In this document: positions 1 to 49,335 of the stretch, one piece after another | Numbering within the stretch: position 1 is the first letter of the stretch | How the letters are laid out: every line of letters begins with the position of its first letter | Assembly: GCA_017505745.1 (NCBI GenBank) | Contig: JAFVOP010000073.1 | Location: 1-49,335 of the forward strand | Direction of reading: 5' to 3' | DNA length: 49,335 nucleotides | Source: Clostridia bacterium | GTDB lineage: Bacteria; Bacillota; Clostridia; Oscillospirales; CAG-272 | The notes under the pieces: model-generated | What the model saw: the letters and a program-made list of their open reading frames with translations, nothing else | Database searches by the model: none | What the model was told of the DNA's origin: nothing | Position numbers and translations under genes: made by a program

Positions 1-120
1 ACGGGTGCTTCTTCAGCAGCCTCAACGGGTGCCTCCTCAGCAGCCTCAACGGGTGCTTCTTCAGCAGCCTCAACGGGTGCTTCCTCGGCAGCCTCAGCGG
101 GTGCTTCTTCCGCTACTTCT
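1..120 (-). repeat. 24-bp tandem repeat encoding APVEAAEE
   Basis: Five consecutive 24-base units are visible, the last diverged, and the array continues past the left edge. On the minus strand each unit encodes APVEAAEE. Copies differ mostly at synonymous positions (GAA/GAG, GCT/GCC). Upstream of it the tail is also Ala/Glu/Thr-rich. Codon-level divergence suggests the protein repeat is maintained; copy number probably varies between strains, which is inference. Confidence 0.9.
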
Positions 121-3100
121 GCAGTTTCTGCAGTTTCTGCAGCTTCTGCAGCAGCTGCTGCAAGTGCAACGTCCTCTGCGGTTACTTCGGTTTCTGCTTC
201 TGCAGTTGCTTCAGCTTCTGCCTCTGCATCGGCTACGGGAGCCGTTTCGGGTTGCTCTTCCTTCTCAAATCCGTAATCATCGGGATCGTCACTCTTACCA
301 AACAGCTTTGCGATCTTGAGTCCAAGACCCGAAATAGCCAGGCACAGAGCGAAGAAGAGTCCAACTACCCAGGTTACAAAGCGCAACAGGAACAGAGGTC
401 TCTTGATCTTGCCGGTGATGTACAGGTAGTACAGAACCGCAATGATGAGGATCAGGAGCAGGATTGCGAGCAGGATCCACAGCCACAGGAAGGACTGGGT
501 TCTGGTGATCGTGAACATTGCAAAGCTCAGGGAGTTTGCAACGGTCTCAGACCACTCCTTAAAGGTTACGTTCTTCTGGGTTGCTTCGGGATTCCCCTCG
601 CCGCTGAACAGCTTTCCGTTTACGATCTTGAAGAGCGCGATCATTGCGTCGTCGATCTCAACCGTGTAGGAAGCGTCTGCCTCAGCAACAACAAACTCGT
701 AAACGATGGTCTTGGTTGCGGAAGCATCGGAGGTGTAGGAAGCAACTACCCAGCTTGCGGGAACGGAGGTGAGAACCTCACCGATCTTCACGGTAACCGT
801 GTAAGAAGCGGTTTCGCCGTAAACGCCGGTGTATTCCGTGCCGTTGATCTTGTAGGAGATCTCCTTGGGCTCAAACTCTACCGATACGTGCACGTTGCCA
901 GCGGGCATCGTGAATGCGCCGTTTTCAACGGGAACCTCGGAGCCGTCGGCATCCTTGGTTACCACGATCTTTGCATCGTAGAATGCAGGATTGTAGTTGG
1001 TGGTATCTACGGTTACCGTTACGGTGGTTCCGTAAGCGGCCTTGCCGTTGGTGGCATCAACCGTTACGTTGTTGCCAAGGGATACGTTGTAGCTCAGAAC
1101 GGTGTCGTACTTTGCGTTGATCTTGTACGTGCCGTTTACGGCATTGGTTGCCAGCTTGGAGAGATCGTATGCTTCCCAAACGCCCATCTTGCCTTCCTGT
1201 GCGGGAACGGCAGGCTCGGTAACGAGGGTTGCATAGTTCTCAACGGTAACGTCGGTAAAGGTCTTTGCGCCAACAAACTCTACGGTGTACTTGGTTGCTT
1301 CCCAATCTGCGTACAGATACATGTTTGCAATACCAAATTCGCCGGTAAAGCCGCCCCACTCGCCTGCCTTTTCATAACCGGCGGGAACATTGGTAACGTC
1401 CTTCACAGCGGTTGCAAAGTCGGCCAGGAAGTCCACGGGCTTGTTGTTGGTGTCTGCAAGGAACGCGTTGACCTGAGACATGGTGTAGTTCTGGGTCAGA
1501 TCGTTCTGCAGCTCGCCGTTTACATAGTAATAAATGTAGAAATCAGTCAGCTCAACGGTTACGGTAACATCCAAACCGTTTTCGGTCATGATCACGCTCT
1601 CGCCGTTGTTGCGCTCTACCTCAGCCTTGCCGGGGATCTGCGAAACGATGCTTACGATCTTATAACCGGGAACTACAAATGCAAGGGTGATTCTCTCGCC
1701 GATCGGATAGTAGCCATCCTCGCTGGCGGCATTCTTCATGTAGCCGTCCACGGGATTGGTGCCGTCGGTGATCTCCAGGTTCAGGCGCGCCTCGGTTGCA
1801 ACTGCGAAATCCGAGAAGTGCATTGCATCAAACCATACGTAATTCTCACCGCCCACGGTTACCACGTCGCAGTCCACAGCCTCGCGAACACCGTTTTTCA
1901 TGGTGCGAACGCGAACGGCCTGGTAGAGCGAGTTGGCGGTTGCATTTGCATAGGGAACCTGAATGCGGATGGGAGCCTTGAAGCCCTTGGTGAACTCATT
2001 GCCGTCCACGAGGAGCTCGAAGGAGTAGAAGTCAACGCCCTTTGCCTTTGCATAAGCGGTGCCTGCGAAGGACTTGGGAGCGCCGTCAGCCGTTTCATAG
2101 CTGAAGAATACGGAATTTCTTGCATTTCCGTGGAGCTGTGCCAGAGTTGCATCCTCAAAGGTAACGAAATCGTAGCCGTCCTTTGCGGAGGAGATCTTCA
2201 GCGAAACCTTTGCCGAAGAGTTTGCACGCTTGAGCAGGTGTGCATAGTCGAGATCCAATACAAAGGCCTCGGGCATGTCACCCTTTACGGTGATGACGTA
2301 CGCGCCGTTGTTTTCGGTAACGTCATAATCTACCTCTCCGTCAAAACGGAGGAAGTAATCGGGAACGGGGGTTCCCACTACCGTCAGGTCTGCATCGATT
2401 TTGGTGCTTGCAAATACGCGACCTGCAACGCCGCTCTCGGTCTTTTCATACCAAGCAACGGTGTACTCGTCAAAGAGCAGGGGATTTACGGGAGCCGTGT
2501 TCGAAAGATCGATCTTGCCGGCAATTGCTGCCAGCTGATCTGCATACTTGCCGAGCGTGTCACCCTGTTCCATCATGATCACGCCAACCGTGTTGTCGGC
2601 CTCATCCTTGAAGGTAACCTGCACCATGTTACGGTCTGCATATACCGTGAAATCCTCTGCGGGCATCTTGGTAACCTCGTTACCGTCCGCATCGGTCCAT
2701 GCAACAAACTCATATCCGGTAACGCCGGGGTTGTTCTTGAATACGTCGAGGTCTGCGCCAACGGGCAGGTATGCCTTGAAGAGCGGGGTCAGGCCATCGC
2801 GACTCATATAGGTAACCTCATACAGGTTTTGGAAGCGAACCGTAAGGTTTGCGCCAAGAGTGATCGTGCCGCCGTTGATGCGATCAAGCAGAGCCTTTAC
2901 GCCGGAAACTGCATCGACCTTTTCAGCAACCTTATTGATCACCTTTTCCACCAGTGCCTTGGCATTGAAGGTAACCTTCTCGTCTACATTGAATACGCCG
3001 TTTTTGTCGTATGCATTACCGATGCAGATCGACATCAGCTCATCGGGGAGCTTATCGGCAATTGCGAGAACGTAGTTCTTTACCTTATTATATACGCCTT

Positions 3101-5516
3101 CCTTCTCTGCAGCCTTGTCAACTGCGATCTGGTAAAGCTCATCTGCGGTGTAGGTTTCAAGAACTGCCTTTACGTCCACACCGATCTTGGAAGCGATCGC
3201 GTTGGAGACCGTTTCGGAGATGGGAGCATCCTTTGCGCGGTCCACGATCTCTGCTGCGGAGATTGCCGAGAGATCCACGTTCAGCTTCGCGCCAACCTTG
3301 TCGAGGATCTTCTGAACGGCGGAGATCTTCTCTGCGCGGTCCACCAGATCATCGGCCTTGATCGCCAAGGTTTCGATGTACTTCATAACATCAACGCCAA
3401 CCTTGTTCTCGATCACTTCGCAAATGCGCTCCACGCTGGGAACGTTTGCTGCAGCGTTCAGCATATCATCCAGGGTCACGTCTGCGAGGTTGTAGCCCAG
3501 CTTATCGCCAACCTTGTCAACGGCTACCTGTACGTAGCTGATGTTGAGCAGTGCATTGTACAACTTGGTAGGCTCTACCGCATCCAGCAGTGCAACGATC
3601 TCCTCAAAGGTCAGGCTCTCCATCATAGCCACTGCATCGTCACCGCTGAGGGTGGGAATGGCAACCAGCTTTTCCTTGAGAGCAGCGGGAAGCTTATCGG
3701 CATCCAGCACTCTTGCATACAGCTTGGTAAGAACCGAAGGAGCGGTTACGTCCAGGGTCAGAACGCCACCGGAAATATCAAATTTATTAATGTAGGTTTT
3801 GAGAAGCGTATCAAGCTTTGCAGCTGCATTCTGCAAACGGCTCAGGTCACCCTCTACTACAAATTCGAAGGTCACGTTTTTGGTCTTCTTCTGATCGATG
3901 GTTCCGTCCACGGTGTAAACCATTTCCACGTTCATCGATACCAGCTTGCCGTCCTCGATGGATGCAAACTCATCCAGCGTAGGAATCAGCGAAGCAAATG
4001 CTTTTACAAGGTTTGCGGAGTTAAAGGCAAGCGTTTTGGTATAGTCTTCCTCAGCCACCACAAATCCGTTTACGGTAAGCTTATCCACGTTTCTCATTAC
4101 CTTATCAAATACGGTAGTGAGAACGGGGAGGACGTACTGCTTTACGTCAATGCGCTGAAGGATCTCAAACAGCTCCTTGTTGTCGAGCTCTGCAAACACG
4201 TTCCCCTCACCGACCACGTCGATCAGATCGGTTACGCCTACCACGTCAATCAGAACGTCAAAGTCAACTACGTCCTCGAGCGAAGCATCCTCGTCTGCAT
4301 CCACAGCCGCGATCACGTCGGCAACCTTCACCTCTTTAAAGAGGCCCTGCAGATCCACGCAGTTGATCAACGCGCCGTAGCCGCCAACCTCAGCTGCCAG
4401 ATGGCCAACCGAAGTGCCGTTGACAACGATATAATCCTTGGTATCCGCACCAACCATTGCCGATATACCGCCCACACTAACCGCAAAGGACACGAAGGAG
4501 GACGCCTTGATCTCACCATCAACCGTCATTGCAGGAACGTCAATGAACGAGGGGGAAAGCAGCGATTCCAGTGCGTCTGCCTTGGAAGCACCGCCTGCCA
4601 TTGCCACGGCAACAACCTTTTCTACGCTCCACGCGCCAAGCGTTTCATCGTAGTACAAAGCCTTTATGGTTGCCTCGGGCATGGGAGCGGTAGCCATAAT
4701 CAGATCCATATTCTTCTGGTTCGAATACTTCTGGAGCGTTGCCATATCTACCGTTTCCAGCAGAGCAACCAAGTTCTCGCGGGTTTCGTCATCGTTCCAG
4801 AATGCGGCATTCGTGCAATAGAAGCCGTCCAGCGGAGTGGGAGGAAGCAGCGCGGGGGGTACCATGCCGGCTTCCACCATCAGCTTGTTATAGTTTGCCC
4901 AGTGGAAGCAATCCTTCAGATCGTCCAAGGGCATATCCATCATCATGTCCTCAATTTCCTGAGGCGTCAGCAGACCCTCGGCACCGAAGAGCGCATCCTC
5001 GTTCACGTAGGTTGCAACCGTATCGGCGTTGATGTAGTTTCCTTCTACCAGAGCTGCCACGTCCAGAATCTTATCCAGATCCTCGGCTCCCAGCTCTGCC
5101 ATCAGCGCGCCAAGCTTTTCGGTGTCAGCTGCCTTGGCAAGAACGGCCAGATTCACGTAGCTGCGCAACGTGTCTACGCCGATCGCCTCCACGATCTCAT
5201 CCACGTCGAAAATCTCAAGCCAAGATCCGCGCGGGATGATCTCAAGCAGCTCGGAGACGGTAAACGCTTCCTTGAGCGCGTCCACGTCCACCGATACGCC
5301 TGCCATCAGATCCTTGAGCAGTGCGGGAGAGATCCCGTCCTTCTCCAGGATGTCGGCAATCGCGCCTGCATCCAGGGTGAGCTGCACCTTGGAGGAGGAG
5401 CCGTTGGTAGAGGCATCCACATCAAGCCATGCATCCGCAAAAACACTCATGGGCAATGCAGACACCAGAGTGAAAATGGTGAGGACAATGGCAAGAACTT
5501 TGTTGAACATCTTCAT
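1..5516 (-). CDS. Giant secreted, membrane-anchored surface protein (C-terminus beyond the window)
   Basis: An uninterrupted minus-strand frame of about 1838 codons starts at ATG 5516 and is still open at base 1. The start has GAGG 7 bases upstream. The N-terminus (MKMFNKVLAIVLTIFTLV, then a small-residue cleavage region near SVFADA) is a signal peptide. About 900 residues of Asp/Leu/Val/Ala-rich helical sequence follow, with recurring motifs such as VDVDALKE, VDVMKYIE and VDVKAVLE. Next come beta-rich segments resembling Listeria-Bacteroides (InlB B-type) repeats, for example GYEFVAWTDADGNEVTK. Two hydrophobic helices lie near bases 490-310, and an acidic Ala/Glu tail follows. I infer a cell-surface protein with a cytoplasmic or wall-proximal tail. 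No catalytic motif is visible and the function is unknown. The long open frame on the opposite strand is an antisense shadow. Confidence 0.88.
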   Translation of the reverse strand, partial: MKMFNKVLAIVLTIFTLVSALPMSVFADAWLDVDASTNGSSSKVQLTLDAGAIADILEKDGISPALLKDLMAGVSVDVDALKEAFTVSELLEIIPRGSWLEIFDVDEIVEAIGVDTLRSYVNLAVLAKAADTEKLGALMAELGAEDLDKILDVAALVEGNYINADTVATYVNEDALFGAEGLLTPQEIEDMMMDMPLDDLKDCFHWANYNKLMVEAGMVPPALLPPTPLDGFYCTNAAFWNDDETRENLVALLETVDMATLQKYSNQKNMDLIMATAPMPEATIKALYYDETLGAWSVEKVVAVAMAGGASKADALESLLSPSFIDVPAMTVDGEIKASSFVSFAVSVGGISAMVGADTKDYIVVNGTSVGHLAAEVGGYGALINCVDLQGLFKEVKVADVIAAVDADEDASLEDVVDFDVLIDVVGVTDLIDVVGEGNVFAELDNKELFEILQRIDVKQYVLPVLTTVFDKVMRNVDKLTVNGFVVAEEDYTKTLAFNSANLVKAFASLIPTLDEFASIEDGKLVSMNVEMVYTVDGTIDQKKTKNVTFEFVVEGDLSRLQNAAAKLDTLLKTYINKFDISGGVLTLDVTAPSVLTKLYARVLDADKLPAALKEKLVAIPTLSGDDAVAMMESLTFEEIVALLDAVEPTKLYNALLNISYVQVAVDKVGDKLGYNLADVTLDDMLNAAANVPSVERICEVIENKVGVDVMKYIETLAIKADDLVDRAEKISAVQKILDKVGAKLNVDLSAISAAEIVDRAKDAPISETVSNAIASKIGVDVKAVLETYTADELYQIAVDKAAEKEGVYNKVKNYVLAIADKLPDELMSICIGNAYDKNGVFNVDEKVTFNAKALVEKVINKVAEKVDAVSGVKALLDRINGGTITLGANLTVRFQNLYEVTYMSRDGLTPLFKAYLPVGADLDVFKNNPGVTGYEFVAWTDADGNEVTKMPAEDFTVYADRNMVQVTFKDEADNTVGVIMMEQGDTLGKYADQLAAIAGKIDLSNTAPVNPLLFDEYTVAWYEKTESGVAGRVFASTKIDADLTVVGTPVPDYFLRFDGEVDYDVTENNGAYVITVKGDMPEAFVLDLDYAHLLKRANSSAKVSLKISSAKDGYDFVTFEDATLAQLHGNARNSVFFSYETADGAPKSFAGTAYAKAKGVDFYSFELLVDGNEFTKGFKAPIRIQVPYANATANSLYQAVRVRTMKNGVREAVDCDVVTVGGENYVWFDAMHFSDFAVATEARLNLEITDGTNPVDGYMKNAASEDGYYPIGERITLAFVVPGYKIVSIVSQIPGKAEVERNNGESVIMTENGLDVTVTVELTDFYIYYYVNGELQNDLTQNYTMSQVNAFLADTNNKPVDFLADFATAVKDVTNVPAGYEKAGEWGGFTGEFGIANMYLYADWEATKYTVEFVGAKTFTDVTVENYATLVTEPAVPAQEGKMGVWEAYDLSKLATNAVNGTYKINAKYDTVLSYNVSLGNNVTVDATNGKAAYGTTVTVTVDTTNYNPAFYDAKIVVTKDADGSEVPVENGAFTMPAGNVHVSVEFEPKEISYKINGTEYTGVYGETASYTVTVKIGEVLTSVPASWVVASYTSDASATKTIVYEFVVAEADASYTVEIDDAMIALFKIVNGKLFSGEGNPEATQKNVTFKEWSETVANSLSFAMFTITRTQSFLWLWILLAILLLILIIAVLYYLYITGKIKRPLFLLRFVTWVVGLFFALCLAISGLGLKIAKLFGKSDDPDDYGFEKEEQPETAPVADAEAEAEATAEAETEVTAEDVALAAAAAEAAETAETAEVAEEAPAEAAEEAPVEAAEEAPVEAAEEAPVEAAEEAP

Positions 5517-5658
5517 AACAAAACCTCGCTTCTTTGTTTCAGATTCCGCATATTTCAGCGGTCAAGATTTGTCTGTTGTTTTCGCGACGGGCTTTGTTTG
5601 CTCCGAAAAGAGCATCCAAAATCCGCCACAAGGCACAATGATACCTATATTTATTGAT

Positions 5659-5687
5659 ATAATACCATTTTTGCATCGGTTTGTCAA
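5659..5687 (-). promoter_or_regulatory. SigA-type promoter of the giant surface protein
   Basis: On the minus strand TTGACA (5687-5682), a 17-base spacer and TATTAT (5664-5659) form a near-consensus promoter. The predicted leader to ATG 5516 is about 135 bases. Confidence 0.8.
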
Positions 5688-6008
5688 GGGCCTTTTCGCA
5701 TTTTCCTTCAATATTTTCACATTTTTTTCACTTTTCTTCTTCCAATCCCTCCAATTTTTGTGTACACGCCCAAAATCTGCCGCAAAAAACCGCCCGGCTT
5801 TGCAACGGCAAAGCGTCCGCGGCTCCGCCCCGAGGGGGTGCGGCAGCGCACAGCATCGAAGCGACGTGAGCGATCCAACCTCTCCTGCGCGAGCGCGAAA
5901 AGAATCAAAAGTAGGAGTTCTCCCTCCCCCTTTTTCTTGATTTTTATAATTATTCTAATTCTTGTTCTATATTATTTTTAAAATTTATTGTTTTTCGATA
6001 AATTTGTA
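5688..6008. other. Intergenic tract, no gene recognised
   Basis: This stretch separates the divergent surface-protein and DUF2975 promoters. It has pyrimidine-rich flanks around a GC-rich block (about 5790-5900). That block contains small palindromes, for example GCTTTGC-aacg-GCAAAGC near 5809 and CGCGAGCGCG near 5891. I see no frame with a ribosome site or a recognisable protein. It may be a decayed dispersed repeat or the end of a small RNA, but nothing shows this directly. Confidence 0.4.
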
Positions 6009-6037
6009 TTGACAAACGATCGGTGTTGTGATAGAAT
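6009..6037 (+). promoter_or_regulatory. SigA-type promoter of the DUF2975/HTH/DUF4173 genes
   Basis: TTGACA (6009-6014), 17-base spacer, TAGAAT (6032-6037). The leader to ATG 6217 is about 170 bases, with no recognised riboswitch. Confidence 0.75.
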
Positions 6038-6216
6038 GGCAGTACAGGAGACGGATTTGGAAATTCTTCCGACTACCGTCCCCTCTGCGCTGCCTTTGGA
6101 AACAGGCGGGCGGGGTCCTTCCGTCTTTTTCGGCAGAGCAAACCGCTTTGTCGGCAAGCCGAAGGGGTTGCGTGTCCTTCCAACCTGTAAAAAACGAAAA
6201 AGGAGTTCCGATTTTT

Positions 6217-6684
6217 ATGAAACGGCGAAGCTTTTCCATCAACGTCTCTTTGTTCCTTACCGCTCTGTTTTTTCTCGCCCTTTGCCTTCTCACGTATTTC
6301 ATCCCTCCGGTCGTCACGTCTCTGATCGACGTCACCGACAACCTCGGGTTTCGCGGAAGCATCACCGAAACCGCGCGCACGCTGGTTTTGATCGATGCCT
6401 ACGCCATGGTTGCCGTTGCCTTTGCCGCCGTGATCCTTCTCTTCCTTCTGCTCCTTACGGTGCGCCGCGGAGAGATTTTCACCGCAAAGGCCACCCGTTT
6501 GCTGGGATGCATCTCCTGGTGTTGCTTTGGAGAGGGACTTCTCTTCGCTCTGCTTACGGTGCATTTTCAGCTGGCCCTGGGCGTGGCTTTTGGCGTTTGT
6601 CTGGTAGGGCTTTGCCTGCGCGTGGTAAAGGACGCGTTGGAGGAAGCCACCCGCATCAAGTCGGAAAATGACCTTACGGTCTGA
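6217..6684 (+). CDS. DUF2975-family four-helix membrane protein
   Basis: The start at ATG 6217 is set by AAAAGGAG at 6198-6205; longer in-frame starts lie in the untranslated leader. The 155-residue product has four predicted membrane helices: SLFLTALFFLALCLLTYFI, MVAVAFAAVILLFLLLLTV, LLGCISWCCFGEGLLFALL and LGVAFGVCLVGLCLRVV. It ends in a short charged tail. This layout matches DUF2975 proteins such as B. subtilis YoaS, which are typically encoded beside a tiny Cro/C1-type regulator, as here, 9 bases downstream. The biochemical role of the family is not known to me. A membrane sensor or modulator acting with the regulator is inference from the pairing. Confidence 0.8.
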   Translation: MKRRSFSINVSLFLTALFFLALCLLTYFIPPVVTSLIDVTDNLGFRGSITETARTLVLIDAYAMVAVAFAAVILLFLLLLTVRRGEIFTAKATRLLGCISWCCFGEGLLFALLTVHFQLALGVAFGVCLVGLCLRVVKDALEEATRIKSENDLTV

Positions 6685-6693
6685 GGTGGTGCG

Positions 6694-6933
6694 ATGATTA
6701 CGATCAATTTGGACGTGATGATGGCCAAGCGCAAGATGTCGCTCGGAGAGCTTTCCGAGCGCGTGGGGATCACGCTGGCCAACCTTTCGATCCTGAAAAA
6801 CAACCGCGCGAAGGCGATCCGCTTTTCCACGCTCGACGCCATTTGCCGTGCGCTCGACTGTCAGCCCTCCGACATTCTGGAATATCTCCCCGACGAACCG
6901 GCCAACCGGTCGGACACCACACCTCACTCATGA
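6694..6933 (+). CDS. Small Cro/C1-type HTH regulator (YozG-like)
   Basis: A 79-residue protein that is almost entirely one helix-turn-helix domain: the start MITINLDVMMAKRKMSLGEL, then the recognition region RVGITLANLSILKNNRAKAI, then FSTLDAICRALDCQPSDILEY. This is the characteristic short XRE family that accompanies DUF2975 proteins (YozG/YoaS type). It begins 9 bases after the DUF2975 stop and is followed 12 bases later by the DUF4173 gene, so the three are probably one transcript. It likely autoregulates this cassette. The C-terminal tail (PDEPANRSDTTPHS) looks disordered. Confidence 0.9.
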   Translation: MITINLDVMMAKRKMSLGELSERVGITLANLSILKNNRAKAIRFSTLDAICRALDCQPSDILEYLPDEPANRSDTTPHS

Positions 6934-6945
6934 AAGGAGAAGCTC

Positions 6946-8604
6946 ATGAATCAACATCCGAATCAACCGCAGGGTCCGTCCTCTTTTCAGACACCGCCCT
7001 CGCAGCAAAACCAACCAAGCTCGCAAAATCCCTATGCGGATACGCTCAGCCGGATCCAAGGAACCTTCTTTTACGGCCAACCCGCGCCTGACCGACGCAC
7101 GGTGTATTCCCTGCCGGACTCGGTCTTTGCCTGGAGCTCGATTGCCGTCGGGTTTCTTTTGATCCGCGCGCTGCCCGTTTGGAAACACCCGTTGGGTGTC
7201 ATGTTGGCGGTCTGTCTGCTCTTCGGATTTGGCACCGCCTATCTCGCGCTCTCGCATCTCCGCCCGAGCCGCTCCTCCCTTTTCTTTGCCGCCGTTGCCT
7301 GCGCCTTTTCGCTCGGATTGCTCACCAACGCCAACGTTGGCGCGCATCGCCTCCTGTTTTTCTTCCTGGTCTGCGCGTTTTTCTACTACGTGTATTGCGC
7401 AAGCGGTCTTTCGGGACCGATCCTCGGCGGTGAGCACCGTCTGTTGCATCTGTCTTACGCGGTGTTCGGGTTGCCCGTTTGCTCGATGCACCATCTGTTC
7501 CAGGCCCTTCCGATCCGCAACAAGCGCGGCGTTTCCTCGGTGATGCGCACGGTGGGCTGGGCGCTGCTCGGCATTGCGGTTGCCGCGATCCCCACCGCGA
7601 TCGTTACCCTGCTGCTTTCCTATGACGAGCAGTTTACCGACCTGCTCGAATCGCTTTTTTCCTTCTCGTTTGATGGCGTATTTGAGTTTATTGGCGATCT
7701 GATCCTCGCGTTTTTGGTTGCCATCGTTCTTTTCGGCGCGCTCTTTGGAGCAAAGCAACGGCAAGAAAAAAACGGGGGCAAGGAGCAGTCCTTCCACTCC
7801 GTCAACTGCCACGTGCTGCCAAAGGCGCTGCTTTGCGCCGCCGTTACGCCGATCCTGGGCGTATACGCCATCTTTTTTGCCTCGCAATGGAGCTACTACG
7901 TTTCGGCATTCACCCATCAATTGCCCGAGCAGCTGACCTACGCCGATTACGCGCGGAGCGGATTCTTTGAGCTCTGCTGGGTCAGCGCGATCAACGCCGC
8001 GATCCTGCTCCTGTTCCACCTGCTCATTTCCCGCAAGCCCGGAGAAAGAGGCATTCTGCGCGCGATCTATTCGGTGCTTTTCTCGCTTGCAACGCTGATC
8101 CTGATCGCCACCGCGCTCTCAAAAATGCTGCTTTATATCGATTCCTACGGCCTGACGCAAAAGCGCGTTTACGCCTCGCTGATCATGCTGCTGCTTGCCG
8201 CCTGCTTCCTTGTGACGCTTCTGGCACAGTTTCTCCGAAAGCTCCGCATCGTTCCCGTGATCCTCGTGCTGTGCCTCGTCTTTTTCGGGCTTGCCACGGT
8301 ACCGAACGTGGACGGGATGATCGCCTCCTATAACGTGGACGCCTATCTTGCAGGGGACCTTCCGAGCGTGGACGTTGCCACCGCGGCCTCCTACGGGGAG
8401 GCATCGGTTCCCGCCCTCTGTCGCCTGTACGGGCATCTGGATGCCCTTGACACACCTACCGATGACGAGCGTGCGCTTTTGACAGAAACCGAGGCTGTCC
8501 TGGCCGACTTTGCCGCCGCGTTTGCGGAGGAGGAGACGGGATTTTTCGGCTTCAACATTCCCCGCGCACGGGCGCGGAGCCTGCTTCAGGACTTTAACAA
8601 GTGA
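6946..8604 (+). CDS. DUF4173-like polytopic membrane protein
   Basis: 552 residues. A Pro/Gln/Asn-rich cytoplasmic N-terminus (about residues 1-45) is followed by roughly twelve hydrophobic helices and a soluble C-terminal segment (about 450-552). The C-terminal sequence has NVDAYLAGDLPSVDVATAASYGEASVPAL, reminiscent of the tails of DUF4173/DUF4153 proteins. It starts just downstream of the HTH gene with GAAAGGAG at 6937-6944. DUF4173 genes often sit beside DUF2975-HTH pairs, which supports the call. No transport or enzymatic motif is visible, so substrate and activity are unknown. Confidence 0.75.
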   Translation: MNQHPNQPQGPSSFQTPPSQQNQPSSQNPYADTLSRIQGTFFYGQPAPDRRTVYSLPDSVFAWSSIAVGFLLIRALPVWKHPLGVMLAVCLLFGFGTAYLALSHLRPSRSSLFFAAVACAFSLGLLTNANVGAHRLLFFFLVCAFFYYVYCASGLSGPILGGEHRLLHLSYAVFGLPVCSMHHLFQALPIRNKRGVSSVMRTVGWALLGIAVAAIPTAIVTLLLSYDEQFTDLLESLFSFSFDGVFEFIGDLILAFLVAIVLFGALFGAKQRQEKNGGKEQSFHSVNCHVLPKALLCAAVTPILGVYAIFFASQWSYYVSAFTHQLPEQLTYADYARSGFFELCWVSAINAAILLLFHLLISRKPGERGILRAIYSVLFSLATLILIATALSKMLLYIDSYGLTQKRVYASLIMLLLAACFLVTLLAQFLRKLRIVPVILVLCLVFFGLATVPNVDGMIASYNVDAYLAGDLPSVDVATAASYGEASVPALCRLYGHLDALDTPTDDERALLTETEAVLADFAAAFAEEETGFFGFNIPRARARSLLQDFNK

Positions 8605-8697
8605 AGCTGATCCCACCGTTTTGGCCTGTTCATCCGAAAAAACACGCAAAAAAGTCGCAAAAATTTCAAAAAAGTTTCATTTTTTTATAAAAAGGGG

Positions 8698-8726
8698 TTG
8701 CAAACCCAAAAAAAGTGTGGTATAAT
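8698..8726 (+). promoter_or_regulatory. Promoter of the rimP-nusA-infB operon
   Basis: TTGCAA (8698-8703), 17-base spacer, consensus TATAAT (8721-8726). Transcription should start near 8733, giving a leader of about 100 bases before rimP. Confidence 0.85.
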
Positions 8727-8752
8727 ACACCGTGTAATGGATAGTAGATTGG

Positions 8753-8785
8753 AGAGTGGGTTGAGCAAATCCACTCTTCCTTTTT
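8753..8785 (+). promoter_or_regulatory. Terminator-like hairpin in the rimP leader
   Basis: AGAGTGG (8753-8759) pairs with CCACTCT (8771-8777) over an 11-base loop, followed by a pyrimidine run (TCCTTTTT). A second small stem (TGGAG/CTCCA, about 8785-8800) follows. The position in the 5' leader of a nusA operon suggests attenuation or NusA feedback; this is inference. Confidence 0.6.
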
Positions 8786-8836
8786 GGAGAAAGCACTCCA
8801 AACGATCTCTCACAAAGAAAGGACCCGGAGCCTGCT

Positions 8837-9316
8837 ATGATGAAAAAAAGTAACGGCGGCATCGTGGGCGCGGTCAAAAAGATTGCGGAGCCCCTTGCCG
8901 AAGAACTTGGCTACTTCCTTTGGGACGTGGAATACGTCAAGGAAGGCGCCGATATGTACCTGCGCATCACCATCGACAGTGAGGAAGGCATTACCCTCGA
9001 CGATTGCGAGCGGATGCACCGCGCGATCGACTCTCTGCTCGACGAGGCAGACCCGATCGACGATGCCTACCACCTGGAGATCTCCTCCCCCGGCATTGAG
9101 CGCGATCTGAAAAACGAGATGCAGATCAACGCCTGCGAGGGCTGGGACGTGGAGGTGCGGCTCTACGCGCCGATCAACGGCTCCAAGAGCCACCTTGGCG
9201 TGCTGGTGGGTCTGGACGAGGAAAACAACGTGGTGATCCAAACAGAGAGCGGAGAGGAACAGAAATTCCCCCGTGCATCGGTCGCCTCGCTCAAAACCAA
9301 ATACGATTTCGACTGA
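8837..9316 (+). CDS. rimP: Ribosome maturation factor RimP
   Basis: 159 residues, normal for RimP, which binds the pre-30S particle and promotes S12 incorporation during small-subunit assembly. Diagnostic features are the N-terminal alpha/beta domain (LGYFLWDVEYVKEG), the central LEISSPGIERDL signature and the C-terminal SH3-like barrel (GWDVEVRLYAPINGSKSHLGVLVG). GGAG at 8827-8830 serves ATG 8837; an adjacent ATG at 8840 is also possible. It is the first gene of the operon with nusA, rnpM, ylxQ and infB. Confidence 0.95.
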   Translation: MMKKSNGGIVGAVKKIAEPLAEELGYFLWDVEYVKEGADMYLRITIDSEEGITLDDCERMHRAIDSLLDEADPIDDAYHLEISSPGIERDLKNEMQINACEGWDVEVRLYAPINGSKSHLGVLVGLDEENNVVIQTESGEEQKFPRASVASLKTKYDFD

Positions 9317-9403
9317 CGCTTCCCAACACAGGAAGCAGGTATATTCCGTCATTCCGCAACGGAACTTGTTCGCGGAGCTATTTCAGAAAGGATTTATGAT
9401 GAG

Positions 9404-10429
9404 ATGAACACAGAGTTTTTTAACGCGTTGGATCTTTTGGAAAAGGAAAAAGGCATTCCAAAGGAATACATGATCGAAAAAATTGAGGCGGCCCTGATCT
9501 CCGCCTATAAAAAGGAATACGGAAACAACACCAACGTCCGCATCCTGATCGATCCCAACAAGAAGGACGTGCGCGTATACCAGCAGAAGGACGTGGTGGA
9601 GGTGGTGGAAAACCCCGAGACCCAGATCTCCCTGGAGGACGCAAAGGCTGTTGCAAAGAAATATAAGATCGGTATGGTGATGGAGACCGAGGTAAAAACC
9701 AAAAACTTCCGCCGTCTCAGCGCCGCCGCCGCAAAATCTGTGATCATTCAGGGCATCCGCGAGGGCGAACGCCGCGTGATGCAGGAAGCATACGAAACCA
9801 AGCACGAGGAGATCATCACGGCCACCGTATCCAAGATCGATCCCGAAAACGGAAACGTGATTCTGGAAACCGATACCAGCCGCGCCGTTCTGCTCCGCTC
9901 CGAGCAGATCCCCGGCGAAAGCTTCTACGTGGGCGACAAGATCAAGGTCTTCGTGATGGAGGTCAACAAGGAATCCCGCGGACCCGTGGTCACGCTTTCC
10001 CGCGCGCATGCAGGACTCGTGCGTCGGATGTTTGAATTGGAGATCCCCGAGATCGCCGACGGCATCGTGATGGTCAAGGGAGTGTCCCGCGAGGCCGGCT
10101 CGCGCACCAAGATCTCGGTGTGGTCGCGTGATCCCGACGTCGATCCCGTAGGCGCTTGCATCGGCAGCCACGGCGCGCGTATCGCCGCGATCGTGGACGA
10201 ATTGCGCGGAGAAAAGGTTGACATCGTGAAATACAGCGAAAAGCCCGAGGAATACATTGCCGCCGCGCTGGCTCCCGCAGAGGTGATTGCGGTAACCATG
10301 ACCGGTGAACGCGCTTGCCGCGTACAGGTGGCTCCCGATCAGCTCTCGCTTGCCATCGGTAAGGAGGGGCAGAACGCGCGACTTGCCGCTCGCCTCACCG
10401 GATACAAGGTAGATATCAAGGCCGATTGA
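9404..10429 (+). CDS. nusA: Transcription elongation/termination factor NusA
   Basis: 341 residues. The N-terminal RNA-polymerase-binding domain (about 1-125), an S1 domain (about 130-200, EEIITATVSKIDPENGNVILE) and two KH domains (VGACIGSHGARIAAIVDELRGEKVDIV and QLSLAIGKEGQNARLAARLTGYKVDI) are in the usual order. There is no C-terminal acidic repeat, as expected for Bacillota. NusA modulates pausing, intrinsic termination and antitermination. The gap after rimP (9317-9403) has two small hairpins (GCTTCC/GGAAGC and TTCCG/CGGAA). The likely ribosome site (GAAAGG) is unusually far from ATG 9404, but the only nearer alternative frame stops at once. Confidence 0.97.
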   Translation: MNTEFFNALDLLEKEKGIPKEYMIEKIEAALISAYKKEYGNNTNVRILIDPNKKDVRVYQQKDVVEVVENPETQISLEDAKAVAKKYKIGMVMETEVKTKNFRRLSAAAAKSVIIQGIREGERRVMQEAYETKHEEIITATVSKIDPENGNVILETDTSRAVLLRSEQIPGESFYVGDKIKVFVMEVNKESRGPVVTLSRAHAGLVRRMFELEIPEIADGIVMVKGVSREAGSRTKISVWSRDPDVDPVGACIGSHGARIAAIVDELRGEKVDIVKYSEKPEEYIAAALAPAEVIAVTMTGERACRVQVAPDQLSLAIGKEGQNARLAARLTGYKVDIKAD

Positions 10430-10448
10430 TCGGTCCTTTGAATGAAAT

Positions 10449-10727
10449 ATGGAAAAAAAGATCAAAAAGATCCCCATGCGCCAATGCCTGGGGTGTAACG
10501 AACACAAGCCCAAAATTGAGCTTTTGCGCGTGGTAAGAAGCCCCGAGGGGGAGATCTCCCTCGATTTCAAGGGCAAGAAATCGGGGCGCGGTGCCTATCT
10601 TTGCCGCGATCTCAAATGTCTGCGCCGCGCACGGAAGAGCCACCGCATCGACCGCAATCTGGAATGTGAGATCCCGGAGGCCGTGTATGACGCGATGGAA
10701 GCCGAAATGGAAGCGATGGACCAATGA
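10449..10727 (+). CDS. rnpM: RNase P modulator RnpM (YlxR)
   Basis: 92 residues with the YlxR signature: MRQCLGCNEHKPK near the N-terminus, then VVRSPEG and GKKSGRGAYLCRDLKCL. YlxR/RnpM binds the RNase P RNA in Bacillota and modulates its activity; earlier literature described it only as a nusA-infB operon RNA-binding protein. The stop overlaps the ylxQ start by four bases (ATGA), implying translational coupling. The Met/Glu-rich C-terminal helix is typical. Confidence 0.93.
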   Translation: MEKKIKKIPMRQCLGCNEHKPKIELLRVVRSPEGEISLDFKGKKSGRGAYLCRDLKCLRRARKSHRIDRNLECEIPEAVYDAMEAEMEAMDQ

Positions 10728-11053
10728 GCGCAACCGAAATGCAAAAAACGCTAAACGCGCTGGGTCTTTGCGCACGGGCGAGAAAGCTGATCACGGGGAC
10801 CCCGATGGTCTGCGATGCCCTGAAACACCGAAAACCGCCCGTGTTTTTGGTGCTTTCGGCAAAAGACAATGCGGAAAACACCGCAAAACGTCTCTCCGAC
10901 CGCTGTCGGTTCTATGAGGTGCCGCTCGTCACCCCGGAGATCGACGGTGCCACACTGGCGCGAGCGATCGGAAAAAGCGGACACGTGGCCGCCGTGGCAA
11001 TTACGGATGAGCACCTGTGCCGCTTGGTAGAAACCACTTTGAAAACGATTTGA
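10724..11053 (+). CDS. ylxQ: L7Ae-family RNA-binding protein YlxQ
   Basis: 109 residues with the L7Ae/L30e fold pattern: [20 protein letters not shown] at the N-terminus, [29 protein letters not shown], then [21 protein letters not shown]. Such proteins bind kink-turn RNA. Its place between rnpM and infB, with a four-base start/stop overlap with rnpM, is standard for Bacillota. The specific RNA target is not visible from sequence. Confidence 0.9.
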
Positions 11054-11136
11054 TCCGCCCCATCTGCGGTTGGGCGCGATCGGAACTATTTTATGATTCC
11101 CGCGGGATCTGCGGTCCCGGGGGGAACGGAGGAACT

Positions 11137-14061
11137 ATGGCTGCAATCAATCAACAATTCAATCTCAACAAACTCGCAAAGGACCTCGGTCTGAAGAGCA
11201 AGGAGCTGGTAGACATCCTTGCGCAAAACGGCATCGAGGCCAAAACCACCCAAAAAGCGCTCGAGCCGGCAGAATTTGATATTCTGTTCGAATCGCTGAC
11301 GAGGGCAAATCAGATCGCCAACATCGGCGACTATCTGGATGGGGTGACCCATATTCCCTCCAAGGTCAAAAAGGCCCCCGCAAAGAAGGCGGAGGTCAAG
11401 GAAGAAGCAAAGGAGGAACCGGCCGCAAAGGCTCCGGTGGCAGAGACACCCGTGCAGAAGGCGCCCGAAAAAGCGCCTGAAAAAGCACCCGCTGCCGCAG
11501 CACCGGCTCCCAAGACAGAGCCCGCGGCGCCTGTAAAGAAGGCGGAGCCCGCGGCAAAGAAGCCCGAGGAGGCTCCCAAAAAAACCGAGGCACCGGTGGC
11601 AAAGGACCGTCCGCAGAACGAGCCCGCGCAAAAGCCGACTCCCGAGCCCGAAAGAAACAACGCTCCGGCGGTGAAAAAGCAACCCACCGCACGTCAGCCT
11701 TATACGGGAAATCCCTACCATCCGCAGCAGGGTGGGGCCAATCCCTTTGCCGCTCCCGGCATGGCACGCCGTCCCGAAGGCGGCGCAAGACCGACCAACG
11801 GCACCTCTCCCGCGCGCCCCGGCAATAGCTTTGGCGCTGAGAACCGCCCGGCACGTCCCAACGGATTTTCCGCAGACGCCCGTCCGGCACGTCCTGCAGG
11901 ATTCGGCTCCGACCGTCCCGCAGGCTTTGGCGCAAACCGTCCGCAGAACGGCCCCGCGCGCAACGACAAGAGCAAGGGCAACAACCGCTTTGACAGAGAC
12001 AAGGGCGATTTCTCGCAGAACGCCCCCAGAGAAACCTTCAAGGCACAGCCGATCGTACGCGGCGCGTCGACCAACCTCAATCCCGACGGCACCCGCAAGG
12101 GCCCCCGTGTGATCGACACCCGTACCACCACGGTCGACCTCTCCAAATACGATGAAAAGCTCGACACCTTTGTTTCCGACAAGGACAGCAACCTCCGCGG
12201 CGGAAACCAGAAGCTGAAGAAGGGTGGCGCACAGTCGCAAAATTCCTTCCGCCAGAACAAAAAGGGCAAGAACAACCGCCAGGGCGCGATTTCTCAGCCT
12301 GTCAACTACAAGCCCACGTCGGTGGAGCTGCCCGAGGAGATCGTGGTAGGTCAGCTGGCCTCCAAGCTCCACGTCACCGCCGGTGAGGTGGTGAAAAAGC
12401 TGATGCTCATGGGCATGATGGCCACCATCAACCAGTCGATCGACTATGATACCGCGGCACTCGTGGCCGACGAGTTCGGCATTGCCGCCACTCCCGAGGT
12501 GGTGGTGAGCATCGAAGAAAAGCTCTTTGACGAGACGGAAGACTCGGAAGAGCAGCTCCGCGACCGCGCTCCCGTCGTCTGCGTCATGGGTCACGTTGAC
12601 CACGGTAAGACCTCGATCCTCGACGCCATCCGTCACACCAACGTTACCGCAGGCGAGGCAGGCGGCATTACCCAGCACATCGGTGCTTACCGCGTTAAGG
12701 CCGCCGGCCGCGACCTGACCTTCCTGGACACCCCCGGACACGCGGCGTTTACCGCGATGCGTGCGCGCGGCGCGATGGCAACCGATATTGCCATTCTGGT
12801 GGTTGCCGCCGACGACGGCGTAATGCCCCAAACGGTAGAGGCGATCAACCACGCCAAGGCCGCCGGCATTGACATTGTGGTCGCCATTAACAAAATGGAT
12901 AAACCCACCGCCAACCCCGATAACATCAAGACCGAGCTGACGAAATACGGCCTGGTTCCCGAGGAATGGGGCGGCGACGTGATCTGCGTTCCCGTATCGG
13001 CGCTGACCGGCATGGGCATCCCGGATCTTTTGGAAAGCGTTTTGCTCGTGGCAGACGTAAAGGAACTGAAGGCCAACCCCAACCGCCGCGCCAAGGGTAT
13101 CGTTATCGAGGCAAAGCTGGATAAGGGTAAGGGCTCGGTTGCAACCGTACTGGTGCAAAACGGTACGCTCCGCAACGGAGATATCATCATCGCGGGTACG
13201 GCGGTTGGACGCGTGCGTTCGATGACCGACCACAACGGCAAGATCGTGAAGGAAGCCGGCCCCTCGGTTCCCGTAGAGATCACCGGACTTTCCGAGGTTC
13301 CCTCGGCAGGTGACGAGATCCAGGCGGTAGAGGACGAGAGAATGGCAAGAGCCCTGGCCGATCAGCGCCGCGACAAGGCCAAGGAGGACGTGTTCAAGGC
13401 CAACGCCAGAGCCAACCTCAACGATCTGTTCGCGCAGATCTCCGACGGCGTCAAGGACCTCAACATCATCGTCAAGGCCGACGTGGACGGCTCGGTGGAG
13501 GCGGTCAAGGCATCGCTGCTCAAGCTCTCCAACGACGAGGTCAAGGTGCGCGTGATCCACGCGGCCGCCGGCGGTATCACCGAAGGCGACGTCACCTTTG
13601 CGGCAGCATCCAACGCCATTATCGTGGGCTTTAACGTCCGTCCCGACAAGAGCGCGCTCGACTCTGCCGAGCGTCAGAACGTGGACGTGCGCACCTACCG
13701 CGTCATCTACGAGTGCATCGAAGAGATCGAAGCGGCCATGAAGGGCATGCTGGCGCCCAAGTTCCGCGAAAACCTGCTCGGTCACGCCGAGGTCCGCCAG
13801 ACCATCCACGTTCCCAACGTGGGTACCATTGCGGGCTCCTATATTCAGGACGGTAAGATCACCCGTCAGTCGCAGATTCGCGTGGTTCGCGACGGCATCG
13901 TGATCTTCGAAGACAAGATCTCCTCGCTCAAGCGCTTTAAGGACGACGTACGCGAGGTGGCAAGCGGCTACGAATGCGGCGTGGGTCTGGAAAAGTTCAA
14001 CGATATTAAGGTTGGCGACGTGCTCGAGGCCTTTGTGATGGAGCAGATCCAGCCCGAATAA
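11137..14061 (+). CDS. infB: Translation initiation factor IF-2
   Basis: 974 residues starting at ATG 11137 behind GGAGG (11128-11132); an in-frame upstream extension has no ribosome site and is rejected. The N-terminal IF2_N motif ([20 protein letters not shown]) is followed by a long Ala/Pro/Lys-rich and then Arg/Asn/Gly-rich linker (about residues 75-390) and a second IF2_N-like domain. The G domain has GHVDHGKTS (G1), [10 protein letters not shown] (G2), DTPGHAAF (G3) and NKMD (G4), followed by domains II, III and IV. IF-2 delivers initiator fMet-tRNA to the 30S subunit and is a GTPase. The linker is long and low-complexity, as in other high-GC members. Confidence 0.97.
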
Positions 14062-14097
14062 CCCCATGCAAAGCAACAGGAAAGGAAGGTGATACCG

Positions 14098-14529
14098 ATG
14101 CAACGGGAAAAATCCTGCGGCGCGCTGGTTTGGCGCCGCGGCGACGACGGAAAGCGCTATATTCTCATGATCCGACATAAAGCAGGCGGTCACCGCTCCT
14201 TTCCGAAAGGACATATGGAGCGGGGCGAGACCGAGTACATGACCGCGATCCGCGAGGTATTTGAAGAAACCGCCGTGCAGATCCGTATCACCTCGGATTT
14301 TCGCGAGACCGTTCATTATCATCCCCTCCCCGGAGTCTATAAAGAAGTGGTCTACTTTCTCACCGAGACCACACAGACCGAGATCCGCCCCCGCGAGGGC
14401 GAGATCGCGCAGGTGGAATGGGTGGACGTGAACGAAGCCGAGCGCTCCCTCACCCACGAAAACGACAAAGCCGTTTTCCGCGCAGCGATGAAAAAGCTGC
14501 AAGAATCCGAAGTACCCTGCAAAAAGTGA
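14098..14529 (+). CDS. Nudix hydrolase
   Basis: 143 residues. The Nudix box GHMERGETEYMTAIREVFEE is present with the catalytic REVFEE core, although the following Gly is replaced (ETAV instead of the usual xGU). KSCGALVWRR at the N-terminus and VVYFLTE, EIAQVEWVDVNEA later fit the MutT/diadenosine-polyphosphatase type. It starts at ATG 14098 with AGGAAGG 8 bases upstream; a GTG at 14089 is less likely. It follows infB by 36 bases and may be cotranscribed. The substrate cannot be predicted. Confidence 0.88.
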   Translation: MQREKSCGALVWRRGDDGKRYILMIRHKAGGHRSFPKGHMERGETEYMTAIREVFEETAVQIRITSDFRETVHYHPLPGVYKEVVYFLTETTQTEIRPREGEIAQVEWVDVNEAERSLTHENDKAVFRAAMKKLQESEVPCKK

Positions 14530-14544
14530 CGCGAAGGTGGTTTC

Positions 14545-14690
14545 GTGGGGAACTTTTTGAGCAAATACTTCGTTCGCGTAATATTTTTGTGGGAGAACTT
14601 CTTGAAAGAAGTTCCCCCAACGTGCTTGCACGTTTTGCCCCTTTCAAGAACTTTCAAAACAATTTCTATTGCTAAATTGGTTCGTTTCGT
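14545..14690. repeat. Partial copy of the nested-palindrome element (copy C)
   Basis: This stretch shares, in the same order as the element at 20096, a CTTCGTTcGCGTAAT block, an imperfect GGGAGAACTTCTT/AAGAAGTTCCC hairpin (about 14591-14618) and CCCCTTTCAAGAACTTT. Between the last two sits the palindrome AACGTGCTTGCACGTT (14619-14634), also found in the copy near 44334. It lies between the Nudix gene and spoVM. The remaining sequence to 14842 is AT-rich, with a TCAATTTGAGC/GCTCAAATTG stem near 14709-14734, and is non-coding. Confidence 0.75.
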
Positions 14691-14842
14691 GCGCGTTTCG
14701 CTTCGCTTCTCAATTTGAGCAACGCTCAAATTGCACGTAGCGGCAAATGATGTTCGCTCGAGACGATATAGACGCAACGGAACCCCGTTCTCCTCCTTTG
14801 CATATACTGCAATGAACGGCATACGGAAGGGGGGATGGCGCC

Positions 14843-14935
14843 GTGAAAATGATCATCTGGAAAGCACCTTCGTTTCTTTCCCCGCTGCTTCGGCGATTGT
14901 TTGCGGGGAACGCAAAGAAAAAGAAAAGCGGATGA
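14843..14935 (+). CDS. spoVM: Sporulation peptide SpoVM
   Basis: A 30-codon frame starts at GTG 14843, eight bases after a strong GGAAGGGGGG site (14825-14834), and ends at TGA 14933. The peptide aligns without gaps to B. subtilis SpoVM over its first 20 residues and shares K2, K7, P9, F11, L12 and R17. P9 is the residue important for membrane-curvature recognition. A basic tail (KKKK) follows. SpoVM is the amphipathic helix that binds the convex forespore membrane and anchors the SpoIVA coat platform. The HPr-like gene starts 54 bases downstream. Some gap-filling residues differ from B. subtilis (W6, P14), so the call rests on pattern and length rather than high identity. Confidence 0.8.
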   Translation: MKMIIWKAPSFLSPLLRRLFAGNAKKKKSG

Positions 14936-14989
14936 AGAATCCTCTTCCCCGCTTCCAATAAAAAACAAAAAAGAAAGGATACCAAAACA

Positions 14990-15229
14990 ATGAGATACAA
15001 AATCAGACTCGACACCATGGCAGACGTTAACCGTTTCGTAGGCATCGCAACCAAGTACCCCGGCAAGCTTGCCCTGACCGACGGCGACAACTTTACCGTA
15101 AACGGAAAATCGCTCCTCGGCGCGATGTACACCTTTGAGTGGGACCAGATCTTCTGCGAATCCGAAACCGAGATCTACCACCTGATCAAGGACTTCATCG
15201 TGGGCGACTCGCTCCCCGTGGAAGACTGA
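14990..15229 (+). CDS. HPr-like protein lacking the active-site histidine
   Basis: 79 residues. The second half matches HPr: NFTVNGKSLLGAM corresponds to the regulatory Ser46 region (KSIMGVM), with Ser at position 41. The loop that should carry GIHARP is missing and replaced by TMADVNRFVGIATKY, so the PEP-dependent phosphorylation site is absent. It therefore cannot act as an ordinary PTS carrier. By analogy with Crh of Bacillus, which also lost the histidine and keeps the serine, a regulatory role is possible but unproven. GAAAGGA precedes ATG 14990. It is followed by a terminator at 15247. Confidence 0.8.
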   Translation: MRYKIRLDTMADVNRFVGIATKYPGKLALTDGDNFTVNGKSLLGAMYTFEWDQIFCESETEIYHLIKDFIVGDSLPVED

Positions 15230-15246
15230 TCGAGCAAACATAAAAC

Positions 15247-15270
15247 AAGCCCCGGGCTTTTGCTATTGTT
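15247..15270 (+). terminator. Terminator after the HPr-like gene
   Basis: AAGCCC (15247-15252) and GGGCTT (15254-15259) form a compact stem followed by a T-rich tail reaching about 15273. Confidence 0.65.
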
Positions 15271-15300
15271 TTTAACCGAGAAATTATAGCACAAAAACGT

Positions 15301-15338
15301 CGGCAGAGATTGTTTTCTCTGCCGATTTGTGTTATAAT
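15301..15338 (+). promoter_or_regulatory. RAYT promoter overlapped by a hairpin
   Basis: TTGTTT (15310-15315), 17-base spacer and TATAAT (15333-15338), with an extended TGT upstream of the -10. A perfect 9-base stem, CGGCAGAGA (15301-15309) with TCTCTGCCG (15316-15324), exactly encloses the -35 hexamer as its loop. The TTTGTGTTATAATGG block also precedes the second RAYT gene (about 48457-48471). Confidence 0.65.
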
Positions 15339-15480
15339 GGAACGGGTGATGAAAATGAATAACGGGCAAGACTTTCCCAAACGAAAAAAGAACCGTTTGG
15401 AAAATTATGATTATAGTTCCTGCGGTGCATATTTTATTACAGTATGTACATTGGAAAGACGAAATTTTTTTTGGAAAAAT

Positions 15481-15505
15481 GTAGGGGCGATCATTGATCG
15501 CCCGC
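15481..15505 (+). repeat. REP palindrome inside RAYT gene 1 (left)
   Basis: GTAG followed by GGGCGATCA-t-TGATCGCCC (15485-15503), a perfect 9-base stem. In the reading frame it encodes VGAIIDRP. Confidence 0.85.
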
Positions 15506-15651
15506 AAAACGTTGAATTATCGCTATACGGCAAAATGGTCGATCATGCAATACAAAATATTCCCTCTACCTATCCCACACTGTCGCTTGAAAGCTATGTG
15601 ATCATGCCGAATCATATTCACCTTCTATTAAGAGTTTGCGCCGATGAATAC

Positions 15652-15674
15652 GGGCGACCACTGGTCGCCCCTAC
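15652..15674 (-). repeat. REP palindrome inside RAYT gene 1 (right, inverted)
   Basis: GGGCGACCA-c-TGGTCGCCC (15652-15670) followed by CTAC, that is the same REP in inverted orientation. It encodes GRPLVAPT. The stem differs from the left copy by one compensated base pair. Confidence 0.85.
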
Positions 15675-15897
15675 AATGTCACGGGTGATAAAACAATTAT
15701 AAGGAATTGTATCCAAGCAAGCAGGAATAAGTATTTGGCAAAAAACGTTTCACGATCACATTATCCGAAATCGTGAAGACTATGAAGAACATTTGCGGTA
15801 TATATATGAAAACCCCCTTCGATGGTACTACGACGAATTATACACAGAAGAATAAGGGGAAGAGCTTTTCCCGAAGCCGGCATTCTTTACAGCACTG

Positions 15898-15952
15898 CAA
15901 TACAAAGGCGAAACCGGCATGGAAAAACAGAATGATAAATCTTAATTTGATA
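15898..15952 (+). repeat. Conserved RAYT downstream motif, copy 1
   Basis: AATACAAAGGCGAAACCGGC, then AAACAGAATG and AATTTGATAA, recur at 49041-49093 after the second RAYT gene. Immediately upstream is a GGGGAAgagcTTTTCCC hairpin (about 15855-15872). This is probably the 3' end of the mobile or cotransferred unit. Confidence 0.7.
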
Positions 15953-15963
15953 AGGTTCGATCC

Positions 15964-16464
15964 ATGTGCAAATATTTGATTAAAAAAATGGAAAGCGAAG
16001 AAGAAATTAACGGCAAAGCGTATGTGCATTATAAATCTTGGCACGACACCTACACGGGGTTAGTTGATACGGCATACATGAGCGGCATCACACTTGAGAA
16101 ATGTATAAATGTAGCGCATAAATGGCGCGAAAATATATTGGTCGCAAAAGACGGAGATAAAATTATAGGATTTGTTGGATATGGTGCATACCGCGATGCG
16201 ACTCTACCCGAACACGGCGAAGTATATGCAATATATGTGCTTCAAGAATATCATGGGTTAAAAGTTGGATATGCTCTTATGAATGCCGCGATAGAGAAAC
16301 TTACCGATTACAAGAAGATTGCTGTTTGGGTATTGAAAGATAACAACAAAGCAATCCGTTTCTATGAACGATACGGCTTTCGATTTGATGGGACTGATAC
16401 AGAAATCATACTTGGAACATCAAATACAGAACGGCGAATGATTTATGAACGGAATGAAAGATAA
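15964..16464 (+). CDS. GNAT-family N-acetyltransferase
   Basis: 166 residues with the GNAT acetyl-CoA fold: an N-terminal substrate part (YVHYKSWHDTYTGLVDTAYM), ILVAKDGDKIIGFVGYGAY, then the motif-A strand VYAIYVLQEYHGLKVGYALM (a variant of the R/QxxGxG/A loop) and the C-terminal NNKAIRFYERYGFRFDG. It resembles cytoplasmic acetyltransferases of small molecules or protein N-termini; the substrate is unknown. ATG 15964 has only a weak AAGG upstream; ATG 15988 is an alternative. The gene is AT-rich like the adjacent RAYT and unlike the flanks. A strong terminator follows at 16491. Confidence 0.88.
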   Translation: MCKYLIKKMESEEEINGKAYVHYKSWHDTYTGLVDTAYMSGITLEKCINVAHKWRENILVAKDGDKIIGFVGYGAYRDATLPEHGEVYAIYVLQEYHGLKVGYALMNAAIEKLTDYKKIAVWVLKDNNKAIRFYERYGFRFDGTDTEIILGTSNTERRMIYERNER

Positions 16465-16490
16465 TCAAATTCTAATTTGTCAAATAGCGA

Positions 16491-16530
16491 CCCCCGACAG
16501 ATTTTAAAATGGTCTGTCGGGGGTTCTATT
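16491..16530 (+). terminator. Rho-independent terminator after the GNAT gene
   Basis: CCCCCGACAGA (16491-16501) pairs perfectly with TCTGTCGGGGG (16513-16523), followed by TTCTATTTGTTT. Confidence 0.9.
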
Positions 16531-16564
16531 TGTTTGCTGCATATCAAATCTTGCTTATCCGCAG

Positions 16565-16608
16565 GAGAGACCTGCGGTCTCTCGCGGGCGAACACTGTTC
16601 GCCCCTAC
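16565..16608 (-). repeat. Intergenic REP doublet
   Basis: Two adjacent stems: GAGAGACC-tgc-GGTCTCTC (16565-16583) and GGGCGAACA-c-TGTTCGCCC (16586-16604), the latter followed by CTAC. The second is the same REP family as those inside the RAYT genes, here free-standing between the GNAT gene and the convergent membrane-protein gene. Confidence 0.85.
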
Positions 16609-16674
16609 CGTGGTGTTAGGTTTTGTGATTTTATTCGATAAGAACATCACGCTTTTCTGCCTGCGGCTTGTTTG

Positions 16675-17235
16675 TTATGCCTGCTTTTCATAGTCAAAAA
16701 GCTTGGTCGGGTAGACGTATCCGAGGTCGGTGTCGCCGAGCAGGCAGACGGTGTAGTATTCGTCCCCCTCCAGCGTGACGTTTTCCAGACCCTGTTGGCT
16801 CATGGCGTAAAGCTTGCTCCAGGCATAGTGGTTGGCCGGGAAGAACACCTGCCATTGTCCGTTGGAAAATTGCCAGAACCGAACGCGATCGTGAAAACAG
16901 AACCGCCCGCGCCCGATGCTCGGACGGAAGAGCCACTCGTCGGCGGTGCCCGAATAGGATCCGGTTCCAACCGTAAACGCTCCCGCGCGAATGCGTTTGC
17001 GCCGAAGATGCCAAACGGTCAGCTCGCGCAACAGCAACCCGACCAAAACCGCAATCATAAGGCCAAACGGCAAAGCGATCCATAGGGTTTGAAAGAGGAC
17101 GCAAAACGGGATCGGGATCAGAGCGAAACCGATCGCACAGTCCACCAGCCATCGGCTGCGGTCCCAAAAGCGGCGCTTTTCATGGAGCAGCAGATCGGAT
17201 TGGATTTGTTCCTTGGTGAGTTTTTCTGTTTTCAT
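16675..17235 (-). CDS. Two-helix membrane protein of unknown function
   Basis: 186 residues, starting at ATG 17235 with AGAGGA about 6 bases upstream. A charged N-terminus (KLTKEQIQSDLLLHEKRRFW) precedes two helices, CAIGFALIPIPFCVLF and ALPFGLMIAVLVGLLL. The rest is a soluble, aromatic-rich domain with RGRFCFHDRVRFWQF and GDTDLGYVYPTKLFDY. I recognise no family. It lies 27 bases downstream of the radical SAM gene on the same strand and is probably its operon partner. The overall plan resembles the unrelated-looking protein at 19438-19989 (two helices followed by a beta-rich domain). Confidence 0.7.
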   Translation of the reverse strand: MKTEKLTKEQIQSDLLLHEKRRFWDRSRWLVDCAIGFALIPIPFCVLFQTLWIALPFGLMIAVLVGLLLRELTVWHLRRKRIRAGAFTVGTGSYSGTADEWLFRPSIGRGRFCFHDRVRFWQFSNGQWQVFFPANHYAWSKLYAMSQQGLENVTLEGDEYYTVCLLGDTDLGYVYPTKLFDYEKQA

Positions 17236-17262
17236 GGGTTCCTCTCTTTTGGGGTTCGGGGT

Positions 17263-17883
17263 TTATTTTTTCGTTCGATAGGAAAACCGATCAAATCGGG
17301 TGATGCCTAGGGCGGAAAGCATTTCTTGGCTTTTTTCCACGTCGGCGGCGGTATTGTAATCGGGGATCAACGGAAGCCGCACCACGATGCGCTCGGGCGG
17401 CACAAGCGTGGTCAGCCGCGCGAGATTTTCGAGCATCTGCCGGTTGCTTTTGCCGGTGTAGCGCGTGTAGATCGCGTCATTCGTATCCTTGCAGTCGATC
17501 CAGAACTCGTCGATGCAGGAGGCGGCAAGCTCCACCGACTCCCACGGAACCGCAAGCGAGGTCTCGGCCGTCAGGTGCCACGCCTCGCCGCATTGCTCAC
17601 GAAAAGCCTTCAAAAACTGCGGATACAGCAACGGCTCGCCGCCGCCAAAGGTAACGCCGCCCCCGCTGGCAAGAAAATAGATCTGGTCGATCACCGTGCG
17701 CGCGTAGAGCTCCTCCGGGGTGAGAAGCAACGGCTTGGTTTTTTCGGAGAAGGAATGCGGATTGATGCAGTACTTGCACCGAAGCGGGCATCCCCAAAAG
17801 CCGACCAGTGTGGTCACGCCCCGGCCGTCGGTGGCGATGCGGTGGCGCTCGATGGCAAGGATGGGAGCCTTTTTTTCGGTCAT
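17263..17883 (-). CDS. Short radical SAM protein (glycyl-radical-activase-like)
   Basis: 206 residues. The [4Fe-4S] motif GCPLRCKYC places Cys at 32, 36 and 39 (CX3CX2C), preceded by VTTLVGFWG. The SAM-binding GGE region appears as GGGVTFGGGEPLLYP, and the activase-type WIDCKDTND and VVRLPLIPDYN follow. It resembles pyruvate formate-lyase activases without the extra ferredoxin insert. No glycyl-radical enzyme is encoded in the window, so its target may be elsewhere or may be its neighbour. Its start overlaps the stop of the Cys-rich membrane protein by four bases (ATGA), indicating coupling. Confidence 0.85.
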   Translation of the reverse strand: MTEKKAPILAIERHRIATDGRGVTTLVGFWGCPLRCKYCINPHSFSEKTKPLLLTPEELYARTVIDQIYFLASGGGVTFGGGEPLLYPQFLKAFREQCGEAWHLTAETSLAVPWESVELAASCIDEFWIDCKDTNDAIYTRYTGKSNRQMLENLARLTTLVPPERIVVRLPLIPDYNTAADVEKSQEMLSALGITRFDRFSYRTKK

Positions 17884-18551
17884 GCCTCGGTCTCTCCCAA
17901 GGATTCGGACTCGGCATCGAAAGAGGGGGTGGGCCGGAGCGTCACCGATTCCATAAATCCTTCCTCATCAAAGGTAAAGAACACGTGATAGTGTTTTTCC
18001 TCGTGAATGAACCGATAAAGATCCATATTTTCGTTGAACGTTGTCACCCAATAGGACTCCCACTCTCCGCGGATCAGCTCGGCGGTGCTGTTGAGAAAGA
18101 TCCTTTCAATCTCTTCGTCCGTCATTCCGATCAGCTCCTGTGGGTCCGGGTAGCCCAAAACGAGGTCTCCCATAATCTCCGGCAGCGTCTCAAATTCTCC
18201 CATCTCGGTCTCCTGAAAGGTCTCTCCGGTGGAGCGCTCTTCGGTGGAGGATTCCTCAATACCCGATTCGGGCGGAAGCATCTCACCGTCCACTTGGGTG
18301 AATGGCGAATCACATCCTGCCGTGGAGAGTGTTACCGCGGTAGCAAGGCCGGTAAGCGTGATGGCAAGGCCCCGCTTGCGGCGGTTTTCCAATTCGCGCT
18401 CAAGATAGCGCACCTCGGATTCGCACTTCGGGCAGGTGCCCTTGCAGTCGCCCTGGTACTTACATTCCGACGTCACGTAGGAAATGTCATTGTTCTCGGC
18501 AATCTGTCGGCGAATGTCCTTCAAAATCTTACAGCGTGTTTTTCCGTTCAT
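17880..18551 (-). CDS. Cys-rich N-terminal domain plus single membrane helix, radical SAM partner
   Basis: 223 residues. The N-terminal 56 residues are charged and carry Cys at 7, 30, 36, 40 and 43 in the spaced motif ECKYQGDCKGTCPKCESEVR, followed by an Arg/Glu helix. One membrane helix (about 61-79, GLAITLTGLATAVTLSTAG) is followed by Cys80 and an acidic Glu/Ser/Thr-rich exterior part with a folded C-terminal region (SYWVTTFNENMDLYRFIHEEKHYHVFFTFD). The cysteine pattern suggests a metal or Fe-S site facing the cytoplasm. I have no firm family name. Its four-base overlap with the radical SAM gene suggests the two proteins act together. Confidence 0.75.
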   Translation of the reverse strand: MNGKTRCKILKDIRRQIAENNDISYVTSECKYQGDCKGTCPKCESEVRYLERELENRRKRGLAITLTGLATAVTLSTAGCDSPFTQVDGEMLPPESGIEESSTEERSTGETFQETEMGEFETLPEIMGDLVLGYPDPQELIGMTDEEIERIFLNSTAELIRGEWESYWVTTFNENMDLYRFIHEEKHYHVFFTFDEEGFMESVTLRPTPSFDAESESLGETEA

Positions 18552-18632
18552 ACAAGCTCTCCTTTCTGCTTTTACGCTTCATTTCATCTGTCGCTTTTTT
18601 TGGGAAACGGTTACATTCGGTTTCTCAATTTT

Positions 18633-18661
18633 ATTTTAGCAGAAAACGGCCGGTTTGTCAA
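18633..18661 (-). promoter_or_regulatory. Promoter of the Cys-rich/radical SAM operon
   Basis: Minus-strand TTGACA (18661-18656), 17-base spacer, TAAAAT (18638-18633). The leader to ATG 18551 is about 75 bases, with AGAAAGGAG before the start. The first DnaA-box-like sequence lies 20 bases upstream of the -35. Confidence 0.8.
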
Positions 18662-18680
18662 TATTTTTTTCTCCCCAGCC

Positions 18681-18864
18681 TTTTCCACAGCCCACCTCGG
18701 GTTTTCCACAAGCCTGCCTGCAAAAAAAGCCGCAAAAAATCGAAAAAAGACGAATAAAAAGAGAAAAAGCCGCATAAATAGCGACTTTTCCGTATGTTTA
18801 TGATTTTTCCACAGGACTTTTCCACAAGCTGTGGAAAACTTTTTCCACGCGCAGGTGTGGAAAA
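18681..18864. other. Cluster of seven DnaA-box-like 9-mers
   Basis: Exact TTTTCCACA occurs on the plus strand at 18681, 18702, 18805 and 18818 and on the minus strand at 18830-18838 and 18856-18864; a one-mismatch copy, TTTTCCACG, is at 18841. Five lie within 60 bases (18805-18864). The sequence differs from the canonical DnaA box TTATCCACA at one position. Between 18720 and 18780 the DNA is A-rich on the plus strand. I infer a DnaA-binding region; whether it is an origin, a titration site or a regulatory site cannot be decided here. Confidence 0.6.
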
Positions 18865-18889
18865 CCGAAGGAAAACTCCCTCACGGTTT

Positions 18890-19096
18890 TCACTCTCCAA
18901 GGTATTCCGAAACGTCGATCGCGCGTAGATCGGCGTCCTTGATGCGTCCCTTCGCGCGTTCAAAATACTGCACGTTGTTGCGCAAAAGCATGAGAATGTG
19001 GTTGTTTGGCGTGCGCCCCTCGGCCTTGGATACGTACAAAAGGCGGCGCAAGAGATCCTCGGGGATCCGCAGGTTCAGCTCGGGTTGATTTTTCAT
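18890..19096 (-). CDS. Small ribbon-helix-helix DNA-binding protein
   Basis: 68 residues, starting at ATG 19096 behind AAGGAGAG. LNLRIPEDLLRRLLYVSKAEGRTPNNHILMLLRNNVQYFE fits an Arc/CopG-type ribbon-helix-helix: a short beta strand with alternating residues, then two helices separated by GRTPNN. Such proteins bind DNA as dimers and often act as repressors, including antitoxins; no toxin gene is adjacent. Its 3' end abuts the DnaA-box-like cluster. Its target is unknown. Confidence 0.8.
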   Translation of the reverse strand: MKNQPELNLRIPEDLLRRLLYVSKAEGRTPNNHILMLLRNNVQYFERAKGRIKDADLRAIDVSEYLGE

Positions 19097-19195
19097 ATGG
19101 CTCTCCTTTTTCGTTTGTATTTCTCAGATTGCGAAAGGGTGCGCGACTTGGTTTGAAACAGACACACCGTCTCTACGGGGTCGCACACACGCTCT

Positions 19196-19382
19196 CCCCG
19201 GGTCATTCTGAGCGTCGTATTCCCTATAAAACCGTCCAATTTGATCTCTTTCTATTGGGAATACCCGCGAAGAATCTTGTAACCTCAAAAAAAGTGAAAA
19301 AATTCTTCGTGGGTCTCCGCACGGTAGAAATCGAAAAGACTTTCTGCAACGGCGGAGACTGCACTCAGAATGACCCGAGGGG
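19196..19382. repeat. 187-bp inverted-repeat element with three internal hairpins
   Basis: The ends are inverted copies: CCCCGGGTCATTCTGAG (19196-19212) and CTCAGAATGACCCGAGGGG (19364-19382), differing by a two-base gap. Inside, three successive stems can form: GTATTCCC/GGGAATAC, CGAAGAAT/ATTCTTCG and TCTCCGC/GCGGAGA, so the whole folds as a closed multi-branch structure. It contains no credible gene and lies between the RHH gene and the membrane protein at 19438. I read it as a miniature dispersed repeat. Confidence 0.8.
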
Positions 19383-19437
19383 GTAAGTGAGTAAAGTTTT
19401 TATGCAGCAGTGCTTCAAGCATTGCCTCCGCTCAAGG

Positions 19438-19989
19438 TTATTTCCGCGCCATGGCAGAGGCGTTGTAGTAGCGCAGGATCTTAACGGCCTTTTCGTTCAA
19501 CTCGAGAAAAAGCGCCATGCGGCCGTGCTCCTCGTCGTTCCACAGGAGCGCGTAAATGCCGTCGGACGACTCGTCGGAGGCGGCAAACACGGTGCGCTCG
19601 GCGCCAAACGCCTCGATTTTGGAGACGTAGTCGTCTTCATAAGGGAGCACTTCGGAAAGGCTTTTCAAAGGCACCTCAGCGAGTACCCTGCGGCTTCTGC
19701 CGCCCAGCACGCGCGAGACCGTGAGCGTCCCCGCAAAAAAGGAGTATTCGTATTCCACCTGCACCAGCCGCCAGGTGAAAAAGACCAGCATCCAGAGCGA
19801 GAGCGGCACCAGCGCTAACAGCGGCACGATCAGTTCAAAGCCAAAGCCCACAAACAGCAGCACCGCCACCCACAATACGTACAGGGCAATCAACGTAATC
19901 TTCTTAAATAACAGCAGCGGCGTTTTTTTCTCGGCTACCGTATACTCATACGGCGCGCCCGACGTGTGAAATCCACTTTCCCGATCCAT
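19438..19989 (-). CDS. Membrane protein of unknown function with beta-rich C-terminus
   Basis: 183 residues from ATG 19989 (GAGG 6 bases upstream; ATG 19995 is an alternative). Two adjacent helices (ITLIALYVLWVAVLLFVGFG and IVPLLALVPLSLWMLVFF) are followed by an alternating hydrophobic region (VEYEYSFFAGTLTVSRVLGG, SLSEVLPYEDDYVSKIEAFG, ALLWNDEEHGRMALFLELN). This arrangement resembles membrane proteins with a PH-like domain. A final helix (AVKILRYYNASAM) ends it. I do not recognise a named family. It is monocistronic, between two structured repeat elements. Confidence 0.75.
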   Translation of the reverse strand: MDRESGFHTSGAPYEYTVAEKKTPLLLFKKITLIALYVLWVAVLLFVGFGFELIVPLLALVPLSLWMLVFFTWRLVQVEYEYSFFAGTLTVSRVLGGRSRRVLAEVPLKSLSEVLPYEDDYVSKIEAFGAERTVFAASDESSDGIYALLWNDEEHGRMALFLELNEKAVKILRYYNASAMARK

Positions 19990-20021
19990 TGGCATCCTCG
20001 CTTTCGTTTTTTCCTGCCTCT

Positions 20022-20051
20022 ATTTTACCACGGTGAAACCCGCTTTGTCAA
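20022..20051 (-). promoter_or_regulatory. Promoter of the membrane-protein gene at 19438-19989
   Basis: Minus-strand TTGACA (20051-20046), 18-base spacer, TAAAAT (20027-20022). Confidence 0.7.
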
Positions 20052-20095
20052 CTCTATCGGCGTTTTTTGTGGGAGGGGGAGCGATTTTGTGGGGG

Positions 20096-20600
20096 CACCT
20101 TCTTGAACATAAGCTTCCTTAACGTAATGTTTTCTGGGGAAAACTTCTTAAAAGAAGTTTTCCCCAGACCCCTTTCAAGAACTTTTCACACATTTTTATT
20201 GCGAAATTGGCTACTTTCGTGCGCGGTGGATAAACAATAGCTCCCGCTACCATTTTGGGACCCGCGACCCAAAATGGTCCACAAGATAGTTTTTACATGG
20301 AAATTTTATGTTTTTACGTTAACAGTGCTTTTGGGAAAGAAGCTCCGTTAACGTAAAATAGGATATTTTCTATATCAAAACTAACTATTTTGAGCACTTT
20401 GTGGTCGAAGGCTTCTCTGCAAGAAGCCGTCCCAAAGTGCTCGCGGGAGCTATTGCATATGGAAAGCGCATAGCAGTCATCAATTTTATAACAAAAATTT
20501 TTTAAAATTCTTGAAAGGGGTCCGGGGAAAACTTCTTTTAAGAAGTTTTCCCCGGAAAAATTACGCTAACGGAGCTTATGCCCAAAAGTTTTCCCAACAA
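20096..20600. repeat. Nested-palindrome element, full copy A
   Basis: The outer arms are inverted copies of one another. Each contains AAGCT(T/C)CnTTAnCGTAAT, the 30-base palindrome GGGGAAAACTTCTT/AAGAAGTTTTCCCC (left 20136-20165, right within 20522-20555) and CCCCTTTCAAGAA. Inside are further stems: CAATAGCTCCCGC with GCGGGAGCTATTG, CCATTTTGGG/CCCAAAATGG, TTACGTTAAC/GTTAACGTAA, and GAGCACTTTG/CAAAGTGCTC enclosing GGCTTCT/AGAAGCC. No coding frame is credible. A second full copy is at 40185-40575. Confidence 0.85.
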
Positions 20601-20611
20601 AAATATTTCAA

Positions 20612-22474
20612 TTATTCAACGATCACCCAGTTGCGGGGAGGCACGGTGTGTCCGGCCACGGTGAAATCGGTGTTCCCCATGTTGGCGGCAACGGTCAGGC
20701 GGTCTCCGCTTTTGGGGTCGAAGCGTTCGAAGGCAAAGGCGTGCTTTTCGCAGGCCAGGAACCGGAAGTCTCCTTCCTTCAGTGCGGGATGCCTGTGGCG
20801 CAAGCGGCCGAGCCAGCGGTAATGCTCCAGCAGCTCCGGCTCCTCCCGTCCCCACGGGAAGGGCATTCGGCAGAAGGGATCGTGATACCCCTCAAGTCCC
20901 GCTTCGTCGCCGTAATAGACCGACGGCACTCCGTAGACGGTGAATTGCAGTACCGACGCGATTTTCAGCAATCCGATCGCCTCGCGGCGCGCCGCCTCGG
21001 AGAGGCGCAGCGTGGAAAGTGCGGCGTTTTCCCTGCCCTCACCCACGCTTGGGTCGCCAAGCACGGTCAGGATCCGTTCGGTATCGTGCGTGCCGAGCAG
21101 ATTCATCAGGCTGTGCGACACGGTGGGAGGATAGGAGGCGTAAAGCTCGGTGAGAATGTGGTAAAAGGTTTCGGCATCCCCCTCCTGCAAAAAGGCCATC
21201 ACGGCGTTGCGGAAGGGATAGTTCATCACACTGTCCAGCTGCTTGCCGCGGAAATAGCGGCGGCGGTTGCCGTAGGCGATCTTGGTAGCGGCGTTTTCCC
21301 AAACCTCACCGATGATCAGCCCTGCCCCGCCCGTTTCCCGCTTGACGGTATCGTGAAATTCGTCCAGAAACGCATCGGAAAGCTCGTCGGCCACGTCCAG
21401 ACGCCAGCCGTCCGCGCCCGCGCGGATCCATTTTGCGGCAATGCCGTCCGCGCCGGTGAAATAGCGACGGCAGGACTCCTTGTTATGCTTGAGACGCGGC
21501 ATGATCTCGATCCCCCACCAGGATTCGTAGTCGGTGGGAAAGCGGCGGAAATTGTACCACTCGGCATAGGGCGACTCCTTGGATTGGTAGGCACCGACGG
21601 TGGGATAGGTCCCGCGGCGGTTGAAATACACGCTGTCATCGCCCGTGTGATTGAACACGCCGTCCAGAATGATCTTCATGCCGCGCGCATGCGCCTCCTT
21701 CGCCAGCGTTGCAAAGGCCTCGTCGCCGCCAAGCAGCGCATCCACCAACTCGTAGCTGGCCGTATCGTAGCGGTGATTGGAGGCCGCCGAAAACATGGGC
21801 GAGAGGTAGAGGACCGTAACACCCAGGGATTGCAGGTAGTCCAGCTTTTCGCACACCCCCCAGAGATTGCCGCCGAAAAACACATTGTTGGCAAGCGGAT
21901 CGCCCGCGTGCGCGGCATACTGCGGAATGCCGCTCTCCCAATCGCCGTTGAGAGAGGCACCCGGATGCAGCTCTGCCCAACCCTCGCCCTTGCAAAAGCG
22001 ATCGAGGAACACGTGATACATAACCCCCCCGTGAAACCACGCGGGAGTGCGGAAATCCTTGGCATAGACCAACAAATGAAACCGCTCGTCGGAATGCTCG
22101 GTCAACGTAAAATCCACGTTGTTGGGAGTGCTGGAAAAGAGCGTATCAAAGCCTCGCAGAAAGAGGAGCTCGTAGAAAAAGAGCCCGTCGGGAGCGTTGC
22201 CGCAAAGATCGGCGGTGAAAAGCGAGAGGGTGTAGAGATCTGCGTCTCCCTCCGTCGCGGAAAATGCAAACGGCAGATCGGTCTGCTCCCCTCCGTCGGG
22301 AGCAATGCGGAGCACCGTTGCCGCCACCCCCAGCGTGCGCGGAATGCGCGCGGTAAAGACGATCACGTCGCCCTTTTCAAACGCGCCAAGAGAGGAAACG
22401 TCCTCGCCGCGCACCTGCTTTTGAAGTGTAATGTGTTGTTCCGCTTCCAACGCGGAGTGCAATCTAATCAGCAT
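20612..22474 (-). CDS. GH13 alpha-amylase-family glycoside hydrolase (neopullulanase-like)
   Basis: 620 residues with all four GH13 regions intact: DGVFNHTG (I), GWRLDVADE with the nucleophile Asp (II), IIGEVWE with the acid/base Glu (III) and NLLGTHDTER (IV). The N-terminal ~150 residues are a beta domain. The sequence GGVMYHVFLDRFCKG and the ALLGGDEAF / GVCEKLDYLQSLGVTVLYLSPMF segments resemble neopullulanase/cyclomaltodextrinase-type enzymes that cut alpha-1,4 (and sometimes alpha-1,6) glucans. There is no signal peptide, so it is probably cytoplasmic, acting on maltodextrins or glycogen-derived chains. AGAGGGA precedes ATG 22474. It is transcribed away from the ECF/coaX pair. Confidence 0.92.
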   Translation of the reverse strand: MLIRLHSALEAEQHITLQKQVRGEDVSSLGAFEKGDVIVFTARIPRTLGVAATVLRIAPDGGEQTDLPFAFSATEGDADLYTLSLFTADLCGNAPDGLFFYELLFLRGFDTLFSSTPNNVDFTLTEHSDERFHLLVYAKDFRTPAWFHGGVMYHVFLDRFCKGEGWAELHPGASLNGDWESGIPQYAAHAGDPLANNVFFGGNLWGVCEKLDYLQSLGVTVLYLSPMFSAASNHRYDTASYELVDALLGGDEAFATLAKEAHARGMKIILDGVFNHTGDDSVYFNRRGTYPTVGAYQSKESPYAEWYNFRRFPTDYESWWGIEIMPRLKHNKESCRRYFTGADGIAAKWIRAGADGWRLDVADELSDAFLDEFHDTVKRETGGAGLIIGEVWENAATKIAYGNRRRYFRGKQLDSVMNYPFRNAVMAFLQEGDAETFYHILTELYASYPPTVSHSLMNLLGTHDTERILTVLGDPSVGEGRENAALSTLRLSEAARREAIGLLKIASVLQFTVYGVPSVYYGDEAGLEGYHDPFCRMPFPWGREEPELLEHYRWLGRLRHRHPALKEGDFRFLACEKHAFAFERFDPKSGDRLTVAANMGNTDFTVAGHTVPPRNWVIVE

Positions 22475-22507
22475 ATTCCCTCTACAGTTCCTTTATCCGA
22501 AATACAG

Positions 22508-22557
22508 AAGGAACGCGCGCTCCCGTGTGCAAAACGACGAAAGCCTCGCGTTCCTCT
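22508..22557 (-). promoter_or_regulatory. Hairpin in the leader of the GH13 gene
   Basis: GGAACGCG and CGCGTTCC at the two ends of this region pair across about 30 bases in the transcript between the GH13 promoter and its start. No T-run follows, so it is unlikely to be a terminator; a regulatory or stabilising role is possible. Confidence 0.45.
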
Positions 22558-22560
22558 TTT

Positions 22561-22589
22561 ATTTTATCACACTTCCCCGAAAAAGTCAA
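22561..22589 (-). promoter_or_regulatory. Promoter of the GH13 gene
   Basis: Minus-strand TTGACT (22589-22584), 17-base spacer, TAAAAT (22566-22561). Confidence 0.75.
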
Positions 22590-22614
22590 GAGAGGATATT
22601 TTGTTGAAAAAGGC

Positions 22615-22643
22615 TTGCCAAAAGAGGAAACCTGTGCTATAAT
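22615..22643 (+). promoter_or_regulatory. Promoter of the ECF S component/coaX pair
   Basis: TTGCCA (22615-22620), 17-base spacer, TATAAT (22638-22643), back to back with the GH13 promoter. Confidence 0.8.
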
Positions 22644-22694
22644 AGGCTTGCACTATATTCGGATCTACCGAAACAGTAGCAAGGAGGAAAAAAC

Positions 22695-23291
22695 ATGAAC
22701 ACAAACAAACAAAAGATCCAACGGCTTACCGTGCTTGGATTGCTGAGCGCACTGGTGATCCTGCTGCAATTTCTCAGCATGGCGTTGCGCTTCAGCGCCT
22801 TTAACATTACGCTCACGCTGATCCCCATTGTGGTAGGCGCGGCCCTGTACGGCATAGGCGCCGGCGCATGGCTCGGCCTTGTATTTGGCGTGATCGTGCT
22901 GTTGTCGGGCGACGCCGCGGGCTTTCTGGTGTGGAGCATTCCCGGTACGGTGATTACCGTGCTTGGCAAGGGAATTGCCGCAGGCGTGGCCTCGGGGCTG
23001 GTATTCAAGCTGTTGGAAAAGAAAAACCGCGCCGTTGCCACCGTGGCCGCCGCCGTGATCTGTCCGATCGTAAACTCGGGCGTTTTTCTGCTGGGCTGCC
23101 TGACCTTTTTCTTTGGCAACATCACCGCAGCCGCCGAAGGAACCGCCTACGCGGGCAACACCGTTGCGTTTATCATTATGGTGTACATTGGCTTTAACTT
23201 TATTCTGGAATTTCTGATCAACACCGTGTTCAGTCCCACCATTGTTTACATCGTAAACATCGGCAAAAAGCACTTTCTGAGCCGTGGCTGA
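22695..23291 (+). CDS. ECF transporter S component, probably for pantothenate
   Basis: 198 residues with about six membrane helices and the compact S-component plan. The N-terminal helix LTVLGLLSALVILLQFLSM and the following LRFSAFNITLTLIPIVVGAALYGIGAGAWLGLVFGVIVLLSGDA region contain the small-residue stretch typical of these proteins. GCAAGGAGG lies before ATG 22695. Energy-coupling factor S components bind a vitamin and dock to a shared ATPase/T module encoded elsewhere. The next gene, 18 bases downstream, is coaX, the first enzyme of coenzyme A synthesis, so pantothenate (PanT-like) is the best substrate prediction. This rests on context, not on a seen binding motif. Confidence 0.82.
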   Translation: MNTNKQKIQRLTVLGLLSALVILLQFLSMALRFSAFNITLTLIPIVVGAALYGIGAGAWLGLVFGVIVLLSGDAAGFLVWSIPGTVITVLGKGIAAGVASGLVFKLLEKKNRAVATVAAAVICPIVNSGVFLLGCLTFFFGNITAAAEGTAYAGNTVAFIIMVYIGFNFILEFLINTVFSPTIVYIVNIGKKHFLSRG

Positions 23292-23309
23292 TCCAAAGGG
23301 AGCAAACCG

Positions 23310-24083
23310 ATGATCCTCGCTATCGACAGTGGCAACACCCACATCACCTTTGGGTGTGTGGATGAAACCAATACGGTCCGGCAGCTGCTTCGTCTGCCCA
23401 CCGACCGCTCGCAAACCGAATACGGCTATGCCGCAAGCCTGCGCCAGGCGCTGGAGCTGTGCGGCGTGGATGCAACCCGCTTTGAGGGCGCCATCATTTC
23501 CTGTGTGGTCCCGCCACTGACCGACGTCCTCGTACGCGCCGTGCGACTGCTCACGGGGCTGGAGGCTCTTGTGGTTGGCGCGGGCGTAAAAACCGGACTG
23601 CACATCTGCATCAACGATCCCGGCACCGTGGCCTCTGATCTGGTGTCCGCCGCCGTGGCGGCCAAGGAGGAATATCCCTTGCCCTGCGTGATCGTGGATA
23701 TGGGAACGGCAACCACGCTGACGGCGGTGGATGAAAACGGCCGTTACGTTGGCGGCGCGATCCTGCCCGGTGTGGGACTTTCGCTGGATGCATTGGCGCA
23801 GGGCACCGCCCTGCTTCCCAACGTGGAGATCCGTCCGCCGCGCAACGTCATCGCCGCAAACACGGCGGACAGTATGCGCTCCGGCATCCTCTACGGCACG
23901 GCAGGCGCCATCGACGGCCTGCTCGACCGCTTTGCCGAGGAGCTTGGACGCGAGCCCGCCTCCATTGTGGCTACCGGCGGCATGAGCGCGCGCATTTGTC
24001 CCTATTGCCGTCACACCGTCATTCTCGATGAGACCCTTCTGCTCAAGGGCCTCGCTCGGATCTGGAGAAAAAATCAGAAGTAA
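23310..24083 (+). CDS. coaX: Type III pantothenate kinase
   Basis: 257 residues, the normal CoaX length. ASKHA-fold signatures are visible: MILAIDSGNTHITFG (phosphate-binding loop 1), SCVVPPLT, VIVDMGTATTLTAVDENGRYVGGAILPG (with the catalytic Asp in IVDMGTA) and ATGGMSA near the C-terminus. CoaX phosphorylates pantothenate, the first step to coenzyme A; it is feedback-insensitive and potassium-dependent in characterised cases. It is cotranscribed with the putative pantothenate S component, and a strong terminator follows. Confidence 0.96.
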   Translation: MILAIDSGNTHITFGCVDETNTVRQLLRLPTDRSQTEYGYAASLRQALELCGVDATRFEGAIISCVVPPLTDVLVRAVRLLTGLEALVVGAGVKTGLHICINDPGTVASDLVSAAVAAKEEYPLPCVIVDMGTATTLTAVDENGRYVGGAILPGVGLSLDALAQGTALLPNVEIRPPRNVIAANTADSMRSGILYGTAGAIDGLLDRFAEELGREPASIVATGGMSARICPYCRHTVILDETLLLKGLARIWRKNQK

Positions 24084-24090
24084 ATCCTAA

Positions 24091-24141
24091 AATGGGGTGA
24101 GTGAAATGCAACTGCATTTGATACTCACCCCATTGTTTTTG
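24091..24141 (+). terminator. Terminator after coaX
   Basis: AATGGGGTGAGT (24091-24102) pairs with ACTCACCCCATT (24123-24134), with an inner AATGCA/TGCATT stem, then GTTTTTG. Confidence 0.9.
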
Positions 24142-24218
24142 CTTTGCGGAAAAACGCCGCAATGTTCTCCCGTTTTTTTAATAACCGGTGGAAAACAAGC
24201 GAAAACCGTATCATCCGC

Positions 24219-24280
24219 GCGTCAAAAAAGCCTACGGTCGGCTTTTTGGAAAAGGGGCTGCGCCAATGACGTAGCCCTTT
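24219..24280 (-). terminator. Terminator region of the glg operon
   Basis: Reading the minus strand past glgP, a GGGCT/AGCCC stem (24280-24251) is followed by AAAAAGCC/GGCTTTTTT (24247-24224) ending in a T-run. This is a good rho-independent terminator for glgP. Confidence 0.75.
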
Positions 24281-24315
24281 TTCCTCTCACAACGCGGATA
24301 CTCCAAAAGATTTTC

Positions 24316-26739
24316 TTATTTTACCTTTGTCAGCTTCCAGATGCGCTGCGCGTACTCCTCGATGGAGCGGTCGGCGGCGAAGTGACCTGCCGCTGCAATG
24401 TTGCAAAGCGACATGCGGTTCCACTTGTCCTTATCCTGGTATGCGGCGATCATAGCCTCGTGCGTGGAGCGGTAGGATTCGAAGTCCGCCATGCACATAT
24501 AGGGATCGGCAATGCCGTGTCCGTTGAGTAGATAGGACGCGATATCGGCAAAGGATTCGCCCGCAAAGCCGTAGGAGAGCTGGTTGACGATGCGCGCCAG
24601 CTTTTCGTTGCCGGTGTAGTAGTTTGCCGAGCGGTAGCCCGAAAGCCAGAGTTGCTCCACCTCATCCGCGGTCAGACCGAAGATAAACATGTTCTCTTTT
24701 CCGGTGGCCGCTTGCATCTCCACGTTTGCGCCGTCGAGCGTTCCGATGGTGAGCGCGCCGTTGATCATCAGCTTCATGCATCCGGTTCCGCTCGCCTCTT
24801 TTCCTGCCAGCGAGATCTGTTCGCTGATCTCGGCGGACGGAATGAGGGCCTCCGCCATGCTCACGCAGTAGTTCTCCAGGAACACCACGTTCAGCTTTTC
24901 ACGGATGCGCGGATTCTGCTCGATGTCCTTGCCGATCATGCAAAGCAGCTTGATGATGCGCTTGGCCATATCGTATCCGGGAGCCGCCTTGGCGCCGAAG
25001 ATAAAGGTCTGCGGCTGCATGTCAAGATCGGGATTCTCCTTGAGATCGAGATACAGACCGATGATGTTCAGCGCATTGAGCAGCTGTCTCTTATACTCGT
25101 GCAGACGCTTGATCTGTACGTCGTACACCGAGTGCGTGTCGATGCGCTTGCCGGTCTTTTCATACACCAGGTTGGAAAACCGGATCTTGTTCTCGTGCTT
25201 GATGCCGCGCAAACGGTCGAGAACCGCGTGATCGTCGGCATATTGGAGCAGATTGGAGAGCTCCTCGGGCTTATGGCGGTAACCCGTACCGATGCAATCG
25301 TCGATCAGGGACGCCAGCTTGGGATTGGAATAGCAGAGCCAGCGGCGGTGCGCAATGCCGTTGGTGACGTTGTCAAACTTCTCGGGATACATGCGGTAGA
25401 AATCCTTGAAGGTGGAATCGCGCAGGATCTTGGAGTGCAGCTTGGAAACACCGTTGACCGACTGCGAGCCGATGACCGACAGATTTGCCATACGCACCTG
25501 TCCGTAACCGATGACGCTGAGCTTGGAAATGATACCCCAGTTGCCGGGGAAGGCGTTCCAGGCCTCCTTGCAGAAGCGCTCGTTGATCTCCTTGACGATC
25601 ATATAGATGCGAGGCAGCTTGAGACGGAAGAGATCCTCGTTCCAGGTCTCCAGCGCTTCGGGCATAACGGTGTGGTTGGTGTAGGACACGGTACGGGTAA
25701 CGATATCCCAGGCGTGATCCCAGGTGAAGAAATAATCGTCGATGAGGATGCGCATCAGCTCGGGAATGCAAAGCGCGGGATGCGTATCGTTGATATGAAT
25801 GGCAACCTTATCGGGCAGGTTTTCCAGCGTGCCGTACACCGCCATGTGGTCGCGGATGATGCTTTGCACCGATGCCGAAACCAGGAAATACTGCTGGGAC
25901 AGGCGAAGCAGCTTTCCCTCGGTGTGGTTATCGGAGGGATAGAGGACCTTGGAGATGATCTCCGCGTTGGTGCTTTCCTCCAGCGCACGGGTGTACTGCC
26001 CCTGCGTGAACAGACCCATATTGAAGTTTTGAATGTCGCGCGCCTTCCAAAGACGAAGCTGGCTGACGGCCGCGCTGTCGGCGCCCGAGATCATCATGTC
26101 GTAAGGCACGGCCTCGATCTCCTCGGCATCCTCGTACAGGATCTCGCAGTGTCCGTCTTGCCAGTTCTCCTTCACGCGTCCGCCGAAGCGCACCTTGTAG
26201 ATGCGGTCGGTACGCGGCACCAGCCAGACCTCGCCGCCGGGCAGCCAGACGTCGGGAAGCTCGACCTGCATGCCGTCCACGATCATCTGCTTGAAGAGAC
26301 CGTACTCGTAGCAGATCGAAAAACCGGTGGCGGGATAATCGAGCGAGGAGAGCGAGTCCATAAAGCACGCGGCAAGACGGCCCAGGCCTCCGTTGCCGAG
26401 TCCCGCGTCGGGCTCGCATTCGTAGAGATCGTCGAGCTTGAAGCCGAGCTTTTTCAGTGCCTTCTCATAAGCACCGGCAAGGCCCAGGTTGTTGAGGTTG
26501 GTTTTGAGCGAACGGCCGAGCAGAAATTCCATGCACATGTAGTACACGCGCTTGGCGCCTGCCTTGTTGACCTTCTTTTTATATGCGGAGCGCTTGTCAC
26601 TGAGCAGATTGCGGACGGTGATGGCCGCCGCCTTGTACATTTGTTCGCGCGACGCCTCGGCTGCGGTGCATCCGAAGTGCCGCTGCAGAACCCCTTCGAT
26701 TTGTTCCTTGACTTCTGCGCTGTTGGGTTGGTTGTTCAT
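24316..26739 (-). CDS. glgP: Glycogen/starch/alpha-glucan phosphorylase
   Basis: 807 residues, standard for GT35 phosphorylases. Visible are [20 protein letters not shown] (residues 105-125, here [15 protein letters not shown]), [21 protein letters not shown] and the pyridoxal-phosphate region [20 protein letters not shown], in which the Lys of CMKL binds PLP. The enzyme releases glucose-1-phosphate from the non-reducing ends of glycogen. It is the last gene of the glgB-C-D-A-P operon, 57 bases after glgA. Having synthesis and degradation genes in one transcript suggests control at the enzyme level. Confidence 0.97.
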   Translation of the reverse strand: [807 protein letters not shown]

Positions 26740-26796
26740 TGGTTGGTTCCTCCGTGGATTTGGTATCTGTTGCTTTTACGTTTGGAAAATCGGAAA

Positions 26797-28230
26797 TCAG
26801 AGCCCCCGATAAAGCTCAACGTACTTCTCTGCGGACGCGCCCCAGGAGAAGTCGGTCTTCATGATCTTGGTCACCAGCTTCTTGCGCTTCTCTTCGTCAT
26901 TCCAAAGCGCCAGCGCCGCTTCGGTGCGCTCCTTCAGCTCGGCCGCCGAATAGTTGGCAAAGGTGAAGCCGTTGCCGTAGATCGTTTTGCCCTTTTCCCA
27001 ATAGGGCTTGATCGAATCGTACAGTCCGCCGGTCTCACGCACAACGGGGATCGCTCCGTAGCGCGAAGCGATCATCTGCGACAGGCCGCAGGGCTCGCTC
27101 TTGGACGGCATCAGGAAAATGTCGGTGGCGGCGTAAATGCGCTTGGAAAGGTCACGGTCATAGGTAATAAGCGCGCTGACCTTATCGGGAAAGCTTGCTT
27201 GCAGATCGGTGAAGAATTGCTCGTAGCGCGCTTCTCCCTTGCCCAGCACCACCAGCTGCACGTCATTGTGGAGCACGATGTCGTAAATGCACTCTGCCAC
27301 AATGTCCAGCCCCTTGTGCGACGCCAGACGCGAGATCACGGCAAGGATCGGCACGTTGTCGCGCTGCGGCAGGCCCGTCTCCTTTTGGAGCGCGCGCTTG
27401 TTGGCAAGCTTGCCCGCCATGCTGCGCGTGGAGAATTTCGCCGCAATGGCCTTGTCATTCTTAGGATCGTAGTAATCGTAGTCAATGCCGTTGAGGATGC
27501 CGCAAAGCTTGCCCTCGGCCGCGCACAGGCAGCTCTCGAGTCCGTGGGCGTACTCGGCGGTACGGATCTCCTCGGCGTAGCGCGGGCTGACGGTGGTCAC
27601 GCGGTCGGCGCACTCGATAGCAGCCTTCATCAGGTTGATACAGCCTCCGTGCTCCATAAGGGTGTGCTCATTCTCGCCCAGCGCAAAAACATCACCAAGG
27701 ATCGAGAAATCGTACTTGCCCTGGTATTCGATGTTATGAATGGTAAACACCGTACGGATGTCCCCGTAGCCGGGACGGTTGCGGTAGAGGCAGTTGAGAT
27801 AGATCACGGTCAGAGCCGCCTGCCAGTCATGCGCGTGGAGCACGTCGGGGAAGAAATCGAGCCGATTCATCAGCTCCATCACCGCCATGCAGTAATACGC
27901 GTAGCGCTCGCCGTCGTCATAAAAGCCGTACAGAGCGGGACGCCTGAAATAGTATTCGTTATCAATAAAATAATAGGTAACGCCGTTGTGCTGCAGGCTG
28001 TAAACGCCGCAGTATTGCTCACGCCAGGAAAGCTTGACGTAAAACACGGCCTCCTGCTTCATTTTGCGTCTCCATTCCTCCGAAACGGCACCGTACAGAG
28101 GAAGAGCCACACGGACGTCGGCCTCTCCCGTGGCGGCAAGCGCTGCAGGAAGCGATCCGAGAACGTCGCCAAGACCGCCGGTTGCGGCAAAGGGCATTGC
28201 CTCAGCGCCTGCAAATAAAATCTTTTTCAT
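26797..28230 (-). CDS. glgA: Glycogen synthase
   Basis: 477 residues, starting at ATG 28230 with AAAGGA upstream; upstream in-frame codons belong to the intergenic hairpin region. The GT5 signature KKILFAGAEAMPFAATGGLGDVLGSLP contains the ADP-glucose-binding K-x-G-G-L motif variant (ATGGLGDV). DVLHAHDWQAAL, TIHNIEYQGKY and the C-terminal MPSKSEPCGLSQMIASRYGAIPVVRETGGL (with the catalytic Glu region) follow. It transfers glucose from ADP-glucose to the growing alpha-1,4 chain. It acts after GlgC/GlgD. Confidence 0.97.
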   Translation of the reverse strand: MKKILFAGAEAMPFAATGGLGDVLGSLPAALAATGEADVRVALPLYGAVSEEWRRKMKQEAVFYVKLSWREQYCGVYSLQHNGVTYYFIDNEYYFRRPALYGFYDDGERYAYYCMAVMELMNRLDFFPDVLHAHDWQAALTVIYLNCLYRNRPGYGDIRTVFTIHNIEYQGKYDFSILGDVFALGENEHTLMEHGGCINLMKAAIECADRVTTVSPRYAEEIRTAEYAHGLESCLCAAEGKLCGILNGIDYDYYDPKNDKAIAAKFSTRSMAGKLANKRALQKETGLPQRDNVPILAVISRLASHKGLDIVAECIYDIVLHNDVQLVVLGKGEARYEQFFTDLQASFPDKVSALITYDRDLSKRIYAATDIFLMPSKSEPCGLSQMIASRYGAIPVVRETGGLYDSIKPYWEKGKTIYGNGFTFANYSAAELKERTEAALALWNDEEKRKKLVTKIMKTDFSWGASAEKYVELYRGL

Positions 28231-28283
28231 ATAGAATCCTTTCTTTTGATAAGAAATTCGGTTTTCAAAGTTTGGGGTTCCTT

Positions 28284-28393
28284 GCGGGGAACGGTCAACA
28301 CCGCTTGCTCTGCAAGCAATCCGACGCTCACCGTTCCTCGCAAAGAGACTTGCAAACGATGACAACCGCCCAATTGCGGCCGTCACCGTTTGC
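28284..28393 (-). promoter_or_regulatory. Two large hairpins between glgD and glgA
   Basis: Stem 1: GCGGGGAACGGT (28284-28295) with ACCGTTCCTCGC (28330-28341), enclosing GCTTGC-tct-GCAAGC. Stem 2: GCAAACGATGAC (28352-28363) with GTCACCGTTTGC (28382-28393). Each has a single G-T wobble. On the transcribed minus strand no T-run follows either, so they are unlikely to terminate; mRNA processing or differential stability is plausible. Confidence 0.65.
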
Positions 28394-28403
28394 CGGTTTT
28401 TTA

Positions 28404-29537
28404 TTATACCATCTCACCCTTGCCGATGAAGAAGGGCATGGTCTGGTGTCCCGAAAGCATGCGGTCGTCCTTGATGACCACGTTTTTGTCGGTGATCACG
28501 CAATTGAGCTGAACGTTCGAGCCTACGTAGGTATCCTGCAGCAGAATGCAGTTTTTCACCACGGTGCCCTTGCCGATATGCACGTTACGGAACAGGATGC
28601 AGTTCTCTACCGTACCCTCGATCACGCAGCCGTCGGCAAGCAAGCTGTTCTTGACCTCGGCACCCTCGGCGTACTTGGTGGGCGAGCTGTTGCGGATCTT
28701 GGTGTAGATCTGACGGTCGGCGTTGCCGAACAGATCGCGGCGCACGTCGGCGTCAAGCAGCCGCATCGAGCTTTCAAAATACTCCTCCAGCGAGGAGATC
28801 GGCGAGTACCAGCCGTCAAACGGATACGCGCGGATCACCTTTTTCTTGAGGTTCTTTGCGATCACGTCCTTATGGAAGCTCTTGAGCCCGCGCGCGGCGG
28901 CCTCCTGCAGCACGATTTGCAGATCGGTACGGCTGATCACCATGATGTTGGTGCTCACGGTCACGTTTCCTGCCTCGGGACAGCGGTCCTCCAGATCGGT
29001 GATGCGGTTGTCCTCTCCGATCTTGAGTACGGCCACGGGCTGGGAGAAATGATAGCTTTCGTCCAAAAGCTTCTTGGTTACGATCGTCATATACGCGCCC
29101 GACTTGACGTGATCCTCCACCACGGCACCAAGGTCGATGTTGATGATCGCGTCGCAATCCGACAGCACGATATAGTCGGCGCCGCAGCGGTTGACGAAAT
29201 TGACCGCACCCATCAGCGCCTCCAGGCGGTTTTCGTAAAGCTTGTTTGCTCCGGCGTTCTCATAGGCCGCTACGAAGGGAGGCAGCAGCTTGATGCCGCC
29301 CGAACGGCGCGCCAGATCCCAGTCCTTGCCGTTTCCGATGTGGTCCATGAGGGACTGGTAGTTATAGTGGGTAATGATGCCCACGTTGGTGATATCGGAG
29401 TTGACCATGTTGGAAAGCGGGAAGTCGACCAAGCGGTAGCGGCATCCGTAAGGAATGCTGGCGATGGTACGTCTGCGCGTCATCTCCGGAATGTTTGCGT
29501 CGTGAATATTCGAAAAAATCAATCCTGCAACAGTCAT
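28404..29537 (-). CDS. glgD: Glucose-1-phosphate adenylyltransferase regulatory subunit GlgD
   Basis: 377 residues. It aligns with GlgC in plan (nucleotidyltransferase domain then left-handed beta helix) but lacks the N-terminal GGxGxRL loop, having IFSNIHDANIPEMTRRRTIASI instead. It keeps YRLVDFPLSNMVNSDI. The C-terminal hexapeptide repeats are clear (VKNSLLADGCVIEGTVENCILFRNVHIGKGTVVKNCILLQDTYVG). In Bacillota GlgD is usually poorly active alone and raises the activity of GlgC in a GlgCD hetero-oligomer. It lies 13 bases downstream of glgC. Confidence 0.95.
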   Translation of the reverse strand: MTVAGLIFSNIHDANIPEMTRRRTIASIPYGCRYRLVDFPLSNMVNSDITNVGIITHYNYQSLMDHIGNGKDWDLARRSGGIKLLPPFVAAYENAGANKLYENRLEALMGAVNFVNRCGADYIVLSDCDAIINIDLGAVVEDHVKSGAYMTIVTKKLLDESYHFSQPVAVLKIGEDNRITDLEDRCPEAGNVTVSTNIMVISRTDLQIVLQEAAARGLKSFHKDVIAKNLKKKVIRAYPFDGWYSPISSLEEYFESSMRLLDADVRRDLFGNADRQIYTKIRNSSPTKYAEGAEVKNSLLADGCVIEGTVENCILFRNVHIGKGTVVKNCILLQDTYVGSNVQLNCVITDKNVVIKDDRMLSGHQTMPFFIGKGEMV

Positions 29538-29550
29538 TGTTCCGTCCTCC

Positions 29551-30735
29551 TTACATTTCCGAGATCATGGCGCCTGCGGGAACGGTCTCGCCATCGGCAA
29601 CCGTCACGTCCGCGCCAAGCACCGCGATCTCCTTACCGCTCTCACGGCTCTCGCCTACCGTGGCGTTGGCTCCCACCTTGACGTTGGCGTCGAGGATCGC
29701 ATACGAAACCTTGGCGCCGCGTCCGATGTGCACGTTCTCAAAGATCACGCTATCCTCCACAACCGCGCCCTCTTCCACGGTAACGCCCGAACCGAGCACA
29801 CAGTTCTTCACGGTTCCCAAAATCTCACAGCCCGCCGTGACCGACGAGTTGATCACCTTTGCATCCTTGCCTACGAACTGCGGCGACTCCGCGCCGTGAC
29901 GGCTGTAAATGCGCCAGCTTTCGTCGAGCATGGAAAGCGTCGGCCGCTCGCCGAGCAGGTCCATGTTGGCCTCCCACAGCGACTGAATGGTTCCCACGTC
30001 CTTCCAGTAGCCCTCGAAGGGATACGCCATCATCTTCTCGCCCGCCCCAAGCATGTTGGGGATGATGTTTTTTCCAAAATCGTTCGAGGATTCGGGGTTG
30101 GCGGCGTCGGCAGCAAGATACTCCTGCAGCTTATCCTTGGTAAAGACGTAGATTCCCATCGACGCCTTGGTGCTGTCGGGGTTCTTCGGCTTTTCGGTGA
30201 ATTTATAGATGCTGCCGTCGGGGTTCACGCTCATGATGCCAAAGCGGCTTGCCTCCTCCAGCGGAACGTCCAGAACCGCGATGGTGCAATCGGCTCCGCT
30301 CTCCTTGTGGAAATCCAGCATCTTGTCATAGTCCATCTTGTAGATATGGTCGCCCGACAGGATCAGAACGTACTTCGCGTCGTAGCGGTTGATGAACTCC
30401 ATGTTCTGCCAGATGGCGTTTGCGGTGCCCTTATACCAGTCGGCGCCCGTGTTGCCCTGATAGGGCGGCAGGATCTTGACACCGCCAAAGGTGCGGTCGA
30501 GATCCCACGGAAGTCCGTTTCCGATATAATCGTTGAGAAGCAGGGGTTGGTACTGCGTCAACACGCCCACGGTATCAAAGCCCGAGTTGATGCAGTTGGA
30601 AAGGGGAAAGTCAATGATCCGGTATTTGCCGCCGAATGAAACCGCCGGCTTTGCCGTTTTTTGTGTCAGCGCGTAGAGACGGCTTCCCTGTCCGCCTGCC
30701 AGCAGCATTGCGACACACTCTTTTTTCTTGAACAT
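29551..30735 (-). CDS. glgC: Glucose-1-phosphate adenylyltransferase
   Basis: 394 residues. The N-terminal [39 protein letters not shown] holds the nucleotide-binding G-x-G-x-R-L loop and the KPAV lysine. [23 protein letters not shown] (metal-binding Asp) and EEASRFGIM follow, then beta-helix repeats ([38 protein letters not shown]). It makes ADP-glucose from glucose-1-phosphate and ATP, the committed step of glycogen synthesis, probably with GlgD. It starts 82 bases after glgB. Confidence 0.97.
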
Positions 30736-30817
30736 AGCCTTGTGAAAACCTCCTGTATATTGTCATTAAAGAACTTCTATCAAATCGCACACCCGTGCGA
30801 GGGAAACCAAAAACCAT

Positions 30818-32689
30818 TCAGCGCACGCGCCGCAGCACCAGCGCGCCGGTGGGGGGGATCCGCAAACGGACGGCGTGTTCGCCTGTTTCGGATATCTCGC
30901 TTTGCAGAATCCCCGCGTTTTGCACGCCTCCTCCGCCAAAGCGCTTGCAATCGGTGTTGAAAGCCTCCTCGTAAGCGCCGGCCTCGGGAAGCGCCAGCCA
31001 ATGGCTCTCATAGACCGACGGCGTGAAATTGAACACCGCGAGCAGCTCGGCTCCGTCTGTTCCCACGCGGCGGAAGGAAAGGAGACTTCTCTCCGCGTTT
31101 TCGGCGTCGATCCAGGCAAAGCTCCCGCTCTCGCCGTCCCGCTCCCAAAGCGGCGCGGAGGAAAGATAAAAGTGATTCAGCTCCGCGGCGAACAGCTGAA
31201 GCGCGGCGTGTATATCCTGCCCAAGAAGCGACCACGCGAGGGCGCCGTTGGAGCCGGGCTCGGACAGCTGCCCCAGCTCGGTGCCCATCCGGGTATGCTT
31301 TTTGCCGGGAAGCGTCATCTGAAAGGCAAGCGCCAAGCGGACCTCGGCAAGCTGCCTTGCCCGATCCCCCGGCATGCGGGGGAGCAAAGGCGCGTCCTCC
31401 CGCGAAAGCGGCAACAAATGCCGCTCTCCAAACGCGTATGTGAGAGGATAGGTCAGCTTTCCGTAATGGTAGCGGCGCCAAAGCGGATCCTCGGAAAAAT
31501 AGGCGAGCGTATCGTTTTGCCAGCCCACGTTGGATTTCAGCGAAAAGCCCAGACCGTTGTCGGCAAGCGACGTCAGATGAGGCCAAGCGGTGGATTCCGC
31601 GGCAACCGTGAGCACGTCGGGAAATTCCCGCTCCAGATGGCGGTTGAGACGTTGCAGGAACGCGACCGATTCGAGATCGCGGCTGTCCCCAAGCGCGTTG
31701 GGCGTCCATTCGCCCGCTTGACGGCCGTAATCGAGATAAAGCATCGGGGTCAGTCCGTCCAGGTGCAAGCCGTCGAGGTGATAGGTCTCGATCCAATACA
31801 CGGCGTTGGAGAGCAAAAAGCTCTGCACCTCGGGACGCGACAGATCAAAGCGGCGCGTTCCCGATATGGGATGCTCCATGCGGTCCACCCGTCGGGGCTC
31901 GTACAAAGGCTGTCCGTCCAGCTCGTAAAGCCCGTGGGGATCCTTGGAAAAGCATCCCGGGCTCCAATGCAGGATCACACCGATCCCGGCCTCGTGCATC
32001 CGATCCACAAAGGTCATGAGATCATACGGCGACCCGTAGCGCGCCGTGGGAGCGAAAAATCCGCACACACGGGAGGGGTCCGAGGAATACTCGGCCAGCG
32101 GCAGCAGCTCCACGTGGGTATATCCCATCTGCTTGACATAGGTGACCAGCTCGGCGGCAAGCTCGGCGTAGCTGTAGGCTCTGCCGTCCGTGTGCCGCCT
32201 CCAGGACCCGGCCTCCACCTGATACACATGGATCGGCCGGCGCATCAGCCGCTCCCGCGTAAAGCGAGCCTTGCGGTAGGAAAGCCATCCCGCATCGCGC
32301 CATTCGTAGCCATCCGGGTTACAAACCACGGATGCGGTACGCGGCGGCAGCTCGGTCCGCACGCCGTACGGATCGGCCTTTTGCGCCACGCGCGAGCCGG
32401 TGCGGATCAGGTATTTGTAGTTGTCTCCGTCTTTGACGCCCTCGATCGTGATCTCCCACACGCCGCGCGTACCAACGCGCACCATTGGATGCCGACCGGG
32501 ATCCCAGCCGTTGAAATCTCCGATCACCGCTACAGAATCGGCGCGCGGAGCCCAGATCCGAAAGGTGACGCCATTGCCCCTGCCATGCGCGCCAAGCAGC
32601 GCAAACGCGTGGGACTCCCGTCCCTTGTGAAACGGCTCCCACGCCGTGGGGGGGTTCGGTGATATTGCATTTTCTCCTTGCTGCTTCAT
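30818..32689 (-). CDS. glgB: GlgB-like protein with degenerate active site
   Basis: 623 residues from ATG 32689 (a TTG at 32740 is less likely). The CBM48 domain (GVTFRIWAPRADSVAVIGDF, about 35-125) and the GH13 barrel have the full GlgB layout (ELVTYVKQMGYTHVELLPLAEY, GFFAPTARYGSPYDLM, ALAFQMTLPGKK). The catalytic regions are altered: region I reads HWSPGCF (His241, Cys246) for DWVPxHF. Region II reads HLD, keeping nucleophile Asp311 but losing Arg. Region III reads AAES, with Ala364 at the acid/base Glu. Region IV reads SRED instead of SHDE. The frame is intact and heads the operon. It is therefore probably not an active branching enzyme, although it derives from one. Confidence 0.85.
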   Translation of the reverse strand: MKQQGENAISPNPPTAWEPFHKGRESHAFALLGAHGRGNGVTFRIWAPRADSVAVIGDFNGWDPGRHPMVRVGTRGVWEITIEGVKDGDNYKYLIRTGSRVAQKADPYGVRTELPPRTASVVCNPDGYEWRDAGWLSYRKARFTRERLMRRPIHVYQVEAGSWRRHTDGRAYSYAELAAELVTYVKQMGYTHVELLPLAEYSSDPSRVCGFFAPTARYGSPYDLMTFVDRMHEAGIGVILHWSPGCFSKDPHGLYELDGQPLYEPRRVDRMEHPISGTRRFDLSRPEVQSFLLSNAVYWIETYHLDGLHLDGLTPMLYLDYGRQAGEWTPNALGDSRDLESVAFLQRLNRHLEREFPDVLTVAAESTAWPHLTSLADNGLGFSLKSNVGWQNDTLAYFSEDPLWRRYHYGKLTYPLTYAFGERHLLPLSREDAPLLPRMPGDRARQLAEVRLALAFQMTLPGKKHTRMGTELGQLSEPGSNGALAWSLLGQDIHAALQLFAAELNHFYLSSAPLWERDGESGSFAWIDAENAERSLLSFRRVGTDGAELLAVFNFTPSVYESHWLALPEAGAYEEAFNTDCKRFGGGGVQNAGILQSEISETGEHAVRLRIPPTGALVLRRVR

Positions 32690-32793
32690 GACCCGTTTGC
32701 CGTTCCCTTTCGAGATTTGTTTTTTTCGTTTTCCGCACAAGTGCGGCGACGGTTTTACACAATATCTATTATAAAGTACACAATACCTCTTTT

Positions 32794-32821
32794 ATTATAG
32801 CACACCCTGAAATTTTATCAA
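32794..32821 (-). promoter_or_regulatory. Proximal promoter of the glg operon
   Basis: Minus-strand TTGATA (32821-32816), 16-base spacer, TATAAT (32799-32794), about 100 bases upstream of glgB. Confidence 0.7.
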
Positions 32822-33036
32822 GAGGGGAATTTGCAATTTTGGTTATTTTGACCAAAATTACGGCAAAATCACAGGAAGCCTCCCCTGTTCTCCCCTTCTT
32901 GTTTCCCGTTTTTTGTCGATTTCCAAATTTTCAGATCTTGATTTCTCGTGCACAGCACGACATTTTCTTCGTTTTTTTGCACAAATCAAGTCTATTTTTT
33001 TGTGTAATCTATAAAAAACAAATCGTTCTATCTGTT

Positions 33037-33065
33037 ATTTTATCACAAATCGAAAGTGGTGTCAA
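33037..33065 (-). promoter_or_regulatory. Distal promoter upstream of the glg operon
   Basis: Minus-strand TTGACA (33065-33060), 17-base spacer, TAAAAT (33042-33037). It is the stronger match to consensus, with a 340-base leader to glgB. The interval 32822-33036 is AT-rich and non-coding, with a TTTGGT/ACCAAA stem near 32836-32855. Confidence 0.65.
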
Positions 33066-33167
33066 TGTTTATTATTGCCAAATGTCAAAACAAACCTTGA
33101 TTTTTTGTGCATTTTATAAAAAAATAGCATAAAAACCGAAAATGGATGCAAAAACCCGCTTTTTTGA

Positions 33168-33707
33168 TCAGAATTTTGTCTCCCACCATGCAACCGTAAA
33201 GGAGACCTCCGCCGCCTTCACCTCCCGTGGGCGCATCTCGCCGTCCAGCCACCATTCGCCCCCGTCGGAAAAGCAAAGACGGTAGCCCTCCGCAACCCGC
33301 TGCACCGAGGAAAATTCGGTGGGTGCGAGCAGAAGCGAGAGCGGCAAAAGCAAGGATGCTACGTGCTCGCCGTCGGTCTCGGCCTTGACGTTGAGGCAGA
33401 TCAGCTTCGCGGAGCCGCGCGGACGCCCCTCGCGGGAGAGCTCTGCGCGCACCGTGATCCCTGCGAGCGGAGAGGAAGACTCCCCCTTCGGCATCTCGAA
33501 AAATACGAGCGTGACAAGATAGCCCGCCTCCTCCGGCTCCACCGTTCCCCGCGCCAAAAACGGAACTCCGCGCAATTTGCCGCAAAGCTCGGCGCAAAAG
33601 GCGGTTTCCCGATAAGAAAAATACCCGATTGGGCTTGGCGCGCGACATCCCGCGCACAGCAAAAGCGCCGCAACCAAACAAAGCAAGCCCTGCATCCGTC
33701 TGCTCAT
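33168..33707 (-). CDS. Small lipoprotein of unknown function
   Basis: 179 residues from ATG 33707 behind AAGGGGGAG. The N-terminus RRMQGLLCLVAALLLCAGC is a lipoprotein signal with lipobox LCAGC, so Cys at about residue 19 is lipidated. The mature part is Glu/Arg-rich with an alternating beta pattern (GYLVTLVFFEMP, AKLICLNVKAETDGEHVASLLLPLSLLL) and a C-terminal SFTVAWWETKF. I see no enzyme motif. It is divergent from alr and downstream of nothing on its own strand, so probably monocistronic. Confidence 0.75.
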   Translation of the reverse strand: MSRRMQGLLCLVAALLLCAGCRAPSPIGYFSYRETAFCAELCGKLRGVPFLARGTVEPEEAGYLVTLVFFEMPKGESSSPLAGITVRAELSREGRPRGSAKLICLNVKAETDGEHVASLLLPLSLLLAPTEFSSVQRVAEGYRLCFSDGGEWWLDGEMRPREVKAAEVSFTVAWWETKF

Positions 33708-33776
33708 TTTTCTCCCCCTTTTTCCCTTTTTGTATGTATATGCGAAAAAAATCTGTCTCATGTCTGCAAAAAGGAG

Positions 33777-33805
33777 TTGCAATATTTGTCCGATCGTGTT
33801 ATAAT
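33777..33805 (+). promoter_or_regulatory. Promoter of alr
   Basis: TTGCAA (33777-33782), 17-base spacer, TATAAT (33800-33805) with an extended TGT. Confidence 0.8.
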
Positions 33806-33863
33806 GTAAGATGTGATAGTATGCGCGGCTGATACGGGTCGCGCCGGAAAGGATAAGACCGAT

Positions 33864-35072
33864 TTGGAACCGAATTACCGTTTATATACGTCGCTGACCG
33901 AGCAAACGCAGAAAAAGACCTGGGCAGAGATCGACACAGCGGCTCTCCAACACAATTATCGCCTGCTTTGCGAGGCGGTGCATGCGCAACATCCGTCCAC
34001 CCGCATCCTTGCCGCGGTAAAGGCCGATGCCTACGGACACGGCGCGCCCGCCTGTGTGCGCGCTTTGCTGGAGCAGGGCTGTGATTTTTTTGCGGTCTCC
34101 TGTATCGAGGAGGCGCTGGCGGTCCGCAACGTCTGCAAGGAAGCAGAAAAATTCGCCGACATTCTGGTGCTCGGCTACACCCAGCCCTCGCTGGCCGCGC
34201 AGCTGGCAGAGCAGCAGATCATACAAACGCTTCTTTCCGAGGACTATGCCCTGCGGCTGGCTGAGGAAGCCGCCAACGCGGGCGTGACCGTCCGCGTGCA
34301 CGTTGCCGTGGACACCGGCATGAACCGCATTGGGATCCCCGCGCACAGCGACGGCGAGATCCTTGCCGCGATCCACACGGTTGCGCGTATCGCTTCCCTG
34401 CCGCATTTGCGCGTGGAAGGATCGTTTACACACTTTGCGCGCGCCAACGAGGAGCCGTTTGGAGAGGGCGAAGCCTTTTCCGATCTGCAAGCGGCGCGTG
34501 ACCGCCGCCTCTATGAGGCGTTGGAAGCGCGCGGCACGCATATCCCCTTTCATCATGTCTGCAACAGCGCCGCCGCTCTGTGCCGCCCGCGCGAGCATTT
34601 TGACGGCGTGCGCTTTGGAATTGCCCTGTACGGCTTTTGCCCTCCAAAGCATATCGCGCTGCCGCTTCGCCCGGTGATGAAGCTCAAAACCGTGATCGCG
34701 CACCTGCACCCGCTCCTCCCCGGCGAGAGCGTGGGCTACGGAGGTCGGTTTGTTGCCGATTCCGAGCGCCTCCTCGCCACCCTGCCCATTGGCTACGGCG
34801 ACGGTCTGCTGCGCGCCTACACGGGAGCCGCGGTGACGGTACAAACCGCAAACGGCCCCCGCACGGCTCCCATCGTGGGAAATATCTGCATGGACCAATG
34901 CATGATCGACGTTACCGACCTCGGCGCGCAGATCGGCGATGAGGTCACGCTCTTTGGAAACGATTCCCGGGAGCTTTCCGCTCTTGCCGCCCGCGCCTCT
35001 ACGATCGAATACGAATGCCTGTGCCTGATCTCTTCGCGCGTGCCCCGCCGCTATATAAACAGCGACAAATAA
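33864..35072 (+). CDS. alr: Alanine racemase
   Basis: 402 residues if translation begins at TTG 33864, which has AAAGGA about 9 bases upstream. A GTG at 33813 lies at the transcription start and is unlikely. The PLP-binding AAVKADAYGHG holds the catalytic Lys. MNRIGI, HVCNSAAAL, FGIALYGF, GESVGYGG (catalytic Tyr) and GNICMDQCMIDVT complete the fold-III racemase pattern. It interconverts L- and D-alanine for peptidoglycan synthesis. The next gene starts 22 bases downstream. Confidence 0.95.
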   Translation: MEPNYRLYTSLTEQTQKKTWAEIDTAALQHNYRLLCEAVHAQHPSTRILAAVKADAYGHGAPACVRALLEQGCDFFAVSCIEEALAVRNVCKEAEKFADILVLGYTQPSLAAQLAEQQIIQTLLSEDYALRLAEEAANAGVTVRVHVAVDTGMNRIGIPAHSDGEILAAIHTVARIASLPHLRVEGSFTHFARANEEPFGEGEAFSDLQAARDRRLYEALEARGTHIPFHHVCNSAAALCRPREHFDGVRFGIALYGFCPPKHIALPLRPVMKLKTVIAHLHPLLPGESVGYGGRFVADSERLLATLPIGYGDGLLRAYTGAAVTVQTANGPRTAPIVGNICMDQCMIDVTDLGAQIGDEVTLFGNDSRELSALAARASTIEYECLCLISSRVPRRYINSDK

Positions 35073-35094
35073 AGATGAAAACGAGGACTCTACC

Positions 35095-35898
35095 ATGAAA
35101 TATCAAATTGACCACGATCTTCACATTCACTCGCAGATCTCGCTTTGCTCCAAGGACCCCGAGCAAACCACCGCGCGGATCCTGCAATACGCAAAGGACA
35201 ACGGGCTCAGACAGATCTGCCTCACCGATCACTATTGGGACGACACCCAACCGGGCGCTTCGTCCTGGTATCAAAAGCAGACCTTTGCACACGTTGCGCA
35301 GGCACTCCCTCTGCCCGAGGATGACGGCGTGGAGTTTCTGTTTGGGTGCGAGACCGATATGGACAGGTTTTTTACGATCGGGATCCCACCGCAACGCTTC
35401 GAGGATTTCGCCTTTATCATCATCCCCACAACGCACCTGCACATGACCGGCTTTACGATCGCGGAGGAGTGGGCGGACAGCCATGAAAAACGCGCCGAGC
35501 TGTGGGTAAAGCGGCTGGATGCCCTCCTGGATATGCCCCTGCCCTTTCACAAGGTGGGCATTGCGCATTTGGCCTGCGGTATGATCTTCCGTCGCTCGCG
35601 TGAGGATTATCTGCGGGTGTTGGAGCTCCTCCCCTCTGCCGAGCTGGAGAGGCTGTTCTCCAAGGCGGCAAAGCTTGGATGCGGAATTGAGCTGAATCAA
35701 TCCGACATGAGCTTTGCCGATGAGGAAGCCGACCGCGTTTTACAGATGTTCCGTGTGGCAAAATCCTGCGGCTGTAAATTTTATCTTGGCAGTGATGCGC
35801 ACCACCCCGAGAATTTTGCAAAGACCAAAGCAATCTTCGAGCGTGCCGTAGCCCTGCTGGAGCTGCAGGAATCCGATAAGTTTCATCTTCAAAAATAA
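35095..35898 (+). CDS. PHP-domain phosphoesterase
   Basis: 267 residues. Metal-binding motifs of the PHP family are in order: DHDLHIHSQIS (HxH), LTDHYWDD, FGCETDM and the C-terminal GSDAHHPENF. Family members hydrolyse phosphomonoesters such as histidinol phosphate or nucleoside 3',5'-bisphosphates; the specific substrate here is not evident. The gene follows alr by 22 bases and precedes a lipoprotein gene by 20 bases, so these form a likely operon. Confidence 0.88.
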   Translation: MKYQIDHDLHIHSQISLCSKDPEQTTARILQYAKDNGLRQICLTDHYWDDTQPGASSWYQKQTFAHVAQALPLPEDDGVEFLFGCETDMDRFFTIGIPPQRFEDFAFIIIPTTHLHMTGFTIAEEWADSHEKRAELWVKRLDALLDMPLPFHKVGIAHLACGMIFRRSREDYLRVLELLPSAELERLFSKAAKLGCGIELNQSDMSFADEEADRVLQMFRVAKSCGCKFYLGSDAHHPENFAKTKAIFERAVALLELQESDKFHLQK

Positions 35899-35918
35899 AG
35901 AACATAAAGGAGTTCGTC

Positions 35919-37931
35919 ATGTTCAAAAAAACGATCCGTCCGCTTGCCTGGATCCTGTGCCTTTCCTTCTGCCTCTGTCTGCTTCCCGCATGCGGGAAGG
36001 CCGACCCGCTGGCACAAAACGGGATCGCTTCCCTGCGCGTCAACCCCGACACCGGAACCGTGACCGCCACGGTGACCGTGAACGCCAAAACGCTGGAGGC
36101 GCATCCGGGAGAAAAAATCGCGCTCTATGAGCGACTTCCCGGAGAATCGCTTTCCGCATGCACCGAGCGCGAGCCGCTTGCGACCAAAAAGATCGCCGGC
36201 TCCTGCACGCTCCAGTTTGATCTGCAAAAAGAAGAGCATTCGCGCCTCTATTCCACCTTCGTGGTGCAGCTGGAGGACGGCTCCTTCCTCTCTCAAACGG
36301 GACGGCGCATCGAAAATCCGCAGGATCTGGCCGCGCATACCGCCCCCTTTGCCTGGAATTCCAACCCCAAGGGGCTCTTTGCCGAGCACGTGGACCACGC
36401 CGTATCTCTCGGCGCGATGCACACCGTGTACGAGCTTTCCTTTTCTACCTTCTTCGGCGACGGCTCCGATGCCTTTTCCTTTCTCGGAAGCACCTATACA
36501 TACTCTGCAAGGGCACTGAGCGGACTCGACCGCAAAATCCGCGCCGCCTCGGACGCCGGGATGCAGGTATCGCTTACACTGATCCCCGACGAGCTCCCCT
36601 CGATGCTTCACGCGGCGGCCTGTCTCGATTTTCTTGCCACGCGCTATGCGGGAGGCGAATACGGAACGGTTTCGGCCTTCTTCCTTCGCACGGATTCCTT
36701 TGCCACGGCCTCCGACGCCGCATCCCTGACACTTCTGGCCAATCAGGCGCTCCGCTCGCGGATCTCCTCGGGACGCATCTACGTGCTCTCTCCCTCGGAT
36801 ACGCTGGCCGGCTCCAAGGCCTTCTTTACCGATCTGCAAGCGGCCATTGCGCAACAGGGCTCCTATGAATGGGGCGCCGCCGTGGCTCCCGTTTGCACCG
36901 ATGCCGCCTGGATCTCGCCGCAAACCGCCGACACGCCGCTCACCGTTTCCTCTCTGCAGGCACTGTCCAACTACCTCTTTTCCGCCCCCCGCGCGGGACG
37001 TGCCTCCTATTTCGCCGTGACCTCGCTGGCCTTTCCCGCCGCCGATCCCGCACTGCAGGCCGCCAGTCTGGCATATGCCTACCGCGCATCGGTATTGGCC
37101 AAGGCCAATCTGATTTTTTATTCCGCTCAGCAAAACGATACCTTCGGTCTTTGCGCGGCAAACGGCGAATCGCGCCCTGCCGCCTCGGTCTTTGCGGCCC
37201 TGGATACGGGCCTTTCTGCCGAGCAGGAGTCGGCCGTCTCCGCGCTGGCGGGCAGTGCCTGGACAAGCCTTTCCGCCCCCACCCCCTCGCGCACCGTGAA
37301 AAAAGGCTCCTCCAGCATGGGGAGCAGCGGATATGCCGAGGAGATCCTTTTTGATTTTTCCAAGGGCGACACGCTTGGCTTTACCGGCATCGGAAACGTT
37401 ACCGAGCCGAAGATCCATGACTCCGCCGCGCTCTCGCTTCCCGTTCTTTATACCTGGCTTGAGCCTGCCATAGGAAATGAGGCCGGTGTGCGAACGGTCC
37501 TTGACAGCGGCTCCTCCCTGGAGGGTGCCACCTCGCTTTCGGTCGGGCTGCTCACGCAGGCTCCCGAGGCCTCGGCCTGCCGCGTGCGCCTTTCTCTGCT
37601 CGGCACCGCCAAAAACGGGACGGTCCTCTCCTATACCTCGGAGCGCGACGTCTCCAACGGAAGCTGGCAGACGGTGACCTTTCAGATCGGCACCTTTGTT
37701 TCCGAGGCCGACCTTTCCGCCCCCTGTATCCTGTCGCTGACCTGTGAGCCCGACGTGGAGACCAACGAGGAATACGTGCTTTGGGTGCGCGGCATCAACG
37801 CCCGCTATCCCGAGGACGGCTCGCACACGCTGCTCCCCGTGATCCTGATCTCCCTTGGCGCCATCCTCGGCTTTGTAGGGATCCTGGTGCTCTACCGCCA
37901 GACGCAGAAAGCGCGCAGAAAACGCAGATAA
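35919..37931 (+). CDS. Large membrane-anchored lipoprotein (DUF5722-like)
   Basis: 670 residues. LAWILCLSFCLCLLPACGK is a lipoprotein signal with lipobox LPAC; Cys at about 25 is the lipidation site. The C-terminus also has a membrane helix (LLPVILISLGAILGFVGILVLY) and basic tail (RRKRR), an unusual double anchoring. The central part (PFAWNSNPKGLFAEHVDHAVSLGAMHTVYELSF; later SRISSGRIYVLSPSD, LSNYLFSAPRAGRASYFAVTS) resembles DUF5722-type TIM-barrel-like secreted proteins of gut bacteria, so a carbohydrate-related role is possible. The region after about 480 (EEILFDFSKGDTLGFTG) looks like a beta-sandwich. Family assignment is tentative. Confidence 0.65.
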   Translation: MFKKTIRPLAWILCLSFCLCLLPACGKADPLAQNGIASLRVNPDTGTVTATVTVNAKTLEAHPGEKIALYERLPGESLSACTEREPLATKKIAGSCTLQFDLQKEEHSRLYSTFVVQLEDGSFLSQTGRRIENPQDLAAHTAPFAWNSNPKGLFAEHVDHAVSLGAMHTVYELSFSTFFGDGSDAFSFLGSTYTYSARALSGLDRKIRAASDAGMQVSLTLIPDELPSMLHAAACLDFLATRYAGGEYGTVSAFFLRTDSFATASDAASLTLLANQALRSRISSGRIYVLSPSDTLAGSKAFFTDLQAAIAQQGSYEWGAAVAPVCTDAAWISPQTADTPLTVSSLQALSNYLFSAPRAGRASYFAVTSLAFPAADPALQAASLAYAYRASVLAKANLIFYSAQQNDTFGLCAANGESRPAASVFAALDTGLSAEQESAVSALAGSAWTSLSAPTPSRTVKKGSSSMGSSGYAEEILFDFSKGDTLGFTGIGNVTEPKIHDSAALSLPVLYTWLEPAIGNEAGVRTVLDSGSSLEGATSLSVGLLTQAPEASACRVRLSLLGTAKNGTVLSYTSERDVSNGSWQTVTFQIGTFVSEADLSAPCILSLTCEPDVETNEEYVLWVRGINARYPEDGSHTLLPVILISLGAILGFVGILVLYRQTQKARRKRR

Positions 37932-38011
37932 GAGCTGCCGCCGCGCCGGACACGCGCGCCACCGGAAATTTTATATGCAAGAACCATTTATCCTCACGAA
38001 AAGGAGAACCT

Positions 38012-38851
38012 ATGTCTAACATTCCTCTTCGATACCGCTACGAGACGAAATCGAAAAAGATCGAATTTCGCGACCACCGCAACGGCAAGGGTCGGCTGCA
38101 GTGCACGCCGCATCTGCACCGGGAGCTGGAGCTGGTTTATATGCTGGAAGGTGAAACGGTGGCCTACGCCGATTCGGTACATACGGTTTTGCGCGCAGGG
38201 GACGTCTTTTTGACCTTTCCCAATCAGATCCATTTCTATAAATCCACGGGCCCCGAGCACTATCTGATCTTTATTATCAAGCCCGATCTGATGCCCGAAT
38301 TTATGGATGCCTTTACCACGGGCGTGCCGGTATCCCCCGTGATCAAAAACGCCGCCTCTCTTCCCCGCATCGACCACCTTTTCCGCTTGCTCTCGGAGGT
38401 CTGCGCCTCCACCACAGAGGAAGCGGGATACCCGGAGACGCTGCGCCGCGGATGCCTGCTCTCGCTCTTTTCCGAGCTGCTTTCACACATGGACGTCCAA
38501 CGTCCCGCCTTTGGAGATTCGGGCGCCCTTCGCGCCATCGTCTCCTTCTGTACACAAAATTTTTCGGAAAATCTGTCGCTTTCCCTGCTGGAGGAAAAGC
38601 TGCACCTCAACAAGTATTACATTTCGCACCTGTTCAGCGGAAAGCTGGGGCTGCGCTTTAACGATTACATCAATTCCCTTCGCATCTCCGAGGCCTGCAA
38701 GCTGCTTGCCAATTCGGGTATGAGCATCACCGAGATCAGCGAGCAGGTGGGCTTTAACACCCTGCGCACCTTTAACCGCGCCTTTTCCAAGCAGACCGGT
38801 CTCTCCCCCACCGAGTACCGCAAGCTGGATCCGTCCATGCGAAAGAACTGA
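38012..38851 (+). CDS. AraC-family transcriptional regulator
   Basis: 279 residues from ATG 38012 (AAAAGGAG upstream); the longer in-frame start overlaps the lipoprotein gene and lacks a ribosome site. The N-terminal half is a cupin (PHLHRELELVYMLEGETVAYAD, LRAGDVFLTFPNQIHFYKS) that probably senses a sugar or related ligand. The C-terminal domain has two helix-turn-helix motifs (LSLSLLEEKLHLNKYYISHLFS and SITEISEQVGFNTLRTFNRAFSKQTGLSPTEYR). It may control the lipoprotein/PHP genes upstream, or a distant sugar locus; this is unproven. Confidence 0.93.
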   Translation: MSNIPLRYRYETKSKKIEFRDHRNGKGRLQCTPHLHRELELVYMLEGETVAYADSVHTVLRAGDVFLTFPNQIHFYKSTGPEHYLIFIIKPDLMPEFMDAFTTGVPVSPVIKNAASLPRIDHLFRLLSEVCASTTEEAGYPETLRRGCLLSLFSELLSHMDVQRPAFGDSGALRAIVSFCTQNFSENLSLSLLEEKLHLNKYYISHLFSGKLGLRFNDYINSLRISEACKLLANSGMSITEISEQVGFNTLRTFNRAFSKQTGLSPTEYRKLDPSMRKN

Positions 38852-38920
38852 TCCCCGCGCATCCCTTGCGCGGCACTTACCGTCCATATTCCCGATTTTT
38901 CTATTTTGGAGGCTTTCATT

Positions 38921-40162
38921 ATGAGTCAGATCAAAGACATTCAGCTCGCTCCCTCGGGAGCCGATAAGATCGAATGGGTGCGCTCCTATATGCCCATCCT
39001 CAATTCGATCAGAACCGAATTTGAACGCACCCTGCCCTTCCGCGGCAAAAAGATCGCTATGTCGATCCACCTCGAGGCCAAAACCGCCTATCTTGCCAAG
39101 GTCCTGCGCGCAGGAGGCGCCGAGGTCTGGGTAACGGGATGCAACCCCCTCTCCACCCAGGATGACGTTGCCGCGGCTCTGGCGGCCGAGGGCTTTGAGG
39201 TCCACGCGCGCCACGGCGTGACCGAGGACGAATACCGCGAGCATCTCAAAGCAACACTTTCCTGCGTTCCCGACCTTATCATCGACGACGGCGGAGACCT
39301 GATCTCTCTGCTCCACGGCGAATGCCGCGCGCTCGGTCGCAACCTCATTGGCGGGTGCGAAGAGACCACCACGGGCATTCACCGTCTGCTGGCCCGCGAA
39401 AAAGCCGGCCTGCTCGACTACACCATGATCGACGTCAACGACGCCGACTGCAAGCACCTCTTTGACAACCGCTACGGAACGGGTCAGTCCACCCTCGACG
39501 GCATTATGAACTCCACCAACCTCATGATCGCCGGCAAAACCGTGGTGGTGGCCGGCTACGGCTGGTGCGGCAAGGGTCTTGCCATGCGCGCCAAGGGCAT
39601 GGGCGCCGTGGTGGTGGTGACCGAGATCGACCCCGTGAAGGCCATTGAGGCCGTGATGGACGGATTCACCGTGCTCCCCATGGACGAGGCCGCCAAGGTG
39701 GGCGACCTGTTCGTAACCCTTACCGGCTGCTGCGACGTGATCCGCCGCGAGCACTTTGAGGTGATGAAGGACGGCGTGCTCCTGGCAAACAGCGGACACT
39801 TTGACGTGGAGATCGACAAGACCGCCCTCAAGGAGCTCTCCGTGGAGGATTGGGAGCGCAAGCCCAACATCCACGGCTACCGCATGAAGGACGGCAGGAT
39901 CCTCAATCTGCTCGCCGAGGGACGCCTTGTGAACCTTGCCGCCGGAAACGGCCATCCCGCCGAAATTATGGATATGTCCTTCGCTATCCAGGCAAAAGGG
40001 CTGGAATACCTCGCCAAAACCGCGGGAACCCTTGAAAAACGCGTGTACGCCGTTCCCGCCGAGATCGACCGCGCCGTGGCCGAGATCAAGCTCGCCTCCA
40101 TGCACGTCTCGATCGATACCCTCTCCCCCGAGCAGGAAGAATACCTCGCAAAGGTGGAGTGA
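38921..40162 (+). CDS. ahcY: S-adenosylhomocysteinase
   Basis: 413 residues from ATG 38921, with GGAGG at 38908-38912. The catalytic and NAD regions are clear: MSIHLEAKTAYLAKVL, VTGCNPLSTQDDVAAAL, GGCEETTTGIHRL, DNRYGTGQSTLDGIMNSTN, then VVVAGYGWCGKGLAMRAKGMGAVVVVTEIDPVKAIEA (NAD-binding Rossmann) and LTGCCDVIRREH. It hydrolyses S-adenosylhomocysteine to adenosine and homocysteine. The C-terminus is the short form ending EYLAKVE, without the KPDHYRY tail, as in archaeal/Thermotoga-type enzymes. A repeat element separates it from mnmG. Confidence 0.95.
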   Translation: MSQIKDIQLAPSGADKIEWVRSYMPILNSIRTEFERTLPFRGKKIAMSIHLEAKTAYLAKVLRAGGAEVWVTGCNPLSTQDDVAAALAAEGFEVHARHGVTEDEYREHLKATLSCVPDLIIDDGGDLISLLHGECRALGRNLIGGCEETTTGIHRLLAREKAGLLDYTMIDVNDADCKHLFDNRYGTGQSTLDGIMNSTNLMIAGKTVVVAGYGWCGKGLAMRAKGMGAVVVVTEIDPVKAIEAVMDGFTVLPMDEAAKVGDLFVTLTGCCDVIRREHFEVMKDGVLLANSGHFDVEIDKTALKELSVEDWERKPNIHGYRMKDGRILNLLAEGRLVNLAAGNGHPAEIMDMSFAIQAKGLEYLAKTAGTLEKRVYAVPAEIDRAVAEIKLASMHVSIDTLSPEQEEYLAKVE

Positions 40163-40184
40163 GCGGGAGAAGATTTTCCCGAGG

Positions 40185-40575
40185 ATGACTTTTTGAGGAT
40201 AAGCTTCGTTAGCGTAATTTTTCCGGGGAAAACTTCTTAAAAGAAGTTTTCCCCAGACCCCTTTCAAGAACTTTTCACACATTTTTATGGCGAAATCATT
40301 TGCTTTTGTGCGCGATGGATGTACATTTATAAAATCATCGAAATCGCAATATTTGTCTTGTTTAAAAGGCAAATGATTTCATCAAAACTAACGATTTAGA
40401 GCATTTTGTGATGGAAAATTTCTCTTTGAGAAATTGTACCAAAGTACTCGCGAGAGCTATTGTATATAGAAAGAGCTCCGCAGTAACAAATCTCGTAATA
40501 AAAATGTGCGGAAAGTTCTTGGAAGGGGTCCGGGGGAACCTTCTTTTAAGAAGGTTCCCCCGGAAAAAACACACC
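40185..40575. repeat. Nested-palindrome element, full copy B
   Basis: Left arm: GATAAGCTTCGTTAGCGTAAT and the GGGGAAAACTTCTT/AAGAAGTTTTCCCC palindrome (40225-40254). Right arm, inverted: a 34-base palindrome (40530-40563) of related sequence (GGGGGAACCTTCTT). Inside, ATCAAAACTAAC, CTCGCGnGAGCTATTG and the stem AATTTCTC/GAGAAATT occupy the positions seen in copy A. An extra inverted pair (GAAATCATTTGC with GCAAATGATTTC) lies at about 40294-40382. The right end is shortened and stops just before the mnmG ribosome site. Confidence 0.85.
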
Positions 40576-40598
40576 AAAACCAACCAAAGGAGACACAT

Positions 40599-42479
40599 AT
40601 GGCATTTCAGTATCGCACACAGGTGGCAATGATCGGAGCGGGACACGCGGGGATCGAGGCGGCGCTGGCGTCGGCAAGACTTGGCGTAGAGACCGTTCTT
40701 TTCACGCTTTCGCTCGACGCCCTTGCGAATTTGCCCTGCAACCCGTCGATCGGCGGCACCGCAAAGGGACACCTGGTGTATGAGATCGACGCTCTGGGCG
40801 GCGAAATGGGACGCGTAGCCGACCTTGTCACGCTCCAGTCGCGCACCCTCAATACCGGAAAGGGCGCGGCAGTGCAAAGCAAGCGCATTCAGGCTGACCG
40901 CAGAAAATATCAATCCATCATGAAGCACACCGTGGAGACTACCCCCCACCTGCGCCTGATCCAGGCCGAGATCGTGAAGCTTCACACGGTGGAAAATAAT
41001 GGTAATAAAAGGGTTTGCGCCGTGGAAACCAAGCTTGGAGAGATCTGGGAGTGCGAGCGCGTGATCGTTGCCACGGGAACCTATCTCGAAAGCGCAATAT
41101 TTGTCGGGTCTGTCAGCTATGAGGCCGGCCCGGACGGACTCCTCCCTGCCAAGGGCCTTTCGTCCTCTCTTGCCGAGGCGGGCGTGCGGATCGTCCGTTT
41201 TAAGACCGGAACGCCTGCGCGCGTCAAGCGGGAGACCATTGATTTTTCGCAGCTGGAGGAGCAGCCGGGCGAGGAAATGATCCTGCCCTACAGCGCTTGC
41301 CATGACGAGAGCTTATTCGCTTCCCTTTCCCAAATCCCCTGCCATATCGTGTATACCAACTCCGAAACCCATCGCATCATTCGCGATAACATTACACGCA
41401 GCGCCCTGTATTCGGGCAAGATCCACGGAACCGGTCCGCGTTACTGCCCCTCCATTGAGGATAAGCTCGTTCGCTTTGCCGACAAGGAGCGCCACCAGCT
41501 GTTTGTGGAGCCAATGGGAGAGAACACCGAAGAAATGTACATTCAGGGCTTTTCCACCTCCCTTCCCACCGACGTTCAGTATGAGATGCTTCGCTCCCTG
41601 AAGGGATTTGAGAAGGCCGAGATCATGCGCTACGCCTATGCGATCGAATACGATTGCGCCGACCCCACACAAATGAACGCAACCCTGGAATTCAAGAACA
41701 TTCAAGGCTTGTACGGTGCAGGACAGTTCAATGGCACCTCGGGCTATGAGGAGGCTGCCGCGCAAGGATTGGTAGCCGGCATCAACGCCGCGCGCGCGGT
41801 GCTTGGCAAGGATCCCATCGTTTTGGAGCGCTCGGGCAGCTATATCGGCACCCTGATCGACGATCTGGTCACCAAAGGCACCAACGAGCCCTATCGCATG
41901 ATGACGTCACGTTCGGAATACCGCTTGTTACTTCGTCAGGACAACGCCGATCAACGTCTTACCCCCATCGGATACGAGGCAGGACTCATTTCCGAGGCCC
42001 GTTATCAAGCATTTTTAGCAAAAAAAGCCCTCCAAGATGCCGAAATTGACCGTTTGGAGCGCACACACCTCTCCCCGGCACAGGCAAATCCCTTTCTGCT
42101 GTCAATTGGAGAGACCGAGCTGAAATCCGGCGCCTCCCTGGCCGATCTCTTGCGCCGTCCGCCCGTTACCTATGCTTCCCTTGCGGAAATTGACCCCGAT
42201 CGCCCTGTTCTTCCCGCCGCCGTTGCCCTTACCGTGGAGGTAAGTATCAAATACGAAGGCTACGCCAACCGCCAGCTCTCCGAGGTGGCAAGAAAAAAGA
42301 AGCTGGAAGAGAAAAAGCTTCCCGTTGATCTGGACTATCAAAAGATTCGAGGGCTACGGTTGGAAGCCGCGCAAAAGCTTTCGGCCATTCGCCCGTTGAC
42401 CGTTGGACAGGCTTCCCGCATCAGTGGCGTCAGCCCCGCCGATATCTCGGTGCTTTTGATTTATCTTGGTATGAAATGA
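40599..42479 (+). CDS. mnmG: tRNA uridine-5-carboxymethylaminomethyl modification enzyme MnmG
   Basis: 626 residues from ATG 40599 (AAAGGAG at 40586-40592). The FAD motif MIGAGHAGIEAALASARLG, NPSIGGTAKGHLVYEIDALGGEMG, GTGPRYCPSIEDK, EPMGENTEEMYIQGFSTSLP and GLVAGINAARAV are all typical GidA/MnmG signatures. With MnmE it installs the cmnm5 group on U34 of certain tRNAs. mnmE is not adjacent here. rsmG starts 10 bases downstream. Confidence 0.97.
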   Translation: MAFQYRTQVAMIGAGHAGIEAALASARLGVETVLFTLSLDALANLPCNPSIGGTAKGHLVYEIDALGGEMGRVADLVTLQSRTLNTGKGAAVQSKRIQADRRKYQSIMKHTVETTPHLRLIQAEIVKLHTVENNGNKRVCAVETKLGEIWECERVIVATGTYLESAIFVGSVSYEAGPDGLLPAKGLSSSLAEAGVRIVRFKTGTPARVKRETIDFSQLEEQPGEEMILPYSACHDESLFASLSQIPCHIVYTNSETHRIIRDNITRSALYSGKIHGTGPRYCPSIEDKLVRFADKERHQLFVEPMGENTEEMYIQGFSTSLPTDVQYEMLRSLKGFEKAEIMRYAYAIEYDCADPTQMNATLEFKNIQGLYGAGQFNGTSGYEEAAAQGLVAGINAARAVLGKDPIVLERSGSYIGTLIDDLVTKGTNEPYRMMTSRSEYRLLLRQDNADQRLTPIGYEAGLISEARYQAFLAKKALQDAEIDRLERTHLSPAQANPFLLSIGETELKSGASLADLLRRPPVTYASLAEIDPDRPVLPAAVALTVEVSIKYEGYANRQLSEVARKKKLEEKKLPVDLDYQKIRGLRLEAAQKLSAIRPLTVGQASRISGVSPADISVLLIYLGMK

Positions 42480-42489
42480 GGATTCAATC

Positions 42490-43218
42490 ATGGAATATTC
42501 CGAATTTTCGTTGCTTTTTCAGTCTGCTCTGGACAGAAACGGCGTTTCTCCCCTGACAGACGCGCAAACAAAACAGTTTTATGAATTTTCCAACCATTTA
42601 CTGTCCGTAAATCAAACCACCAATCTTACCGCCATCCGAAACCTGCCCGATGTCATCGATAAGCATTTGGTGGATTCCTTATTGGTTTCCGAGCAGATCC
42701 CACAGGGCGCGCGTGTATTGGATCTTGGATGCGGGCCGGGGTTTCCGTCTATCCCACTGGCCATTGCACGTCCCGATCTTTCGATCGTTGCCTTGGATAG
42801 CACCGCAAAAAAGATCGCATTCGTTACAACCGCAGCCGAAAAGATCGGCATTTCCAATCTGCAAGCAATTTCCGGACGCGCAGAGGATCGTGCGCTTGCT
42901 CAACAGCTCGGTACGTTTGACATTGTGGTCAGCCGCGCGGTGGCTCGGTTAAACGTATTGTGTGAGCTTTGCCTGCCATACCTCAGCGTTGGCGGCGTTT
43001 TGCTGGCTATGAAAGGCGCAAAAGCGCAAGAAGAGCTCGCAGAAGCCAAGCGGGCAATCCAAATCCTTGGCGGAGGCGTCCCAACTGCTTCGGAGCAGCC
43101 ACTGATTCTATCCAATCACACCGAGGAAGCTCGCGCCACAGTCAGAATTCCAAAAACCAAACCTACACCTCCGCTTTATCCGCGTGTCTACGCCACCATT
43201 TTGAAAAAACCTCTATAA
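42490..43218 (+). CDS. rsmG: 16S rRNA (guanine-527-N7) methyltransferase RsmG
   Basis: 242 residues. The Rossmann methyltransferase core VLDLGCGPGFPSIPLAIARPDLSIVALDS follows the RsmG-specific VNQTTNLTAIRN and KHLVDSLL. SRAVARLNVLCELCLPYL and LAMKGAKAQEEL complete the pattern. It methylates G527 in the 530 loop of 16S rRNA; loss causes low-level streptomycin resistance in other bacteria. It is cotranscribed with mnmG and followed by the parS array. Confidence 0.96.
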   Translation: MEYSEFSLLFQSALDRNGVSPLTDAQTKQFYEFSNHLLSVNQTTNLTAIRNLPDVIDKHLVDSLLVSEQIPQGARVLDLGCGPGFPSIPLAIARPDLSIVALDSTAKKIAFVTTAAEKIGISNLQAISGRAEDRALAQQLGTFDIVVSRAVARLNVLCELCLPYLSVGGVLLAMKGAKAQEELAEAKRAIQILGGGVPTASEQPLILSNHTEEARATVRIPKTKPTPPLYPRVYATILKKPL

Positions 43219-43226
43219 AGCCCCTA

Positions 43227-43355
43227 TGTTTCACGTGAAACCGTCTCTTTTCTATGCAAAAGAATGTTTCACGTGAAACTTTTCTTTTTTACAGAGTCTC
43301 ACGTTTCACGTGAAACATTATTTCTCCCATTACAAAAAGGGTTTCACGTGAAACA
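43227..43355. promoter_or_regulatory. parS: Four parS sites at 37-38 bp spacing
   Basis: The ParB-binding core GTTTCACGTGAAAC occurs at 43227-43242, 43265-43280, 43302-43317 and 43340-43355 (16-base sites). The starts are 38, 37 and 38 bases apart. All match the B. subtilis parS consensus TGTTTCACGTGAAACA apart from outer bases. They lie between rsmG and parA, upstream of the parA promoter. Confidence 0.95.
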
Positions 43356-43395
43356 ATTTACGGCGCAAAAATCTCTCTTTTCTTGCAAGTTTCTG

Positions 43396-43424
43396 TTGCA
43401 ATTTATGTGACAATATGATATAAT
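43396..43424 (+). promoter_or_regulatory. Promoter of parA
   Basis: TTGCAA (43396-43401), 17-base spacer, TATAAT (43419-43424), 40 bases after the last parS site. Confidence 0.8.
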
Positions 43425-43474
43425 ATATTCAAAGGAAGATTTCAATCCAAAAAGAAAGGAAATATACCGACAAA

Positions 43475-44236
43475 ATGGAAAAAATCATCTCTTTTGCGAA
43501 TCAAAAAGGCGGAGTTGGAAAAACCACCTCCGCAGTAAATATTGCCGCATCCCTCGGCATTTTGGGCTATAAGGTCCTTTTGGTGGATCTTGACCCTCAA
43601 GGCAATGCCACCAGCGGTGTTGGCATTATGAAGAAAAACCTCAAGGTGACAGCCTTTGACATGCTGACGACTGATATGGGCGCCGATGCTGTGACGGTGA
43701 AAACAAATTATGACAACCTTTCCGTGATTCCCACGCATACCACGTTGGCGCGCGCAGAATTTGAGCTTGGCAACCTCGAAAATGGCGAATACGTGATGAA
43801 GAATAAGCTGGATGCCATTCGCGATCAGTACGATTACATCATTATCGACTGTCCTCCGTCCCTTGGAATGCTCACCGTAAACGCAATGACGGCCAGCGAC
43901 GGCGTGGTGATCCCGATGCAATGCGAATTTTTCGCTCTGGAAGGCCTTTCCCAGTTGATGTTTACCATCAGCCGCATCAAAACCCACTACAACAAGGCGC
44001 TCAACGTCACGGGAATTCTGATCACCATGCACAACAACCGCCTGATCCTTTCGATGCAGGTGATCAACGAGCTGCGCAAGCACTATTCTGACAAGCTGTT
44101 TGAAACCACAATTTCGCGCAACGTCAAGGTTTCCGAAGCTCCCGGTTTTGGCGCACCCGTATATTACCACGAAAAACGCTCCAAGGGCGCCGTAGAATAC
44201 ATGAACGTGGCAAAGGAATTGGCAGAACGCATTTAA
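43475..44236 (+). CDS. parA: Chromosome-partitioning ATPase ParA (Soj)
   Basis: 253 residues. The deviant Walker A motif QKGGVGKTTSAVNIA, LLVDLDPQGNATSG and IIDCPPSLGMLTVNAM (Walker B) identify ParA/MinD-type ATPases of the Soj group. It lacks an N-terminal HTH, so it is of the chromosomal type. It works with ParB bound at the nearby parS sites to segregate origins and, in Bacillus, to control DnaA. AAGAAAGGAAA precedes ATG 43475. Confidence 0.96.
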   Translation: MEKIISFANQKGGVGKTTSAVNIAASLGILGYKVLLVDLDPQGNATSGVGIMKKNLKVTAFDMLTTDMGADAVTVKTNYDNLSVIPTHTTLARAEFELGNLENGEYVMKNKLDAIRDQYDYIIIDCPPSLGMLTVNAMTASDGVVIPMQCEFFALEGLSQLMFTISRIKTHYNKALNVTGILITMHNNRLILSMQVINELRKHYSDKLFETTISRNVKVSEAPGFGAPVYYHEKRSKGAVEYMNVAKELAERI

Positions 44237-44284
44237 TATGCTTTGCAACAGACCCTAAGCAACGTGTATTTGCCGCGCACAAGG

Positions 44285-44440
44285 TAAATGATTTCGCAAT
44301 TTAAAATGCATAAAAGTTCTTGAAATGGGGTAAAACGTGCAAGCACGTTGGGGAAAACGAAATATTCCGCTTGAGGAATATTTCCTCAGCAACGGAACGT
44401 TGCGATGTTCTTATCAAGAAGCTTTCCCCGAAAAAGAAGG
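44285..44440. repeat. Partial nested-palindrome element between parA and parB (copy D)
   Basis: In inverted orientation relative to copy C. It has AAAGTTCTTGAAATGGGG, the palindrome AACGTGCAAGCACGTT (44334-44349), GGGGAAAACG and, at the far end, AGAAGCTTTCCCCG. An insertion with its own stems (GAAATATTCC/GGAATATTTC and CAACGGAACGTTG) separates these. It occupies most of the 212-base parA-parB gap, which is unusually long for this pair. Confidence 0.7.
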
Positions 44441-44448
44441 AGAATAAC

Positions 44449-45345
44449 ATGGCAAAATCAAGAAGCGGTCTGGGCCGCGACTTTTACTCTCTGCTGGACG
44501 ATAATATATTGCCGAGCGACCGCTCAAATGCGGCAACATCGCTTCGGATCGCGGACGTAGAGCCGCGCAGCGACCAGCCGAGAAAAACCTTTTCACACGA
44601 ATCGCTGGAGCAATTGGCAGATTCGATTGGACAATTTGGCGTTTTGCAGCCGATCATCGTGCGTGAGAATCCGCTTTTGCAGGGCACGTATGAGATCATT
44701 GCTGGCGAACGGCGCTGGAGAGCCGCAAAAATGGCAGGACTGAGTGAGATTCCGGCCGTTATTTTAGACGGAGACGATCTCAAGGCCGCACAGGTAGCGG
44801 TAATCGAGAACGTCCAACGTGAGGATCTGAACGCCGTAGAAGAGGCGTTTGCCTATGAGGCGCTGATCGAACGCTTTGGACTGACGCAGGATCAGGTGGC
44901 AAAGCAGGTAGGGAAGAGCCGATCGGCAGTGACGAATATGCTTCGCTTGCTGGATCTTCCCGAGGAAGTGCTGGAGTTGCTTCGAAACGGAGATCTGAGT
45001 GCCGGTCATGCGCGCGCGCTTTTGGGGCTGAAAAACGAGGAACAGATGGTCTCGTTGGCACAAAAGACCGTGGAAAAGGATCTTTCGGTCCGCGACGTGG
45101 AACGAACGGTCCGCTTGCTCAGCTACGAACCGAACGAAACCGTTGAGGAAGAGCCCGAGCTCACGCAACGCAAGGCGTATATGCGCGATCTGGAGCATCG
45201 CGCCGTTACGGTTTTGGGTCGTAGAGTGCGCATCCTCAAAACCGCAAAAAAGAAGGTTGTGGAGCTGGCGTACAGTGACGATGACGATCTGGAGGCGCTT
45301 CTCAAATCCATTTGCGGAGAGTCGATTTTTGACGGAAACGATTAA
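44449..45345 (+). CDS. parB: Chromosome-partitioning protein ParB (Spo0J)
   Basis: 298 residues from ATG 44449 behind GAAGGAG. An in-frame upstream extension runs through the repeat element and is rejected. The CTPase/ParB-N domain is visible (RSDQPRKTFSHESLEQLADSIGQFGVLQPIIV, GERRWRAAKMAGLSEIPAVI, ENVQREDLNAVEEAFAYEAL). The helix-turn-helix LTQDQVAKQVGKSRSAVTNMLRLLDLP follows, with a C-terminal dimerisation region. It loads at parS, slides and spreads to form the partition complex. Confidence 0.96.
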   Translation: MAKSRSGLGRDFYSLLDDNILPSDRSNAATSLRIADVEPRSDQPRKTFSHESLEQLADSIGQFGVLQPIIVRENPLLQGTYEIIAGERRWRAAKMAGLSEIPAVILDGDDLKAAQVAVIENVQREDLNAVEEAFAYEALIERFGLTQDQVAKQVGKSRSAVTNMLRLLDLPEEVLELLRNGDLSAGHARALLGLKNEEQMVSLAQKTVEKDLSVRDVERTVRLLSYEPNETVEEEPELTQRKAYMRDLEHRAVTVLGRRVRILKTAKKKVVELAYSDDDDLEALLKSICGESIFDGND

Positions 45346-45397
45346 GTGAAAAATAATCGGTATATAATAATGGGAAGAAAAAAACAGGAGAAAAAAC

Positions 45398-46678
45398 ATG
45401 CTGGACATTAAATATATCAAAGAAAACCCCGAAGAAGTGATTGCGCGTCTTGCCAAGAAGGGCAAGGATGCAAAGGACGATATTGAAGCAATTTTGCGCC
45501 TGGACGGAGAGCGCCGCGCGCTGATTGCCGAGACCGAAGCCCTTAAGGCTGAGCAAAACAAGACCAACAAGCTCATTCCGCAGTACAAAAAGGAAGGGAA
45601 GGACATCGCTCCTATTTTTGCCGAGATGAAGGCGCTGGGCGCGAAGACCAAAGCCAACGACGAAAAGCTGAAGGAAGTGGAAACGCAGCTCACCTCCTTT
45701 ATGCTGGGACTCCCCAATCTCCCCGATTTTGACCTGAAGGCGGGAGGAAAAGAGAACAACGAGCCGCTTCGCTACTACGGCGAGCCCCGCAAGTTTGATT
45801 TTGAACCCAAAAATCACGTGGATCTCTGCACCGATCTGGGTCTGATCGACTACAAGAGAGGCGCTAAGCTTTCCGGAAACGGATTCTGGATCTATTCCGG
45901 CATGGGCGCGCGCCTGGAGTGGGCGATCCTCAACTATTTTGTGGATTTCCACCTCGGAAACGGCTATGATCTGATGCTGGTTCCTCACATGCTGGGCTAT
46001 GAGTGCGGATTGACCGCGGGACAGTTCCCGAAGTTCCAGGATGACGTGTATTGGCTGGAGACCGCTGAGGACGAGCGCCGTCGTTTTATGCTCCCCACTG
46101 CCGAAACGGCACTGGTGTCTCTGCACCGCGACGAGATCCTCACCGAGGCCGATCTCCCCAAGAAATATATCAGCTACACCCCTTGCTTCCGCCGCGAGGC
46201 AGGCTCCTACCGCGCCGACGAGCGCGGCATGGTGCGCGGTCACCAATTCAACAAGGTGGAAATGGTGCAGTACACGCTGCCCGAAAAGAGCGACGAGGCA
46301 TTTGAAGAGCTTGTTACCAATGCAGAAAATCTTGTAAAGGGTCTGGGCTTCCATTTCCGCACCGTAAAGCTGGCGGCAGAGGACTGCTCGGCATCGATGG
46401 CCCGCACCTACGACATCGAGATCAACATTCCCTCGATGAACGGCTACAAGGAGGTCTCCTCGGTCTCCAACGCCCGTGACTACCAGGCGCGCCGCGGCAT
46501 GATGCGCGTCAAACGCGACAACGGCAAGATGGAATTTGTGCATACCCTCAACGGCTCGGGTCTTGCAACCAGCCGCATTTTCCCCGCATTGGTGGAGCAG
46601 AACCAGAACGCCGACGGAAGCGTGACCGTTCCCGAGTGTCTGCGCAAGTACCTTGGTGTTGACATTATCAAAAAATAA
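45398..46678 (+). CDS. serS: Seryl-tRNA synthetase
   Basis: 426 residues. The N-terminal long antiparallel coiled coil binds tRNA-Ser (about 30-100, DDIEAILRLDGERRALIAETEALKAEQNK). Class II motifs follow: motif 2 around PCFRREAGSYRADERGMVRGHQFNKVEMVQ and motif 3 around NGSGLATSRIFPALVEQNQNADGSVTVPECLRKYLG. AGGAG lies upstream of ATG 45398. It is often found near the origin in Bacillota, consistent with parAB next to it. Confidence 0.97.
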   Translation: MLDIKYIKENPEEVIARLAKKGKDAKDDIEAILRLDGERRALIAETEALKAEQNKTNKLIPQYKKEGKDIAPIFAEMKALGAKTKANDEKLKEVETQLTSFMLGLPNLPDFDLKAGGKENNEPLRYYGEPRKFDFEPKNHVDLCTDLGLIDYKRGAKLSGNGFWIYSGMGARLEWAILNYFVDFHLGNGYDLMLVPHMLGYECGLTAGQFPKFQDDVYWLETAEDERRRFMLPTAETALVSLHRDEILTEADLPKKYISYTPCFRREAGSYRADERGMVRGHQFNKVEMVQYTLPEKSDEAFEELVTNAENLVKGLGFHFRTVKLAAEDCSASMARTYDIEINIPSMNGYKEVSSVSNARDYQARRGMMRVKRDNGKMEFVHTLNGSGLATSRIFPALVEQNQNADGSVTVPECLRKYLGVDIIKK

Positions 46679-46723
46679 CATCTTTGGTAATTTATTCCAT
46701 ATAAATCCAAAGGAGGAAACGAG

Positions 46724-47383
46724 ATGTACGGATACAACCCGATCATGCTGCTTGCAAGCGGCGAAACGCTTTGGGAAAAGCTGACGGCATGGTATCAGAA
46801 TTCCTTGCTTTGCGAGCTGCTTGACTATTTGGTAAATACCTATTTTTCGGTGGAGTTTGGCGCATACGATCACATTGTGCTGGGAGGAAACGCCAACGCC
46901 ACGGCGCGAAACGCGATCCTTGCCGCAATGTTTGGCGTGGTGCTGGCCGCCATTCTCACGGCCTACTACCGCAACGGACTCGGCGGATTTGTCCGTCGTC
47001 TGCTCAAGGAGGAGATCCACTCGCCCGAGGCCGCAAAAACCCTTTATGAGTTGGGGTATTTCCGCAGCGCGATGATCCGCAAAGAGCTTTCCAAGGGGTC
47101 GGCGCTTCGCATGGTGGTGCGCTGCCGTGAGCTGGAGGAGGACGCGCAAAAAGCGTCTGCGTCCTCAAAAAAGCCGACAAAAATCGACTTTACCGCCGCG
47201 CATTTTTACATTCCCGAGGAGCTGCGCCACCGCGCGGACATCCGCTTTGACAAAAAGGGCTCGGGGCCCCTTCCGGTGCTCCTCACGGCAGTTGTTGCCA
47301 TAGTTGTTGCTGCGGTGCTCTGCCGGCTGCTGCCCGATATTTTGCAGTTTGCAGATAACCTCATCCATATGCTGTCCCCGTAA
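46724..47383 (+). CDS. Membrane protein of unknown function
   Basis: 219 residues, starting at ATG 46724 after AAAGGAGG. Helices: ARNAILAAMFGVVLAAILTAYY (about 62-83) and, near the C-terminus, LPVLLTAVVAIVVAAVLCRLL. Between them is a soluble domain (FVRRLLKEEIHSPEAAKTLYELGYFRSAMIRKELSKGSALRMVVRCRELEE) and AAHFYIPEELRHRADIRFDKKG. I do not recognise a family. A terminator follows directly, so it may be the end of the serS transcript. Confidence 0.75.
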   Translation: MYGYNPIMLLASGETLWEKLTAWYQNSLLCELLDYLVNTYFSVEFGAYDHIVLGGNANATARNAILAAMFGVVLAAILTAYYRNGLGGFVRRLLKEEIHSPEAAKTLYELGYFRSAMIRKELSKGSALRMVVRCRELEEDAQKASASSKKPTKIDFTAAHFYIPEELRHRADIRFDKKGSGPLPVLLTAVVAIVVAAVLCRLLPDILQFADNLIHMLSP

Positions 47384-47389
47384 CCGGTT

Positions 47390-47431
47390 GGCAGCACGGA
47401 TTGCAAAACGCGGTCTGTGCTGCCGATTTTT
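47390..47431 (+). terminator. Rho-independent terminator
   Basis: GGCAGCACGGA (47390-47400) pairs with TCTGTGCTGCC (47414-47424), one G-T wobble, followed by GATTTTT. Confidence 0.85.
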
Positions 47432-47477
47432 GACCCCGTGGATCGGCTTTTATGAGTTATAAAAAGGAGAGTTTCCA

Positions 47478-48440
47478 ATGACCGATTTTTCCAAACAGAC
47501 CTTTACGGTCTTTCATATTCGCAAAACCAAGAAGCAAAAAACACGTTTTATCGAGCACGTATTGCAATTTGCAAAGCAAAACGGCCTGAACGCCCGCGTG
47601 GAGAAGGGAAGCTTTGGCGTACGCAACATTGTAGTAGGGGACCCCGATCGCGCCAAGGTGATCTTCACCGCGCACTACGATACCTGTCCCGTTTTGCCGT
47701 TTCCAAATTTCATCACTCCAAAAAACATTGTCATCTATCTGCTCTATCAGCTGCTCCTGGTGGGCGTAATTCTGGCGGCCTTTGCATTGGTTGGCACGGC
47801 TCTCGGCTTTGGCGCAGGCGTTTTTCTCGGCCTTTTGGGGCAGGCGGAAAACGAGGCCCTGGTCTCCGCACTCATTTCGGTGCTTTCCCTTGTCAGCTAT
47901 CTGTCCATCTTTCTGCTGCTGTTGGCGGGACCCGCAAACCGACACACTGCAAACGACAATACGTCGGGCGTGATCACGCTTCTGGAGATCCTGCAGACTC
48001 TGCCCGAGGAGAGAAGGGAAGAGGTCTGCGTCGTCTTTTTCGACCTGGAGGAAATGGGGCTTTTCGGATCGTCCGCCTTTGCTTCCAAGCATAAAAAGGC
48101 CATGAAAAACAAGCTTCTGATCAATTTTGATTGCGTTTCCGACGGCGACCGTATGCTCCTCGTTTTGCGCAAGGGGGCGAAAAAATATCTTCCTCTTCTG
48201 AAGGAAAGCTTTACGGACAGTGACGCCGTTCGGGTGGAGATTTGTGAAAAGGGTGTGTTTTATCCCTCCGACCAGATGAATTTTCCGTGTGGCGTTGGCG
48301 TAGCATCCCTGAAATATTCCAAGCTCCTGCGCACCGAATACATGAACCGCATCCATACCCCGCGTGACGTGATCTTCCGCGAGGAAAATATCCATTGCCT
48401 TACCCAAAGCTCGCTGGCCCTGGTGGAGTTGCTTGTGTAA
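47478..48440 (+). CDS. M28-type metallopeptidase with an embedded membrane segment
   Basis: 320 residues. VIFTAHYDTCPVLP carries the first zinc-ligand His/Asp pair. A hydrophobic insert (about 92-152: YLLYQLLLVGVILAAFALVG, then LISVLSLVSYLSIFLLLLAG) forms two membrane helices before NRHTANDNTSGVITLLEILQ, VCVVFFDLEEMGLFGSSAF (catalytic Glu pair) and LLINFDCVSDGD. A membrane-anchored aminopeptidase-like peptidase is the likely role; substrate unknown. AAAAGGAG precedes ATG 47478. It is followed at once by the second RAYT promoter. Confidence 0.85.
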   Translation: MTDFSKQTFTVFHIRKTKKQKTRFIEHVLQFAKQNGLNARVEKGSFGVRNIVVGDPDRAKVIFTAHYDTCPVLPFPNFITPKNIVIYLLYQLLLVGVILAAFALVGTALGFGAGVFLGLLGQAENEALVSALISVLSLVSYLSIFLLLLAGPANRHTANDNTSGVITLLEILQTLPEERREEVCVVFFDLEEMGLFGSSAFASKHKKAMKNKLLINFDCVSDGDRMLLVLRKGAKKYLPLLKESFTDSDAVRVEICEKGVFYPSDQMNFPCGVGVASLKYSKLLRTEYMNRIHTPRDVIFREENIHCLTQSSLALVELLV

Positions 48441-48479
48441 CGGGTATGAAATACGCTTTGTGTTATAATGGGATGGGTG

Positions 48480-49013
48480 ATGAAAATGGATAGTGGAAAA
48501 GAGTTACCGCAAAGAAAGCGTTTACGGTTAAAGAATTTCGATTACAGTACACCCGGGGCATATTTTATAACGATATGCACGCATAACAGAAAATGTACAT
48601 TGTCCCGTGTTGTAGGGGCGATTCACGAATCGCCCGAAATAGAATTCACGGATTATGGAAAGATCACAGACGAAACCATACGGAACATTCCCGAACGGTA
48701 TAAGGCAACAGTAGACCGATATGTGATTATGCCGAATCATATTCACCTAATCATTATAATAACCGATGACGAAGAATTGCGGGCGATTCGTGAATCGCCC
48801 CTACGAGGTCGGTCCGTTATTTCAAAGGTAATTGGATACATTAAAATGAATGCGTCTAAAGAGATACATGGTAAATATGATGATGCTGTGATATGGCAGA
48901 GAGGTTTTCACGATCATATCATTCGTGATTGGCGAGACTACGAAAAAATTGCTAATTATATTTATGAGAATCCGATAAGATGGCAATATGATTGTTTTTT
49001 TGCAGAAGAATAG
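48480..49013 (+). CDS. REP-associated tyrosine transposase (RAYT), intact
   Basis: 177 residues from ATG 48480 (or 48486). The Y1/HUH fold is complete: FDYSTPGAYFITICTHNR, YVIMPNHIHLIIII with the HIH metal pair, and the C-terminal WQRGFHDHIIRDWRDYEKIANYIYENPIRW with the candidate catalytic tyrosines. RAYTs are single-copy, IS200-like transposases that bind and cleave REP hairpins and are thought to spread them. The gene is AT-rich, has an extended -10 promoter (TGTTATAAT, 48461-48469) shared with RAYT 1, and contains two REPs of its own. Confidence 0.93.
   Translation: MKMDSGKELPQRKRLRLKNFDYSTPGAYFITICTHNRKCTLSRVVGAIHESPEIEFTDYGKITDETIRNIPERYKATVDRYVIMPNHIHLIIIITDDEELRAIRESPLRGRSVISKVIGYIKMNASKEIHGKYDDAVIWQRGFHDHIIRDWRDYEKIANYIYENPIRWQYDCFFAEE
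48612..48635 (+). repeat. REP palindrome inside RAYT gene 2 (left)
   Basis: GTAG then GGGCGATTC-ac-GAATCGCCC (48616-48635). In frame it encodes VGAIHESP, the same site as VGAIIDRP of RAYT gene 1. Confidence 0.85.
48781..48804 (-). repeat. REP palindrome inside RAYT gene 2 (right, inverted)
   Basis: GGGCGATTC-gt-GAATCGCCC (48781-48800) followed by CTAC. It is the exact reverse complement of the left copy and encodes RAIRESPL. Confidence 0.85.
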
Positions 49014-49040
49014 GGGTATGGGCTTTGCCCTATGTCTATG

Positions 49041-49093
49041 TAATACAAAGGCGAAACCGGCGATAAACAGAATGTCAAATAAGAATTTGATAA
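49041..49093 (+). repeat. Conserved RAYT downstream motif, copy 2
   Basis: AATACAAAGGCGAAACCGGC, AAACAGAATG and AATTTGATAA, matching 15898-15952. A GGGC/GCCC-based hairpin (about 49017-49035) lies between it and the RAYT stop, as at the first locus. Confidence 0.7.
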
Positions 49094-49110
49094 ACACGAG
49101 AGGCAGGAAA

Positions 49111-49335
49111 ATGGAAGATATTGAACTTCAAAAAGTTGACAAGGGCACTCCTCTTGCAGAGGACTTACTGAACTTTGTAAAGGACTTCTCCTGGTTAGAT
49201 GTAAAAGAGCATACGCTGAGAGTGCTTGAAAACTGGGAATTCGAAGAATGGGAAACTCCATTCGTAGCAATAGTGAATGGGCAAATTGTTGGAATGACGA
49301 CCATCATGAAATCTGATTATTACCCATTGCCAGAG
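49111..49335 (+). CDS. GNAT-like acetyltransferase, N-terminal part (runs off the window)
   Basis: 75 codons are open to the end of the window from ATG 49111, preceded by AGGCAGGAAA. The sequence LLNFVKDFSWLDVKEHTLRVLENWEF followed by PFVAIVNGQIVGMTTIMKSDYYP resembles the start of a GNAT fold, with the paired strands before acetyl-CoA motif A. Motif A itself lies beyond the window. It occupies the same place after RAYT 2 as the GNAT gene after RAYT 1, but the two proteins are not close copies. Confidence 0.65.
   Translation, partial: MEDIELQKVDKGTPLAEDLLNFVKDFSWLDVKEHTLRVLENWEFEEWETPFVAIVNGQIVGMTTIMKSDYYPLPE

Follow-up and report, generated by a model that had tools for sequence, protein, structure and literature searches.

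Matched inverted REP pairs inside the reading frames of gut-bacterial RAYT transposase genes as possible substitutes for flanking REP ends

The RAYTs (REP-associated tyrosine transposases, or TnpAREP) were described by Nunvar et al. in 2010 as always being flanked by two inverted REPs (PMC2817692). This arrangement, the REPtron, and the related REPIN and BIME elements consist of GTAG-footed REPs that are paired in inverted orientation around a RAYT gene or a short spacer (PMC2817692, PMC3116915). For the E. coli enzyme (structure 4er8), PMC8266576 describes a GTAG guide and cleavage between C and T beside the REPs. GTAG REPs are also reported within genes other than RAYTs (PMC3733652), and Quentin et al. 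described in 2018 that tnpAREP genes of subclass 2.4 contain REPs that leave the frame intact, generally between the HuH motif and the Y, in a variable region that may have little impact on activity (PMC6006769). Therefore, the bare existence of internal REPs is not new, and the statement in an earlier sequence-only reading of this DNA that REPs normally lie outside RAYT genes is incomplete. PMC8049555, citing Bertels 2017, states that RAYT genes do not copy themselves.

The window, that is, the whole stretch of 49,335 nucleotides from a Clostridia bacterium contig (JAFVOP010000073.1) that was analysed, contains two RAYT genes. Their features and one nearby REP are as follows.

48468-49013, + strand: RAYT2, an intact open frame of 181 aa
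48612-48635, + strand: REP1 of RAYT2, GTAG foot at 48612, codon register 0, codes VGAIHESP
48636-48780, + strand: HUH-coding core of RAYT2, in the position of a REPIN-like spacer; a relative (genome G190) has homologous REP1-core-REP2 units on their own at two loci
48732-48746: PNHIH, the HUH motif of RAYT2, between REP1 and REP2
48781-48804, - strand: REP2 of RAYT2, identical to REP1 on the other strand, codes RAIRESPL
48957-48959: conserved Tyr164 of RAYT2, within YIYENP, invariant in 30 sequences
about 15343-15855, + strand: RAYT1, broken by an in-frame TAA at 15700-15702
15481-15503, + strand: REP1 of RAYT1, of the type with an 8-bp stem and a 3-nt loop
15652-15674, - strand: REP2 of RAYT1
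16586-16608, - strand: extragenic REP of the RAYT1 type, with a second, foot-less palindrome directly before it (about 16566-16584, by eye)

RAYT2 is a RAYT/TnpAREP, with an HUH motif and a single catalytic Tyr in a Y1 transposase fold. The protein matches Y1_Tnp at 2.3e-6 and scores 73.3 bits against the NCBIfam model REP_Tyr_transpos (NF047646), which is below the curated cut-off of 80 for that model; all 30 members of set A1 match the same model at 1e-5 or better. Its best match among solved structures, both by sequence (1.3e-11) and by fold, is the E. coli TnpAREP 4er8, which is of a different subclass and has its REPs outside the gene. The predicted model of RAYT2 (pLDDT 82.5) would put the REP1-encoded residues at the tip of a beta-hairpin, in the loop between strands 46-49 and 57-60, and, with low confidence, the REP2-encoded residues in a loose loop (99-116) that leads from the HUH strand (91-98) to a helix (117-136). 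The motifs NHIH, WQ and YIYENP (Y-I-x-x-N-P) agree with those tabulated for subclass 2.4 in PMC6006769 (NH[IFV]H, WQ and YIxNNP), and, judged by these motifs, the RAYT genes discussed here probably belong to subclass 2.4 of Quentin et al. and group 4 of Bertels et al.

As in the description of subclass 2.4 in PMC6006769, these genes encode HUH/Y1 RAYTs with NHIH, WQ and YIxxNP motifs, in-frame REPs and a variable beta3-alphaC loop. Unlike that description, they mostly have two REP sites, one of them 5' of the HUH motif. The REPs at these sites always face opposite ways by site, have matching stems and trade off with flanking REPs, and breaks occur at their feet. The GTAG-footed REPs in inverted pairs are shared with the REPtron, REPIN and BIME, but here the pair brackets the HUH-coding core within the gene, and at two loci this core is itself the spacer of a REPIN-like unit. 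Palindromic repeats that are translated within open reading frames are likewise known as Rickettsia palindromic elements (RPE) and intragenic GTAG REPs (PMC3733652); as described there, those occur in varied host genes and mostly at varied sites, whereas here the host is a transposase gene and the repeats are paired and matched. The in-frame REPs as such are published, and it is the pattern (matched inverted pair, synonymous constraint, trade-off and breaks at the feet) that was not found in the text covered of PMC6006769. The matched pairing, the trade-off and the breaks at the feet were not found in the RAYT/REP literature covered, which included main-text passages of PMC6006769, PMC3733652, PMC2817692, PMC8266576 and PMC8049555.

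The two REPs of RAYT2 are both 24 nt long and inverted, one on each side of the HUH motif, and the inverted-repeat arms, 29 nt long, are 97% complementary. The layout of RAYT1 is the same and its stems are different. The sequence-only reading had claimed an inverted REP pair at equivalent sites inside both genes, and the pattern matches and inverted-repeat arms confirm it. The REPs of RAYT2 are, as claimed, exact reverse complements: starting from the GTAG foot, both read the same. The end of REP2, however, lies at 48804 and not at 48800. In RAYT1, the one compensated stem pair said to separate the REPs is present, but a loop base also differs (edit distance 3), and the gene given as 15349-15855 is not open because its frame stops after 130 aa at the TAA at 15700-15702; there is an intact relative, L058. 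The pattern GTAGGGGCGA..CGCCC has five matches in the window versus 0.00 expected (100 shuffles), at 15481-15503(+), 15652-15674(-), 16586-16608(-), 48612-48635(+) and 48781-48804(-). There are none from 16608 to RAYT2, none in the 322 nt 3' of RAYT2 and none upstream of RAYT1, which has a single match 731 nt downstream. Both genes are also missing from the list of genes with a flanking REP within 400 nt, and neither has the inverted REPs on both sides that characterize a REPtron.

The RAYTs of the window are associated with GTAG-footed REPs dispersed in their genome. The window's own genome has 34 matches to the REP pattern, so that the motif is indeed repeated elsewhere, as the sequence-only reading had expected; four matches are internal to RAYTs, one (contig C79) forms no hairpin, and a reversed control pattern gave two. 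The internal REP types occur at up to 27 copies (type A) and 54 copies (type G) per genome and were detected in 24 and 28 of 49 genomes, respectively. In genomes chosen because they are carriers, hits in 10 of 10 (type A) and 7 of 7 (type G) are trivial because the RAYT-internal REPs were themselves counted. Several RAYTs per genome blur the tally of cognate REPs against RAYT types, and no statistic is claimed for it.

The extragenic REPs of the RAYT1 type in this genome (G000) are often tail-to-tail dimers, 2 nt apart, for example at C1:43849-43896, C33:2266-2313 and C86:5751-5798. In the nine dimers listed, a TT-type stem is joined with a different one of AA- or AC-type, in contrast to RAYT-internal pairs, which mostly match. 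At two contig ends (L034 and L035, on G000:C87 and C1) a RAYT2-like gene shows one and the same unusual junction within REP1, where a short direct repeat restarts upstream of REP1; this is either a real duplication or an assembly artefact.

Homologues were collected by a scan of named contigs (80 loci kept), by three profile searches that covered 147, 391 and 398 partly overlapping genomes, and from fetched stretches. These sources gave 207 distinct full-length copies, from which one (L207) was dropped because its HUH motif, MSNHIH, was missed by the pattern, leaving 206. Site 1, 5' of the HUH motif, has a REP(+) in 136 homologues and a REP(-) in none; site 2, 3' of the motif, has a REP(-) in 155 and a REP(+) in 13. 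In 123 genes both sites are filled by inverted REPs, site 1 alone is occupied in 13, site 2 alone in 32 and neither in 38; because a REP call demands a hairpin, the method itself selects in part for palindromes. The codon register of site 1 is 0 in 122 of the 123 two-REP genes, and that of site 2 varies with REP type. One carrier comes from a named strain, Anaerosolibacter carboniphilus DSM 103526 (L060), so the trait is not confined to metagenome bins.

The two REPs of a gene resemble each other much more than under random pairing. They are on average 1.67 edits apart (47 identical pairs and 95 at two edits or fewer among the 123 genes), as compared to a mean of 8.32 and a minimum of 7.50 in 2000 random re-pairings, and their lengths are equal in 116 of 123 genes where about 41 are expected. 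At the same time there are 70 distinct REP1 sequences in these genes, which bears out the earlier proposal that stems differ between genes and match within a gene. A second set of 33 further genes, several of them from genomes already sampled, behaves similarly: 24 have both sites, 15 of these pairs are identical, and the mean is 0.79 edits versus 7.96; site 1 was called (-) in two and site 2 (+) in one.

In several genes the internal REP units have grown into tandem arrays (L282 on G203:C53, L287, L102, L131 and L255). L282 has six REP(+) copies, mostly in 42-nt steps, and L287 and L102 have repeated GLAPP-coding units.

The hairpins could in principle follow from the encoded peptide, and chance or protein-level constraint had been named as what would undo the sequence-only reading. 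In 6150 random synonymous versions of the 123 two-REP genes, a REP was retained at one or the other site in 53 and at both in none; therefore, the hairpins are not a by-product of the peptide. Codon identity, scored where the residue is the same in gene pairs at most 75% identical, is 0.94/1.00/0.46 for REP1, REP2 and the rest of the gene in type A, 0.86/0.90/0.45 in type G, 0.93/0.72/0.47 in type C (the lowest REP2 value of all) and 0.87/0.94/0.53 in type D; since REP1 motifs served to name the types, the REP1 values are biased more than the REP2 values. Protein-level constraint as the source of the palindromes is rejected by both tests.

Segment 48600-48816 folds into a REP1-REP2 panhandle (z -6.65 as RNA and -5.76 as DNA), and this fold is what an explanation by mRNA autoregulation would build on, with the REP hairpins or the panhandle damping RAYT translation or being bound by the protein. 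We consider this highly improbable, and it explains less than the other readings. The strong folding of the segment is no evidence of regulation, the REPs are at least three edits apart in 28 of the 123 genes, which weakens the panhandle, and both the truncations at REP feet, which are DNA events, and the trade-off with flanking DNA REPs are left unexplained.

Stem changes were compared in the 69 genes with unequal REPs of one length. Among 53 changed stem pairs, 34 are altered on both sides and still paired in each hairpin, in five only one side is altered and pairing persists, and in 14 one of the copies is unpaired; this count is weak since REP calling favours hairpins. The panhandle is not favoured as the conserved unit.

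Whether the two sites change together was examined on a quick tree from which both loops were left out (143 columns), taking 56 path-disjoint gene pairs. The REPs were closer within genes in 23 pairs and between genes in 10, with nine ties and 14 pairs unchanged (sign test p 0.035; Wilcoxon p 0.003). Among the 10 contrary pairs, nine share 67% identity or more. Thus, the two sites drift apart over short times, in large part by paired stem changes, and are matched again over long times. The homogenisation suggested by the sequence-only reading stands insofar as the pair tends to change together between distant genes; it is not continuous, as close relatives often drift.

The internal REPs trade off with flanking REPs, although the rule is not strict. 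For this comparison, REPs within 250 nt were counted for 192 genes with at least 200 nt of sequence on both sides. A downstream REP(-) is present in none of the 113 genes with both internal sites, in 5 of 12 with site 1 only, in 5 of 31 with site 2 only and in 14 of 36 with neither; for an upstream REP(+) the corresponding values are 9/113, 1/12, 14/31 and 17/36. A full pair, with (+) 5' and (-) 3', is present in 14 of 31 genes with site 2 only, 5 of 12 with site 1 only and 8 of 36 with neither site. The completing partner is absent within 250 nt in 17 of the 31 site-2-only genes (upstream (+)) and in 7 of the 12 site-1-only genes (downstream (-)).

In path-disjoint pairs from the whole tree, site 1 and the upstream REP(+) changed in opposite directions 11 times and in the same direction once (p 0.006), and site 2 and the downstream REP(-) eight times and once (p 0.039), the p values being uncorrected across seven comparisons. 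Other combinations were not significant (opposite to same: site 1 with upstream (-), 2:1; site 2 with downstream (+), 5:2; site 1 with downstream (-), 3:1). One control combination, site 2 with upstream (+), leans the same way at 9:3 and is not significant (p 0.15). Restricted to well-supported branches, the data (about 0 same versus two or three opposite changes in 9-10 pairs) have the same direction and are too sparse for significance. The second set is too small for the trade-off test; the upstream (+) occurs there in 1 of 24 versus 2 of 5.

Our preferred reading, to which we give a probability of roughly 0.57, is that the internal REP pair is a working substitute for flanking REP ends and is recognised by the gene's own product. 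A REP(+) in the beta-hairpin loop 5' of the HUH motif and a REP(-) in the loop 3' of it, with their GTAG feet facing outwards, would take over the job that two flanking REPs have in an ordinary REPtron. The RAYT protein would recognise, and presumably cut and join, the hairpin ends on single-stranded DNA, and would do best with a stretch that contains the core and has one REP(+) on its 5' and one REP(-) on its 3' side. Selection for cognate ends may keep the pair, which may be re-matched when a REP is now and then copied from the pool in the genome or from one site to the other. The observations in support are the fixed sites and orientation, the matching within genes, the synonymous constraint, the trade-off and the fragments that end at REP feet; the trade-off and the broken copies together point to ends that act at the DNA level. 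Against it are the absence of the full pair from some genes and the mixed outcome of the concerted-change test. Overall, the interpretation offered by the sequence-only reading is partly supported.

If the internal pair does replace flanking ends, recognition sites locked in the reading frame would give the gene its own cognate pair, retained through transfer. This touches two open questions, namely what keeps RAYTs and REPs matched and whether RAYTs are still mobilizing DNA, and the 70 distinct REP1 sequences in 123 genes are a natural series for specificity tests.

The trade-off also bears on the view that the REPs are tolerated passengers, which landed by chance and persist because two permissive loops accept any in-frame peptide. 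PMC6006769 takes a view of this kind for subclass 2.4, and PMC3733652 does so for intragenic REPs. Both sites fall in loops of the predicted RAYT2 model, REPs inside unrelated genes are known (PMC3733652), tandem REP growth at the sites of several genes fits permissive loops, and some genes have a single internal REP and no matching flanking REP. However, passengers would leave unexplained the fixed opposite orientations, the matching across many stems, the synonymous constraint and the trade-off, and we think it quite unlikely that the REPs are no more than that.

Broken copies of these genes are a further source of evidence. From 37 truncated entries away from sequence ends we removed the two of L196, which an insertion splits, the two of L282, which belong to a tandem REP array, and the seven of a degenerate repeated family in G203 (L283-L286), merged L275 with L292 (two entries each), set aside L199 and the second copy of L189 as ambiguous, and added L355, which left 23 broken copies with 27 ends. 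Of these ends, 21 are within 10 nt of a REP foot relative to at least one close relative (12 of 16 5' ends and 9 of 11 3' ends); offsets depend on the relative used (-16, -7 and -1 for L275/L292), and L301 and L355 were scored by eye. The ends away from REP feet are those of L267, L271 and L306 (5'), the first L189 copy, L201 and the first copy in L292. Two 21-nt intervals in a gene of about 500 nt would be hit by chance about 8% of the time, and the binomial p is <1e-9 even at 20%; some of the fragments came from a search with a core profile, and such a search favours copies in which the core is preserved. L355, which resembles the two stand-alone units described below, is a copy broken at the REP1 foot and has a C-terminal deletion, and a fragment in the window's own genome (C24:17395) starts at the CTAC foot of REP2. 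Fragments that end at REP feet are traces of DNA breaking and joining at these sites, either by the RAYT enzyme or by recombination.

The genome G190 contains two stand-alone REP1-HUH core-REP2 units (L290 and L291), of 203 and 204 nt from foot to foot, which are nearly identical to each other and have unrelated flanks. Their first 160 nt or so are nearly identical to the core of the RAYT that adjoins one of them, a RAYT without its own REP2; the REPs of L290 carry mismatches and were not called by the REP detector. A third, worn unit (L331) lies inside a REP array of genome G034. Inverted REPs around a short spacer, stand-alone and dispersed as in a REPIN, were thus seen only in relatives (L290 and L291 in G190), and no stand-alone core unit was found in the window's own genome. 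A bolder version, which we rate as less likely than not, is that the HUH core of these RAYT genes is itself a mobile REPIN, whose translated, matched ends replace flanking ends, and that the enzyme cuts its own gene there, releasing core units and truncated copies, with the ends changing specificity together with the enzyme.

The main rival to the substitute-ends reading is that recombination or gene conversion between dispersed REPs, independent of RAYT activity, re-matches the sites and makes the broken copies. The homology is at hand, as the internal REP types reach tens of copies in some genomes; distant pairs are re-matched and close ones drift; recombination between dispersed REPs also puts break points at REP edges; and among 22 genomes of the family no empty site for L290 was found, both its flanks being seen only in G190. 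Recombination alone does not explain why flanking REPs are scarce beside internal ones, and the foot-to-foot stand-alone units would require a REP pair already at the target; we judge this explanation unlikely.

Exchange of the REP-bounded core as a cassette between RAYTs was considered as well. The N-terminal parts of L150 and L158 are 94% identical and their cores 36% (protein and DNA identity), which had hinted at it. At synonymous sites, the smallest p among 7329 gene pairs was 1.4e-3, and cassette exchange is not claimed because this is the chance level over that many pairs.

Genome G203 has several copies of a degenerate repeat that derives from a RAYT (L283, L284 and L285, on C22, C19 and C121). 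The copies have internal deletions in common, and some are in tandem with steps of about 210 nt, which suggests that a non-autonomous RAYT derivative has spread there.

Non-coding ends are shared by several RAYTs in this lineage (15964-16464 and 49111-49335 in the window; L061, L065, L128 and L131). For example, ACAAAGGCGAAA follows the stop codon and is in turn followed by differing small genes; the 3' motif as written is present at 7 of 189 loci. The cut-off frame 3' of RAYT2 has no Pfam match at 0.01, and the small gene 3' of RAYT1 encodes a GNAT acetyltransferase.
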